64,000 bases of DNA from Cryptococcus deneoformans JEC21 (taxonomy: Eukaryota > Basidiomycota > Tremellomycetes > Tremellales > Cryptococcaceae). The translations under genes and the position numbers were made by a program. Shown here one piece after another: positions 1-64,000 of this stretch (the stretch's first letter is position 1; the number at the start of each line of letters is the position of its first letter). The DNA lies in assembly GCF_000091045.1 (NCBI RefSeq), contig NC_006694.1, positions 15,001-79,000 of the forward strand. The letters are read 5' to 3'. The notes below the pieces were generated by a model. It had not been told where the DNA came from. It saw nothing but the letters and a program-made list of their open reading frames with translations, and searched no databases.

Positions 1-2239
1 ACGCTTGACTTAGATACGGTTTGCCCGGTGTTGAAGGACTTGGGGTACTGTCCTTTTGGGTGGCGATGTCGGTTCTTGGGTGCGCACGTTAAGCGTGTGG
101 CTGCTGCTGTAGACGGGGAGAAGGAAAAGGAGGCGGGCCCTGAGAAGCGAATGGGAGAGTGGCAAGTCGAGAACTGGGTACAAAGCGAAGTGGAGAACGG
201 GTGGAAACAAAAGGAGACGAATTGGCCTGAACATGAAGTGCTTAACGCTCTTCGCCGTAGTACTGTAAGTCCAACTCTACCGGTCCTCCCCATTCCGCTT
301 GACATATCTCTCCGACATACGTTTGGCAGTCAAGGCAAATTACTGTGCTGATGAAGTTTCACAGGCGTCATTCCCGTTCTCTGAAGCATACCTCAAGAAA
401 GTTGATCCCGACAAACCTTTTACCCTTCAAAACAAGAAACCCACCAAACAACAGCCACACAAACGCAAAAACAATGTTCTCGACGAAGAAGAAGCTGCAA
501 ATGGACCAACCGGCATTCCCTCCGCTGGGGATGATGAGGAGAACGCTATGAACGCCACAGAAAACGAACGGAATGAGGAGAAGGGTAAAGTGTACGGTGA
601 ACCGGAAGCGATTGACGTGCCACTCAGACCAGAGGAGAAGAGGAGGTTAAACTGGGAAGGTGGAAGATATCTCGCTCCTCTGACAACCGTCGGTAATCTT
701 GTAGGTCTCCCTTTCCCTTCTCCTCATTCCTCCTTCTCCTTTCCCGCTCCGCCCAAACTAACTTCCTCCCCTTCCAGCCATTCCGCCGCCTCTGTGTTGA
801 CTACGGCGCCACCATCACCGTCTCCGAAATGGCTCTCGCCCAACCCCTCGTCTACGGCGCTAAAGAAGAATGGGCTCTCGTCCGTCGACACGAGAGCGAA
901 AAGATGTTTGGTGTCCAAGTCGCCGGTGGGTTCCCGAACCGGATGGTACCCGCCGCGGAAGTCATTGCGAATACTATAGGAAAGGGTGGGGGGGTGGATT
1001 TTGTGGATGTTAATATGGGTTGCCCGATTGATTTGGTCTTCAACCAAGGTGCGGGTAGCGCCCGTAAGTTTTTTTTCTGTTCGGCCCCCTGAGGAAGGCC
1101 GCAAGAAAACTGATGTTTTTGATGATCAGTTATGGACTCCCCTGGACGATTGGGTAAGCTGTTGGTGGGCATGAACAGGGCCCTTGGTGATAGTAAGTCA
1201 CCTCTTTTCTCCTCCATTTGTTTTGTAATTTGAATGGATAGGCTGACATATCCGTCTTTCTTCGATTTTAGTCCCTCTGACCGTCAAATTCGTACGTTTT
1301 TCCCTTGCTCAACATCCCAACCTGTCCAGGCATGTGGATTTGCATGACTGACGCAACATTTTCATATAGAGAACTGGTGTTGCGCATGGGAAACCTAATG
1401 CTCACAAGTTGATTCCTCGTTTCGTCACTGAATGGGGAGCGGGCGCTTTGACCGTAAGTCCACTGTCATCTTCCTTTTTCCCATACGCCATACCGAACCC
1501 AACACTGACACTACAACCCTTCTGCCCTCCAGATTCACGGTCGATCTCGCCAACAACGCTACTCCAAACCTGCCGACTGGGAATACATTAAGACTTGCGT
1601 CACCGCCCTGCGCGAGTCCGTTGCCGACGCCAACCTTCCTCCCGTTCCCATCTTTGGAAACGGTGATTGTTTCTCTGCTGCTTCGTATTATGAGGAGATG
1701 GACAGAAGTGGGGTGGATGGAGTGATGGTCGCGAGAGGGGCGTTGATCAAGCCATGGATCTTTACGGAGATCAAGGAAAGAAGAGAGTGGGATATTTCTG
1801 CAGTGGAGAGGTTGGAGGGTATCAAAAAGGTGCGCTTTTGTGTCTTTTTCTTCTTCCAAAATTTTCCATTTGGTCTCGAAGTATTGTATAGGGCTATACA
1901 AACTAACCACATCTACCTTCACAGTTCGCCGAATTCGGTCTCTCCCATTGGGGTTCCGATACCCAAGGTGTCAATACCACCCGCCGATTCCTATGCGAAG
2001 CCCTCTCCTTCCAACACCGATACATCCCCATTGGCCTCCTCGAACGTCTCCCCGCCAAACTCAACGAACGACCCCCAGCCTACAGGGGTAGAAACGAGCT
2101 GGAGACGCTTTTGGCGAGTCCGTTTGCCGGTGATTGGGTGAAAATTTCAGAGATGTTTTTGGGCAAGGTGGATGAAGGGTTTTCGTTTGTGCCGAAACAT
2201 AAGAGTAACGCGTATGGAGGGGAAGAGGCGCAGGGCTAA
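1..2239 (+). CDS. DUS3: tRNA-dihydrouridine(47) synthase, Dus3 family (5' partial, spliced)
   Basis: FMN-dependent enzyme that reduces uridine in the variable loop of tRNAs to dihydrouridine. The window opens inside the gene in frame 1, in a Cys-rich CCCH-type finger ([13 protein letters not shown]), which is typical of the N-terminus of Dus3. A low-complexity linker follows, then the catalytic TIM barrel: [19 protein letters not shown] and the active-site loop [18 protein letters not shown] with the catalytic Cys in GCP. Further on come [16 protein letters not shown], and [14 protein letters not shown] of the flavin-phosphate site. About seven introns are seen, for example at 265, 701, 1064 and 1191. 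The acceptor of the first one is ambiguous: the clean CAG at 329 breaks the frame, while AAG at 334 keeps it. The stop is TAA at 2237-2239. The true start lies before base 1. Confidence 0.93.
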
Positions 2240-2759
2240 ATGGCGGGTATTGGCATGTTGGGCGTTTTTGTGGGGATTTTTTCTTTTTGTTCAAGGTCAT
2301 CCGGTGGGCGAGCTGTCTTGATTACGCGACCGAATCTAGTTTCTCGCTACTGTATACTTTACGTACCGGCTCATGCATTCTACAGACTTGCTGAGATGTT
2401 AACTGATAGCACATTATTTCATTTAGATATAATGAATCGGATCATGATAAAAACAGCACGATAGAACAAGCTCCAAACTGCAAAGGCAGCCAATCGCGTT
2501 TACCTGGCGTGAGATGGCATAAGATCACGTAAGCATGGAGCAACGGCTAGATCCGAAGTGAAGAAGTTATACGGACAAAGCCGAAGACCGAGGCTCCGAG
2601 ATTCCTTTTCGCGAATCTCGGATCGCGAGCTTTGCCTTATCAATCTCGCTTTTTGCACATCCTCCGTCTCTGGTGGCCTTTGCGATCTACCGTGATATTT
2701 CTAAACGCCTCTTCCCGACTCACTTGGAAAGTTCCCCCTTTTTTTTCCCTCCAAATAGT
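2240..2759. promoter_or_regulatory. DUS3 3' end and promoter of the D-2-hydroxyacid dehydrogenase
   Basis: No gene is supported here. The region holds the 3' UTR of DUS3 and the upstream region of the next gene. Its one clear structure is a perfect 10-bp inverted repeat, listed separately. A T-rich stretch directly precedes the ATG at 2760. Confidence 0.5.
2595..2622. repeat. Perfect 10-bp inverted repeat with 8-nt loop
   Basis: TCCGAGATTC at 2595-2604 is matched by its reverse complement GAATCTCGGA at 2613-2622. It lies about 140 bp before the ATG of the dehydrogenase gene, so it could be a palindromic protein-binding site or a hairpin in a 5' UTR. Function is unknown. Confidence 0.6.
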
Positions 2760-4561
2760 ATGACAAAATCCCTTTACTCTCTTTTCTCCATCATCTTGCT
2801 ATTCGCTGTATCGTCCTCGTTCGCCTTTGCTTCACCCCAAGCACAATATCACCAGCACGCCATGACGACCTCCCATCTCTTATCTGTGCACAATGACAGT
2901 AGCGGGCATAACCACACAGCACCATCACTCGAAACACTCATCGTCACCGTACCCGTCTCCGCTGAGAAACTCGCTGAGGTCAAGACTCACTTCAAGACAG
3001 TACATGTTTTTGACGAAGGAGAAACTGTCACGAAAGAGGCGGCGAGAGAGGTAGAGGTTTGGTACTCGAATTACTTGGGTATTCCGAAAGAGATTGAGTA
3101 TGAAGATGTACCGAACTTAAAGCTTGTTCAATTGACTAGCGGTAAGTCTCAGTCACCTTCGATTGCTCCTTCACAACGGAACTGAACTTTATTTTTGCAA
3201 ATAGCGGGCGCCAACCTCGCCCTAAACAGTCCAGTTTTGAAGAACGAAGAGGCTCGTAAGAGAATTGATATCTCCTCCGCTTCAGGTAAGTCATCTTTAT
3301 TTTGATCAAAAAGATGATTGAACCTTTGGATGTAAGCTGATAATTCTCGCCTCGAAATTACCAGGTATTCACGCCATCAGTATTCCTCAGTGGATCATCT
3401 CGCAGACTGTCAGCTGTAAATGATTCTTCTTAATCTCTGCAACATCCTCGATGGTCGATTAAATATCGGTTACTAACGACTTTGATGGATAGTATACATG
3501 CACCTTTACTTGCAAACTTTTAACCTCCGGGTAAGTCTTGATTTTTATCAATCTACTGAGCTAGGCCCATTAACGAATGTTTCCGGCATGCTATATACTT
3601 CATCTACAACAGACAAACCAGACATGGAGTCGTGATATCCCACAGCTACCTCAACTTAACGGTATAAAGCACGGTAACAGTGGTAAATCACTGTATGGAA
3701 AGACCGCTGGTCTTTTGGTATGTCCCTCTGTCCCTTCTTTCCTCGCTCCTACCTCCATATTTCGCTTTAGTTCTCATATATCTTGAACTAATGGGGGGTG
3801 GTGATAGGGCTACGGACACATTGGTCGAGAGACCGCCAGACTCCTCAAAGCATTCAACGTCAACATCATTGCTGCCAACTCGAACGGCCAGAAGCGAGGA
3901 GATGACGGATATCTTATCCCTGGTACAGGGGATGCTGATGGTACGCTTTTTTTTTCATTCCTTTTCCCCATTCCCATCTGCCTTACTTTCCATTTCTTCT
4001 TACCAGTCTAAAGTCGAGGTATTAACATTATGTTTTGTCAACAGGATCCATTCCTTCCGCATATTACTCCACTTCTGACGAAGAGTCTTTCAAGACGTTC
4101 TTGAGCAAATCAGACATCCTTATCGCGAGTTTACCTTCTACCCCTCAAACCAGATACTTGCTCAACCAGGAGCTCCTTTGTAAGTGCTTTTTCCCACTCG
4201 TTATCTTCTTTCAAATCGAGACTAAAGCTGATAATATCCTCTCCGATCTTTCGCAGCTCTGCTTCCCGAAGGCGCAGTATTCCTCAATGTAGGCCGAGGC
4301 GACCTCGTTAAATCCGAAGACCTCCTCGCAGCCCTCGCATCTGGCCCCCTCTCTGGCGTTGCCTTGGACGTTACCGACCCCGAACCCCTCCCAGACTATC
4401 ACCCATTATACTCTCACCCGCAAGTCATCATCACACCGCATACGAGCTCAAATATAGAAGGATACTTTGATGTGGGTGCGGATTTGTTGATTGAGAATGT
4501 AAGGCGGGTGAGGAAGGGAGGTAAAGCGATCAATAAGGTTGACCCAGAGAAGGGTTACTAA
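2760..4561 (+). CDS. D-isomer-specific 2-hydroxyacid dehydrogenase (glyoxylate/hydroxypyruvate reductase-like)
   Basis: NAD(P)-dependent reduction of a 2-oxoacid to a D-2-hydroxyacid. Eight exons (2760-3141, 3205-3285, 3365-3415, 3493-3530, 3613-3717, 3808-3940, 4045-4179, 4257-4561) join to 409 residues. The nucleotide-binding turn GYGHIG is followed by AANSNGQKR, with no acidic residue at the end of beta-2, which suggests NADP(H) preference (inference). The family's catalytic set is present: Arg in NVGRGDLV, Glu in DVTDPEPLP and His in ITPHTSSN. Oddity: the first ATG gives a hydrophobic, signal-peptide-like N-terminus (SLFSIILLFAVSSSFAFA), whereas these enzymes are usually cytosolic, peroxisomal or mitochondrial. 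An in-frame ATG at 2862 would skip it. Formate dehydrogenase was considered and fits less well. The substrate cannot be read from sequence. Confidence 0.88.
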
Positions 4562-4977
4562 GGTTGTAAGGTACCTTCTCGTAGAAACGCAAGGTAAGAA
4601 GAATACAGGAGGGAAGAGAAAGAGTGTGAAGCATTTTTGTAGTGAATCTGCTTTGGTAGTAATGATTTCGTTGGGACATGGATATATTGGTTTTTATATG
4701 ATAGATATGCACATTGAAGGATTTCCGCTCTTTCGTACTTATTGGCATGTGCCATACTACTCTCGCACTGACGCATAGATTGTATAGGCTATAGCCGATC
4801 TACGTACCAGGAGCAGGGTATCACGAAGGATGGCGGCCACCTCCGCGAGAAAGGGGAAGTCATCGAAACCTCAAAGTTCGTCACTCCTTCTATCGTGACC
4901 ATCTCTCCATTCTTTCCTGTTCCGAGCCTCGAGCACCTTGACTCCCTTACTTTTCCTTCATACCGCTCTCCTTCTCC
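4562..4977. promoter_or_regulatory. Intergenic region, dehydrogenase 3' end and metaxin-like gene promoter
   Basis: 416 bp between two genes on the same strand. The second half is pyrimidine-rich (CTTCTCC-type tracts) just before the ATG at 4978. No other structure was seen. Confidence 0.4.
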
Positions 4978-6668
4978 ATGTCCCGCCCATCCATCATCCT
5001 CCACGCCACCCCTCCTCTCCATCCGCTTCCAGCCTCCGACGCCGAATCGCTTTACTACGCGGCCCTCCTCCAGCTTGCGGCCCCCGATGGCTGGGCTTTG
5101 ACAAGAGGTGACTGGGGAGACAATGGTGGTATGTCCTCTACTATTCCAATTTTTTCGAGTTATAAACGTACTGGTTACTAACTAATAACGCAACGCTTCG
5201 CTCGATATCGGTATCGGTACAAACAGGCAAACTCCCATTCATAACCCATCTCGCGCATCCCGTTCCGCCTGCACACCTTTCTTCGTTACCGTCCTTCTCC
5301 GACCCGGATGAAGAATTGGAGGATGGGGAAAAGCTAGATGCGGCTTGCTGGAAGGCGTATATCGAGGGAAACGTTGTTGATATTGTCGTACGTCATTCCA
5401 TTACCTGCACGTCTCGCTTTGCCTTCGTTGCGGAATCGAGAAAATGCTCACCCACTGCCTCTTCCTTCCGCTTTACATACCGACAGAACCACACATACTA
5501 TTCCCTCCCGCCCAATTACCCTTCCACCGTCGCCAAATCCCAATTCGCTGGTCTCCCGTTTCCTATGAACCAATATATCCCCCAGAGGATCAGGAGCATC
5601 GTCAAGAGTCGTTTAGAGTTTGTTGGCCTTTGGGGTTTGGGTGGATTAAACGTCGGTAAGTGCCGAGTCTCATGCTGAAGAAAACATTGAAGAAGGAAAT
5701 AAAGCCAACGAATGTGCGAGGCTGATGGGTCGTTCAGGCGATGCGGAAGATGAAGATAGGAAGAGACAGGAAGAGCAATTCATCATCGGTCCGGGAGGCA
5801 CCACTGCCCCTCGCGCATGGACTGGGTGGAGGTCAGGTCAGGAGACGGACAAACGAAGGCGCAAATGGGGTGAACAGCAGGTAAGTCCTCGTCTACACTG
5901 TACATGCGTCCTGTGTAGGGGTTGTTCCCTTTTCAACTTGTCCCACTGGACAACGGAGGCTGATGTATGGGCTTCCAAATGAATAGCTGGAACAGAAGAT
6001 CAAAGCCATCTTTGATCCGCTTGCGAGGAGGCTGGGCAAAAAGGCATACTTTTTCGGCGAACGGTGAGTCCCATTAATGCTTCATTTCGGCAGTATCGCA
6101 AAAGATGGTTTGAAGCTAAATAGTATCCCCCTCCTTCAATAGACCAACAACTGTTGATCTTGCGCTTTTCGCTCAACTCGCATTTGTTCTCACCCCTACT
6201 CTTCCCAATCCCCTTCTTCCCAACATCTTACGCTCATCATACCCTTCCCTCGTTGGGCATCACGATCGATTACTCGAGCGACTCTTTTCATCATGGTCTA
6301 CCGTCCCTATGGCGGTGAGTCAGACCCCTGCGCGAACGACGTGGGGTGAGACGTTTGCCAGTTGGTTACCCGGTCCTTCAAGATCTCGAACTCAACCCTC
6401 ATCTTCATCCTCAACAGATTCCAAGGAGAATAGCAAAGGTGGTTCCCCATCCAAACCGAAGACAGACAAGCAAAAAGCATTTGAAAGAGGACGCTGGCTC
6501 TGGTTCGCAGGTGCGGCGGTGTCGATGGTGACGTACTTGTTCGTCAGTGGGGTGATTGCTTTTGAGTTTGGGGATGAAGAAGAGGACGAGGATTGGGTTG
6601 CTTATGAGGAGGACGGGGAAGGAGAAGTGGGTGAAACGACCGTTTTGGATTACGAGGAGGAAGAGTAG
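4978..6668 (+). CDS. Metaxin/Tom37-family mitochondrial outer membrane protein (SAM complex subunit-like)
   Basis: Probable component of the sorting and assembly machinery that inserts beta-barrel proteins into the mitochondrial outer membrane. Six exons (4978-5128, 5227-5387, 5487-5655, 5738-5880, 5987-6063, 6143-6668) give 408 residues. The N-terminal part reads like the metaxin thioredoxin-like fold (LPFITHLAHP, CWKAYIEGNVVDIV), and the middle carries a GST C-terminal/metaxin signature (KKAYFFGERPTTVDLALFAQ). A C-terminal helix (WLWFAGAAVSMVTYLFVSGV) is a probable tail anchor, as in Tom37/metaxin-1. It is followed by a very acidic tail (EEEDEDW, LDYEEEE). A Ser-rich insert precedes the anchor. 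Sam37 versus Sam35 was decided only by the tail anchor. Confidence 0.8.
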
Positions 6669-7477
6669 AGGTAGTATCTGTATTGTTACGGTACTAATTT
6701 GTTGGAGGACCGAATGTCTTCGGTAATAAAAGACCTTTCCCTGGGACGCAAGGCGGTAAAACGAGGGATCTCAATGCATTTACATCGCAACCGTGCAGTC
6801 GAAGTATGTTTTCTGTCCTTTGAAACTCCCTGGTCTTTATGCACTGTAGAATTATATCCACCAGAACCGGCGGATGAACTGAAATAGCTGTAATTTATTA
6901 TTTATTACTTGCGTGAGGCGGCTATGACCGAACGCCAGGTGGAGGTGAGTTGAAGGTGTTCCGTCGAGGGGACAAGGATTGTGAAAATAGATATAGATAC
7001 TCTTCATCTACATTTACATCCTGACTGATAGACACAAATACTAGCTATACGATCGCCAATATCCTCTCCACCACTCCGATGGTCTCACTGCGCTCTGTGT
7101 CAAGCCTATAGCCACTTAGCAGGAGTAGACAAGAGCGTAATAAAACAACTAACAAGTGTCAAGTGTCAACCTGCGATCACGTCTTCCAGATCTCCAGCAT
7201 CTCGACTTCGTTCCAACAAAGGAGCATATTATCAGTGATTGGGCGATTTATGACTGTAAAGAACTAGAACCATTTCAGGTGTTGAAGTAAGGACAAACAA
7301 AGAGCAAAAGGATACGATCTGACAGTCCGCGTGGGCGAAACAAAGGAACGGTGAGCCTGACGTCCTTCACTATACGCTTATATGCGGAGAGATATATATT
7401 TATTGGTCTGTTATATATCTTTTAGACCCCAATTCGTATTCCTACAGTTCAATTTCTATCACAAAGGAGGCTGATTC
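6669..7477. promoter_or_regulatory. Intergenic region upstream of the ABC transporter
   Basis: About 800 bp without a supported gene. It contains a short direct repeat (AAGTGTC twice near 7155) and AT-rich TATATAT stretches at about 7380-7425 before the ATG at 7478. The short ORFs here have no protein-like features. Confidence 0.4.
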
Positions 7478-10400
7478 ATGAGCATGCCTTCTTATAACGC
7501 ATCGACGTATGCGTCCGAAACGGAGACGCTCTTACCCCGCTCCCCGCCTTCTCCCCGTTTTCCCACTTCTTCAGACCAGTACGCCGATGATGACCATGAT
7601 CTTCCCGTCCAAATTGACAGCTTTCTTCGCAATGTCAAGATATGTAAATCGGCTCTTGGGGCATCCCTGTTAGGCACCTTCGCGATGGAAGTATGGCACT
7701 TGTCTATGTCTGCAGCGGAGGTAGGACATCGAAGGCGTAGTGAAACTCAACAGAAAGCTGTAGAAGCCAGTATGTGGGCGGACATATTGGGAACAACAAT
7801 CATTGTAAGTGTCTTTGAAATATTCCTAGTATTTGCGTCATTATATCTGTTGAGGCACTCTGATGAGTGTATTCGAATCTACTAGTGCTTCTTATCGATC
7901 CTCTACCTCGCATCACTCTTGAAACCCATAACCGTCCCCTCTGTTTCCCTTTCCCCAAAAATTCAAAACTCCTCCCTCCACCGTTCCCTCTGTACTACTA
8001 CTTTCACCTCCATCCTCTTCCTCCTCATCGCCCACTCTTCTCCGGGTGTAGCCTACACTGTATGGACCCATCTCTCATCGCCAAGGTTGGACGATCCAAT
8101 GGCAGAAGGAGTATACCACCTCCGTATGGTGGGATTGATCTTGGTCCTCTCAAGCGTGGGATTTATGCGTCGGGGTCCAAAGATGTACTTCCCTCCACCG
8201 AGATTAGGGACAGGATTCGGGTTGAATAGGGAGCCCGAATGGGAGAGTAAGAAGAAGAATGGACATGACATTGGTGAATATGGGGAAGATGGATATCAAA
8301 ATGGTGATGAGGACAGGAGAAAGGGGGTGGTTATCAAATTGACGCCTGCACAAGAGATTGATGATCCCCTGACCTCCGCAGCGTCGGCCATTACCATCGA
8401 ACGGCAACGACTACCCCCCAAAGTTCCTGAAGAGCCAAAATCTAATGTATTCGATTACAACAACTCTTCAATGATTAACTTTGTCCTCCTTACCTATGTA
8501 AGTTCTTCCCTATCGTCTGTTTTTATGTTCAGATTAAACTAAGCCCTTCGCTGACGGAGCGATCTCGGCAGATTGCTCCCCTCGCCATCCGTTCTGCACA
8601 TGTAGCAAGTCTTCATCAATCCGATCTTCCTATTCTTGAAGATGAGACGAGAAATAGTGGGGTGTACGAGACAGCGTTTGCATCCAACTCTGCTTCGCAC
8701 ACGAAGATAATTGGATTGAAACGGATGGTGGGATCAAAAACGACCACGAGCTGGCAACTCGTCAAAACACTTTGGGCCGGCAGGGGTTGGACTGTGTTCA
8801 TCTGTATGTTCTCCCTTTCCCCTCTTTACTTTTCCTGTTTCCGCTAGCAAACAATCGCTGATATCTTTCTTTGAACCGCATCACAGCTTTTGTACTCGAA
8901 ACTACCCGCAATCTCATTAGCTTCATCCAAATCGCCGCCTTACACGAAATCATCCAGTCATTCAATCAATCTCCAGGAGAGGACAAGAGCTATGCGTACT
9001 TGATGTGTTGGGCAATGTTCTTCGGCCAGACGGTAGAGGTCTTGTTGGCAGCTTACTGTTGGTTAGTTCTTTTTTTCAGTTTCTTGCCTTCAGGTTGATG
9101 AGGTCCGATGGGGCTGACAGAGGTGACAGTGTACGAGAGAATTATATGCTCCATATTCCTGTACGAATGAGCATCAGCTCCATTGTACGTTCTCCTATCT
9201 CCACTTCATCCCTTCACTCGCTAACCTATCGTCAACAGATCCTTGCCAAAATTCTGCGTACAACCGATGCTAAAGCCCTCGAAGCGCACAACACGATCGA
9301 TTCTAACTCCGATGACGGGCATGTGCGAAAAGGTACAAAAGAGAAGAAGACAAGCGGAGCGCAAGGACGAAGTCAGGTGATGAACCTGCTCACGATTGAT
9401 ACGAACACTGTCGCTTCGCTGGCTACGCATACATGGGGCTTTACCAACGGTATCACTACATGTACGTACGATGCTCTTTATCTCTCTGGGCCCGTCCATC
9501 CCTCTCTTCCAGTTCTTTTCTCTTCTTCTTTCCTCCATTTGTCCATCTATGCTGCCTATCCGTCTATCTCGATCCCGATAGAAGAGCTAACGGTACAATG
9601 TTAGTAATTATCGGAGCCGGTATGTTGTATGGAATGTTGGGTGTCAGCGCCTTTGTGGGTATAGCGTGCGTACCGCTCAGTACGCCTCTAACGTGGCTAG
9701 TCGCCAAGCTGATCTATCGTAAGTCCTTCCCTACCTTCTGTCCGAATCAAATCAGATCATGGCGAAGAACGGATGTGATGCTGATAAGGGGGTCATTCAG
9801 GTTGTGATATTGAGTGGGCCAGGGCTCGGGATGCTAGGACAGGGGCTTTGAAAGAGTTTTTACTAGGCATCAAGGTCATCAAGGTAGTGTTCTTCTCACT
9901 AATGCTCCATCACCCAGCCTTTTCCTGGAAACTGACGAAAATAGTTGAATGCCTTTGAACCTTATTTTATGCATCGGATCTCGAAGCTACGGGCTCACGA
10001 AGTCAAGTACGTCGGCTCCCTCTTTGCCTACGCTCTCTCGCGCCGAATTCACTAATGGCGCTGTCGTTCTGCAGATGGCAGCGATGGCGCTTCACTCTCG
10101 GCACAGCATTCAACGTCCTAGCGGACCAACTCCCCATTCTCTCCATCCTCATCACCTTTGCATTCCATACTAAGATCATGGGGCGCCCGCTTGATGCACC
10201 TACCGCTTTCGTAGCACTTAACATGTATGTTGACGTCTGTTTGCATTCTAGAAAGAATTTTTTTTTTAAATTTAGAGAGAGAAGCAGCTAATCTATTTGT
10301 CCAATATTAGCTTCAATCGCGTCAAAGACGGCCTCCAAACATTCCCCCAGATCATCCAAACATTTCTCTCGTGCAAAGTATCCCTCGACCGTCTATCACG

Positions 10401-13400
10401 CTATCTTTCGCAACCGGAGATTGATGATGACCGCTGGGAAAGCATTTCAAGGAGAATTATCTGCCGAGATGCCACGATTACTTGGCCTATAGGGGAAGGT
10501 ATTGATAAGGGAGATACAGGAAGGTTCAAGCTTGAAGGCCTGGATCTGAAGGTACCGGAAGGAAGGTTGAGTTTACTTTGTGGACCGCTTGGTTCGGGAA
10601 AGACTTTGTTGGTGAATTTGACATTCTGTTACTGTCCAGTTATCGTTTGAAGCTGATCAATTACCTTCCAATCTCAGCTCCGAGCTTTCTTGGGTGAGGC
10701 GAAGGTCGAAAAGGGCTCCGTCCTTGCGCCCAAAAGTCTTCCCGATGCTACTCCCATCCTTCTTGACAATGAGATTGAAGCAGCCGTTCACTGGACGGCT
10801 CAACACTGGCTCAATGACTCCATAGCGTATGCCCCTCAACAGAGTTTCATCCGACATGGTACTCTTCGCGATAATATTCTTTTTGGACAGCCGATGTGGA
10901 GAGAGAGGTATCAGGAAGTGCTGAGACAGGCTGCGCTTTTGCAGGATCTAGAGATCTTGGAGGATGGTGACATGACAGAAGTGGGAGAGAACGGGGTGAC
11001 GCTGGTACGCCCGGTTGTCTCCACATCCTTTCCTCTTTAATAGCTTACTTGGGCATAGAGTGGTGGTCAGAAAGCAAGAGTCAACCTTGCGCGCTGCATC
11101 TACTCCCGCGCTTCAACCATCTACCTTGACGACATTCTCTCCGCTGTTGACGCCCATACTGCCCAATTCATCTATCAAGAATGTCTTCAAGGTAGTCTGC
11201 TCAAGAACCGAACAGTTGTTCTCGTCACCCACCATGTGCGCCTGGTTTTGCCCGCCGTCAGCTACGTCATTTCTCTCAATACGGAAGGACGAATCGATCA
11301 AGCGTGTTCTCCTTCTCAAATCGATCTTAACACCTTATCGGAATCTGCCCCAAAGTCTCCCATCAATAGTGAAGACATAACGCCGGCTGCTCAACTCGAG
11401 AAAAAGCGGCTCATCAACGTCGGCGCCCTCGACGCTAAAACTACGCGTAAACTATACCAAGAAGAGCAAAGAGCTGTTGGTCGGGTCTCCGGTAGCCATT
11501 ACTTCCTCATTTTCCGTGCAGCGGGCGGAATGTGGTACTGGCTCATTCTTGCCATACTATACGGTGGTCATCGAGCTCTTACGATGTTAAGGATCTTCTG
11601 GCTCGAACATTGGTCAGCCAACCCTAGCCCTGAACACCTCAATTACAACCTTATTGTTTACGCAGCCATCGTCAGCTTTGGGATCGTGACAGGCGCTTTC
11701 AGGTGGATATGGCTTTATGGGATTAGTAACGTTGGGTTCTACTCAAGAGGCAATAGACGTGTACATGACCTGATCATGGCAAGATTATTCTCTGCCCCGC
11801 TGCAATTTTTTGAGAAAACCCCACAAGGGAGGCTGCTGAATGTTTTTGGCCAAGATATGTGGAGACTTGATTGTAATGTGGCGGACGATTTTGGAAGTGA
11901 GTTGAGTCCTGCTCCCTGGTTAACTGGCGCTAACAAACAACCCCTTCTAAAGGAACAATCATGGCTAGTGAGTCTAACACGACTATCGCGAGAAACAAGT
12001 GCTCATCATGCGCCAGGTCTTGCGATTGTAACCTCTGCGGCTGTTGTCTTTTTCAAGGAACCCGTGGGTCTTTTCTTTTTGTGGGCGTCGGAGGCATGTA
12101 CTGACCTTTCTGATGGCAGCTTGTCACCATTATCGCTGTTGCATTTGGGATACCTTTATTCTGGTTCAGTGGACAGTAAGTCGCCTTCTCAGGCAGCTTT
12201 ACAAAATCATATCGATATTGAGGTCTCTGCTAGTCTCAACAAATTGCGATCAGATATACGCCGACTTACAGCTACTGCAAGTTCACCACTCTACTCACTT
12301 TACAATGAAGCCATCGATGGGATTGTTATGATTAGAGCATTTGGCCAGGATAAACTCATGATGGCGACAATGAAGGTGCTAAACAATCGGGAGCGGACAA
12401 CTTACCTGGCGGACTGGACCGGTAAGTCAAGTTCTTTTGAATTCCTTACTGTTTCAAAAGCTAATGAGTCATAGTATACAACTGGGTCTCAGCTTTCATT
12501 CGAATTCTCACTAATGTGGTCATTACTGCCACTTCCTTTGTCTTGATTGAGAGAAATATTTCCCCCTCGCAAGCTGGTCTCATTTTGAATTTTGCTTTGA
12601 CAGTTTCCGGTAGTACGTGAAGATCATTCTTTTCGACCGACTTGAAGCTAACTTTTTCGTGAAAGGTCTTTTTGGTTTGATGGAGCAGTACAGTCACCTC
12701 GAACAGACATTTGTCAGTGCAGAACGTATAAACCAATGTATGTTTACTTCGACCCTTCCTCCGCTGATAGGTAACTGACTCGAGTTGCTCCAGATATCAC
12801 TATGTCGGAACATGAGTCTGAAGAGGGAGTATGTCCGCCTCCTGAATGGCCTCAACAAGGAAGGATAGATGTGAGAAAACTGAGTGTGAGATACGCTCCG
12901 GACCTTCCGCAAGTGTTGAAAAACGTTTCCTTCACGGTCGAGGTATGTTAGTATCTCTCAAAAGCGAACATATTGCAACACTGACACGCTAGACAGCCTG
13001 GTATGCATGTCGGTCTGGTAGGAGCTACCGGTTCTGGTAAATCTACTTTGGCTTTGAGTCTGTTCCGCGCTATCGAGTATATGCAAGGAGAGATCATGAT
13101 TGATGGTGTCGGTGAGTACCTTGATGCGAATGGCCTCGGTACTTGCTCATGATTATCCTAGACGTCTCGAGTCTCATCCTTTCCGAATTGCGAGGTCGAT
13201 TGAATATGGTGGCGCAAGATGGAATGTTGTGCTCTGGTACTCTCAGAGAAGCGCTAGATGTTACGGGAGGAAGAAGTGCGCACGTTTTTCAGTTTCTGAT
13301 CTTTCCGCTTACAATTACTCAGGCGATCAAGATATATTCGACGCTCTTCGCAAAGTGCATCTCATCTCTAATGAAATGTCACAAGAAGAGTTAGATGAGA

Positions 13401-14083
13401 ACCCATTTGCGAATCTGGAAACATATGTGGCTATCGGTGAGCAAATACAAGTCAACAAGCTCTGTATCTTTGCTGAACTGACTTCACTTGTTACAGAAGG
13501 AACGAACTTCAGTCAGGGACAGCGCCAACTTCTCTGCTTAGCGCGAGCGTTGCTCAAGCAGTCGAAGATCTTGGTTATGGATGAAGGTGAGTCCGGTTTC
13601 TTACATTGTCCGAGGATCAATCACTAAGACAAACTGTAGCGACATCGTCCGTTGACTTTGAGTAAGCACGGCTCGATATCGTTGTCTCATTAGTGCAATT
13701 ATGCTAATTTGCGTCGTCCCAGGACGGATTCTAAGATCACTGCAATGATCAAGGAATGTTTTAGGGGCACTACAATGCTTGTCATCGCTCATCGTCTGGC
13801 GACGATTATGCAGTAGTAAGTATTGAGAGGCAACATATTGACAGCTGACTGACTTCTGTCGTTTAGCGATATGGTACTGGTATTGGATCAGGGTCAAATT
13901 ATAGAGTCTGGTGGGTCCCAAGAGGGTCGCGGGCCGTCCTTAGTATCTTATATACTGATTTCCAATACAGGTAAACCTCAAGAGCTCATACATAACAATC
14001 AGTCTGTGTTCTATGGCCTCTGCATGGCACAAGGTAAAGAAGAATATGCGACCTTGTGTAAGATAGCTGCGATTACTGCATAG
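7478..14083 (+). CDS. ABCC-type (MRP/YOR1-like) full-length ABC transporter
   Basis: ATP-driven exporter of organic anions, conjugates or drugs, at the plasma or vacuolar membrane. Layout: N-terminal membrane segments, TMD1 (includes GIKVIKLNAFEP, the usual coupling region), NBD1, TMD2 ([19 protein letters not shown]), NBD2. NBD1 has Walker A GPLGSGKT, signature [13 protein letters not shown] (rebuilt across the intron after 11003) and Walker [13 protein letters not shown], so the catalytic Glu is replaced by Asp, as is common in ABCC NBD1. NBD2 has Walker [10 protein letters not shown], signature FSQGQRQ and the canonical MDEATSSVD. More than 20 introns. A 22-nt exon (13640-13661) encodes part of the NBD2 D-loop. 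The start could also be the ATG at 7484. The final exon follows an acceptor at about 13971. Substrate is unknown. Confidence 0.9.
13640..13661 (+). other. 22-nt microexon in the ABC transporter NBD2
   Basis: Bounded by a TAG acceptor (13637-13639) and a GTAAGC donor (13662). Joining it between GATGAAG and GACGGATTC rebuilds [15 protein letters not shown], the invariant Walker B/D-loop of an ABC NBD, so the exon must be included for a working protein. Confidence 0.85.
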
Positions 14084-14473
14084 ATTGTAGAACCATAGAT
14101 TTTGTTATTATCATACGTATCTAGACCATTACAAGCGGCATGTATGTATGTTGAATAGCAAGAATCGGTGCAAATCCAATCGACAATGGATCTTGTCGCT
14201 CTCTTTGATGATCTACATAAACTGCTTCCTTTTTTTAAAACACTCATAATCATTCCAAAAGTCCCTGGCCGATCGTAAGAAGGGGTAGATGCAGACGATC
14301 AAATGCGCAGGAAAGGAGAAGACGGGCAAAGCTGGAAGACAATAAGACAGGGACAAGGATTTTGTTGTCAAATATCGAGAAATATTATTACATACATGTC
14401 TCCCAATGATTCATTATAATACAACAATCCTTTCCTCTTTAGTTCTCCAATCCTTGAGCTTCAAGATCAAAGA
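14084..14473. other. Convergent 3' region between ABC transporter and GGPP synthase
   Basis: 390 bp shared by two 3' ends. AT-rich, with no ORF that looks real and no RNA gene recognised. Confidence 0.4.
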
Positions 14474-15890
14474 TCAAAGATGCTCCTCACTCTCTTCCAA
14501 ACTCAACGCCAGCACCACATTCTCCAGCCTCTGATTGCCTCCCAGCGCTTTGATTTCCTCCATAATCTGAACCTCGAGCTCTGTCAACACCTTGCGGGTA
14601 TAATGGAATGATTTGGTATGGTTGCTAAGATAGTCGACGATGTGTTGTTTAAGGTCGATTGATGACGTCCGCTTCTGGAGCACATCTATAAAACACGAAT
14701 TGAACAGGGAGGTCAGTTGGTATGCTTGCCTGGATTTGGGGGAAAATATCTCAAACGTGGGATGTGTAGGACTTACTTAAGATCTGCCGGTTGGAAGTAT
14801 CTGCCCTAACGCCGTGCACCACAGGAAAACTGAATTTTCCTTCCGTCAAATCTTCACAGAAACCCTTGTTGCTCTTGTACTGCATTATAATATAGCGTAA
14901 GCTTGTGAATAGAGATTTCAAATAGGTCCAAGCACTCACGGCGGGTGACTGGAGGTTCATATAGTCATCTCGAATTTGGAACCACACCGAGATGAGGTTG
15001 ACTAGCGGCACATAGTCTCTGCCCCACGATCAATATCGGAGCCCACACGGAAAGAGATGGCAACCCACACGTTAGAGTCCGATTTCGCCATCATGAGCTT
15101 CACCGCTAACCGCAAGAGTCCTCCAGCCTCTAAGTAAGAAAACGAATTAGTTCTTCACCATTGAAATCTCCACGGAAGACCTACTCCCAAGGACCATGTC
15201 AATATACTCCTTCTCTGTCGGACATGTCAGGCTATCTCGCCAGAACAAATCCATCCCTTGGCCTCGATGCAATTGCAACAGTTCCTCTGGAAATGGTGTG
15301 TAAAGTCAGCATCGACGCTCGCAGCTTATCTACCACCACTGACCATTGACAGCAGCCACCAGGTCGACTTCTTTATCTTTTCCCTTCCCCATCACTCCCG
15401 ATCGTAGCTGAAGAAGTTCTTGAAAAGCGAGGAAATAAACGTAATTGGCCGCGTTAATGGTTTGGGGAACGCCGTAGATGGTATGAGCAACGGGAAGACC
15501 TCTTCTTAGTTCCGAGTTGTCTTCCACGTCATCCATTCTACATTGATATAAGCACTTGTTCTGATATAATCTAATCGTAAGTGTATATGTTAACTTACAA
15601 AAGACTAGCATTGTGCAGCATTCTCACAACCTTTGTGATTACCTTTAAATCATCCTTATCAACCTCTAACCACTGATTGAAAGCGTCGATAAGTTTTGAT
15701 CGTATTTCTTTGCCAGGATTTTGGGATATGTATATATAAGGTTCCATCAATATCTACGAGAGCAAAGACCAATATGTCAGTCACAGATATGAAGCCAGTG
15801 ACGGGCGTAAGGAACGACCGGACGTACGTTCTCCTGTGATTCCGACCATTTTGGGTCGGCGATTGTTTGACGGAGGTTTGAATAGTCCAT
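14474..15890 (-). CDS. BTS1: Geranylgeranyl pyrophosphate synthase
   Basis: Trans-prenyltransferase that makes C20-PP from FPP and IPP for protein geranylgeranylation and other isoprenoids. Eight exons on the minus strand (15828-15890, 15599-15753, 15344-15537, 15185-15286, 15069-15129, 14940-15018, 14777-14879, 14474-14685) give 322 residues, the usual size. First Asp-rich motif: [12 protein letters not shown] with upstream MLHNASLLM. Then [20 protein letters not shown] and [14 protein letters not shown]. Second Asp-rich motif: QIRDDYMNL, followed by [16 protein letters not shown] chose the start MDYSNLRQ because the upstream MTVRAANLDGF cannot be joined in frame by a good splice. Several donors (after 15185, 15069) were picked by frame plus homology to yeast Bts1. 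Confidence 0.95.
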
Positions 15891-16949
15891 TGATACCAAG
15901 GTTCGGTTAGAAGAAGCGGCTGCGAGGGTTTAGACGATTAGGAATAAGGGCCAAATAGATAATCAAGAGCTGGGAAATCAACCAGAAATCCGTCAAGGTT
16001 CGCCGCTCTGACCGTCATGGTGAAGCGTGGAAGGCGACAACATCAAAAACGTAGACGTCATCATCTTTTGAGCCTCCTTGAGAACGGAGCTTTGTTTTAT
16101 CTCCGCTAGTCCTTGTTCTCCCCGGGAAAGGTGGAGGTCTCAAGGCCGCAGGGGACTTCTTTGGCGAGTACCAACACAGCTGATGCTCTTCTATCTTCTT
16201 TTGTTCCCAAGCGAGAAGGGTTAAATTCAGCAACCTCAATGATTTATCACTTACCCAGCAAAGAGGCTGTGAGTTGCTCCACGTTGTCGCACGCCTTGTC
16301 CACGCACATGCTGTTTCGATGTCTCACCTCCACTCGGCAAATTCCTATATCAGTTTCGGCAAGAACGTCGGATTTGACCGAAAAACAGATCTCTCTCGAT
16401 AAATTGATCTGGCCTGCTTCAGCCTTTTCGCCATTCTTTCCCTTTTTTTCGATTTTAAGCCACCATCGAAGCTTTTCGCCTAAGCTTGGCTTGTGGTCTA
16501 ATCACAGTTCTCCAATCGTGTGAAAGCCGATTAGTGTGGTTTTCCGTTTGTGAAGAGAAGGTACATTGGTCTTTCGAAGAGTGAGCGATACGCACAAGAT
16601 TTGGTCTTGGCCGCGGCACGTTATCTCTGTTCAAAATGTCCGTTCATTTTCTGTATTCCGCTGACCGCTGATAAATCAATGATTCAGATGTCAAATGCAT
16701 TCCTATCCTGTTCACTTTTTGCCGAAATCCCTTTTTTTTTGCAATCCAGACCATCATTAAAAGAAGAGACAGACGAAGCTTTACGCCTCTGAAGGGTGGA
16801 TACTCCATAAATCGAGTGGAACGACCTGCTGACATCCCATCTTCGTCACATTTATCTTTCCCATTTAGTCCGGCCAGAAAGTCTTGGCCCCTTACAACCA
16901 CCATAGCAAGGCTTACCACATGATTAGTATAATAACACTACGAGACATC
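15891..16949. promoter_or_regulatory. Divergent promoter region, GGPP synthase / DHA1 transporter
   Basis: About 1.06 kb between two divergently transcribed genes. It has several short ORFs without protein character and T-rich runs near 16435 and 16730. There is an imperfect repeat of AAGCTT around 16470-16490. No gene is supported. Confidence 0.4.
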
Positions 16950-19388
16950 ATGTCCTCTTCACTCCAACCGGCTCTCTTATCAAATCAAATGAGCATCACT
17001 GCCTCTTTACCGTCGTTAGACGATGCCAATCCTATAGACGACCCTAATCCGCGCACGGCCTGTGTCACGCCCAACTTAAGCAAGCTCACGCTCCTTAAAA
17101 CCCCCATGTCAGAGTACAGTCCCACCACACCACCTCTTTCACTTCCTGTCCGCCTCGACCAACCCATCTCTCCGCTCTCCACTTCCGCCAAGATATTATC
17201 ACCACCAGCTTATCCCGGATCAGGCACATTGTCTGATCCATATGTCGTCGATTTTTTACCATCTTCACCGCTCAATCCCTATAACTGGTCTAAAAGATAC
17301 CGATGGGCGATTACCGCTTTGATAGGGGTGACGGCACTATGTCCTCCTTTTGCGAGTGTATCTTATTCCACAACGGTAGGAGAAGTGGTGGAAGCGTACG
17401 GGATTAGCAGGGAGCTAGCCATAGCTGGGATCTCACTCTTCATCCTAGGTGAGCCTTCTTCCCTTCTTCCCCCCCACCACCAGTCAACCATTACCCATCA
17501 CTCAAGCACTCTTTTACTCATCTCACCAACTCTTAAACTCTTACCAGGCTTCGGACTTGGACCCCTTTTCTGGGCCCCCATCTCCGAAATATATGGTCGC
17601 CAAATTGCCTTTGCCGCTTCCTACCCTATCTTCACAATCTTTAACCTCGGTACCGCTCTTTCCCATAATACTGTAGCATTGATGGTGACGAGATTTTTTG
17701 CTGGGGTTTTCGGAAGTTCTCCTCTGACCAACGCTGGTGCGCAAGTTGGAGATATGTGGGCTGTGTGAGTTGGTTCTATTTTAGATTGGAGTTGCTCTAT
17801 GCCGAGGATGAATAGATGAAATTTCGGTACTGACCGTCTTTTGTTTATTGTAGGAATGAAAGAGCTCTGGCGACTAGTGTCTTTGCCCTAGCACCGTTCT
17901 TAGGTCCTGTGCTCGGTACGCTTTCATCTGTTTCTGTCGTCTTGTCATCTGAAAATTAACCAGAATATCAATAGGACCCATCGTTGGGGGATATGTAACT
18001 GAGCGTTGTGGCTACAGATGGGTATATTGGATCCAATTCATTTATGCTGCGTTAGTTTTTCATTCTCCTATTTCTCCCCTTCTCCTACCAATGCCACACA
18101 ACTAACATATCCACTTCACCCTCCAAAAAAAGCGTCATGACCATCCTCTCTATCATCGTGGTCCCCGAAACATACGCCCCCACCATCCTCCGCCGCCGCG
18201 CCCGTTCACTCCAAGCTGCAGCTCTATCAGAAGGCAGGGAGGAGTATTATATCGCAAAGTACGACACGGTCAAGAAGAGTAAGAGAGAAGTCATCCTGGT
18301 GGGACTATGTCGGCCTTTTGAGATGTTGTTTACGGAAGTCATTGTTGGTTGCTTGTCAATCTATGGTGCGTTAATTTATGGCATGTGAGTTTGTTCAAAA
18401 GGGCGGCGAAGAGAAAAGGAGGGTATTATTGATGTCTTGTAGATTATACTTGTTCTTCACCGCTTTCCCTATCGTCTTTCAACAGACTCGAGGATGGACT
18501 GGTAAGCTCCCTTTCCTCATCTCATATCTCTCAGTTATTACTTTTGCTGACAGTTCATCCCTCTCTCAAGTCGGCGAATCTGGGCTTTCCTTCCTCGGTA
18601 TGGGCGTCGGTCTCATCTCAGGTGTTATCCTAAACCCTTTCCTCTCCTCCCACTTCTATTCCCGTTCCCGCTCTCAATTGCAATCCCACCTCATATCTTC
18701 CGGACACGCTCACACCCATCCTCCTCCAGAAGCTCGTCTCCCTGTCTGCTGCATCGGCGCCATCCTTGCCCCTATCGGTCTCTTCTGGTTCGCGTGGACT
18801 TCCGCCCCACCCGTCCACTGGATCGTACCTATCATCGCCTGTCTCCCCTTCGGTCTCGCTTTTCTGCTGATTTTTACGAGCATGACGAACTACTTGATTG
18901 ACAGTTATGAACTGTACGCAGCAAGTGCGCTCGCCGCCCAAGCGGTGAGTAGATGCATGTTTGGGGCGATCTTCCCACTGTTTGCGAGTCAGATGTATGA
19001 GACCTTGGGACTACACTGGGCAGGAACTTGTAGGTCCATTTTTTCAGAATCCAACTAATTGAACTTACGCATCAAAACAGTGGTCGCCTTCCTTTCCCTC
19101 GCCTGTGCACCCATGCCATTTCTATTCCACAGATATGGCCCCTACCTCCGGCGTAAATCCAAATACGCGCCTTCCATTCCTTCTGTCGCTTTGAACAAAG
19201 CAGGTGAAATAGAACAGGCGAGAACGGAGGATGAAAAGAATGAAGAGCACAGCGCTGTTAATCGGAGGAGGAGAGAACTGGAAGCTGGGGGAATAGAGCC
19301 GGAATGGGCGGCTGACGCGGGGTTGGATGCGCACACTGATGGTGCGGGAGAGAGGGAAAGAGCATGGGATGTGGAGAAAGGAATATAG
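16950..19388 (+). CDS. MFS transporter, DHA1 drug:H+ antiporter type
   Basis: Twelve-helix proton-coupled exporter of the family that includes Flr1, Tpo and Mdr1-like pumps. A soluble Ser/Pro-rich N-terminus leads into YNWSKRYRWAIT, the common start of fungal DHA1 proteins. Then motif A (GFGLGPLFWAPISEIYGRQ), RFFAGVFGSSPLTNAGAQ, and motif C/antiporter region (APFLGPVLGPIVGGYVTE). The central loop is charged (KSKREVILVGLCRPFEML), and helices up to AVSRCMFGAIFPLF follow. The C-terminal tail is hydrophilic and charged, ending at 19388. First exons: 16950-17448, 17548-17764, from 17854, with further introns near 17920, 18050, 18385, 18500 and 19030. The start is the ATG of MSSSLQPALL; an in-frame ATG at 16884 would add 22 residues. 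Substrate is unknown. Confidence 0.9.
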
Positions 19389-19722
19389 GCAAAGTGAGAA
19401 TGAGAATATGGTCATATAATTGGGCATTGATAGCATAATAATTGGGCTTGGTGGTCTTATAATGATCATGTAGGTTTTAATCAAAGAAATAATTGTGTTG
19501 TCAATCATCGGTCGACGGCACAACGGGCGAAAGCCCCCCCTGAGACTTTTTATTTCGAATCATCTTCCACGTCATGACTTTCCAGGTCTCACTGGCTAAC
19601 GGACATATCGTCTTCACTTCGTGACTTGCTCACCACCAACTCACCACTCTCCAATCGCCCAATTATTCTCTTCAAGAGATCCAGAGAGATACACACCAGT
19701 CGGGCAGACACAAATCCAAAAT
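19389..19722. promoter_or_regulatory. Intergenic region between DHA1 transporter and CTK3
   Basis: 334 bp. The first half is AT-rich 3' UTR-like sequence, the second half is pyrimidine-rich upstream sequence of CTK3. Nothing else was seen. Confidence 0.35.
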
Positions 19723-21167
19723 ATGTCCTCCTTCGATCCATTCGAAACCCGTATCCAATTCATCAACCTCCTCCGCAAACTCAACGCCTCCCAGCAGTCT
19801 ATCCAAAAAGTCACCAGCTTCGCCATCAACTATGGCTCAAGGTGCGGTGAAGACCTTTGGGAATGCGTGATTGAGCAGTGTAACAAGGTAAGCAGTATTA
19901 TGTCAATGGTATCAATCATGACTCCTTTCATTCCTCTATATCCTCCTTCAACCCCTGCGTTATTCAACGAAACACATCGCAGTCCGAGCAAAAAAACTAA
20001 CAAATCTTAAACTCAATGAATAGGGAACACTGAATACACGCATAAACATTCTCTACTTTCTCGATACCCTCGTTGAAGAAAGTCTTGCTCTGGGACCGAG
20101 CGAGGCGCCGTATGGCGTGTTGTTGACTAGGGATCTCAAAACGTTGGTGGACAGTGTAGTACCGGATACAAATGCCGGAAAACTCAATCTGAAAAGCGCG
20201 AGACAGGTGAGCCATGCTCCTGAAATTACGAAAAAAAATGGGATTGCTGAAGGAACTTTTTTGGGGCGGTGTGGCATTTAGATTTTGGAGAGCTGGAGGT
20301 TGAGAAGAGTGGTAGACCCTAGTGTTGTTGGGGAGGTACTCAAGTCTTTAGAAGGAAGGAAATACGAGTACGTCTGCCTTCAAACTCGTAATCTTCTACC
20401 TGCAAAGCTGATCATTGGGGAATGGTGGACCATTGAGTAGTTCTGGACCATCACAAAAGCGGACGCACGAGCATGCATTCTCAAAGACAGATATTGTCAG
20501 ACGGATGGAAGAAGACCGGGAACGTGTGAGTGTCTTCTCTTTCCATCTCACAATATCAAGGCATCATGGAAAGAAGAAGTCTTGCAATACTGACCAAAAT
20601 ATGACAATAGCACAAACGCTTACGTGAACGAATATGGATCCTCCCAATTCCGTCCCTTCTTCCGACTAAAAACAACGTCGCCGCCCCTACCACGCTTTCT
20701 TCAAGTACTTCAAATGCATCCCCCGCTACACCCGCTTCCCCGCACCCATCTGCTCTCGTATCCTTTGCCCAACATCCACCCCAATCTTTGCATCTTTCTG
20801 CCTCGGTCTCAGCAGGAGCAGGAGTAGAGGATGATACGGCTATCTCAGAGAACGCGTTGGATGTAGAATTTGAACAGATTTGGGATAGGGTACCTGAGGA
20901 AGGGTTAGATGACGATGATATACTTCAAATGAGAGCGTGAGTTGGTCTCTTTTTCCTTTTTCCTCTTCCTCTCTATCTCTTCTACCTACTTCTTTTGGCT
21001 CCTCATTTCCGCCTTGGGGCGAACAAAACGCCACAGACTTGGTCACACGTTCCCATCATACAGTGAACACAATGTACAACGTACTGACATCTGCATGTAG
21101 CGATATGAGAAGAGCCAAACTCGAAATAGCCCCTACCTCAACCGCCCCAATCCAAACCGATGTTTGA
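19723..21167 (+). CDS. CTK3: CTD kinase subunit gamma (Ctk3), CID domain protein
   Basis: Non-catalytic subunit of CTDK-I, the nuclear kinase (with Ctk1/Ctk2) that phosphorylates Ser2 of the RNA polymerase II C-terminal domain. The N-terminal CID-like domain is strong: FETRIQFINLLRKLNASQQS, YGSRCGEDLWECVIEQC, TRINILYFLDTLVEES. The second half has HEHAFSKTDIVRRMEEDRERHKRLRERIW, a charged helix typical of the family, then a Ser/Pro/Ala-rich linker and an acidic end (DVEFEQIWDRVPEE). Exons start 19723-19887, 20024-20206, 20282-20367, about 20441. The acceptor of the fourth exon is a NAGNAG-like choice (GAG or TAG, 3 nt apart), so one Ser may be optional. Confidence 0.9.
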
Positions 21168-21824
21168 AATTCATGACGAACAGGAAAACCTGCGGAATGA
21201 CCTTGCACTGTCTGTGTTTGTTTTAGACCTAATATGCGGCTTGCGGTCCTACGTGGTCTGTACGTATAGCTATACGGTTACGAAAGCGGGGGGGCATCCT
21301 CCATCATCTTTGCATGTCGGGCCTCCGGCTGTCAGACGAACGTCTACATGCTTGCATGTTCTGTACAAGTTAATCACCGATTACCAATCTTCAAGCGTTA
21401 CAACTCACACCAAATCGCTTTCGATACGCAAGAGTAGCATCAAAGCAGAACTAGACAGAAATGAACTATCAGGGCAATCACTGTCATATTGTACCATCGA
21501 TTGGATCCTCTTATATAGCTGCGGTACCTCAATTATAGAAGATGTAATACTATTATTTGAACGCACCGGTCCCTCTAAGCATTGTATCGTCCCAGTTGAT
21601 CTTTTTTGTAGCGGCGCAGGTATCTCAAATGTACGTGGCTGACATCGGAAGGGGCTTATTATTTACGGCGGTACGACCGGCGGTCTCCAGCTTTCTGCGG
21701 CTGATGGTCGGACGGCCTGTTTCTGCCCGTTCGTACGTTTGTTCCAATCATTCCGTCTTTCATTTCGTCACATATCTCATCTTTTAACCCCTCACCTGAT
21801 TCCTTTTCCGTAAGATCACTATCC
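21168..21824. promoter_or_regulatory. Intergenic region between CTK3 and VFA1, with a 14-bp palindrome
   Basis: 657 bp on the same strand. Short ORFs here lack any recognisable domain. A perfect palindrome CGTATAGCTATACG lies at 21263-21276. Pyrimidine-rich sequence precedes the ATG at 21825. Confidence 0.4.
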
Positions 21825-22823
21825 ATGGCATCTCCAGCGCTGCAAAAGTCGACGACTCCAGGTCCGCTTCAGAACATATACTACGAACGGGTACGTCCCC
21901 AACCAACATCGCCATTCCCAACTCTCAACTCTCATCTTCCATACCATTCAATTGAATTTGCTGACCACCCATTCTTTCCTTGGGCTCCTAACCACCTATA
22001 CTTGTGATCCATGATCGTATAAAAAACAGAAAGTAGCCACGGAAAAACCATGTTACATCTGTCGTCGCCCTACCACCACTGTGCTCGCCACGCTCAAGAT
22101 GGAAGATTGGCTATACGCCTGTGATGGGCATTTATCTGACCTGTACGTACCACGCCATCCAAAGGTGTACCACTGATTATCAGAGCTGACTTTGAATTTG
22201 ATGTGTGTCGTGTTGTGTTTGTTAATAGGGGATTGTAAGTCCCCGTTCCGTCATTTCCTGTCAGAGGACCATACCCCTTTTCTGGACGTTTCTATCAAGT
22301 TGCACCCCCCAGACTTATTGTTTTTTTTTGGTTGGTTCTGATCAAAACACAGTGCATCTCTCATACCACCACCCACACCTGCTTCTCCTACACCAGCAAA
22401 ACCGTCGCCAGAAGATATACGCAAGGTGGTCGCAGAGTACCAAGCTCGAGAAGCGGGAAGGTCCAAATCTGCCGCTGGGAAGGATAAAGAAGGTGAAGGG
22501 GGACCTAAAGATCAGGATAAGGGTAAGGAGAAGGGTAGAGAGTCACCGAAATCGCCAGCATCCCCAGCGCCAGCATCAACACCGACGCCAGCTCCAACAC
22601 CAACCCATCGGAAGTTTGCTCTCCATCGTGCTATCTTTGATATGAGGAGGAATGAATTGAAGAGACGGGAGATGGGTGTCAAAGCGAGGGAGGTTGGGAG
22701 GGGTAAGCCTTGTTTCTTTCGACGACGTAGAATTGGACGATGGATACCCAAGAATAGTGTCGCAAGAAAATGGCTGATACTTGGGGTGTAGGATTACCAC
22801 AAGTTCCTCGGACAGGATTCTAG
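21825..22823 (+). CDS. VFA1: Vps4-associated protein 1-like (VFA1)
   Basis: Endosomal protein that in yeast binds the AAA ATPase Vps4 and modulates its activity in the ESCRT/MVB pathway. The N-terminal zinc-ribbon-like core is clear: NIYYERKVATEKPCYICRR, PTTTVLATLKMEDWLYAC and DGHLSD, with the CxxC...C...H pattern of the family. A low-complexity Pro/Ala/Lys linker follows, then a basic helix (HRKFALHRAIFDMRRNEL). Five exons: 21825-21890, 22030-22142, 22229-22234, 22353-22702, 22792-22823, summing to 188 residues. The third exon is only six nucleotides (GGGATT); it adds Gly-Phe to give HLSDLGFAS, which fits the family's D-x-F after the last His. Skipping it keeps the frame. Confidence 0.85.
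22229..22234 (+). other. Candidate 6-nt microexon in VFA1
   Basis: GGGATT is flanked by a TAATAG acceptor and a perfect GTAAGT donor. It sits between an 86-nt intron (22143-22228) and a 118-nt intron (22235-22352). In the joined message it gives CT-GGGATT-T, which reads Leu-Gly-Phe. Confidence 0.65.
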
Positions 22824-23056
22824 ATGTATGATTTGATTATAAGGGCAGGGATTATATAGCTGTTTGTACATATATATGCATATGCATTGTTGTTTTGTTT
22901 ATACTGTCGTTCTCGCCGTCGTTTTTCTGTATGCCGAAGTCGTCATTTTATTTATTCCGCGGGGGACAAGTTTGCGTTTCATCTCAATCTCCATCTTTAA
23001 TCTCAATCTTTACTTTTTTCCACAAAAACCACGAATCCGTCCGACATCCACGTGCC

Positions 23057-25128
23057 ATGCCCCCCAACGCCTCCAAGACAGTCTTTGGTGAGTATCCCAT
23101 CTCCCATACTCGTGCATGTTCTCTGACCTGCTCTGGCAGTCGCAAATATCCCATAGCAAGTTCTCTTCAGCTCTCTGTATACAAAGCGCTAACCGTAGCT
23201 TTCGACATCTTCTCTCTACCCTTTACCCGCTCATAACACTTGTACGGAAACTATACTGTGGCGTGGATCAACAGCGATGTATCCGAAGAACAGCTTGCCA
23301 ACGTCTTTTCAGAGGCTGGGCCTGTAGCCAACGTCGAGTATGTCTCACTTCCTTTCCTTTCATCCATTCTTATCCCTTCGAAAATGAACGGCGCTGACTT
23401 GGCTGGATAGAATCAAGTTTGATGCCAACACTGGTAGATCAAAAGGTTATGCTTTCGTGCAATTCTATGGTCAGTAGTGTTCGTCATACACCGTGTGTGG
23501 CTAAAGCTAAATGCTTTCCCTGTCTATCCCGACGCTCAACTATGCTCGCCCCTCATGAAATCTTCCCCTCTGTATCCCCTTGGATTGATTGGATTATACG
23601 ATCTAAATAAACAACACAACGATCTCATCCGTCCCATCTTCGTTCCATAAACCCAACTCTTTTCTTCTACTCTCAATAACCGCTACACACGCCCTCATCA
23701 CAAACAGACGAAGCAACTGCCCTCTCCGCTGTGCGCAACCTCCAAGACGCACCCGTAAATGGGCGAAACCTCCGTGTAGAACTTTCAACCGATGAACCTG
23801 GTCCCCGTCGGCGCGGTCCTGGTCCTGGTGCTGTAGGTGTGGGTGCTGCTCCTGGAGCCGGTGGACCCGGAGTCGGTGGACCCTCTGCATCCCTCGGTGG
23901 TCCTCGGCCCATGGTCCCAGCACCAGGTCCAGGTGGTGCTCCTCCCTTCACCAGCACCGGCGCCGGCGCACCCGGTTATCCTCCCCGAGCACCATTCGAC
24001 CCCCGTTATCCCCAAGCCCACTCTCAGTCACACGAGAACACCCCTCCTCCCGCCGGTGTCGGCGCTAGAAGACAAGGCGGGGATGATATCGATTTGAGGA
24101 TGGCGCCTCAGGGTATAGACTTGCTTCCAGGACAAAAGGCGGTGGATACGATAAGCAAAACTTTGGCGGGGATTGCGCCCGGTCAAATGGGGGATGTTAT
24201 GACCAGTATGAAGGTGCGCCAAAATCATCCTTTCCCACTTTCCTTCAACTGCCAAGAAAAAAAAAGAACAAAAGCTGACCTTTGAACGAAATAAAAAATA
24301 AAAAAATAGTCGCTTATCCAAACAAACCCTGACCAAGCCCGCCAACTCTTGAGCCAACAGCCCCAACTCGCATACGCCCTCTTCCAAGCTATGCTTCTTC
24401 TCAACCTTGTCGACCCTTCTGTTCTGTCTAGTATCCAGCCTTTGGCAGCTTCCGCTTCTGCAGCTGCTTCTGGTGGGGCTGCGTCTGTAGCCCCCGGTCC
24501 TGGTGGTGCAGGTGCAAGAGCACCCAACTACCCACCGTACCCCCCTCCGACCCAAACCCAAGGTCCACCTGGCGGCCAACAAGCCTTCCGTCCTCCGCCC
24601 CAAGCCCTCTATGGAGGCGCACCCCCTCTTCCCAACCAAAACCAAAATCAGAACCAAAACCAAAACCCTCCTTACCCACCCTATCCCTCTGGTCCCGGCG
24701 TCCCCGGGGGTGTGTCTGGTGCCGGTGCCGGCATACCACCTCCCACTTCTACACCCGTACCTCCCACCCCGCATCCCGCTCACGCCGTCCCAGTTGGTCC
24801 ACCCGGTGGACCCGCACCACCAGCCCCAGGATTGGCATCCCTCCCCCCTGCGGCGCAAGCCGCACTCTCCACACTCCCTCCTGACCAACAACAGATGCTT
24901 CTCCAGGTTTTACAGCTCTCGCCAGCGCAGATTGCGGCGTTGGATCCGACGCAAAAGGCTTCAGTCATGCAACTCGTGAGTGTTCCCTTCCCTCTCTCTC
25001 TTTCGTTCACCTTTTCCTTTTTTGCTGTTACCTCCCCTGCCTCTCCGTCTCTTGGCATTGATTAATAGAAACTGATGAAATTTGTTTTTGGACCCGTTTA
25101 GCGACAACAATTCCTCGGGACTGCTTAG
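23057..25128 (+). CDS. RNA15: Cleavage stimulation factor 64-kDa subunit / Rna15
   Basis: RNA-binding subunit of the mRNA 3'-end cleavage and polyadenylation factor (CstF / CF IA). One RRM: RNP2 VFVANIPY, DVSEEQLANVF, RNP1 KGYAFVQFY, VNGRNLRVE. A Gly/Pro-rich linker follows, then the hinge domain (SLIQTNPDQARQLLSQQPQ, ALFQAMLLLNLVD) that binds CstF77/Rna14 in relatives. Next a long Pro/Gln/Asn-rich stretch, and the conserved C-terminal three-helix domain (PPDQQQMLLQVLQLSPAQI, LDPTQKASVMQLRQQFLG). Seven exons (23057-23087, 23140-23155, 23275-23337, 23411-23469, 23708-24213, 24310-24975, 25102-25128) give 455 residues. Exon 2 is 16 nt and its downstream intron starts with GC. Confidence 0.95.
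23140..23274 (+). other. 16-nt exon plus GC-AG intron in RNA15
   Basis: Exon 23140-23155 (TCGCAAATATCCCATA) encodes VANIPY of RNP2. The intron 23156-23274 starts GCAAGT and ends CAG. No GT donor gives an open frame that rebuilds RNP2, so a GC-AG intron is the best model. Confidence 0.8.
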
Positions 25129-25726
25129 ACATAAAAGAAAGAAAAAAAGCAGAGATACTTGTCCCAAAAATGCATGTGTGTGCGTGAGTGGGTCGGGAGA
25201 GAAATATGGCAGGAAGATAGTGAGGAGAAGGAAAGTTCCAGAAGAATGGGAATGATACAAGTTAGACACAACAACGAGAGTGGGGGGACCACGACATATA
25301 GCGCAAAGGAGCAAAATAATTCATGTATACCTTTTTTTTTTGGCCCATGCTCGGTTAGACTTATTCAAACCGTATGGGCGAGCTTTTAAGGAAATATCAA
25401 TATGCGAAATCTGTACAAGAATGAGCTGTAGGGTGACGGACGTAAGAGTGGGAGGCGTTGGAAAAAAAAATGCATATATGGCCCCACGATGCAAAGACCA
25501 TGGAAAGAAAGAACGCCTCCTCGATTATTCTACTATACGTATACGAGAAGGGGTCAATGGAGAGCAAAAAACAGTCCTCACTACAAGGAAGTTGTACTTT
25601 TTACATCTCAACCCCCAATCATCCCTGCGAACAATCTGATCTGCACACGATCTTCCATCTCATTCTCATTCTCGATTCCTCGAAAAACAAAATGAATGTT
25701 CTCTTTCCCTATCCACACCTCACACT
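25129..25726. other. Convergent 3' region between RNA15 and SEC62
   Basis: About 600 bp shared by two 3' ends. Purine-rich first half, no convincing ORF or RNA gene. Confidence 0.4.
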
Positions 25727-26992
25727 TCACTCTTCATCCGCATCTTCTACAGTCACCCTTTTCCTCACTCCCTCACTCTCACCTTCAGTCCTAGCCCCAA
25801 CTTCGGCCGCAGTAGGAAGTGCCGAGCTGGGCGCAGGGGAAGATACTTCCACCCCTCCTGCATGTCCCTGCCCATGCTTGGCCTTGCCAGACGCCGATCC
25901 AGATCCAGACTTGTGTTTCTTGATATGGGTATGACCTTTGGCGTGGGTACCGCTCTTCTTCTTCTTTTTGGGTTCGTCGTAATCCCATCCGGGGATGAAC
26001 GAGTCGACCTATTTTTCGAAAGCGAGTTAGTTGGAAGAAGAGGAAGGGGGGAGGAGACGAAAGAACAAAACTTACAAAACCGACATCTTCAAATAAATTC
26101 GGAAAGATCCAAATCGCCCTCTTCATCGTCAACACCGTCACACACCAAAACACCAACCTCACCACCGCCAGCCCCAAAAACGCTCCTACCAGGCCCAACA
26201 CGCCTACACTCAAATACCATACCCCGATCCTCAGTTTCACCGGCCAAAGTGGGAACATGACACCCGCCAACATGATCAGCACCATGGCCAATCCGCCGAG
26301 GTAAGTGTATAGCGGGGAACCGTCGTAGAACCAGGTATAGTACGCGAGTGGGTCGAACGATTGTTGTGGGGAGAGACGGAGGGGTTTCGGTTGGCCAGAA
26401 GGGATGGGAGTTTCGGGAACGGGTCGGTCGGTGCGGAGGAAAAAGGCGCTGTTAAAAAATCAAGTTAAAGAAGAAAAGAGTTGGGAAAGAGGGAAAAGAA
26501 ACGTACAAGGGTAACAGCCTGACCATGAGCTCTTTCGCTTCATCCTCATCCTTTACAGGAGGCACCTTTTTCAGTTTCTGGTAATGGGGGCTAAGCAATG
26601 TGCGGATCGCCGTTTTGCCTATTAGATATAGTAGTTATTATAAAGATAAGCACCTCGCATGGAGCATTTGTAGAGATTGAAGAAAAAGAGGACGTACCTT
26701 TAAAGTACTCGACTCTCTTCCCATTCAGGATACCCAGCCGGACTTTTGGTCCTGCTTTTGCACGTAAAAAGTCGACTACATTTTTTAATTCTTGAGGGGC
26801 ACGTTTTCTGTTGGTTTTTGATTAGGTGCATAGATTGACAGATGTATTTTTAGACGGGCGGGTTGATTGGGAGGAAATGAACAAAGCACACGATCCCATC
26901 AGCCTTTTCTTCTCTTTGTCGTCAGTTGTAAAAAGCAGGAGATGAACGTACTGGGCATCCACGACGGATGTAGCGTTTGCGGGCGTTGCCAT
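25727..26992 (-). CDS. SEC62: ER protein translocation subunit Sec62
   Basis: Membrane subunit of the post-translational Sec61/Sec62/Sec63 translocon in the ER. The start MATPANATSVVDA lies in a short first exon. The second exon begins QKRAPQELKNVVDFLRAK, then GILNGKRVEYFKG, KTAIRTLLSP and LPFAFFLRTDRP, all within the conserved cytosolic domain. Then YTWFYDGSPLYTYLGG leads into the two transmembrane helices (GLAMVLIMLAGVMFPLWPV and VWYLSVGVLGLVGAFLGLAVV), with the short luminal turn between them. FWCVTVLTMKRAIWIFPNLF and GFVDSFIPGWDYDEPKKKKKS follow. The C-terminus is Lys/Ser-rich and ends acidic (VEDADEE). Four exons. The downstream neighbour on the same strand is SURF1, but they are separate units. 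Confidence 0.93.
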
Positions 26993-27258
26993 AATGTTTT
27001 CACTGTGGTGGAATAAAGAAGACGAAGAACAACAATTAATACGTAGCGAGTGGAAGAGTGATGGCGTGGCGCTACAACCACCGTGGGACAAACCCTCGAC
27101 CCCCCCGCTACGGCGTATCTCATGACGATAGTAGCAATCGCTCCCACCAGAACAATGCAAATCCAACATGGGCATGTATACCTGTAGCACAATAAAGAGC
27201 AGAGGGGGGAATGCATACATGCAAAAAAGCGAGAAATGCGGAAAAAGAAATGGGTAAT

Positions 27259-28461
27259 CTAGTACAACTTTGGTCGCCTCGTCTTGGGCTTTCCCCTTCC
27301 TCGCGTGAGGATGTACCCAAGCATCACCGTTGTTGACGCTGATAATGATAGCCTATTATAATATTGGTCATTCAGCTTGGAAGACAAACTACAGAGGAAG
27401 GAAACGCACCAGATGGCCGCATACTGGGCGTGTTGATTCCTCAACTCGACATGGGCCGGTCGACCTACAGGGATACCCTGCTGCATCAACAATGTCGGCG
27501 ACTGATCTGGCTCTAATCCCACGTTATCAGTTTCCGGTTTCTTTTCCAAGGATAACAACAGAAAACACACCGGCAAGAGCATCCACCAAAACCGGCTGCA
27601 CCCCCTTTTCCTCCCCACCACAAACCTCTGCCATCTTCTCCACATCCTTCCAGAACCACTCATTCGTCTCTGGCTTATTCTCATGCATCCACACCGTCCT
27701 CTCCCCCGTCTTTGGCAACAACCCTTCCACCACCACCTCTTCCCCGTTGCCCACCAGCTTTCCTGCCTTATCCCGCGTCAAGCCGGGCGGGACCTGGCTA
27801 CCGGCACGGATCGCATTCGCCCGAGTCGTGGTGATAAACCCCCGGTTCACCAAGATCGTCGATCCCCCGCCACCGCTCGATCCCCCGCCATCGCCGGGGC
27901 GGAGAAAGGGTAGGATGAGGTGATAACCTGGGAAACCTTCATACGTCTGTGGACCGAGTAAGATGGGCGGACCGGTGAATTGGCCCTTTATCAATACGCG
28001 TCTAAACGAGAATTCGGGGAGGGCGTCCATACTGAAATCCCAAATCGAAAGCTCATCAGCACCCGGCCAATATCTCTGGACGCAAGGAAAAAAGAAAAGA
28101 AAAAAACCCACTTGATATTCCCGGGCAACAACATGGGTTCCTTGTGCAAATTCCGATCCACCTCTTCGATCAAATCCAACTTCCACCTCAACCGCTTCAA
28201 CTGCCATACCCCCAAAAACCCCGTTAATATAGGCACAAGAATCAAAATCAACGACGTCGGTCTTAGGAGGATGGAGATGCTGGAGGAGGACGATTTGGGG
28301 GTGTATTTCGAGGCGGTAGAGTTGACGCCGGATGGGGCAGAGCCGAATGGTCGGTGGGCGCCCGTCGTGCGGGGTCGCAGAGAGAGACGAGCGACCCGCG
28401 GAGTACCTAAAGGGCGTGGGGTGAAAGCCAGAGAGAAAAGGCGGATTGAAGGACGGGCCAT
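27259..28461 (-). CDS. SHY1: SURF1/Shy1 cytochrome c oxidase assembly protein
   Basis: Mitochondrial inner membrane factor for complex IV assembly. A basic, Ser/Arg-rich presequence (MARPSIRLFSLAF...) is followed by the first transmembrane helix, SLILILVPILTGFLGVWQ, and the family hallmark LKRLRWKLDLIEE. The intermembrane-space domain contains FRRVLIKGQFTGPPILLGPQ, GYHLILPFLRP, ILVNRGFI (conserved), VVVEGLLPKTGER and NEWFWKDVEKMA. The last exons carry PVGRPAHVELRNQHAQYAAIW, the signature of the C-terminal side. A second helix ending VMLGYILTRGRGKPKTRRP closes the protein at 27259. The intermembrane domain has a Gly/Ser insert (GDGGGSSGGGGS) before ILVNRG. Four or five exons. Confidence 0.93.
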
Positions 28462-28662
28462 TGTTGTTTTAAGTTGTAGCAAAATGCTTGAAACTGGTGA
28501 ATGTGACAATACGGTACGTACGTAGATGTAAGCGGCGACTTTTGATACATCATTCAGGAAAATTAGGTTCCGTTTCTCACTATCACTGTCATGGGGGACT
28601 TTTCCGCGCACAATGTTACATACACAATCTTATCATAAAAGCCAACTTGTATACAACCCCAT

Positions 28663-31176
28663 TCACTCTTCCCCCTCGCTATCCCAATCCAACCCCTCCA
28701 TGCCCTCTATAACCTTTTCACTCTCCCTGTACAACTCATCCAAACCCGTCACTTTCTCCAAATAATCCTTTTCATTAAACACCCGTCGGAGGAACGCAAA
28801 GCCATTGGTCTCGTATTCGTTCAGTACCTTGACAATAAATTCCGTTAGCTTGATACATCTCACAGCGAAACCAAAAAAAAAAAAAAAGACAAAAACTTAC
28901 ATAGTCTGAACATCCGGTACATCGATCAAACGCCTCGCCTTCTACAATCTGTGTTTTCCACTGATACATCTGTCCCCGCAACTGATGCGGTACACATCCC
29001 AGAGGCGACGTTTTTGTGCTTGTGCTTGTTTCCGCGGTATCCGGTCTTTCGGCGGGAGCGTGCACCCTGTCCATCATTCCCGTAAATCAGTAACAAGTTA
29101 ACGTAAATCCAAGATGGACATACCCAAGAGGATGCTGTAAAACAGATATCAAGAGCTCTACCGCCATCGCCGCCGCAATCGGCGCCACACCCGGTCGAGT
29201 GACCGTACACATCTGGTCCAATGTTCTATCGCTTAGACTCTTTTAGGTAGACACGTCAGTACAGGAAAGGGGAGAAAGAATGAAAAATGAGACGTACGTC
29301 GGTGGGAGCGACAATATCATTACAATAATAACACCCTAAACCTTTCTCCCCCACCCCCCCTTCATCCGACTGGATCCTCCTCGCTCCCGCTCCCGCTCCC
29401 GCCCCATGCCGCATGACCAAGAACGAGTCAAAGCCCAACGCGGCATTCACCACCACCTTCCCCCACTTTCTCCCCAACACTGTCGGCAACCACCTCGATT
29501 CCCTCGAATCCATCAACAAGAACACCGCATCATGCGATTTCACCAACGCTTCCAGCTTCGCTACATCCTTCTCCACCGCGTCATCTGACGACGAGATCGG
29601 ATGCCCGGGCATGGGGATACCGAGCACCACGCCCTGGGCATTCACACCGGGGAAAATCTCCTGTAGCTTCTTTGCGGCCGTAGGTGCCTTGGGGAGCCCG
29701 CCGTTGAGACAGTCTGAGAATGTGAAGAGCGGTTGGCGGACAGGGTTCGAGTAGGATACGGTCGATGAATCGACGAGGGTAATGTTCCGGACTCCCCAGC
29801 CCTGTTTCAGAGGGGGTTAGATCAAGTATATACCAAAAATGAGAAAACATTTACCATCAAGATCCTAGCCACATAACACCCCAACGTGCCTGCACCCAGC
29901 AACAAACATCTCGTGCCCGATATCTTGTCCAAATCCAATGCCGGCAAGAGTCTCCACTTGATCAGCTTTAGATTCAAATCCACAGCTTGCGCCGCGAGGC
30001 GGGTAGGGTCCATCATCGGTCCCAGATCTGCGACCCGGGGGGACAGTTTACCCGACGGATGACGTTCCCAGCCTACCGCCTGGGGTGGTTTGGCCGGGGC
30101 GGTCGAGGGGGGAGAAGAGAGAGATAAGGAAGCTTGGGTACTGGAGGAACCTTCCCTTAGACATATGACGACGAGAGAGGTGATGCCGTGTTTGGCGGAG
30201 AGGTAGTACAGCACATTACGGAGTCCCCATCCTGGGTTGGAAGGGAGGGAAGACGTATCGTGGAAGACGACGGTCACCTGTTTCGGTCGTGTTCGTCAGC
30301 TTGGGATAAAGAACACGCATCGATTCTTTGGAAAAACACGAGAGATGGACATACCATTTCACTTTGCGTCTTGTCGTAGAATGTAGAGCATGAAGATAAT
30401 GGGGCCGCAGATAGATGAGGGGCAGCGCCTTTCAAGAGGAAAGCAGTCGTGTTGTGTTGGAAATGGGACTGTGCCAATTTTCGAATGTCTTCAATCTCCT
30501 TTTAACATTCATGCCAATCAGCCAAGTCAAAGGCGTGAGATGGAAACGCGACTTACATCCACAGGCATAAACTCTCCATCCATAACCCACGCCGGACTCG
30601 AGACGAGCGCAGGGAACGCAAACCAATAGTGGTACACATACTTTTTCAGGTCTGCAAAAGTGACGAGTAGAAAAGGGTTGAGCACGGGTCGATCAGTGTC
30701 GAACGATTCGAGCATCTGTTTCAGCTTCCTCAGCATGTAGTCCATGGTGCAGCGACGGCGCGGCGCAGGGCCAAGACGTACCTGGGAGACGAGATCATCA
30801 AAGAGCCGCTTTTTGGCAGACGTATCCTTGAATTCCTCAATCGTGTTGAATATCTTGAGCGTGCCGGTGACAGAGACGGCGTTGGGTGGCAATCTTCGAT
30901 GGATCAGCCACGCACCTCGTTGCGCTCCCACACTCACCTACCGCGCTCCGCCTCGAACGCGTCGCCGCCCACGACCAACGAGCCATCGATCCCCACGTCC
31001 GCCGTATCGTCCACACGCTCCTTGTTGATGAGGACGCGCTTTGCGGGCTCGATCTGGGCTGTGATGGGGAGGTGGGAGTCGTCGAGCTTGAGGTGGTTGA
31101 GTTTGTGGGCTGCGAGGGCTGCCCAGAAGGCGGGGGTTGGCTGGGAGGCGAGTGGCTGGAACTGGAGTGGCGCCAT
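28663..31176 (-). CDS. ATG7: Autophagy E1-like activating enzyme Atg7
   Basis: Activates Atg8 and Atg12 in the two ubiquitin-like conjugation systems of autophagy. N-terminus: [36 protein letters not shown]. Later parts include [46 protein letters not shown], and the ATP-binding Rossmann core [20 protein letters not shown] / [18 protein letters not shown]. Then [16 protein letters not shown] and [13 protein letters not shown]. The zinc-binding pair lies in [14 protein letters not shown], with its partner Cys pair in [10 protein letters not shown]. The catalytic Cys is in [16 protein letters not shown]. The C-terminus ([20 protein letters not shown]) is the Atg8-binding end and is acidic. About eight exons. 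The ATG lies only 124 bp from the divergent STN1-like ATG. Confidence 0.95.
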
Positions 31177-31300
31177 GGGAGATGTGCAGAAGAGACATCT
31201 GCGAGTGGTTGTTGTGAATTGTAGCTTAGGGAAGCCCCCCGGGACGCGTCTTGCGAACATAAACAATCGCAGCCGCCCAACCCGTAGTCCAACCCCCCCC
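31177..31300. promoter_or_regulatory. 124-bp bidirectional promoter, ATG7 / STN1-like
   Basis: The start codons of two divergent genes are separated by only 124 bp, so both promoters and 5' UTRs must share this interval or overlap the genes. It contains a C-run (31291-31300) directly before the STN1-like ATG. Confidence 0.6.
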
Positions 31301-33439
31301 ATGTCGACGCTCCCCCCCCCCCATTCGACGCTCCCCCTCCCCCCCCACCCGGCCCTCCTCTCGCACACCCTCTCCCCCGCCGCGGTCGCGAAATGCCACG
31401 TGTCGGACCTGTGGAACGCCCGCTTCCTCGTGCCCGCCCACGACGCCCTCGTCGCGATCGACCACTACCCCGCCAGGCTCCTCGAGGTCGTCGGCTGGGT
31501 CGCAGGCGTCGACCGCAAAGAGTCCTCCATGACCGTATACCGTGAGTCCAGCCGTGTGCCCGTGCAACTGACATGTCGATCCAGTCGACCGTGCAACTGA
31601 CATGTCGATCCAGTCGACGACGGTGACGGCAAACACACCATCGCCGTCACAGCCCGCCTCCAAGCCTCCGCCCTCGCCCCCTCCAAGCCCCAGATACCGC
31701 CTCTCGAAACGGTCAAGGCCCACCTCGGCTGGTCCTCGTCCTCGTCGCTCACCGCCAAGCAAGTGTCAGAGCTCAAGCGGAAACAATGGGAGATGTTCAC
31801 ACAGGACCAGGCCAAGTACGAGGCACAGCGCAGAAGCGAGGGGAAACCCGCCGTGGAAGGGTACGATGTAAGGGTGGGCGATACCCTCCGCGCCGTGGGC
31901 GTGCTCGAAGAGTGGAGCTGGAAAGAAGGAGTCATCAGACAGATGGTGGTATCCCCCAGTACCGGGGGGTCTATACGTAGGTCCATCTCGCCATCGGCTC
32001 GTCTGCAAACAACTTACACATGCACAGAGGTGGTCGCCCCTGAAGAACAATACATCCATGCCCAGCAAGTCGACCATCTCCACAAAACACTCTACTCCCG
32101 TCCTTTCGAAATGCCAAACGCAAAACCACCCGCCAAAACATCTACCTCTCTGCGCAACCCCACCGCCAACTCTAGCAATGTACAAGATGTACAAGACGCC
32201 GAGCCTCCCAGCTCACCGGGCTGGCATCCAAAGAGTGATTCCACTGTCCTCACGCTTGACGATTCCGTCTCTGATTCCAGGCTCGCGTCTCCCTCTCGGT
32301 CAACGTCTTGGCCCGCTCTCGTTCTCGGCAACTCTGTACGTCTGACCCCCTGCCTTTAAAATCGCAAGAGGGTCAACGCTAACTCGTTCTTCTCCTTCCC
32401 GCCCGCTCCTTGTCCCCAGCCAAAACCCAAACTGCGACACCCCTCCCGCCTCCCGCCCGCCTCTCTCACCCGCCCCACTTTCAGACGCTACATCCTTCAC
32501 ACCGTTATTTCCCACGTCGAAGCTGCTTTACAAGTGTTGCTCACTCCCGAGGACGAGGGGGCCGATAATTCCCGAGAGGGCCATGGCTCCGACAAGGGGG
32601 ATGGAGGCCATGGCGATGAGGAAAAAAAGGAAAAGGGAAAAGAAGGAATCGAACGATTTCGTAAAGCACTTGGATACTACTTTCCCGAATACCGCGAATT
32701 AAACCAAACGCTCCAACGAGACCAGCCCCGTCCGCGCCCCCGCCGAGGAAAAAGACCACGAACGGCCAAGGAAACTGTCGGTCCCCTCATCCCATTCACA
32801 CCAGCCTCCCTGCTCGCGGACCCTACATTAAGCCTGTTGGGCGGGCTGGTTCTGGAGCGGGAAGCGCGTGCGAGGGTAAAAGGGCTGAAGAAGGAAATCG
32901 ACTCTCATTCCCCACCCCCACCCATCCAAAACGAATACACCTCCCGCCGCCGTCTCTACAAACAAACATCCTCCTTCCTTACCCCTTCCGAAAAAGAACG
33001 CGGACTCCGGGGGATGGTCACCACAGCGCTCAGGGAGATGGCCGAGGCAGGCGAGATTGTGCAAGTCCGGCTCGAGACCGCTTTCACGCCGTTCCTCGAC
33101 GCCCGGGCGACGCATCCCGACAACAACACGACGGATACATCCGCCTACCTCCCCCTCCCACCGCCACTCTTATTCCCCCTCCTCGTTCCCCTTCTCCTCT
33201 CCCTCCAATCCCAATCCCAATCCCAATCCCAATCCCTACACAAACACCGCGGAAGACTCGCCACACCCATCCCCACCATCAAGCTCACCAACACCCTGAC
33301 TCAGTGGGGGAAAGACGGCCGCTGGGAACGGACGACGTTGGAAATCGTTCAAGCTGGGATGCACTGGGCCCAAGAACGGGGTTGGGTGGATAAGAGGGAG
33401 GGTGGGTGGGTGTTGCAGGAAGGGTATGATTGGGTTTGA
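31301..33439 (+). CDS. STN1-like OB-fold telomere-capping protein (CST complex)
   Basis: Probable Stn1 subunit of the CST/Stn1-Ten1 complex that protects telomeres and recruits polymerase alpha. Four exons (31301-31541, 31614-31976, 32028-32335, 32420-33439) give 643 residues. The N-terminal OB fold is the main evidence: [31 protein letters not shown], then [16 protein letters not shown], the D-D-G-x-G strand of Stn1, and [16 protein letters not shown]. The rest is poorly conserved: a Ser/Pro linker, [14 protein letters not shown], and a C-terminal half that may be winged helix ([18 protein letters not shown]...). Oddities: a C11 run 11 nt after the ATG, a 29-bp tandem duplication over the first acceptor, and a CCAAT(C) hexamer repeat coding SQSQSQSQS. 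The reading frame is open upstream of the chosen ATG. Confidence 0.72.
31560..31618 (+). repeat. 29-bp tandem duplication over a 3' splice site
   Basis: Two copies of a 29-bp unit (31562-31590 and from 31591) each carry a CTGAC branch-like site and a CCAG|TCGAC acceptor. The second acceptor (exon from 31614) restores YLDDGDG of the OB fold; the first (exon from 31585) shifts the frame. Confidence 0.9.
33209..33239 (+). repeat. Hexamer tandem repeat (about 5 x CCCAAT) in the STN1-like CDS
   Basis: A run of TCCCAA/CCCAAT units inside the last exon encodes alternating Ser-Gln. Probably a slippage-generated polymorphic tract. Confidence 0.8.
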
Positions 33440-33771
33440 CCTTGGACTAGGCATGATTTGTAAATGCAAGCATCTAATACGCGGACTCTTGTCCCGTCGC
33501 CCATCAGCACTGTCAGGATTTGTATGAGACCGATTTGCTCGACTGCCCATGTATTGTAGGATAGATAATCAAGCGAGATGATAAATGATACATTCCGTTA
33601 ATTACCAATAACTTTTGACCAAAACAAAAAAAAAAAAAAAAAAAAAACAAAAGACGAGGTAAAAATGCAAAATCGTACACACATACCCTTGCCTAATTAG
33701 ATATTTCCAAATCATTTCAACTACACTCTCCAAAAACAGGACACCCCCCCCCCCAACCAGCCAGGAACAAT
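33440..33771. other. Convergent 3' region with A22 and C11 homopolymers
   Basis: 332 bp between the STN1-like gene and the ACS permease, both 3' ends. A run of 22 A lies at 33626-33647 and 11 C at 33744-33754. No gene is seen. Assembly and indel errors are likely here. Confidence 0.6.
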
Positions 33772-36052
33772 CTACAACACATACCTAACCCTCTCCTCGG
33801 ACGCCTCACCCCTCGCTTCAGCCTCGGCATCCTCACGATCCATCTTGGCGTTCCCCCGCTTCAAAAAGAAGCGAAGGACAAAGCAGAACAGGATGGCGAC
33901 GGCCGCCATGACCGAGTTGGTTGCGAATGCAGTCTGGTTCCCCATATCAGTTGCAAGTTCACATGTCAAAGCAAGAGTTGGGTTGGTTGATCCCCGGGAA
34001 AAGAAGGAGAGGGAGAGGGAAAGACTTACGGTGTATCGAGGAGCATCGGTTGAAGGGTAGAGGTAGGGTGACCAGATCTGGGCAATGTTCCTTGAATTCG
34101 TTTAGTCAGCATTTGAAGTGCATAAACAAGTTTGTACCGCAAAAAAAGAATTGGGACATACCCCAAACTGTTAATGATTGCATAAGCAGCTGCTCGCTTC
34201 GCACGAGGACGAGGGAACGTTGAAGAGATCCACTGTGTCCGTCGTTGGCAAAATTAGTTTTTTTATGCCCCACTGAAAAAAAGGGGACTAGAACGGAAAT
34301 TAGAAAAGAGTGAATGTACTCACGGCAAGAGCGACGTTGTAAGATCCAAAGAGACCACCCAGCATGAGGAAAAGCGAAAAGTATCGAGGACCCGTCTTCA
34401 GAGTAGAGACGGCGATAATATAACTGATTTGACAAACAAACAAAAAGTTTAGTTGAAAAGCAAAATCTGATTTCGGATTGAAAGAACGCACCCGATCATT
34501 CCGACAGTAAGAGGGAGGGCGAGGTGGAAACATCGTTCAGGCCTTCGGTCAGATAACCTTGAGATTAAGAGAGAAAGAACGGCGGTGACAAGGTATGGAG
34601 GTGCGAGGAGCAAGAGCCTGTAAAGACTGTCAGCGAAAGAACACAAGCCCGACGAGGTTTTTCAAAGAAAATGAACACGTACGTAATGACTTTGTTAAAG
34701 CCAAAGGTTGCGATGACTGTAGGGAAAAACTGAGTCACAGCGCCGGCGGTCGTCTTGGTAATGATAACGGTGGCAAGAAGGTATAGCTACAAAACACCGT
34801 CAGCACAAGTTACACCCGCAGCCAATTTTTTTTTTTTTTGGTTGGAAAACGACCTCAGCCAAAAGAGAAGAAAGACATACCCTATAGTCACAGAGCGCGA
34901 GTTTCAAACTGTGGAACAGTCCCTCGTCATCCTCATCTCGACTTCCACCATCCCGTTCCATTCGCCAAACCGCAACAGCCTTTTCTCTGGTGCTCAGCCA
35001 TTTGGTTGTAGCAGGATAGTCTGGAAGAACAAAGATGGCGACTAGGGCAGCGAAGCCAGTAATAGCTCCCTGATATTATGGCCGAGCGTAAGCTCCTTTT
35101 GGCTAATGGAAAAAAGGTAACAAATTGTATCAACGTACCTCGAGGATGAAGAGCCATCGCCATGACTCCATACCCAGTTTGCCATCCAAACCGTTTTGCA
35201 CGCCGGCGGCAATCAAGCCGGAGAACGCTCCAGACAGCAAAGAGCCAGTGTAAAGCTAAGATAAACACGGTCAGGTCCTTTGGTCATCTTGGTCTTCAGG
35301 GAGAACGGAACTCACGAAAGCAGTTCGGTAGGCAAGCTCCTTCTTGGTATACCAAGTCGAAAGTAAAAACAAGGCTCCAGGGAAGTATGGGCTTTCAGTG
35401 AAACCGAGTAAAATACGAACTGCAAGGAGTTGGTGGTAATTCTGGACAAAACCGGTGCACAATGAAACAATCGCCCTTTAAAAACTTTTGTCAACGCCGG
35501 CGTTTGATCATATTACAAAAAATACTTACCAGACCATGACACAGACTGATAGGTAGATAGAAGGTCGGGTCTTTGAAAGGATCAAGTTTGAGGGGATCTG
35601 GCCAAGAATATAGCCAACGAAGAGCAAACTGATTGCAGAGTTAAACTGTGTGCCAACCATGCCCAGGCTTTTCTCAATACCCTGCACACGAGCCGAAGCA
35701 AGTGCGTTTCGGTCAAGGTAATTGAGGATAAGAAGAACGAATAAAGTTGGAAGAAGGGTGAAGTCAATCTAACACAGTATGGAGATTAGTACTACATCTT
35801 CAATTAATGGAAGAAAAAAAATCGACCTACCTTGCGCAAGAGTTTTCTCTCCTCGATAGCCAAGTCCTCAGGGGGCATCGAGCGGAGTAGCTCAATCTCA
35901 GCAGCGAGAGGACCATCCTGAACAGGAATATTCCCGCCACTTTTATCCTCAACATGCTCTACCGTCTCCTTGATATCCACATCACCGTATAGCTCCTTAT
36001 CGGTGACGGCATCAGAGGGAATGATCACCCCGTCTCGAGGAGTAGAAGCCAT
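33772..36052 (-). CDS. MFS permease of the anion:cation symporter (ACS) family, Dal5/TtuB-like
   Basis: Proton-coupled importer of small organic anions; relatives carry allantoate, nicotinate, tartrate or vitamins. Reads: RKIDFTLLPTLFVLLILNYLDRNALASARVQGIE, typical of the first helix and loop, NSAISLLFVGYILGQIPSNL, RPSIYLSVCVMVWAIVS, then RILLGFTESPYFPGALFLLS and TWYTKKELAYRTAFLY, the ACS hallmark. LSGAFSGLIAAGV, GMESWRWLFILEGAITG and ALVAIFVLPDYPATTKWLS follow, and in the C-half FSLFLMLGGLFGSYNVALAW and KRAAAYAIINSLGNIAQIW. About ten exons. Start is the ATG in MASTPRDGVI; an in-frame ATG at 36097 would add 15 residues. The gene is divergent from the tartrate/D-malate dehydrogenase gene, with a 1.06-kb shared promoter rich in CGGAG. 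Substrate is inferred from context only. Confidence 0.9.
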
Positions 36053-37110
36053 GACGACTGTTGTCCGATATTTGGTTCTTGGTCGAGTTAAAGTCAAGAG
36101 AAAGAAAAGATTGAAATGGCTTGGAAATAATCAAAGGGCTGATAAAGTAGTGAGAGGCAGTTATTCAAAGTGAAAAGGTTGGAAGAGTAGACCATGAGTA
36201 GCAGGAATCGGCGCACTTTAAATATTCCAAGGAGAAAAGCGATATTGGGTTGGACTGAGAGGCGAATGAGACGAGCTGGGATGGACTTTCTCCTGGACTT
36301 TGTTATGGGTTCTCCGCAAACCCCGCGGTTCCCCGCAACCTTAATCCTGAAGGAAAAAAGAGGAGGATGCCAAGTACGTAGACGGAGTGGGGCAATTCAG
36401 GACGATCAATTGATCACATGGGCGGCATAGTCTGTTGGGTAGACACTATGCAAATACGAATTTTCAATGGGTGTGTCCTTCGTTTGGAAGCACTTACAGG
36501 CAAGTCGGAAAACGAAGAAGAAGCAGCGGACAAAGTCAAAGAGAAACTACGAGAGAGAAGAATAAAAGTACCGGAGTTGCTGACTTTGTTCAACGGAGAA
36601 TCTCGGAAGCAAAAACAAGAGACCGTTACCCTCCATAATCATGAGGGAAATCCGCAATCTGCAACTCGCAAATTGACCCAAAGGGAAGATGCAAGCATAA
36701 ACCAGTGCTTCTAACCCTGGACCCCGACCTTTTGCAATACCTTGGACTTTATTCCTTCATCCTTCCTCTTGCAGAGCCGGAAGGTTACGTAATATCTCCC
36801 CATCCCCGGAGAATAATTGCGGGCATGCGGACTTGGACATTTCCCGCAGCCGGAGTTATTCTCCGTCCTCCGCTGGCACCTCACGACTCACGGTCAAGCC
36901 TTGCTGATCATGCTTGCTTTACCGGCGCATTTGCATTTTCGGAGCTTCAATGACCGAAGTCGGAGCAATGGTACGTCGTTGGCAAACGACACTCATCCGT
37001 TATCCCGGCAGCAGAGGATATATAGCCACACCTGCACCTGCCATGTTTCCCTCAAACTTCATCGATTTTCGTTGCCTTTACTCCATCAACAAATCCGCAT
37101 ATCCATAACA
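36053..37110. promoter_or_regulatory. Divergent promoter, ACS permease / tartrate dehydrogenase, with 10 CGGAG sites
   Basis: 1,058 bp. By hand count CGGAG or CTCCG occurs at 36312, 36383, 36572, 36594, 36807, 36851, 36861, 36868, 36940 and 36961. About two would be expected by chance. Sites 36851 and 36861 form a perfect palindrome, CGGAG-N5-CTCCG. Longer ORFs in this interval (such as 36418-36714) have no protein-like character. Confidence 0.6.
36807..36865. repeat. Nested inverted repeats with CGG half sites
   Basis: CGGAGAATAA (36807-36816) is matched by TTATTCTCCG (36856-36865). Inside lie TGCGGG (36818-36823) and CCCGCA (36843-36848). The right arm is itself part of CGGAGTTATTCTCCG (36851-36865). 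CGG/CCG triplets in inverted order are the usual target of Zn2Cys6 dimers. Confidence 0.65.
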
Positions 37111-38526
37111 ATGTCACCTGTTCGAGTTCCTTCTCACGGCGATGGCTGGGCTTCTACCCCCCAAACCAAGCAAGTGTACTCTATCGCTTCCATTCCTGCC
37201 GACGGTATTGGACCAGAGGTCGTCGAAGCCGCTATCACTGTGCTCAAGGCCATCGCGAAGAAACGAGGAACTTTCCAGCTCGACTTCACCAACTTTGACT
37301 GGTCTTCTGAGACTTACAAGAAGACTGGGAGATATGTGCCGGATAATCATCTCGACATCCTCCGCAAGTTTGATGCCATCCTGTGAGTCGTCTTCTCCTT
37401 GGAGTACCACTGAGATGCTGATTAAAGGTGTCAGTTTCGGTGCTGTCGGCGCTCCCGATGTCCCTGACCACATCTCCCTCTGGGGTCTCCGACTAGCTAT
37501 CTGCCAGCCTTTGCAGCAGTACGCCAATGTCCGGTGAGTTGATTGTAGCGATATTTCAAGAACTAGCACTGATAAATCCTGGCATCTCCGTAGACGGACT
37601 CGCGTTCTTCCCGGTACTGAGTCACCCCTCCGCAACTGCAAGCCTGGTCAGCTTGACTGGGTAATTGTCCGAGAGAACTCAGAGGGCGAGTACGCCGGTC
37701 ATGGTGGGAGATCCCACAATGGCTACAACCATGAAGTTGCTACCGGTATGCACTTTTCGCAAATCGCACAGTTTGAGCCTGACAATTTGATCTGAACAGA
37801 AATCTCCATCTTCACTCGTGTCGGGGTCGAGCGAATCGCACGATTTGCTTTCCAGCTCGCTCAATCTCGACCTCGCAAGAAGCTCACCTATGTCACCAAG
37901 TCCAATGCCCAACGAAATGGAATGGTTATGTGGGATGAAGTGGTCAATGAGGTTGCAAAGGAGTTCCCTGACGTGGAGCTTGACCACATGCTGGGTAAGC
38001 AGGCATCCTCACATTCAGTACCCGGTAAATAAACATTGCTGACTCTACTTCTCATTGATTAGTCGACGCTATGACTGTCCGAATGGTTCTTCACCCTGAG
38101 TCGCTCGACACCATTGTAGCCACCAACCTTCACGCCGACATTCTTTCCGACCTTGCAGCGGCTCTTGCTGGATCCATCGGTATCGCTCCCACCGCCAACC
38201 TCGACCCCTCTCGTCAAAATCCATCAAGTAAGTCACCACATTCTTATCATAAACGTCACATTACTAACCAGGGACTCCGTACAGTGTTCGAGCCTATCCA
38301 CGGGTCTGCTTTCGATATCACAGGCAAGGGAATCGCCAACCCTGTCGCAACCTTCTGGACAGCAGTGGAAATGCTCGAATGGTTGGGTGAGAAAGAAGCA
38401 GGGCAGCAACTCATGGAGGCTGTCGAAGCTGTATGTGTTGACGGGATCAAGACGAAGGACTTGGGGGGATCAGCTACCACGAAGGAAGTTACAGATGCTG
38501 TTGTCAAGAGGATTTTGCAAGGGTAA
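37111..38526 (+). CDS. Tartrate dehydrogenase / D-malate dehydrogenase (decarboxylating), TtuC/DmlA family
   Basis: Metal- and NAD-dependent beta-decarboxylating dehydrogenase. In bacteria this family oxidises (+)-tartrate to oxaloglycolate, turns meso-tartrate into D-glycerate plus CO2, and D-malate into pyruvate. Six exons (37111-37382, 37435-37533, 37594-37745, 37800-37994, 38063-38227, 38285-38526) give 374 residues, the usual length. Motifs: IPADGIGPEVVEAA, FGAVGAPDVPDHISLWG (family-specific, unlike IPMDH or IDH), RTRVLPGTESPLRNC, IVRENSEGEYAGHGGR, TYVTKSNAQRNGMVMWDE, ATNLHADILSDLAAALAGSI and the Asp-rich metal site, FEPIHGSAFDITGKGIANP. No targeting signal is obvious. It lies between the permease and the Zn2Cys6 gene. 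Tartrate versus D-malate cannot be told from sequence. Confidence 0.92.
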
Positions 38527-38989
38527 AGTAACTACTGTAGTTGTTTGAGGATTTCTTTATTTTTCGGATGTATTATGTTCACAAAATTAAGATATAAATC
38601 GTTCTCGTGGGCCCGTAGTATGTAAACCGGTTTAGTGGTTGACCGGTTTAAGGTGCCAAATGGTGCGGACAATATGAACTCCCGTCCGCTATGACCCTGT
38701 TATCACAGCTCACAGCCATAATAACCAATCTTTAGATGTCGTGCCCACCTGTCAGTCATTCGCATTCCATCAAATCATAAATAGAATCAAACAGATGTCG
38801 CAACGGTGGGGATAAGGTAGTAAGGGATGGTAACTTCCATGAATGTTACGTAATAACAGAGCCCCGAGTGGCAACTCCGTCTTCCGTCGTTCGTCGGAGC
38901 TGGTTGTTCGTTGTAGACACACAGTACTCGTACAGCGACAGCCTGTAATTCGCCTAATATACCGTCCGTTCCTGTTTGTGGTATACTCC
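38527..38989. promoter_or_regulatory. Promoter of the Zn2Cys6 gene
   Basis: 463 bp. It contains the perfect palindrome TAAACCGGTTTA (38623-38634) followed 8 nt later by ACCGGTTTA (38642-38650). Closer to the gene it has a CTCCG (38875-38879) and a CGGAG (38895-38899) facing outward with 15 nt between. All may be binding sites, including for autoregulation. Confidence 0.55.
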
Positions 38990-41900
38990 ATGTCTCCCCC
39001 TCCCACCCGTGCACGCCAATCTTCTGAATCTGAACCGAGCAGTGCTAACAAACGGGCACGCATCACTCGACATGCTTGCGAGCGATGCAGGGCAGGCAAA
39101 AAGAAATGTGACGGTCAGCTTGTGAGTGTTTTGTAATTTAAACAAGTAGTCTAGCCATTGACTTACTCATTCTGAGAATAGCCTTGCTCGGCCTGTACAC
39201 TGTCCAAAAAAGGTGCGCTCCCTTCCATGGCTTTTTCTGCTAGAAATGTCTCCGTAATGTAGCGGTCGTAAATGAAGGATGATCAGCTGACCGATCTATT
39301 GGGTAGAATGCATTTTTTCAGCCCAAAGACGAAGACTTAGGATCCCGGTTCCTAATCTCATCGATAACCCTACTAATTCTTCCACACCTTCTCGCCATAT
39401 TCGTGATCAAGGACAGTATCAATCTCCTATAATGTTCCCCTCAATTGCCAGTTCTTCCGAAAGCTATGAGCGACAGTCACGATACAATTCGCCTTCACGA
39501 CAGCACACCGCGGGACATGATGGCTCACATACCAACGATATGTCTATGGGCATAGCGGTCGAGGTTGAAGGAGCGTCGGAGGTTCGTGCCCGCGACCACG
39601 ATCGAGAAGATGGACGCGAGGACAGACAAGGTCACGAAGTACACAGCCAAAATCATGAACATACGCTAGCCCGTATAGCACACGTTATGGCGAATGGGAC
39701 TGTTTCCAGATATCCGTCTCCAGGTTTAACAATACTTTCTCCTGCAGATGGCAGGCCGATTGTGGCTAGGGAAAGTAAGCTGAACCTTCATCCATTGTCT
39801 TAGAAGAGGGACTGACGAGCAGGAACTTTAGCAGATATCTCGGCCAAGGGTGATTTGCTTGACAGGCTTCATCGCCACCTCACAGTGGTGTTTTCTTTAC
39901 GATCTTTCCCCAAAGGCCATTTAGGCGAAGAATTGAAAGATGAGAATGACAACAAAACAAGGGGGGCAGGCGAACTATTCTTTCTCCCCTCTTGCGAGGA
40001 CGGCAAAGCATACATAAGATGCTACTTTGAACACGCGAGTTTTATTCTGTTCGCGAATCAAGCTTATAAAGCTGATACTTGCCTCTTTTGACAGGCAACT
40101 TCAACGTACAGATATTTAGATCGACGGAATATCGAGCAACTGACAGATGACTTTTACGCATCGAATGGGTCCCTGTCCCAGAAGGACGATGTGGTGCTCC
40201 TACTGCTGCTGATGGCTATTGGGTGAGTACCATAGGTATCTCGTAGCTTCAGGCTGAAAATGCCGGATCTGATCAAAGTTTGTCAAAACAGATGTCTGTG
40301 GACTCCTTCATGGACTGGGGCAGACCCACAAATGATGACCCAAAAAGCGTAAGCGAATATTTGGATCAGATGAACCATGATGGATTGATGATGGATCACT
40401 CAGTCTTCAATTACTCCGAGCCGCTCAGCGGCAACTGGAGACTTTATCCCTATCCCAGCCCCGATTACGAATGGTACAAGTTCATATTGCACTAGTGAGT
40501 TTTCCTACAGTTGCATGATGTGTGGAGGAACGTGTTACTAACGTTCATACCATTTCTTTTTCGACCAGTGTCATCTCTATCTCGGAATGTCCCATTTTCG
40601 CTCAGCCTGGCTTGCCTTTGGTACCGCCGCTCGACTTAGTCAGCTTCTCAGGTTACATCGCAAGAGCCCCGATGGTACTCCCCAAGAATTGGATGAACCG
40701 CGTCGACAGGCGTTTTGGAGCGGCTACATGATGGATAGGTGAGCGTCAAGTCAATTATCCAATGGTTCGGGTGTTTTAACATGTTATTCAAGATATTTGT
40801 CGCTAGTACTTGGATGTCCGGTGATTTACGATGAGAGGGACATAACACAACGCTTTCCCAGCTATCCGGACAGCGGAGACCATTCGGTTGATACGCAGGA
40901 TGAGGCCCAACGTTTGGCTGGATCAATAGCACATATCAAGTGAGTCGTTCAGCTACAACGTTGCCTGATTCTCATGGCATTCTTCTCTGTTATCCCATAA
41001 TTAGACTGTCGCAAATTTTGGGCCATGCTCTCCGAAAACTCCAATCACCAGGTGAACTATCAGATCTGGAACGTTCCCTAGCCGTACAGTCTCTGAATCA
41101 AGAACTCGACCGCTGGTTAGCTGAAACACCTCGCTTTTTCCACCCCGATGGGCCTGATACATACGACCTCGGTCCATTTGCTAGCGTACCGCCATTCTTC
41201 CAACGGTATGCCCCCTTTGCATTCTATACCGAAATCTATAAAAGTCCCAACTGACCAGTATTGGCTATTATCACGGGTTTATAGCCAGCAACAGATTGTA
41301 CGCTCAGCGTATCACTTTATTAATCTTTTTATCCATCGCTCTTTCCTACTCGATCAATTCATCAACCGTATCCCCGCCAGTCAACCCCTCCCACCTCTTA
41401 CTGTCATGTCGCCGGAGGTTACCGTATGCGTCGAGTCAGCAATCAGTATTGCCAAATCCGTCTCGAAAATGAGGGACAGTCCAGGTGCCAAAGGAACGTT
41501 CTGGGTGAGTACCGCTTCGGGATATTGCGCATCTTTGTATCCCTGCTAACTGGCAGTTTATGGTAAACTAGAATTCTGCATACTTTTGCTTTGCAAGTCT
41601 CACGGTGCTTTTAGTCTATCTAATGGTATACGAAGATGCCCCAAGACGGGCAGAAATCGAGAGTATGATTGAAGCGGCGATGGAAGGGCATATTCAACTT
41701 ACTGGGTCAACGAGGAGGGAACGCGAACAAATCCTTGAAGTGAGTGAGCTTGTCAGAGTTGAAAATTCTGTCCTTTCTATTTATTTCTTTATCATGATCA
41801 TACTTTATACTCACAGCTGAGAGCAGGAATCAAAACGTATATCAGAACTACTCCGCCGCCGCCAAGAAGAACCTGAGGCAGCTGGCTCTAAATCTCAATA

Positions 41901-42172
41901 CATACCGCCGCCGTGGCCAGGGATGGAGGATCCTTTCCTTGGGAGGTAAGTCTAGCCCGTATCACCGTTGCTTATCTGCAAGGAAAATGTCGAAGCTGAC
42001 GCCTTGCTCTTCGTTTACCAGTGCGCCTAATTGGGATCCCCTATGGCAGAATACTCTTGACATGCTTGGCTTGGACACAAGTATGGGCTTGGGTTTGCCA
42101 TTGGGAATGGGCATGATTGAGGAGGGAGGAGTCAATGCGGCTACAAGTTCTGGTGCTTTTGGATTTTTATGA
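38990..42172 (+). CDS. Zn(II)2Cys6 transcription factor with fungal-specific middle domain
   Basis: Nuclear DNA-binding regulator. The binuclear zinc cluster is complete after joining the first three exons (38990-39121, 39182-39212, from 39307): CERCRAGKKKCDGQLPCSAC then TLSKKEC, i.e. C-x2-C-x6-C-x5-C-x2-C-x6-C. A basic linker (RRRLRIP) follows. The middle homology region is seen in DRLHRHLT, CHLYLGMSHFRSAWLAFGTA, RLLRLHRKSPDGTP, EPRRQAFWSGYMMDRYLSL, LGCPVIYDERDITQRFPSY, and later SAYHFINLFIHRSFLL. The C-terminus is Gly/Met-rich (DMLGLDTSMGLGLPLGMGM). About a dozen introns. It sits within the tartrate/glycerate block, with CGGAG sites in its own promoter, so it is the likely local regulator (inference). 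Its stop is 59 bp from the convergent kinase gene. Confidence 0.9.
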
Positions 42173-42231
42173 AGGATTTTATGACTTTATAATACACTAT
42201 AATACATTTATATAAATTGCATGTATGATTT

Positions 42232-43401
42232 TCAGAAGCTTTCTGTGCCAACAATTTCTCGTTGTATGTTCACAATGAAACGAAGCCCTTTGCCGCTCCA
42301 TGATGAGGTCTCCTTATCAATTCCATCTTGAAACAGTTCGTAGCTGGGCATATACCTATCGTCAATATTATATCAGTAAAACTTGATACTCCAAACTGGG
42401 CAATGGACTCACCGGTTAATGAAATGTCGGACCTGCTCATCAGTCATTCCGTTACCTCCATTCTTCGCCTTCATATTGTGTTCTTGCTGTGAGACCTTTA
42501 ATTTTAGCGCCTCATTGTAATCCAAACCTTTGCCAGGCAATTGAAGACAATAAAACTTACCTGAAGTCTCCAAGACCATACATAAGATAGATCCAACGGT
42601 CGGATTTGCACAAAACAATCAATTTGATCCCAAAGTACTTCGTACTGCCTCAGATTTTGGTTTATACTGTGTAATGTTGATCTCGAATACAATAAAATGG
42701 TAGGCATAACCCGAGCTGGGTCGTTAAGAGAAGAAGAGGGCCATTGTCGTCCGGCTTCAGCGTATCTCTCTTCTAGTTTGTCATTTGATAACGGCCCGAA
42801 CCCGTTCATCCACCCTTCAAATATGACCACATCAATAGGTCCTTGCACTTCTACTACCTCCTTTGACCGGTCTCCTTCGCCCTTGAAAAGAGATTTGTCG
42901 TATATGGGCAGTTGAAGGCTTTGGCCCTTAGTTACAGTCGGAGACTTGGCACTGACGCGGTCATTGATAGATTTCAACTTTGCCAGACACTGTTCCAGAA
43001 TCGGTAAATCATGAGTGCCCGCGGGACCACGACCGCTGAGGAGGGGATTATCAGGCTCTGATTGTGCCAGTTTGACCTGGTCGGAATGGGTGAGGTAAAA
43101 GTCGTCCAAAGACATGGTAGCGAGACGCAGATCATAATGTTTTTCCAGATAGGCTGGCAATAGACCAGTTAGGTGTGATTTGCCTGGGTGAAAGGTACCA
43201 GAGTGATCAGCGGCAAGGTCTAATATGTACAAAAGAAGCGGAATACCTACCTGCACCTTGAGGGCCTTGTACACCTACAATAAGAGGAGGACACACTGTT
43301 TCTTTATTCCATGAACTCCTGTGACGAGCGAGCTGTGACAGGACAAAAGCGGCTGTCTGTTGGACCATTACTCCACCGGGGATCTGTGCTGTAGCAGTCA
43401 T
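42232..43401 (-). CDS. D-glycerate 3-kinase (GLYK / Tda10 family)
   Basis: Phosphorylates D-glycerate to 3-phosphoglycerate with ATP. Exons 43250-43401, 42561-43183, then two shorter ones ending at 42232. P-loop: IVGVQGPQGAGKSHLTG, split by the first intron. Then DLRLATMSLDDFYLTHSDQ (family motif with conserved Asp pair), NPLLSGRGPAGTHDL, LPIYDKSLFKGEGDR, DVVIFEGWMNGFGPL and QIDCFVQIRPLDLSYVWSWR, all in the order found in plant GLYK and yeast Tda10. The last exons read GMTDEQVRHFINRYMPSYELF. The first ATG I use is 43401; the frame stays open to an ATG at 43527, so a 42-residue extension is possible. The upstream region has five CGGAG/CTCCG sites. In context it would take the D-glycerate made by the tartrate dehydrogenase. 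Confidence 0.9.
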
Positions 43402-44066
43402 AATGCCTTGTGTTGTAAATGTATACTTGGCTTCACTGATGAAGATGATCGTTCGTTCAAGTGATTGTTGACAACTGAGAAGATGCTGTTTACTATGCTG
43501 TTTACTTTCAATAGATGCCATACACATTAGTTACTGGATATTTTATTTGGTGCCGGCCGACGGCCGGCGGAGCTGTCGTAAGTAAACGGATCTTGATCTC
43601 CGCAATCAACGCGGAGACCGGAGATTCATTCCCTCACACGCCACAACTCCGTTCCTCCTTTCCGGCATCCGCACGACGGTCTCCTTCCAGTCTCCCTCCA
43701 CCTTCTACATTCTTTTTATTTTTATTTTTTATTTTTCGGCTGAAATCGCTCTCGTTTGAAAAGGTTGAAGGGCCGTTCCACAAGCACGAGTAAGGGTCTG
43801 CCCGCCAGCTTTGAGGCCTCTTATGCCAAGTGAATGTCAAAAAAATGGTCCCCATAATGATATATTGGGTCAAGGACGACATATTCATCAAAAGCACTTT
43901 TTTGTAAATAAAGGCATGAGAATGTTGAGGCTTTTGTAACAAAAGATTGAATTGAACTATGGGGGATGGTGATACAAATGAGGACTGACCTGGAATCCCG
44001 TTAAGATAAAAGAGGTCAGGTGATTGATAGATAAAGATGAGATAAGGGGCAAAAAGTAAAAAGCTG
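43402..44066. promoter_or_regulatory. Promoter region of the glycerate kinase, CGGAG-rich
   Basis: 665 bp upstream of the kinase (its transcript runs leftward). CGGAG or CTCCG at 43568, 43598, 43612, 43619 and 43647, five sites in about 85 bp. A 17-bp GC palindrome abuts the first. The rest, up to the tRNA, is AT-rich with no gene. Confidence 0.55.
43552..43568. repeat. 17-bp palindrome GCCGGCCG-A-CGGCCGGC
   Basis: Two perfect 8-bp arms around a central A, about 150-167 bp upstream of the kinase ATG at 43401, directly next to CGGAG at 43568. GC-rich in an AT-rich setting, with several CGG triplets. Confidence 0.7.
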
Positions 44067-44158
44067 TGGAGGAGCTGGGAATTGAACCCAGTACCTCGTC
44101 AAGAACCTTTTGTTTAGAAGATGCTAATGACGCGCTCTGCCAAATGAGCTACACCCCC
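44067..44158 (-). tRNA. tRNA-Ala(AGC) with a 19-nt intron
   Basis: Read on the minus strand: acceptor GGGGGTG pairs with CTCCTCC and discriminator A, giving the G3:U70 pair that marks tRNA-Ala (U6:U67 is unpaired, as in yeast tRNA-Ala). D arm GCTC...GAGC, anticodon stem CGTCA/TGACG, loop TTAGCA-T with anticodon AGC, T arm CTGGG-TTCAATT-CCCAG. The intron is 44103-44121, just after position 37, the usual place. The mature form is 73 nt before CCA. Confidence 0.95.
44103..44121 (-). other. Intron of tRNA-Ala
   Basis: 19 nt placed between A37 and T38 of the anticodon loop. Its removal restores the 7-nt loop and 5-bp stem. It would be removed by the tRNA splicing endonuclease. Confidence 0.9.
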
Positions 44159-44632
44159 ATTGTTGTTTTATTTGATCGTGCCTTTTATATGATGGCGAAT
44201 GATCAATAGTTGAAGTAAGTGGTATTGCCGTATACATAACGCTTCCCTATCATTATGCATCGTTTCATTGCTCTGATAGCAGTCAAAGTAGCAGTACGTG
44301 CCCCAACTTCCTCCGTTGGTAGAGACTTGGAAACTAAGTATTTTGAAAATGCATCTACCATCGCCCCAAAACTAAGCCTTTGTTATCTTGCTCAAAGATG
44401 CAAGCTCTTTTCCCTTATGACGGTCTAAGAAATGCACAAGTTGATTTCTCATTCCTCTACCCCGAGTCCAACCGTTGAACTCCCTCGCCAAACTCTTCCG
44501 TCTCACCCAAAAACTCTAAACCCCTAAATTGGCTCCAAATGAAGACCCAACATGATCATGTTCTATCATAGCCTAGACACATAGAGATGCCCAACAACAC
44601 AACGCCAATGCCGACACTCTAGTGAACAGCAT
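44159..44632. other. Intergenic region between tRNA-Ala and the 3' end of eIF2alpha
   Basis: 474 bp with no recognised gene; it should hold the tRNA 5' flank and the eIF2alpha 3' UTR. Confidence 0.4.
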
Positions 44633-45833
44633 TTACTCGTCCTCCTCGCTTGATTCGTCATCACCCGCCTGGTCCATGTTGGCTGCTTCGAACTGTTCCA
44701 TAAGAGCTTTGAGCTCTGCATCTTCGGTCTCGGAAACAACCTTGGGCTGTAGACGGGTTCCGTTAACATCTTCCAACCTGTCATACAAGACGACTGGAAA
44801 AAACTCACCTTCATCTTGATAGTGATATCACCCTTGTCTTTCCTAACAGTCTCACCAATAACCTCAACCGCCTTCTCCATCAACTCTATCGCCGCATTCT
44901 TGTCCGTACTTGTCGTGCTCATAACGTAAAGCGGAGGAGCGACCAATCTGACTTTGATAGGTACGTCAGGGGTAGAGACGGCTTCACCGGCAGTAAGAGC
45001 ACGTTTGATAGCGTCAATACCGGCATAGGAGAAGCATTTGACTTCGATATCGGCGCGAACCTTGACGGGTTTGGGAGTAAGTCGTCGTGCAATACCGGAT
45101 CGGAGATCGGCAAGGGTTTCTTCATCAAGTTCGAGGGAGCCAAAGACAGCCTCAGGTTCGCTATGTAGTTCGTTAGCATCGCGCCCCTTACAGAATGATG
45201 GTCTGAAAGAAGGTTGAACCTACCTGATGGAGAGTTTGAAAGCCTCGTATGCGTGTCCGTATTGTCGGTGCAAAGGCCAAGCAATCTTTTCGTACAATGA
45301 TTCCGGAGTAACACCTCGCTTCTTAGCGACCTGGGTAATGATAGAGTCGACCGCTTTGCCCTTCTCGTATTGTTCCTCACACTTGACAACCTCCTCCGCA
45401 GAAACTCGTCGCTTGGAAAGATCAATGTAGCCTGAAAAGATTTTTGTCAATATGATTCTATACTTCGACTCGGCAGCTTAACTAACCCTTGTCGGGGTCC
45501 ACACGCATCACAACAACGACTTCGTTTCGTCCCACTCGAATGAGTTTCTGGACTGATCGGATACGTCTTCGAGAAAGCTCAGAAAGAAGGATCATTCCTT
45601 CAATGTTGTCGTATTCAAGCTATGAGCAGCGATCAGAAATATTCCTTAGAATAACTGATACTGCTTCACTCACGAGCTTGACGTAGGCACCCATGTCCTC
45701 AATAGACTGGACCTGGACCATGACCAATTGGTCGACCTATCACGCATAAATGATCATCAGTCTCCACGTCTCTTTTTCCTGCTCCCATAAGCAAACACAC
45801 CTCGGGATATTTGTTCTCATAGAATCGGGGCAT
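44633..45833 (-). CDS. SUI2: Translation initiation factor eIF2 subunit alpha
   Basis: Subunit of the eIF2 GTPase complex that delivers Met-tRNAi to the ribosome, and the target of Gcn2-type stress kinases. Start [20 protein letters not shown] begins the S1-type OB fold, followed by [20 protein letters not shown] and [20 protein letters not shown]. The Ser in SELSRRRIR is the regulated residue equivalent to Ser51 (established for the family). Then [76 protein letters not shown] and [20 protein letters not shown]. The C-terminus is acidic ([10 protein letters not shown]). Five or six exons. Divergent from the enoyl-CoA hydratase gene. Confidence 0.96.
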
Positions 45834-46329
45834 CTTGCACAAGCGTTGATGGGTGGCGGATCTCTAGTTCTGGACGTTTGAAATAGGCCAAATGTGTGGC
45901 AACGAGTCGGATTTCAATATCCTCCTGATACAATTTTTTGAGGCGCTGAAGTCGAGGGAATTTCGTTCCAGCTGTTCTGCGAGAGGTCGTCGGCCACAGA
46001 TGATTTTGGGCTGCACGATAGAAGACGGAGAGTGAAAATGGAGTGTTGAAGCGAGTCGCCCTCGAAGACAAAGAACGACCCCTTCCAAGGCGGATTGAAA
46101 GCGAAAGTCTTGATAGTTACGTAACACCACCTGTTGACCGCGGGAGTCTCGGAGTTTCATCTGCGTGGCATTTCGCCTAAGTCCATAGCCGGCGGTCCCG
46201 GCCGCCACTTAGCCGAATGACCACATCCCTCGTATGAACAACGAACGCTTACATATATAAGCCCGTGGTACGAGTTCTCAACGAGTAATCTTCGCTGGGG
46301 TATCTCCTTTTGTTTTCAGTCATTGTATC
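45834..46329. promoter_or_regulatory. Divergent promoter, eIF2alpha / enoyl-CoA hydratase
   Basis: 496 bp between two start codons. An ORF on the minus strand crosses it, but it does not continue into the eIF2alpha frame as a credible extension. Confidence 0.45.
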
Positions 46330-47364
46330 ATGTTAGCTCGCACTCTCCTCAAGCCTTCCCAATCTACATACCGACTCACTATCCGCGCCATGTCCACCTC
46401 TGCAGAACAGCTCGTCATCCCCTCTCGTTCTCCTTCGAACAACGTAGCCATCTTGACCCTTAACAGGCCCAAGGCCCTCAACGCGTTGAGCACACCCTTG
46501 TTCAATGCTCTCAACTCCGAGCTTGAGAAGGCCGAGACAGATGAGAGTGTGAGGGCTATCGTCATCACCGGTGGTGACAAGGTGTTTGCTGCCGGTGCCG
46601 ACATTAAGGAGATGAAGGACAAGGAATGTACGTTCTCGGTCTTGGCCATATACCGTGTGAAATGTCTGCGTCTTTTGCTGATGTTCCATTCCAGTTGCTG
46701 AAGCATACACTAGCAACTTCCTTGGATCCTGGAACCAAATCGCCTCTATCCGCAAGCCCATTGTCGGTGCTGTCGCCGGCTACGCCCTCGGAGGCGGATG
46801 TGAGCTCGCCATGCTCTGCGACATCCTCGTCGCTTCTCCGACCGCCGTCTTTGGCCAACCCGAGATCACACTTGGGATTATTCCAGGTATGGGCGGCTCC
46901 CAACGCCTTACTTCCCTGATTGGAAAGGCGAGGGCAATGGACATGGTCCTCACTGGGAGGAAGATTGATGCGGAGACGGCTGAGAGATGGGGGTTGGTTA
47001 GCAGGGTTACGAAAGAAGGAGAGAGTGTGACTGAGGAAGCGGTGAAGGTGGCAGAGAACGTGAGCAAGTTTGGAAAGGTGGCTGTACAGGCTGGTAAGGA
47101 GGCCGTTAATGGATGTAAGTTTGACATACGTGCCAGAAGACGTCCGGACGCAGGCACTGAGATTTTATGTAGCTCTCGACCTTCCCCTCGAGCAAGGTCT
47201 AAGGCTCGAAAGGAGGCTCTTCCAGCAACTCTTCGCGACCAAGGACCAGAAGGAAGGTGAGTTTACTATTCTCTTTTTTTTTCCAACGGTTTGATCTGAC
47301 GAATACCCCTTCAGGTATGGCTGCTTTTGCCGAGAAGAGGAAGCCTACTTGGTCCGACAAGTAA
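46330..47364 (+). CDS. Enoyl-CoA hydratase, mitochondrial (ECHS1-like)
   Basis: Hydrates trans-2-enoyl-CoA in mitochondrial beta-oxidation and branched amino acid breakdown. Four exons (46330-46627, 46695-47114, 47173-47256, 47315-47364) give 283 residues. A basic, Ser/Thr-rich presequence (MLARTLLKPSQSTYRL) suggests import into mitochondria. Crotonase core: NVAILTLNRPKALNALS, IVITGGDKVFAAGADIKEM (oxyanion-hole strand), KPIVGAVAGYALGGGCELAM, VASPTAVFGQPEITLGIIPG. Both catalytic Glu positions are present, in GGGCELAML and FGQPEI. Then GMGGSQRLTSLIGKARAMD and a C-terminal helix KDQKEGMAAFAEKRKP. It is a close match to the eukaryotic short-chain enoyl-CoA hydratases. Confidence 0.94.
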
Positions 47365-47798
47365 ATTGCTGGATCGCCTAGAGTCGAAAGAAGAAATAAT
47401 GAAAGAAGAATAACGGTCAAGAATTTTATATGCAAAATCATATGCATTTGAGTACTGTAAATAAGTTTCTCGAAGGTAAATGCGTGATGACATGAATCGA
47501 CATTAAAGCGCTTGTTCATCGATGACTGGGAATCAAGGTAGAGAAACCTAAGCTTATTTGCTTATTTATACTTGCAGCTCTGAAAACAGCTTAACAACGA
47601 CATGACATATTCAATCCATCTCGCACTATACAAAACCCCATTTATCCCCCATTGTTAACACCTCCACGTTCAACTCGTCATCCCTGAAAAAAACCAAAAA
47701 AAGTCATATTGCGCCAATGTACGTGCTGATCACCTTTGCTTTCATTAGTCCCAAACCATTCAGCTCCGAAATCGTAAATCTTTTATCGCATAACGTAG
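47365..47798. other. Convergent 3' region between enoyl-CoA hydratase and UBX protein
   Basis: 434 bp, AT-rich, both flanking genes end here. No gene is supported. Confidence 0.4.
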
Positions 47799-49228
47799 CT
47801 AGCTAGCGATTAGGACAGCAGACGGGGTTAGCCCGTTCTCTTTCAGGGATTTTTTCATATCTTCTCGGGAAAACGTTTTCCTGTTTAGTTGTGTCCCGTA
47901 TTAGCGCTTTCTCGAGACATTTCGCCTTTGGGGGAGGGGGGGAAACGAGTGGGAGGGGAAGGACCGATCAGAGACGTACCTAGGGAAAGTCATGGAGAAT
48001 CCAATAGTGTCGACATTGTACTCTAGCTTCTCTGATGCGACCCATTCCGCCACATCAATTAAAGCTGATTCCAATCAGTCCATTCATTCATCTAAGGGGC
48101 CAGCCCAACATGGAAGAGAAAATTAGAGTACATACTGTTATCACTCGGGAAAGTCTTCGTCATCGGTGTTCCACCCGTCGCCAACCTGATTTGCAACCTA
48201 GTCTCTGGATTCTCGCTACTCTTCATTCCGGTATTCGCCTTGGGAACGATAGTAGGGACAGGGGAAGATGACGTTGGGATAGCCTTTCCTTCCCGAAGAG
48301 CTTTCTCACGAGCAGCTTTCTCGGCGCGTTCGCGTTTATCGGCTTCTATTTGGGCTTTGATGGCTGCTCTGGCTTTTTGGTCTTCGAGTTTTTCTACGAA
48401 TGCCCAGAAAGTGGGATAGATAGAAGAATGATAGTAAGCGGATAAGTCAGGAATAGGGACGATAAACGTGACGAACCTCGTTTCTTTTGCTCAGCGTCCT
48501 TTAGCGCTTCCTTGAGCTTCAGGTCTTCTCGGACTTTACCAGTGTCCTGCCCAGCTTTACGTCGAATCGCCTAAGCCACTATGGTTAGAATTTATTCGTT
48601 TTATTATAAATGAAATGGGAGATAATTAGTCATACTTCGTTGGCACGATTCGCCTTCTCATCCTCTTTGGATTGTGTCGCCCTCTTGATAGCAAGCTTCT
48701 CACGAAGCTCTTGGAGTTTCGCCTTCTTCTCCTCCTCGGTAAGGGGTTTGATCTAGTTCCATGCACCTACGTTAGGAGTGCTGAAACGAAAGTAGCATAA
48801 GGCTTACCTCCTCGGTAGACTCTTCGAACTGGTCATGACCCGACTTTTCGGCGTGAAAGCTTGCAGTGGCTTGGGAGCGGAAGATCTTCCCGCATTCGCT
48901 GCATTTAATAGACTTGGCAACAGCATCCGAGTCATCGACTGCCCCACCAAGTTTCTTGATATGTGCCGCGACAGCTTCCTCATCGTCCTCGTCGACTTGT
49001 TCGTCCATGGCTTCTGGGATTGGTTTGTCCGAGTTTGCAAGGAGGTGGTCCATAGCTGGCTGCAGGAGCCCACCAGATCAGTCAGCGTGGGGTCGCAGGA
49101 TTACAAGGCGGCAGATCGAGTGCCGGGCTTGGACGTACTTGGAGACCGGCTTTATTGGTAGCACGAAGGGCCCAGTCTATACGGGCGGGGTCAAATCCCA
49201 TGTCTATGAGTTGCTGCTTATCCGACAT
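47799..49228 (-). CDS. UBA-UBX protein with C2H2 finger (UBXN1/SAKS1-like)
   Basis: Probable adaptor linking ubiquitinated substrates to Cdc48/p97. N-terminal UBA domain: MSDKQQLIDMGFDPARIDWA, LRATNKAGLQPAMDHLLAN. An acidic linker (DEQVDEDDEEAV) leads to a C2H2-type finger, KCSECGKIFRSQATASFHAE with second His in KSGHDQF. A long charged coiled coil follows (LTEEEKKAKLQELREKLAIK ... KAAREKALREGK). The C-terminal UBX domain is spread over the last exons: ETRLQIRLATGGTPMTKTFP, LIDVAEWVASEKLEYNVDTI, GFSMTFP and SREDMKKSLKENGLTPSAVL, ending IAS. The order UBA-finger-coil-UBX matches UBXN1. About seven exons. Divergent from COX16 with 226 bp between start codons. Confidence 0.9.
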
Positions 49229-49454
49229 GATCTACCTTGAATAGGGATGATTGTTGAGATGTGTAAACGATATGTATATCAGATGAACGCACTGGCAGGA
49301 AGTAACTAATTATATGGTGAGAGAAGCAAGCATAAAAGTCATGACGTCACGTACATACGAAGTATCAGTAAAAGTTGTCCATGTCACATCCTCTTTCCTC
49401 CACTCATCTTCTTCTTCTTTCATAGCACATCTTCGCGCTACTCGATTAGCAATA

Positions 49455-50037
49455 ATGCCCCCATTCGCAACCCGCCCGCTAAACTCAACCAAATCTCATC
49501 CCATCTTTGCCCAGATCCGCCGCCATCCTTTTATCCTCTTCGGCATCCCTTTTATCGGTATTATTGTTGGCTCATCTTTCGCCCTCCAGGCATTCACCCA
49601 GACACGGTATGATTATCAAGAAACAAAGGTAAAAAGCGTGGGGAAGGAGGAAGAACTAGGAATGAAGAGTGGCAGAAGAAAAATAGACCTCAAAGAGGAG
49701 TATTATGTGCGTTTTTATTATTTCATATTTTTTCTTTGTAAAGGGAAATCACTAATCGGGTCCATAGAGACTAAACAATCCAACGGGTGATGACTCCTCC
49801 CTTGAAAACTCCCTCGCAATGCCCAGTTCCTTCTCTTCTCCTTCATCTCTGGACGCTTCGCTAGCGTCTGCTCCGACGCCACCAAAGAAGAAGAAGTTCT
49901 CCATGGCTTCTGTTTCGCAAGATGACTATGAACCCGTACGTGTACCCCGGCCTGTGGGCGTACCCGAGTGGGGTGGGGGAAGAAGCGGAGAGGAAGCTCC
50001 AATGAAGGGGTATAGAAAGGAGGATCGATGGGTGTAA
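49455..50037 (+). CDS. COX16: Cytochrome c oxidase assembly protein COX16
   Basis: Small inner-membrane protein needed for complex IV assembly. Two exons (49455-49706, 49768-50037) give 173 residues. The single membrane helix and the family signature lie in the first exon: IRRHPFILFGIPFIGIIVGS, SFALQAFTQTRYDYQETK, KEEELGMKSGRRKIDLKEEY. The second exon begins YRLNNP-type sequence, then a Ser/Pro/Lys-rich region, and ends with YEPVRVPRPVGVPEWGGG, also typical of fungal Cox16. The tail after the core is longer than in yeast. The ATG follows a short pyrimidine-rich leader. Confidence 0.93.
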
Positions 50038-50483
50038 GATTGCTTCATTGAGCTGCAAACATCCTGGCCTACTCCTTAGATTTGGGTTTTTTAGTTGTTG
50101 TTGTACGATGAGTATATGAACTTGGGTACGGCTGAGAGGGATAAAACTTAGGAAGAAATGGGAGGTTTTGGGATTTTGAAATGCATTACTCAATTGCATC
50201 ATCGTGCTTTCTAGTCCTTGAATAATCAAATGGTTACATCACTATACCAGTTTTGCCCACTAGTAATAATTATAATGAGACTCGAGACGGGCTATCATTG
50301 ATCATAACATAATGTTCGTGAGCATCAAAAAAGCCCGAAACTCAATAACTATAAAATACGACTATATCGATACAAACCAAGAATGGTATCTTCGATAACA
50401 ACGACAACAATTCACAAATTACCCTCTACTCTTTCTTTCCTACTATTACTTGCCCGAATCATGAAAAGATTACCAATTTGGTA
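50038..50483. other. Convergent 3' region after COX16
   Basis: 446 bp, AT-rich. Shared by the 3' ends of COX16 and the unknown gene to its right. Nothing else was seen. Confidence 0.4.
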
Positions 50484-53400
50484 CTATGTCGGCACTCCAG
50501 CCCAGGTTCCAGCCGGTTCTCCTTCCCCAAAAAAGGCTGTGCCCCAACCCCAGCTCTCCACTAGATCAAAGAAATTCGCGCTTCCCTGTTTACCTACCAA
50601 AGTCTTCAGACTACCTGGTATAGGAATTTCAAGATTCACATAGCGTGACGCTTTGGCCCATTGACGCTGTGCGTTCGTCTCCCTGTCTCTCTCCATCATG
50701 TCTGGCGTTCCACCAACACTAAATGATGGAGGTGATGAAAGGGACGGAGGAGGGCCTAGACCAAGAGGGCGTGATAAGGGATGGAACGGATCTCTACCGA
50801 GATAAACACCGGACCCGGCATAATCCAGGGTCACCCTAAACACTGCCCAGAGGAGTACCATTTCCATCAGGACCCACCATACCCAGCGACTCCAGCCGAC
50901 AGCTTTGTTCATCCCTTTGCCTAAAGTCTGTGATGTCCTTAACGCCAGACTGGTTGGGGAATTTGAAGGGGCGTGTTGATTGTGTTGGTGAAGATGTGGG
51001 TGAGAAGTGGAAATGGAGGAGAGAGCAGCAAGCCATGATTGTTGGGCGGTTTGGAGTTTGGAAGAAGCTGTTTGAGTGTGGGTGTGGGCAGAAGTGAGCT
51101 GCGGAAGATGGGAATTGTATGTCGTCGACCGCATAGGGATGGATATTCGCCTGTTCACAGCTCTGTCAGCTTTTGTCATCTTGATACGTGCATAAGACAC
51201 GTAATTCGCCGATATGAAAAGATATGATGCAGACTTACGAAGTAACACTTCTAGCCAACTTGGCGGTCCAACTGATATCTCCAATGTCTCCGTCCATTTT
51301 TCCCTCTCTTATCTGCCTCTCAGGACTCGTTCGGCTCTTTGAATTCTTTGGACTTTTGGGACTTTTAGGGTTTTTGTGCCGAGGAGATAAACTCAAAGTC
51401 AGAATCGACACATCACCTCTCTCTTCTTCCCTTTTCCCTTTTTTCTCCATTTCATCCTCTCTTTCATAATCCTCTCTATGTATCGTAGCTTCATATCTCA
51501 ACGGGGAAAACCTCACTCTCCCTGTTTTACTCCCACTCTCACTTGCTATCTGATCTTGATGGCGTGGTGGCTCAGGTTCGCGCTGTGGACGTTGCGGAAA
51601 GGGAGTAATGTTCCATGCCCCTGGGGGTCGGGGCGTCGGACCGAGGGCAAGAGTTTGTGAATGAGAATGAGAAGGGGTCGCAAGTTGCTTTTGTACTGGA
51701 TTGGCATTCGATTGCGAAGAGGGAAGCGGGGTAGGGAATTTGGGAGTTTGGGTCGGGGATTGTGATTGCGACAACGCTCGTGATGATAATAATGTTTGAG
51801 GTTGCCGTTGCCCAGGCGAAGTGGTTGTCGAACTGGGTGTGGTACCCGTCTGAAAAGTGGTCGGAGGCGTACGTGCACGACTGTGACGAACGGGCAGGCG
51901 GACAGGGGAAGGAGTATGGCGATGGTTCGTGGGCAGAGGAGTACGGGAGCTCCGATCAGAAGAATGATAATTTGACTGTTCCCTCTCTATTGTAACACCC
52001 CCGCCTTCCCACACCTCTTCTAAGAATTTCTCTCCTGGGGCATTGTATTTCACCGCTTCATCCTCCATCTGGTATTCTTTTGTTGCCTCCTTGTCTTCGT
52101 CTTCATTCAAACGTACAGACAGCGACCGAGAATATGACCTAGATCTTGATGCCGATGCCGATGCCGAGGCATCACTCCCATTGCCAACCATTGGCATCTT
52201 TCCCTTTCTCTCCCCACTAAACATCCTCGCCCGTCTTAACGAGTATGTATCAATTTCTTGCTCTTCCTCACTCCCGCTTATAGAATGAGAAGGTAGGTCG
52301 GGCAGGGCTGGTGGAGAAGGGGAGCTGGTTGGGAGGCGCCTTGATAATGGGGATGAGTGGGATCTAGAAGCAGCTTGATACAAGCTTTCGCGTGATTGAG
52401 AATGTGTGTATAGGTTTTCCCCTCTAGAGGAATCAGGTCTGGCAGTCCCGCTCCTGTCCCTGTGCCCACTCCTATCAACACCATCTTCATACATGATCTC
52501 CTCCTCATCGCCCTCAACAGTACTCTCTTCCCATCCCACAGCAGAGACGCCTTCATCCAAGTCTAGTTCCACCTCTGCTCTCACCTCCAGTCCTTTGAGA
52601 TGCATCGCAAATTCATCGTGGGTTGATGGTAGGGGATCTATACTTGATCGGCGCGGAGTTGGTGGTATAGGGCGGTGTTGATATTTGGGTTCAAGGGGCC
52701 GAGGTGAGGTTGGGTAACGGTGTGATGAAGCGGTGGATGGTAGTGCATTTGATGGTGGGGAGGCACGGGACGGGGAATAGGCTGTACGATAATGGCGTCT
52801 AGATGCAGATTGGGATAGTTCCTTCTCAAAGTGATGCCGAGAAGGCGAGCTTGGTTCGTGTTCGGATTCGTAATCCTGTTCTATCTCTTTTTCTTTCCTC
52901 TTGCTCCTTGAGCGGGATGACTGCGGAACGGGTTGATGTGTTCGTGAAGATGATGATGAGCGAAGCTCAGGATGGGAGGCAATATATGCGTGAAGCTGAG
53001 ACGGTGGTGATTTTTGTTGGTGTTTGGCTTCTGGTTCGGGTTCTATTACTGCTCGCAAGCCTTCGTCCATATGAGATGTGCCTACGAAGTTCAGTTTGGC
53101 CCTTGGTCTACAGACAGAAAAATGACACACTTTGAAGCAACACAGCCGCTCTGGAGGGTAATCTGCCCTGGGCAAAAGCAGGTGATCCTCTTCGTTCTGA
53201 CCTTCTAGAATAAGGATTTCCAAATCTCGGCGGAGGAGTTGGCGGGCTTTCTTGTTCCGTGACAGAAGACGATCTCGCTGGAGATGCCCCTTCTCTCATC
53301 TCTTCTTGGTCCTCCTCTAACTCTTCCTCCTCTATTTCTTCGTCACGAGCGTCCGGTTGAAATTGGCGTGGCCTTGTATATCCCATCCATTGACGAGCCA

Positions 53401-53782
53401 CAACCGTCTCCTTTGATTCGCTTGGGGCTGCCCGACGCACTTCCTCATCCATCTGCCGTAGCAAATCTCTCAGTTTATCGCCCGGCGCCATCTCTCGTTG
53501 ATGCGGTTGCGGCTCGTCGTCATAGTCAATCAGTTTCCCTTCCTTCACCCCGTTTCCTTTCAGTTCATGACCATCCTCATCGGCATACCCGTAATCATCA
53601 TCCCCATCGCCATGTCGAGGGACAGCAGTACCTTCGTCGGACCACACTGATGTGCTTGTACTGGGAGCGCGGTTGCCTTCGCGGGGTCGCATGTCGTTCT
53701 CACCGGATGTGTCAGACCAGGTGTACGAGAGAGGGGGAGAGGACGTGAGATGGGATGAGGGTGTCGGTGTATGGCGGTTCAT
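50484..53782 (-). CDS. Unknown low-complexity protein with C-terminal membrane anchor
   Basis: I do not recognise this gene. Three exons (53202-53782, 51239-53107, 50484-51150) join to 1,038 residues. The N-terminal 190 residues hold an acidic block (DEEIEEEELEEDQEE) and a short, more ordered segment (APGDKLRDLLRQMDEEVRRA, VVARQWMGYTRPRQF). The middle 620 residues are Ser/Pro/Arg-rich with few hydrophobics, with runs such as SASASASRSRSYSRSLS. At its end is a possibly structured stretch, DISWTAKLARSVTS. In the last exon a Trp-rich helix (GWSRWVWWVLMEMVLLWAVF, about residues 900-920) looks like a membrane anchor. About 115 residues follow, with YLGRDPFHPLSRPLGLG and FFDLVESWGWGTAFFGEG. A nuclear envelope or ER tail-anchored scaffold is possible but is only a guess. 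Confidence 0.7.
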
Positions 53783-54060
53783 TTCTTGAGACTTGTCAAC
53801 ATATCGATGTGGAAAATATATATACTAGATTTGAGCGCGAAGTTGTTTGTTTTCGTCTCGTCGTTCGCGTCAACAAATTAATTAAAACGTGTTATTAACA
53901 TCAAAAGTTATGACGTGGAAGAATCGCCACACGAGTCTCAATACAACTATCAATCCATCGAAGAACAAGGCTCCCTTCATCTTGTCTTCGAAACTGGTCA
54001 AGTTGTTTTCAAAGCTACCTCAACAATTACTTTCTCGCCTCAATATCCACCTAAGACGTC
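53783..54060. promoter_or_regulatory. 278-bp divergent promoter, unknown gene / C3HC gene
   Basis: Separates two divergent start codons. AT-rich TATATATAC near 53817 and ATTAATTAAAA near 53876. No other structure. Confidence 0.45.
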
Positions 54061-55314
54061 ATGGAATTATCCTCCAACACGGACGACGACCTTCGGGATG
54101 TCTTTAAACTCCTCTACGCCGACGACGACTGGGCGTTGACTTCAGATTCAGAGCTCGACGATAGTGAACAGTTGGGTAACGCAGATGGGTCTGAAATCGA
54201 TGTTGCCGATGACGAAGAACAACATACCATACGGATCTATAGCGGGAGGATAACAAAGAAGCGATTATTTTCGGCGTTGGATTCCCTATTATCTCCGGGT
54301 TACGAGACCGACACAAAACGACAACGAATATACAACCCTCCTGCCCCATCAATTCCTTCTCTCATCCTTTCTACCCAGCCCATGCCCGCCCTTCCCCTTT
54401 CCAAAGTATACGCTCCATTTTCCGCATTAAGTCTCTTATCCCGACTGATGACTTTCCAACCATACACATATTCCCCTCAACACCCGCTGACTCTGTCGCC
54501 TGTAAGGGCTGCGATGAAAGGGTGGGTGAATGAGGGACGAGAAGGACTTAAATGCGACGTTTGCGGTGCAAGGTGGGGACTAGGAGGGCTGGAAAAAGTC
54601 AGAGATGAGGCGATGAAAAGTAATCTTGGAGAAAGACTGGCAAAGGGGTTCGAAGAACGCCATGAGAAGAATTGCGCGTGGAGAATATGTGCATCCCCAG
54701 GTATGTCTCTTTAAATTCTTTCGTCATCTCTTCTTATCTATGATTTCGCAGGAAATCTGTATGAACAACTACGGCATCTCGTTCACCCGCCCATCACCTC
54801 CTCCCTTGCTCCTCTCGCGTCTCATCTTTTATTAGAATGCCTCGCCCTCCCTTCCCTTCGTCTTCTGTCTCCTCTGAACCCTCTACAAGTCGAGCGTCTT
54901 GTCAGTCTCTTCAAACCTTCTTCTACATTCTCTATTCCTTCTCCTGCCACCGATGTAGCATCCCAGTTAGCCCTCTTCGGCTGGTTCCCTTACCACCCGA
55001 ACTACCCCACAATACAGATCTCCCTCAACACTCCTTCCAGTCGAACAGAAATCGTATGCTGTCGTATATGCCATCGGCGCATTGGTCTTTGGAACTTTTC
55101 CAACGAGAAAGATGGAGTTAAGCGGTTTGATGTACTGAATGAGCACTTGGTTTGGTGCCCTGTGCGAATTCAAGATGGCGAGAAAGAGTGGTGGAGCGAA
55201 TCGGGATTGCTGGATGGACAGAGCACACAAGCGAAGAGGATTGGAGAGGGTGGCATCAAGGGTTTGGTCAAGGTTAGCGAGAAAATGGAGAAAAGATCCT
55301 GGAGGAGATCATGA
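54061..55314 (+). CDS. C3HC zinc finger protein, Rsm1/NIPA (ZC3HC1)-like
   Basis: Nuclear pore basket or mRNA export related protein in relatives (yeast Pml39, fission yeast Rsm1, human ZC3HC1). Two exons (54061-54700, 54752-55314) give 400 residues. Two BIR-like zinc modules are seen: LKCDVCGARWGLGGL with HEKNCAWR, and CCRICHRRIGLWNF with LNEHLVWCPVR. The YAPFSALSLLSRLMTFQPYT stretch before the first module is the usual entry of the C3HC domain. The N-terminus is acidic (SELDDSEQL, EIDVADDEEQH) and precedes a basic stretch (TDTKRQRIY) that may be a nuclear signal. The second half reads as one open frame over 560 bp, which supports the model. Confidence 0.85.
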
Positions 55315-55629
55315 AGAAGGGCCATGAAACATGTTGTAAATTCGAGAGGTATTGATGGACGGTCTATGCCTTAGTCACTGCCATCTTTAACCCATCCAGC
55401 CGGAGAAACATTGGGAATAAACGAACATTCACATGTAAAATCATTCCTAATGGCCTTCCGCACGAGGTTCAAGCTTCGACAGCTCAGCTCGAGCTCATAA
55501 GGCGTCTCATCATGGCATATCAAGTGATGCAAGAGAAGTGAAGCCACTGATAGAGTAATACATATTCACAGGTGTCATATCGCACAATTTCTTCCCTTGT
55601 CATCGGGTAAGAAAGTGATGGGATTGTAA
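55315..55629. other. Convergent 3' region between C3HC gene and GH16 gene
   Basis: 315 bp, both genes end here. No gene is supported. Confidence 0.4.
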
Positions 55630-57275
55630 CTAGACTTTACAAACGTCGCTATCAGTACAGCTGCTATCCAAAGTGGCCATGTCCTGGACATCCTGGGTAC
55701 GATAATACAGCAGCACGCTCTTGACTGGATATACAATAATAGAAGGGCTTCATCAGCGTTTTATTGGGGGAAAGAAGGCGTCAAAGAAACACACCGCGGA
55801 GGTCGGAATCTTCCCCTGTCGGAGGACCCTGGGTCCAACCTGTACCACCATTGGACCAATTGTTGATTGTGAATATCATGCTATGCTCCGGTTCTACAAA
55901 TTCATATCATGTGACACGTCAGTGCTCAGTCTCCAACAGAGAATACCTCGGGAATTTTAAATGTCATAAGACTTACGGTTCTCTGTAGGTGAGTCCTGCT
56001 TCGCACCATTGTAATACCTCGTTGTCGAGCTGGATAACCAAGCAATAGTGTAGTTGTTGTACGTCTTACGAGGATCATTGGTGCTTATGTCTGGGAAAGG
56101 GGCATTGGTGTGTGCGGAAGTTAGGCTATCGGGATTGTTGGGCTAAGTTTAAAGTGAGGTTCTTGTTAGCTTCCTCTCTTCCGAGTTTCCCGTTTTCGGA
56201 CTCGCAAAAGACAAAGGAGGGGAATTCATACTTACGTCTCCGTTAGGCTGCAAATCAGAAAAGCTGTCAGTATGGAATCGAGGATCAAAAGAATGTGAAA
56301 ATAACTTACAGGCCAGTTGCTGTACCAAACTCCATCGGTATCAATCGTCGAGCTAATCACTTCGATATCAAGCTCATCGGCATACTGTGTTGCAATAGAG
56401 TGATTCAACCACTATCGGAATGCCGTTTGCATGAGCCATCCTTATCCAGAAAAAAGCAAAAAAAGGGGAAGACTGGTAGGAAAACTTACGAATGCCTGGC
56501 AAGTCCCATCCACCCCACTTAGCAACGCCTCCGTCTGGAACACCCCTTCAAACAAATTCGTCTCATTGAACGCAATCTCTGCACACTCCATGTTCGGACT
56601 CGCCGTCTGATCCTTTGGCACAGTCAAAACCAGATCCCCTGAATCAATATTCACATTATCCTTATTTCCCCAACACCTATTCCCATTCGCTGCGCCCCCT
56701 ACATACTCTCCGTCATTCACCACCCAACCCGCAGCCGCGAGACCATCTGTGGCGTCACCATCGGAAAGGGCGGAAAAGGTGTAAGCGAATTTGTAAGGAA
56801 AGTACTCGTCGTTGAGCGAGGAGATGGAGTAGCCGCATTTACAGTCGCCTGAAGGGTTGGAGAGAACGAGGTCGGTACCCATCTGAGAACCTTGAGGGTA
56901 AGCAGCACTTTGAGCAGATGAAGCACTTGCGGAGACAACACTAGACGCAGATGAGGCGTAATACTGATCCCCAGTAAAAGCTGATGATGCAGCGGCTGAA
57001 GTGGCGCTCGCAGCGGACGAATCTGTAGCCGACACAGCGACACCACCACTACTGACACTCGCAGCCTTGGCGGTATTAGCGTCTCCTCCTGCAGCGGTAT
57101 TGGAACCAGCGAGCAAATTATCGCCAATCACGCTCGTACCCGAAACGTCGCCTGAAGCAGCGACAGTAGCAGCAGCAGTAGTAGCAGCATCAGACGTACC
57201 AGCAGCTCGACAAGTGTTGGCAAAGGTTCCTCCCAGGTAAGGGAGGAGGGCTAGCAGAGTGAGGGCCGGCCGCAT
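55630..57275 (-). CDS. Secreted glycoside hydrolase family 16 (beta-glucanase-like)
   Basis: Probably acts on beta-glucan of the cell wall or capsule-associated matrix. N-terminal signal peptide (PALTLLALLPYLGGTFA), then a long Ala/Ser/Thr-rich region, the sort that becomes O-glycosylated. The jelly-roll domain starts near CKCGYSISSLNDEYFPYKFA, then GNRCWGNKDNVNIDSGDLVL and CAEIAFNETNLFEGVFQTEA. The catalytic motif is DELDIEVIS, i.e. E-x-D-x-E with nucleophile and acid/base. After it: VWYSNWPP, TYNNYTIAWSSSTTRYYN, EPEHSMIFTINNWSNGG, TGWTQGPPTGEDSDLR and VKSVLLYYRTQDVQDMATLD. The last exon was found by its fit to the family; the stop is TAG at 55630-55632. Seven or so exons. Lectin-like non-catalytic members exist but the catalytic residues are intact here. 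Confidence 0.85.
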
Positions 57276-57873
57276 CTCTATTATTTGTCAGGTAGAGGTG
57301 AAGAGCGACGCAGCTGTTTCAGTGTCGTTTTCAGTGGGTTAGTAGGCCAAGACAGTGTCAACCTGGAGTGTAGCTTTGTCGTTCAACGTGGGTAATCCAG
57401 TACCGCTATAAACTGAAAAAAAAAGTCACTTCATCACTTACGTAGGTACAAAACTCGTTTGGATTATATATATGCAATCCCATCAAGACCCACTCGCCCC
57501 CTGTTTTTCTACTAATATCCCTTAAGTGCGAGACTCGGCGCCGCAAATCGCAGTAAAAAGGGGATGATCTGAAAGGAACTTTTACACGATATCGGTCCTT
57601 TCGTTTTTCTTCTTTTCCTCACCTCGGGGTACTTACTCGTACCTCAACATCGTGCATGTTTCACCGTCATGCCATGTTTGGAAGGGTGGGCGACTTTGTC
57701 GCGGTACTCTAGTCTCGGTTTGTGTGACTCTTGTGGGCAAAGATAGGACGAGATCGGAGTGTAAAGGAACAAGAAAAGCCAAAAATGCAAATGAATACAT
57801 ACCATGCAAAAGAATACGAACAAACATGTGGGCGCTGGAAAAAAAAAGAAAAAAAAAGAATCTCATCTAGTCT
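57276..57873. promoter_or_regulatory. GH16 promoter and GAA1 3' end
   Basis: About 600 bp between two minus-strand genes. TATATATATG near 57466 could be a TATA element for the GH16 gene. A/T-rich homopolymers near 57415 and 57840. No gene supported. Confidence 0.4.
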
Positions 57874-59817
57874 CTATTTGTTTTCCACAACACCCCCACT
57901 CGCCTTCTTCTCCTTCCCCAAAAACAACATGGTTCCCAACATCCAAAGCGGTATCCAAGCCACATAAAACCCCACCCACCCAAAATTCCCCAACTCTCTC
58001 CATTCCCTTTCCAAATCCACTTTTCCAAACCCTTGCATTGCTAATCCTATGGCCAACGGAGTCACCGCCAGCGTGACGAGGCGGGGCCATTTTCCAGGGA
58101 GACGGAGGTAGAGATGGGCGAGGAATGCGAGGAAGATGGATTGCGGAAAGTTTACCATTGCGAGTGTGGGGATGAGCGCGCCGTAGAGGAGGAGAGACAT
58201 TGATTCCAGGGATTTGTGCGCCAGGCCGCGGGGGCGAGGGAAGAATAGGAACGTGGGGAAGAACAAGTAGGTCGGTAATCCGGTCACCCAAAGCAAAAGG
58301 GCTGAACCAAACGCAAAGGACATGTATACCAGCCCTTCCAGCGGGGAGGGACAGTCGAATCCACCGACGGTCAAACTTGCGCCCAACAGAACCGCCGCAG
58401 GGAGGTAGTTGCCGACGGGGATAAAGTGGTTAGGGCTAGGGAGGAGGTAGAAGAAGTACGAGGCGTGAAGTCGTTCGAGGAGGTTGTTGAATGAGCGGAG
58501 TGTGGATTCGAGGGTGCGGCCGAGGGTGTGGAAGCCGTGAGGACCGGTTGCGGGGGTACAGTATAATGTGAGAGAGTCGATACGGTACCTAGCTGTTGTT
58601 AGTATTTTATTTTATTTCTCCTCCTTTTTTTTCCCGGTACGTACTTTGCGAGTGAACCATGTCCGGCACTAGCCCTGCCCAGAGCAGCATACGCGAAATG
58701 ATGAAGCAAATGTTTTGCGCCAAGTAGGTACTTTCCCAGCCAGGCAATTCCGTGTAAAGGCTCATCGGGAATGTCGTGGTATCGCAAAGGCACTTGTCCG
58801 GTATACTGAGCGACTCTAGAAACGGTGTTGATCACATCTTGGTTAGGTAATCGACCGTTTGTGCCCTCTACACCACAGACTATCAGAATCTGTCTTGTAG
58901 AATACATGGGATGGGGCTCACCGTAAAAGACGCCAAGGTGGGAAAATGAGTGGCCGGGGTAATCAATGTTGAGACCGGTCCAAATGACACCAGAGAACAA
59001 GGAGTGGTACTGCTCCATAAACTGGGCAAGACCCGATTGGCACTCCTCTCCGACAACGAGAACAAAATCAAATGCCCAATGATTTTGGCCTAGCACCAAT
59101 TGTCAGCTAAAGCAGGATTATTAAGCCAACAAAGAACCTGTCTGACCTCTTAGAAAATCTCCCATGGCTAGCAGCGTGGCCACCCCTCGAAGGTTCTCGC
59201 CTCCATCCCTCGATAGCCAATTTGCAGAGACCAAGATCGTTTCCATCCCTGTAGCTCGAGGCGGCGTGACGTGCGCATAGGTTGCAGTGGTGGTGTTACC
59301 GGTATGCAAGCCGGCTGCAGAGAACGCATTCTGAAGGTAATCGGTTCGTCTTCAAATGATCGTCAACTTTATCGTCTGTTAACGACCTAGAGAGGGAGCT
59401 CACTCTGTAAAAGTAGAGTTTGAACTTGATAATCGTTCGAGCTCGCCGAGGTATACATCTGCTTTGTGCACATTCGCCCAGTCAAAGTACACTGCAACCT
59501 GCGCTGGCTGAAGGGCATGCTCATCCACATATGTCCTCTTCCACAGCCCTTCATACGGTAGCGCGAGTAGCCAAAGGACGCCTATGAATGTCAAGGCAGC
59601 TCTGTTTTGGAAATGAGTGTCAGGCATCGGATGCGGCGCTGCGCGAAAGTGGTGTTACTGACTGTATCTTGGAGACGTTCTTCCAGAATATCCGGGACAG
59701 CTTTTGGCGGCGGGCGATTGTCTTTGCGAGAGCGACATGTTCTGCTGTGTAGTTGACGCTGTTTGGGTCCGGCGGTGGTGGTGGATTGCGCCTGCGGAAC
59801 CGGGCGAGAAGGGACAT
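57874..59817 (-). CDS. GAA1: GPI transamidase subunit Gaa1
   Basis: ER membrane subunit of GPI transamidase, with an M28-peptidase-like luminal domain. Start MSLLARFRRRNPPPPPDPNS, then ARRQKLSRIFWKNVSKIQAA and the first helix LTFIGVLWLLALPYEGLW. The luminal part reads TYVDEHALQPAQVAVYFDW, GMETILVSANWLSRDGGEN, HWAFDFVLVVGEE, GVIWTGLNIDYPGHSFSHLG, NGRLPNQDVINTVSRVAQYT, SFNNLLERLHASYFFYLLPS and FIPVGNYLPAAVLLGASLT, all of them strong Gaa1 signatures. C-terminal membrane helices follow (LVYMSFAFGSALLLWVTGLP and LPLWMLGTMLFLGK-like end). About five exons. A GH16 gene lies next downstream; GPI-anchored wall enzymes depend on this complex but no direct link is shown. Confidence 0.94.
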
Positions 59818-60610
59818 GAGATAGAGTTGAAGACTGTCAGCGACAATGCACCGTGACGATCGGCCCTAGGATGCCCGACTGTCGGGAGATGGGTGAGAAG
59901 AGTGGGCAGGAGAGTCGATCGCGGATATATGCTTATAGGCAATAGAGTATTTGTAATTGTAATCGCAATCGTACTGTAATTGTAACTGCCAGTGGCTGAG
60001 CGGTAGTCACCGTGCTTGGTAGTGCCGTCCCGGGGGGCTTTGCATGGCTGAGCTTGTCCATCTAGCTTTCAGCACGGCGCGGCGGCCGGGGGACAGATGT
60101 ATAAACAGCCCAGTCATCTGATCCCGGCTGGCTGCAAGCGACGCAGACATCGTCATGCAATGAGCCTGCAGACTCTGACTGCGGATCGCGGTGAAGCCTT
60201 GCTGGCTTCTTGGCGGCCATCCATGCTCGCTGTCCATTCGGATTCCTCGTCGCTCTTCATCTTCACTCATCCACTGCAGCCGCAGCAGCGTCGACTATAA
60301 AGCTACTCGATACCACACCCACACAGCCAGCGTAACCTTCCTAGCGTCCCTTGTAGCACCGCACTATCTACAATCGCCCATTCATTGGCATCGACACGAC
60401 TCTTATACATCAAGACACGCCACAGCAAGGCATAGCATAGCGTTTGGTTCAGCGAGCGTCCGTCTTGTATAGTACACCACCCTGGCCCGTCCTTTGTCCT
60501 CTTCTTTTCAAACGGCAATCGGCAGCATTCAGCAGCATTCATTTTTTCACCCAAGAGCAAGAAACGCACGGCTTGTCGAGTCCCTTGAGACTGACAGTTA
60601 CAAGAGTACC
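59818..60610. promoter_or_regulatory. Divergent promoter, GAA1 / ADAM protease
   Basis: About 790 bp between divergent start codons. Contains a short repeat of TGTAATTGTAAT/TCGCAATCGTA units around 59950-59990. Longer ORFs in this interval run only because the GC content is higher; none looks like a protein. Confidence 0.45.
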
Positions 60611-63600
60611 ATGTGGAGAACGACGAAGCAATGGAGGCCTCCGCCTATACACCTCCTATTGTGGCTCGTCTTGGTCGTCGTGGTGGGACTCTTGACACCA
60701 GTAGATGGTCTGTCTTTCCCCCTGTCCTCTGGCTTGATGCTAAAACTTTTTTTTTTCTCGACAGCCCGATCACCCCACCCTGCCCCTCTGCGGAGAGCAA
60801 CAACAGCCACCTCTCACTTATCCATCCTCCCTCGCAGGCCTAAAAACGGGCTCGTCCCACGACACTCGACCCTTCTCCCTCCGCCACCGTCTACTCTCAA
60901 ACATTCCGATACCCTCGTCCTTACCCTCGACCTTCCTGATCTCTTACCTTTTGAAGTAAAACTATTTGTAAAACCCTCGGAACACATGTTCCACCCTGAT
61001 GCCCGGATAAAACATGGGGAACAAGTTATTGGAGAATTGAGAGAAGAAGATTGGAGACTGTATACCGGTGAAGTAGTCCACCCAAGCTACATTGACAGAT
61101 TGACCACTCTCCATGCTATTGGAGCTCACCAGCCGCTGTCCGAGAGGTCACAGATCCTCGGCCGAGCGAGCGTGATCGTTCACCATCCCGGCGATCTTGA
61201 CGGACATGATGCAGTATGGGAAGGGTCATTCACCGTCGGCGGAGAGCTGTACAATGTAGTGACCAGGGAGAATTATGAGAGGGTGAAGACATGGGAAGAT
61301 GTCAATGTCCAAGGTATGGGCCGAATGGTCATTTTCCGGCAAAGTGACATGAGGCACGACCAAGGCACCAACAAAACAATACCTTCTTGTTCCCACGACT
61401 CATTGGCATTCAACGATCTCTCCAACCCCGTATTCAACACGTTCTCCACCCATGATACCTCTTCCTACTCCTTCCTCAACCCTTTGGGCATGTTCTGGAA
61501 AAGAGACGATACCGGCGGTATGACCGGTTCGTCCAACTATATCAGCACGATCAACGATACCAGCGGTTGCCCCGATACCCAAAAGATTGTCTACATGGGC
61601 GTCGCTCTCGACTGCAACTACGTTGCCGCTTATGGTTCCCCTGACGCCGCCCGAACCCAAGTGCTCAACAACTGGAACCAAGTTTCAGCACTCTATAAAT
61701 CAGCCTTCAAAATCTCCCTCGGTATCATCGAGCTCCAAGTACAAAACATCACCTGCCCCTCTACGCCCGTATCAGGGGAAGAATGGAACGTGGGGTGCGA
61801 TGCGAACATTACCCTCGATACCAGATTGGGCGATTTCAGCGCGTGGAGAGGAGCCAAGGGGGACGATGGAGCCGGTCTTTGGCATCTGATGAGTGCGTGC
61901 CCGACAGACTCGGAAGTCGGGGTAGCGTGGCTCGGGACGTTGTGTCAGACGGATAGCTCGGAGCAGAGTTCCGGCACGGTTTCGGGCACGGGGATTAGTA
62001 CCGCTACCAAGACGGAATGGAGTTTGATCGCTCATGAAATCGGGCATGGGTAGGTGTCTTGGTCCTGCCTTGGTATGTTTGCTGACAATGTGGGATAGGT
62101 TTGGCGCCATTCATGATTGTACATCAGGCTGCTCTCTCTCTGGCTCTTGCTGTCCCTTGACAACATCCACATGCGATGCAAACGGTCAATTTATCATGAA
62201 CCCCACCACATCCACGACAGAACAAACGTTCTCGGGGTGTACATTGGGAAATATATGCAGTAATATTGGGAATAGAGCCGTGTCGACCAGCTGTATAGAA
62301 ACGCCGGGAGCTAGAGATGTGATCAGTCTACAGCAATGTGGTAGTGAGTTTCTCTTCCCCCCCACACACTCCCTCCTTTTTATCGGTCATGGAACGTGCT
62401 GATGGAGAGATAGATGGGATTGTGGAAGATGGAGAGGATTGTGATCCGGGAGGAAATACGACTTCAACATGCTGCGACTCTTCCAGTAAGTTCAAAAGTC
62501 TTCCCATCCCATATTTCTAAAGTCAAATGACTAATCCCCTCGTTAAAAAGCCTGTAAATTCACCTCTGGCGCCGTCTGCGACCCTTCCAACTCTGCATGC
62601 TGTACCTCCTCTTGCCAATACTCACCGTCCAACACCACCTGCCGCCCGGCCGTGAACGATATCTGCGACTACGCCGAATACTGTACCGGCACCTCTGCGA
62701 GCTGTCCAGAGGATAAGACGGCAGAAGACGGGACAAGCTGTGGATCGGATGGCTTGGAGTGTGCGAGCGGGACGTGTACCAGTTTGGATAAGCAGTGTAG
62801 TACGGCGGGGGCGACTATGGGTTTGAGTGAAGCGTGTGGGCAAAGGGATGATACGAGCTGTGTGGTCACGTGTAAGGATCCGAATTCGACGTGAGTAAAA
62901 AAAAAAAAAAGAACAATGGCTCGGGTCGGGTCGAGAAGAGAGGTTTAACATTCTGTTTTTTTTAGGAGTTCTTGTGTGGTACTTCAAACTCCTCTTGTGG
63001 ATGGGTCTCCGTGCGGTAAGTCCCCCGGTTGCTCTTTTCAAAAGGTAAAAAAATGAGAAGAGCACGTGGACTGATTATTCATTTCGTGTCAGGTTACGGC
63101 GGCCATTGTTACAACCAGACATGTGAATCCGGATCATGGCAAGCTACCGTTGCCGCATGGTACAGACAAAACCTCCAAATCGCAATCCCAGTCACAATCA
63201 TCGCCGGGTTGATCATCCTCGCCATCCTGTTTTTCATCGCGCGCTGCATCTATCGCTCCTGTTGCGGTCGTCGAGGTGCCCGTGCCGGTGGCGCCGCCCG
63301 AAATACAAAATACGTACCAGCAAACGGAGATGCGTACTATGGGCCCCCGCCAACCCAGTCGGGCGGCGGAGCGATGCCAATGTCGGCCGTGGCTGCGCCC
63401 CAACCGGCTTTGCAAAGGGGTTACGAGTCCCGTGCGTCGGTGGAACCGTTGATGGCTGGTTCCGGTTCCGGAGTTGGTGCGGGGTATGGTAGACCGAACA
63501 CCGACTACGACCACGACCACCGTCAGGTCTATCCTCCAGGTCAGAGGTATTCGCAGGGGTATGGAGATACGTTTGAGGGACAAGGATACGAGTACAACCA

Positions 63601-63742
63601 AGCGCCGCAGTATAGCTCGTTTGCGCCGGGTACAGGTGGAGGAGGGGGAGGAGGAGGAGTATACGGCCAGACGGGTGGATGGGTGGATGATAGGACGTGG
63701 AATGGACAATATTATGGACGTCAGGAGGCTTATGGGAGGTAA
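60611..63742 (+). CDS. ADAM-family membrane metalloprotease with disintegrin domain
   Basis: Type I membrane zinc protease. Seven exons (60611-60707, 60765-62049, 62099-62343, 62414-62485, 62551-62890, 62966-63015, 63093-63742) give 912 residues. A signal peptide (HLLLWLVLVVVVGLLTP) opens a prodomain. The reprolysin domain has HEIGHGFGAIHD, split by the intron after 62049, with the Met-turn in GQFIMNPT. The disintegrin domain starts CGNGIVEDGEDCDPGG and has the loop CRPAVNDICDYAEYCTG, a good match to animal ADAMs. Cys-rich region: SSCVVLQTPLVDGSPC, GYGGHCYNQTC. One transmembrane helix, IAIPVTIIAGLIILAILFFI, and a Gly/Tyr/Pro-rich cytoplasmic tail (GTGGGGGGGG). The first intron is 57 nt, in frame and without a stop, so retention is possible. 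Confidence 0.92.
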
Positions 63743-64000
63743 TCGACCATTTTTGGGTTTCAGAGGACAAATGTGAAGGTGACTGTTACGTAGTAAGGGG
63801 GGGTGAATTTGATCTAATGGAAAGGATATTGTGACGTCTTATAGCTGTGTATACATCATATCATCTCTTGCAACAATTGTAAACTGTAGTCATGGGCTGT
63901 CAAGAAGAATGACCCAAGGGGGTTTTACCATGCATTCCCTTGAATTGGAAACGATCCTTCTTATGGCCCCCTTGAAATCTAGTGTCCCGAGTCCTATCCA
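63743..64000. other. 3' flank of the ADAM gene
   Basis: 258 bp to the end of the window. AT-rich, no gene supported. Confidence 0.3.

What the first reader, a model, noticed from the sequence alone, without database searches (positions are those of the whole stretch)
33772..43401. Candidate tartrate/glycerate utilisation gene cluster with its own regulator
Four adjacent genes fit one pathway. An ACS-family permease (the MFS branch that holds bacterial tartrate transporter TtuB) could import the acid. A TtuC/DmlA-family dehydrogenase turns meso-tartrate into D-glycerate in bacteria, or (+)-tartrate into oxaloglycolate. A D-glycerate 3-kinase makes 3-phosphoglycerate. A Zn2Cys6 factor sits among them. 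The permease and dehydrogenase share one promoter; the regulator and kinase converge with 59 bp between stops. Bacterial tartrate operons join a permease, TtuC-type dehydrogenase, glycerate-forming steps and a regulator, so this would be a eukaryotic counterpart. The window's neighbours are unrelated housekeeping genes, which makes the grouping stand out. The hydroxypyruvate reductase-like gene at 2760 might add a step, but it lies 30 kb away. D-malate or another hydroxyacid is also possible.
Basis: partly seen in the sequence, partly recalled or inferred. Interest (0 to 1): 0.82.

Follow-up and report, generated by a model that had tools for sequence, protein, structure and literature searches.

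The report
Fungal tartrate-to-glycerate gene cluster
Four neighbouring genes in a Cryptococcus yeast (an importer, a tartrate dehydrogenase, a glycerate kinase and a regulator) look like a fungal version of the tartrate-eating operons of grapevine bacteria, rebuilt partly from unrelated parts; this is predicted from sequence and has not been tested in cells.

Summary
In detail: four intact spliced genes at the stated coordinates. The dehydrogenase passes the NCBIfam tartrate dehydrogenase cut-off and is 70% identical to that of the Allorhizobium ampelinum pAtS4c operon LysR-MFS-dehydrogenase-glycerate kinase-pyruvate kinase. It belongs to a sharply separate subfamily (Arg110, usually Cys114; classical enzymes have Arg114). 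A glycerate kinase lies near 8 of 33 bacterial subfamily loci but 1 of 46 classical ones. The kinase matches PDB 6ckg, 'D-glycerate 3-kinase', and is dissimilar to the bacterial operon's kinase; the regulator is Zn2Cys6, not LysR. So it is a functional counterpart, not a homologous operon. Kinase and regulator are adjacent in 4 of 4 testable Cryptococcus/Kwoniella assemblies, but 0 of 2 Microbotryomycetes. Beyond the finding: dehydrogenase and kinase group with Microbotryomycetes, not other Tremellomycetes, and named strong regulator relatives occur only in those two groups: transfer or selective retention. A CGGAG promoter motif is a weak lead. Substrate is inferred; no growth or enzyme data.

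The parts
33772..36052 (-). ACS-family MFS permease, 11 exons, 516 aa; predicted organic-acid importer
   Evidence: Spliced model; Pfam MFS_1; TIGR00893 200 bits, below its 395 cut-off; nearest solved relative 'D-galactonate transport' 6e9n, E 1.3e-12; 29% identity to the pAtS4c operon permease
36053..37110 (.). Divergent intergenic region of permease and dehydrogenase with 10 CGGAG/CTCCG sites
   Evidence: 10 sites in 1058 bp; no equal-length stretch in the window outside 33772-43901 or in 25 other genome loci already held reached 10 (maximum 6); chosen after the fact,
37111..38526 (+). Tartrate dehydrogenase, TtuC (Arg110/Cys114) subfamily, 6 exons, 374 aa
   Evidence: TIGR02089 547 bits, cut-off 470; 70% identity over 349 aa to the pAtS4c tartrate dehydrogenase; subfamily residues
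38990..42172 (+). Zn2Cys6 transcription factor, 14 exons, 761 aa; CX2CX6CX5CX2CX6C read from the translation
   Evidence: Model; Zn_clus and Fungal_trans; strong relatives limited to few lineages
42232..43401 (-). Class III D-glycerate 3-kinase, 4 exons, 323 aa
   Evidence: Model; 660 bits to PDB 6ckg 'D-glycerate 3-kinase' and 155 bits to 7xpc 'D-glycerate-3-kinase (GLYK)'
43402..43900 (-). Kinase upstream region with 5 CGGAG/CTCCG sites
   Evidence: 5 in 499 bp, maximum elsewhere 4

Best explanation
A small primary-metabolic gene cluster for using tartrate (L(+)- and/or meso-tartrate, possibly a close C4 hydroxy-dicarboxylate). The ACS permease imports the acid. The TtuC-type dehydrogenase oxidises and/or decarboxylates it with NAD towards D-glycerate (directly from meso-tartrate, or through oxaloglycolate and hydroxypyruvate, which would need a reductase from outside the cluster). 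The class III kinase makes 3-phosphoglycerate, which enters glycolysis and gluconeogenesis. The Zn2Cys6 factor switches the structural genes on, perhaps through CGG-type sites. Shown: intact genes, families, linkage in near relatives, dehydrogenase subfamily and its bacterial operon context. Inferred: substrate, direction, regulation.
For: Models. TIGR02089 above cut-off. 70% identity to the dehydrogenase of the pAtS4c operon annotated LysR, MFS, tartrate dehydrogenase, glycerate kinase, pyruvate kinase; PMC9219206 (passages read) locates the tartrate-utilisation region of strain S4 on pAtS4c. Same gene order on A. vitis CG78 and Paracoccus yeei plasmids, and next to L(+)-tartrate dehydratase ttdAB on a Raoultella plasmid (4 regions opened of 60 listed hits). 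A glycerate kinase near 8 of 33 subfamily loci against 1 of 46 classical loci, Fisher p 0.003. Kinase-regulator adjacency in 4 of 4 testable Cryptococcus/Kwoniella assemblies. Permease keeps the Asp-Arg and Arg...Glu residues aligned in the D-galactonate transporter (their role in binding is recalled).
Against: No growth, expression or enzyme data for any of the four genes. UniRef names many of the fungal dehydrogenases 'D-malate dehydrogenase (decarboxylating)'. 25 of 33 bacterial subfamily loci do not show the searched glycerate kinases in the fetched flanks (up to 6 kb; some flanks are shorter), an ACS permease is not significantly more frequent there (5 of 33 against 2 of 46), and the loci are not phylogenetically independent. 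Kinase and regulator are not adjacent in Pseudohyphozyma or Rhodotorula graminis. The permease is only 29% identical to the bacterial one and its fungal family is broad. The genome holds a second glycerate-kinase-like gene elsewhere, so the clustered one need not be essential. The motif is not unusual once all 5-mers are considered.
Confidence: 0.72

Rival explanations
1. The cluster serves another acid: D-malate, D-glycerate itself or a related sugar acid; the dehydrogenase handles D-malate to pyruvate and the kinase handles glycerate from a separate source.
For: UniRef label 'D-malate dehydrogenase (decarboxylating)' on many fungal relatives; classical members of the family are known to take D-malate (recalled); 4-hydroxyphenylacetate and galactonate permeases are near in the ACS family.
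Against: D-malate to pyruvate would need no glycerate kinase. The subfamily differs from the classical one at the first substrate-site arginine and is the one found in the four plasmid tartrate loci opened.
Confidence: 0.18
2. The four genes are neighbours by drift in a subtelomere-near region and do not form one pathway.
For: The region lies about 49-58 kb from the start of its contig (coordinates); PMC8022950 (abstract and passages) reports transporters and transcription factors enriched in Cryptococcus subtelomeric regions.
Against: Linkage retained in Cryptococcus and the K. heveanensis clade; a dehydrogenase-kinase-permease-regulator set that matches bacterial operons.
Confidence: 0.1

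Closest known systems
Agrobacterium vitis / Allorhizobium tartrate-utilisation (ttuABCDE, TAR) operons
   Same: Regulator, MFS permease, tartrate dehydrogenase of the same subfamily (70% identical), glycerate kinase
   Different: LysR instead of Zn2Cys6 regulator; the operon's glycerate kinase has no BLAST similarity to the fungal one (PMC2063504 passages, assign A. vitis TtuD to class II and fungal enzymes to class III); pyruvate kinase present in the bacterial operon only; separate spliced genes, not an operon
C. neoformans MGC-like cluster CNAG_04468-04473 / CNI00840-00890 (PMC8022950, figure legend read)
   Same: Putative tartrate dehydrogenase with MFS transporter and Zn2Cys6 factor on the same chromosome
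   Different: Its dehydrogenase corresponds to the contig 9, 221-222 kb paralogue (my inference from position), which is the classical Arg114 type; other enzymes differ; that cluster is absent in C. deuterogattii R265, whereas a C. deuterogattii strain has the dehydrogenase described here (P0002)
Tartrate dehydrogenase/decarboxylase of PDB 3flk (Pseudomonas putida, species recalled)
   Same: Beta-decarboxylating dehydrogenase family; best solved match, 330 bits
   Different: Leu at the 110-equivalent and Arg at the 114-equivalent position
D-glycerate 3-kinase GLYK (plants, fungi; class III)
   Same: Clear sequence relatives in PDB
   Different: Here a lineage distinct from the second, apparently native Cryptococcus copy on contig 2

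Membership tests
Tartrate dehydrogenase TIGR02089 (TTC) | Score above the curated cut-off of 470.4 bits | tested here: met
   547.1 bits over residues 21-371
TtuC (Arg110/Cys114) subfamily | GLRLxICQ with Arg at 110 and Cys (Thr in some) at 114 | tested here: met
   Arg110 in 121 of 121 fungal rows, Cys114 in 117 of 121; among 80 bacterial and archaeal loci 31 R/C, 2 R/T, 46 with Arg114, 1 unreadable; the 4 plasmid loci opened, two of them A. vitis group, are R/C
Tartrate dehydrogenase | Catalyses NAD-dependent oxidation of tartrate | not testable with these tools
   Needs enzyme assay
ttu/TAR operon | ACS/MFS permease beside the dehydrogenase | tested here: met
   Divergent neighbour; 29% identity, E 1e-44 for the pair, to the pAtS4c permease
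ttu/TAR operon | Homologous glycerate kinase TtuD (MOFRL, class II) | tested here: not met
   No similarity of the pAtS4c kinase to the C. neoformans orthologue P0121; a class III kinase stands here
ttu/TAR operon | LysR regulator TtuA | tested here: not met
   Zn_clus + Fungal_trans instead
Class III D-glycerate 3-kinase | Homology to characterised GLYK | tested here: met
   7xpc GLYK E 3e-44, 6ckg E 5e-198; activity not tested
Fungal primary metabolic gene cluster | Transporter, enzymes and transcription factor linked, linkage conserved | tested here: met
   Kinase-regulator tags consecutive in 4 of 4 Cryptococcus/Kwoniella assemblies with both tags listed, 0 of 2 Microbotryomycetes; dehydrogenase on same-length contigs in 4 cases; permease linkage in relatives not tested
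Fungal primary metabolic gene cluster | Co-regulation by the embedded factor | tested here: inconclusive
   CGGAG enriched (17 against 4.0 expected) but some 5-mer is as extreme in 65 and 157 of 1000 controls

The most novel reading that the evidence does not exclude
The cluster is a eukaryotic re-invention of the bacterial tartrate operon: a bacterial-type TtuC that entered fungi once, joined with a fungal class III kinase and a fungal Zn2Cys6 regulator, and carried between distant basidiomycete groups (Microbotryomycetes and the ancestor of Cryptococcus plus the K. heveanensis clade), where the linked form is now known. Dehydrogenase and kinase both reject grouping with other Tremellomycetes, and named strong relatives of the regulator were found only in the same two groups. 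Selective retention of ancient copies is the alternative.
Probability: 0.4. Interest if true: 0.72.

Novelty: new variant of a known kind. Interest (0 to 1): 0.62.

Why it matters
It would give a testable tartrate-catabolic cluster for a eukaryote and a candidate ligand-responsive regulator, in a genus that includes major human pathogens of plant and soil origin. It separates TtuC enzymes from their classical relatives by two residues, which could correct many electronic annotations, and it is a clear case of the same pathway logic assembled from unrelated kinases and regulators. The listings of paper searches showed me no description of this four-gene set; they cover open-licence papers only, and I read passages of four of the listed papers.

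Tried and rejected
A first automatic gene finder merged genes because introns were too cheap; a stricter version plus hand reading replaced it. A first regulator model started one base off and was mended by re-reading the start codon. My first kinase model was 4 residues short; the splice site was re-chosen by reading the window DNA beside the PDB 6ckg alignment.

CGGAG as a proven regulator site: rejected as proof. It is the top 5-mer of 512, and 0 of 1000 shuffles and 0 of 1000 random triples reach 17 CGGAG, but any 5-mer as extreme occurs in 157 of 1000 Markov shuffles and 65 of 1000 random triples; the motif was also noticed by eye first, and the regulator's own promoter has only 2 sites, which is ordinary.

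Transfer of the cluster as one unit from Microbotryomycetes: not supported. Dehydrogenase and kinase lie on contigs of different listed length in Pseudohyphozyma, Meredithblackwellia, R. kratochvilovae, R. paludigena, Rhodosporidiobolus ruineniae and Rhodotorula sp. JG-1b, 0 of 6 linked (the listed length is that of the longest contig in a 90% cluster, so this is rough). Kinase and regulator are not adjacent in Pseudohyphozyma or R. graminis. Direction is open: for the kinase, Microbotryomycetes as one clade is not rejected (p 0.43), and support for the joint dehydrogenase clade is 90/86 or 79/86.

A search for IPMDH Arg94/Arg104 literature returned nothing useful, so the role of the Arg114-equivalent in substrate binding is recalled knowledge. 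The permease could not be placed among fungal relatives because the three protein searches went to the other genes. The pathway link of the 2-hydroxyacid dehydrogenase near 2562-4561 was not followed. An earlier count said all 121 fungal rows have C114; one search shows 117 of 121. A bacterial locus whose match is broken in the compared segment (L078) was left out of both groups.
Full report
What is there. The window is bases 15001-79000 of contig 9 in a 14-contig, 19.05 Mb genome; close protein matches are Cryptococcus, and I recognise it as C. deneoformans JEC21 from recall. Four genes occupy 33772-43401: an MFS permease (-), a dehydrogenase (+), a Zn2Cys6 regulator (+) and a kinase (-). All splice into intact proteins of 516, 374, 761 and 323 residues. 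Gaps are 1058, 463 and 59 bp. Of five flanking genes scanned, four are unrelated (eIF2-alpha, enoyl-CoA hydratase, GH16, Gaa1) and one has no Pfam hit.

What the parts are. Pfam gives MFS_1, Iso_dh and Zn_clus plus Fungal_trans, and nothing for the kinase. The dehydrogenase scores 547 bits on NCBIfam tartrate dehydrogenase, cut-off 470, and PDB 3flk, 'Tartrate dehydrogenase/decarboxylase', is its best solved match. The kinase matches PDB 6ckg, deposited as D-glycerate 3-kinase, from end to end (660 bits), and a GLYK structure 7xpc. The permease is an ACS-family member: TIGR00893 below cut-off, and D-galactonate transporter 6e9n in the PDB.

The dehydrogenase belongs to a distinct subfamily. 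Aligned to 3flk, to isopropylmalate dehydrogenase 3u1h and to the genome's own paralogue at contig 9, 221-222 kb, the conserved Arg at position 114 is Cys, and an Arg stands one helical turn earlier, at 110. Among 121 fungal rows (own plus the 120 listed of 7999 hits) Arg110 is in 121 and Cys114 in 117. The first two sets are 55-71% identical to the query, the 46 are 45-53%. That Arg114 is a substrate-binding residue in the family is recalled.

The subfamily lives in tartrate operons. 713 plasmid records hold a relative; among the 60 listed, most that carry an annotation call it tartrate dehydrogenase, including A. vitis and Allorhizobium ampelinum S4 pAtS4c. I opened four. On pAtS4c the order is LysR, MFS, tartrate dehydrogenase, glycerate kinase, pyruvate kinase; A. 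vitis CG78 and Paracoccus yeei show the same. A Raoultella plasmid has L(+)-tartrate dehydratase subunits, an MFS and a LysR beside dehydrogenase and glycerate kinase. All four are R/C type. PMC9219206 (passages) names pAtS4c as the carrier of the S4 tartrate system. Among the genome loci, a glycerate kinase lies in the fetched flanks (up to 6 kb) of 8 of 33 R/C-T loci and 1 of 46 Arg114 loci (Fisher p 0.003), a pyruvate kinase in 5 of 33 against 0 of 46 (p 0.011), a TRAP transporter in 5 of 33 against 0 of 46; an ACS permease does not differ significantly, 5 of 33 against 2 of 46. The queries for these counts came from R/C loci and the loci are related, so the p-values are optimistic.

Same logic, different parts. 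The fungal dehydrogenase is 70% identical to the pAtS4c enzyme over 349 residues and the permeases 29%, but the kinases share nothing. The kinase of one related bacterial locus (L048) has the DUF4147 and MOFRL domains. PMC2063504 (passages) describes three unrelated glycerate kinase classes, assigns A. vitis TtuD to class II with predicted 2-phosphoglycerate formation, and a fungal (Neurospora) enzyme to class III forming 3-phosphoglycerate. The regulators are LysR and Zn2Cys6. So this is a functional counterpart, not a transferred operon.

Conservation. From names and tags in the protein lists, kinase and regulator are consecutive in DSM 104548, DSM 104549, CBS 6097 and CBS 9459, and not in Pseudohyphozyma bogoriensis or Rhodotorula graminis: 4 of 6 assemblies with both tags shown, 4 of 4 in Cryptococcus/Kwoniella. 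Dehydrogenase plus kinase or regulator share a listed contig length in K. heveanensis CBS 569 and BCC8398, C. amylolentus and DSM 104548. The regulator search gave 22 hits, of which 20 are strong: Cryptococcus, the K. heveanensis clade, Pseudohyphozyma, Rhodotorula graminis and three unnamed records; only the 7986 best word-sharing candidates were scored, so distant relatives may be missed.

History. In trees, the dehydrogenase and the kinase of Cryptococcus plus the K. heveanensis clade group with Microbotryomycetes. Holding them together with other Tremellomycetes is rejected: kinase p 0.008, against 4 rows; dehydrogenase log-likelihood 116 worse, against 8 rows. These groups were named after seeing the similarity lists. 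The rows were a selection: 46 and 43 of 120 listed dehydrogenases and 47 of 120 listed kinases, plus own sequences. Cryptococcus keeps a second kinase on contig 2 that groups with Kwoniella sp. DSM 27419 and Naematelia (98/91), which suggests that the clustered copy is the added one. Nesting inside Microbotryomycetes is not resolved (kinase p 0.43). The 23 fungal dehydrogenases sampled form one clade (100/99) inside the bacterial R/C group, though that tree carried a long-branch warning at its base; this is consistent with a single entry from bacteria. PMC11185503 (passages) reports a different transferred gene in Cryptococcus; its main text holds neither 'tartrate' nor 'glycerate'.

Regulation. 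CGGAG is the most enriched of 512 5-mers in the three promoters, 17 against 4.0: 10 in the divergent region, 5 before the kinase, 2 before the regulator. No equal-length stretch in the rest of the window or in 25 other loci reached 10 or 5 respectively. Corrected for looking at all 5-mers, the chance level is 0.065 to 0.16. It is a lead that fits Zn2Cys6 preference for CGG (recalled), no more.

Mechanism. Import by the permease; oxidation and/or decarboxylation by the dehydrogenase; D-glycerate to 3-phosphoglycerate by the kinase. If the substrate is L(+)-tartrate, a hydroxypyruvate reductase is needed from elsewhere; the 2-hydroxyacid dehydrogenase near 2562-4561 is one candidate, untested. 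Because the fungal kinase should make 3-phosphoglycerate, no dedicated pyruvate kinase would be required. Substrate, regulation and phenotype are inference.

Known neighbours. PMC8022950 (abstract and passages) describes another Cryptococcus cluster with a putative tartrate dehydrogenase on the same chromosome and an enrichment of transporters and factors near chromosome ends; the four-gene set here was not among the passages I saw, and I did not see its supplements.

Noticed in passing
L043 (contig 2, about 390.8-392.5 kb): A second glycerate-kinase-like gene in the same genome is predicted in one frame with a C-terminal extension that reminded me of coronin; Pfam finds no family in it. The P-loop region of my model looks imperfect, so it may be a model error.
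   Followed up: partly
L042 (contig 9, about 221-222.7 kb): The tartrate-dehydrogenase paralogue of the published CNI00840-00890 cluster (identified by position) is of the classical Arg114 type, so the two clusters on one chromosome carry enzymes of different subfamilies and perhaps different substrates.
   Followed up: partly
P0251 (C. deuterogattii LA55): The predicted regulator of C. deuterogattii lacks several segments conserved elsewhere, including half of the zinc cluster; either a poor annotation or a decayed gene in that RNAi-deficient lineage.
   Followed up: partly
Fungal hits P0001-P0120: UniRef labels many of these TtuC-subfamily proteins 'D-malate dehydrogenase (decarboxylating)' while NCBI calls many 'tartrate dehydrogenase'; the two-residue split suggests that one set of names is wrong.
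   Followed up: partly
window 2562-4561: Pieces of a spliced D-2-hydroxyacid dehydrogenase-like gene (ORFs; only 4235-4561 was scanned); it could supply hydroxypyruvate reduction but is 30 kb from the cluster.
   Followed up: partly
L064 4070-7998: One bacterial R/C-type locus has an aldehyde dehydrogenase upstream and a 3-hydroxyisobutyrate-dehydrogenase-type gene directly downstream, possibly a tartronate semialdehyde reductase and so another glycerate-forming step.
   Followed up: no
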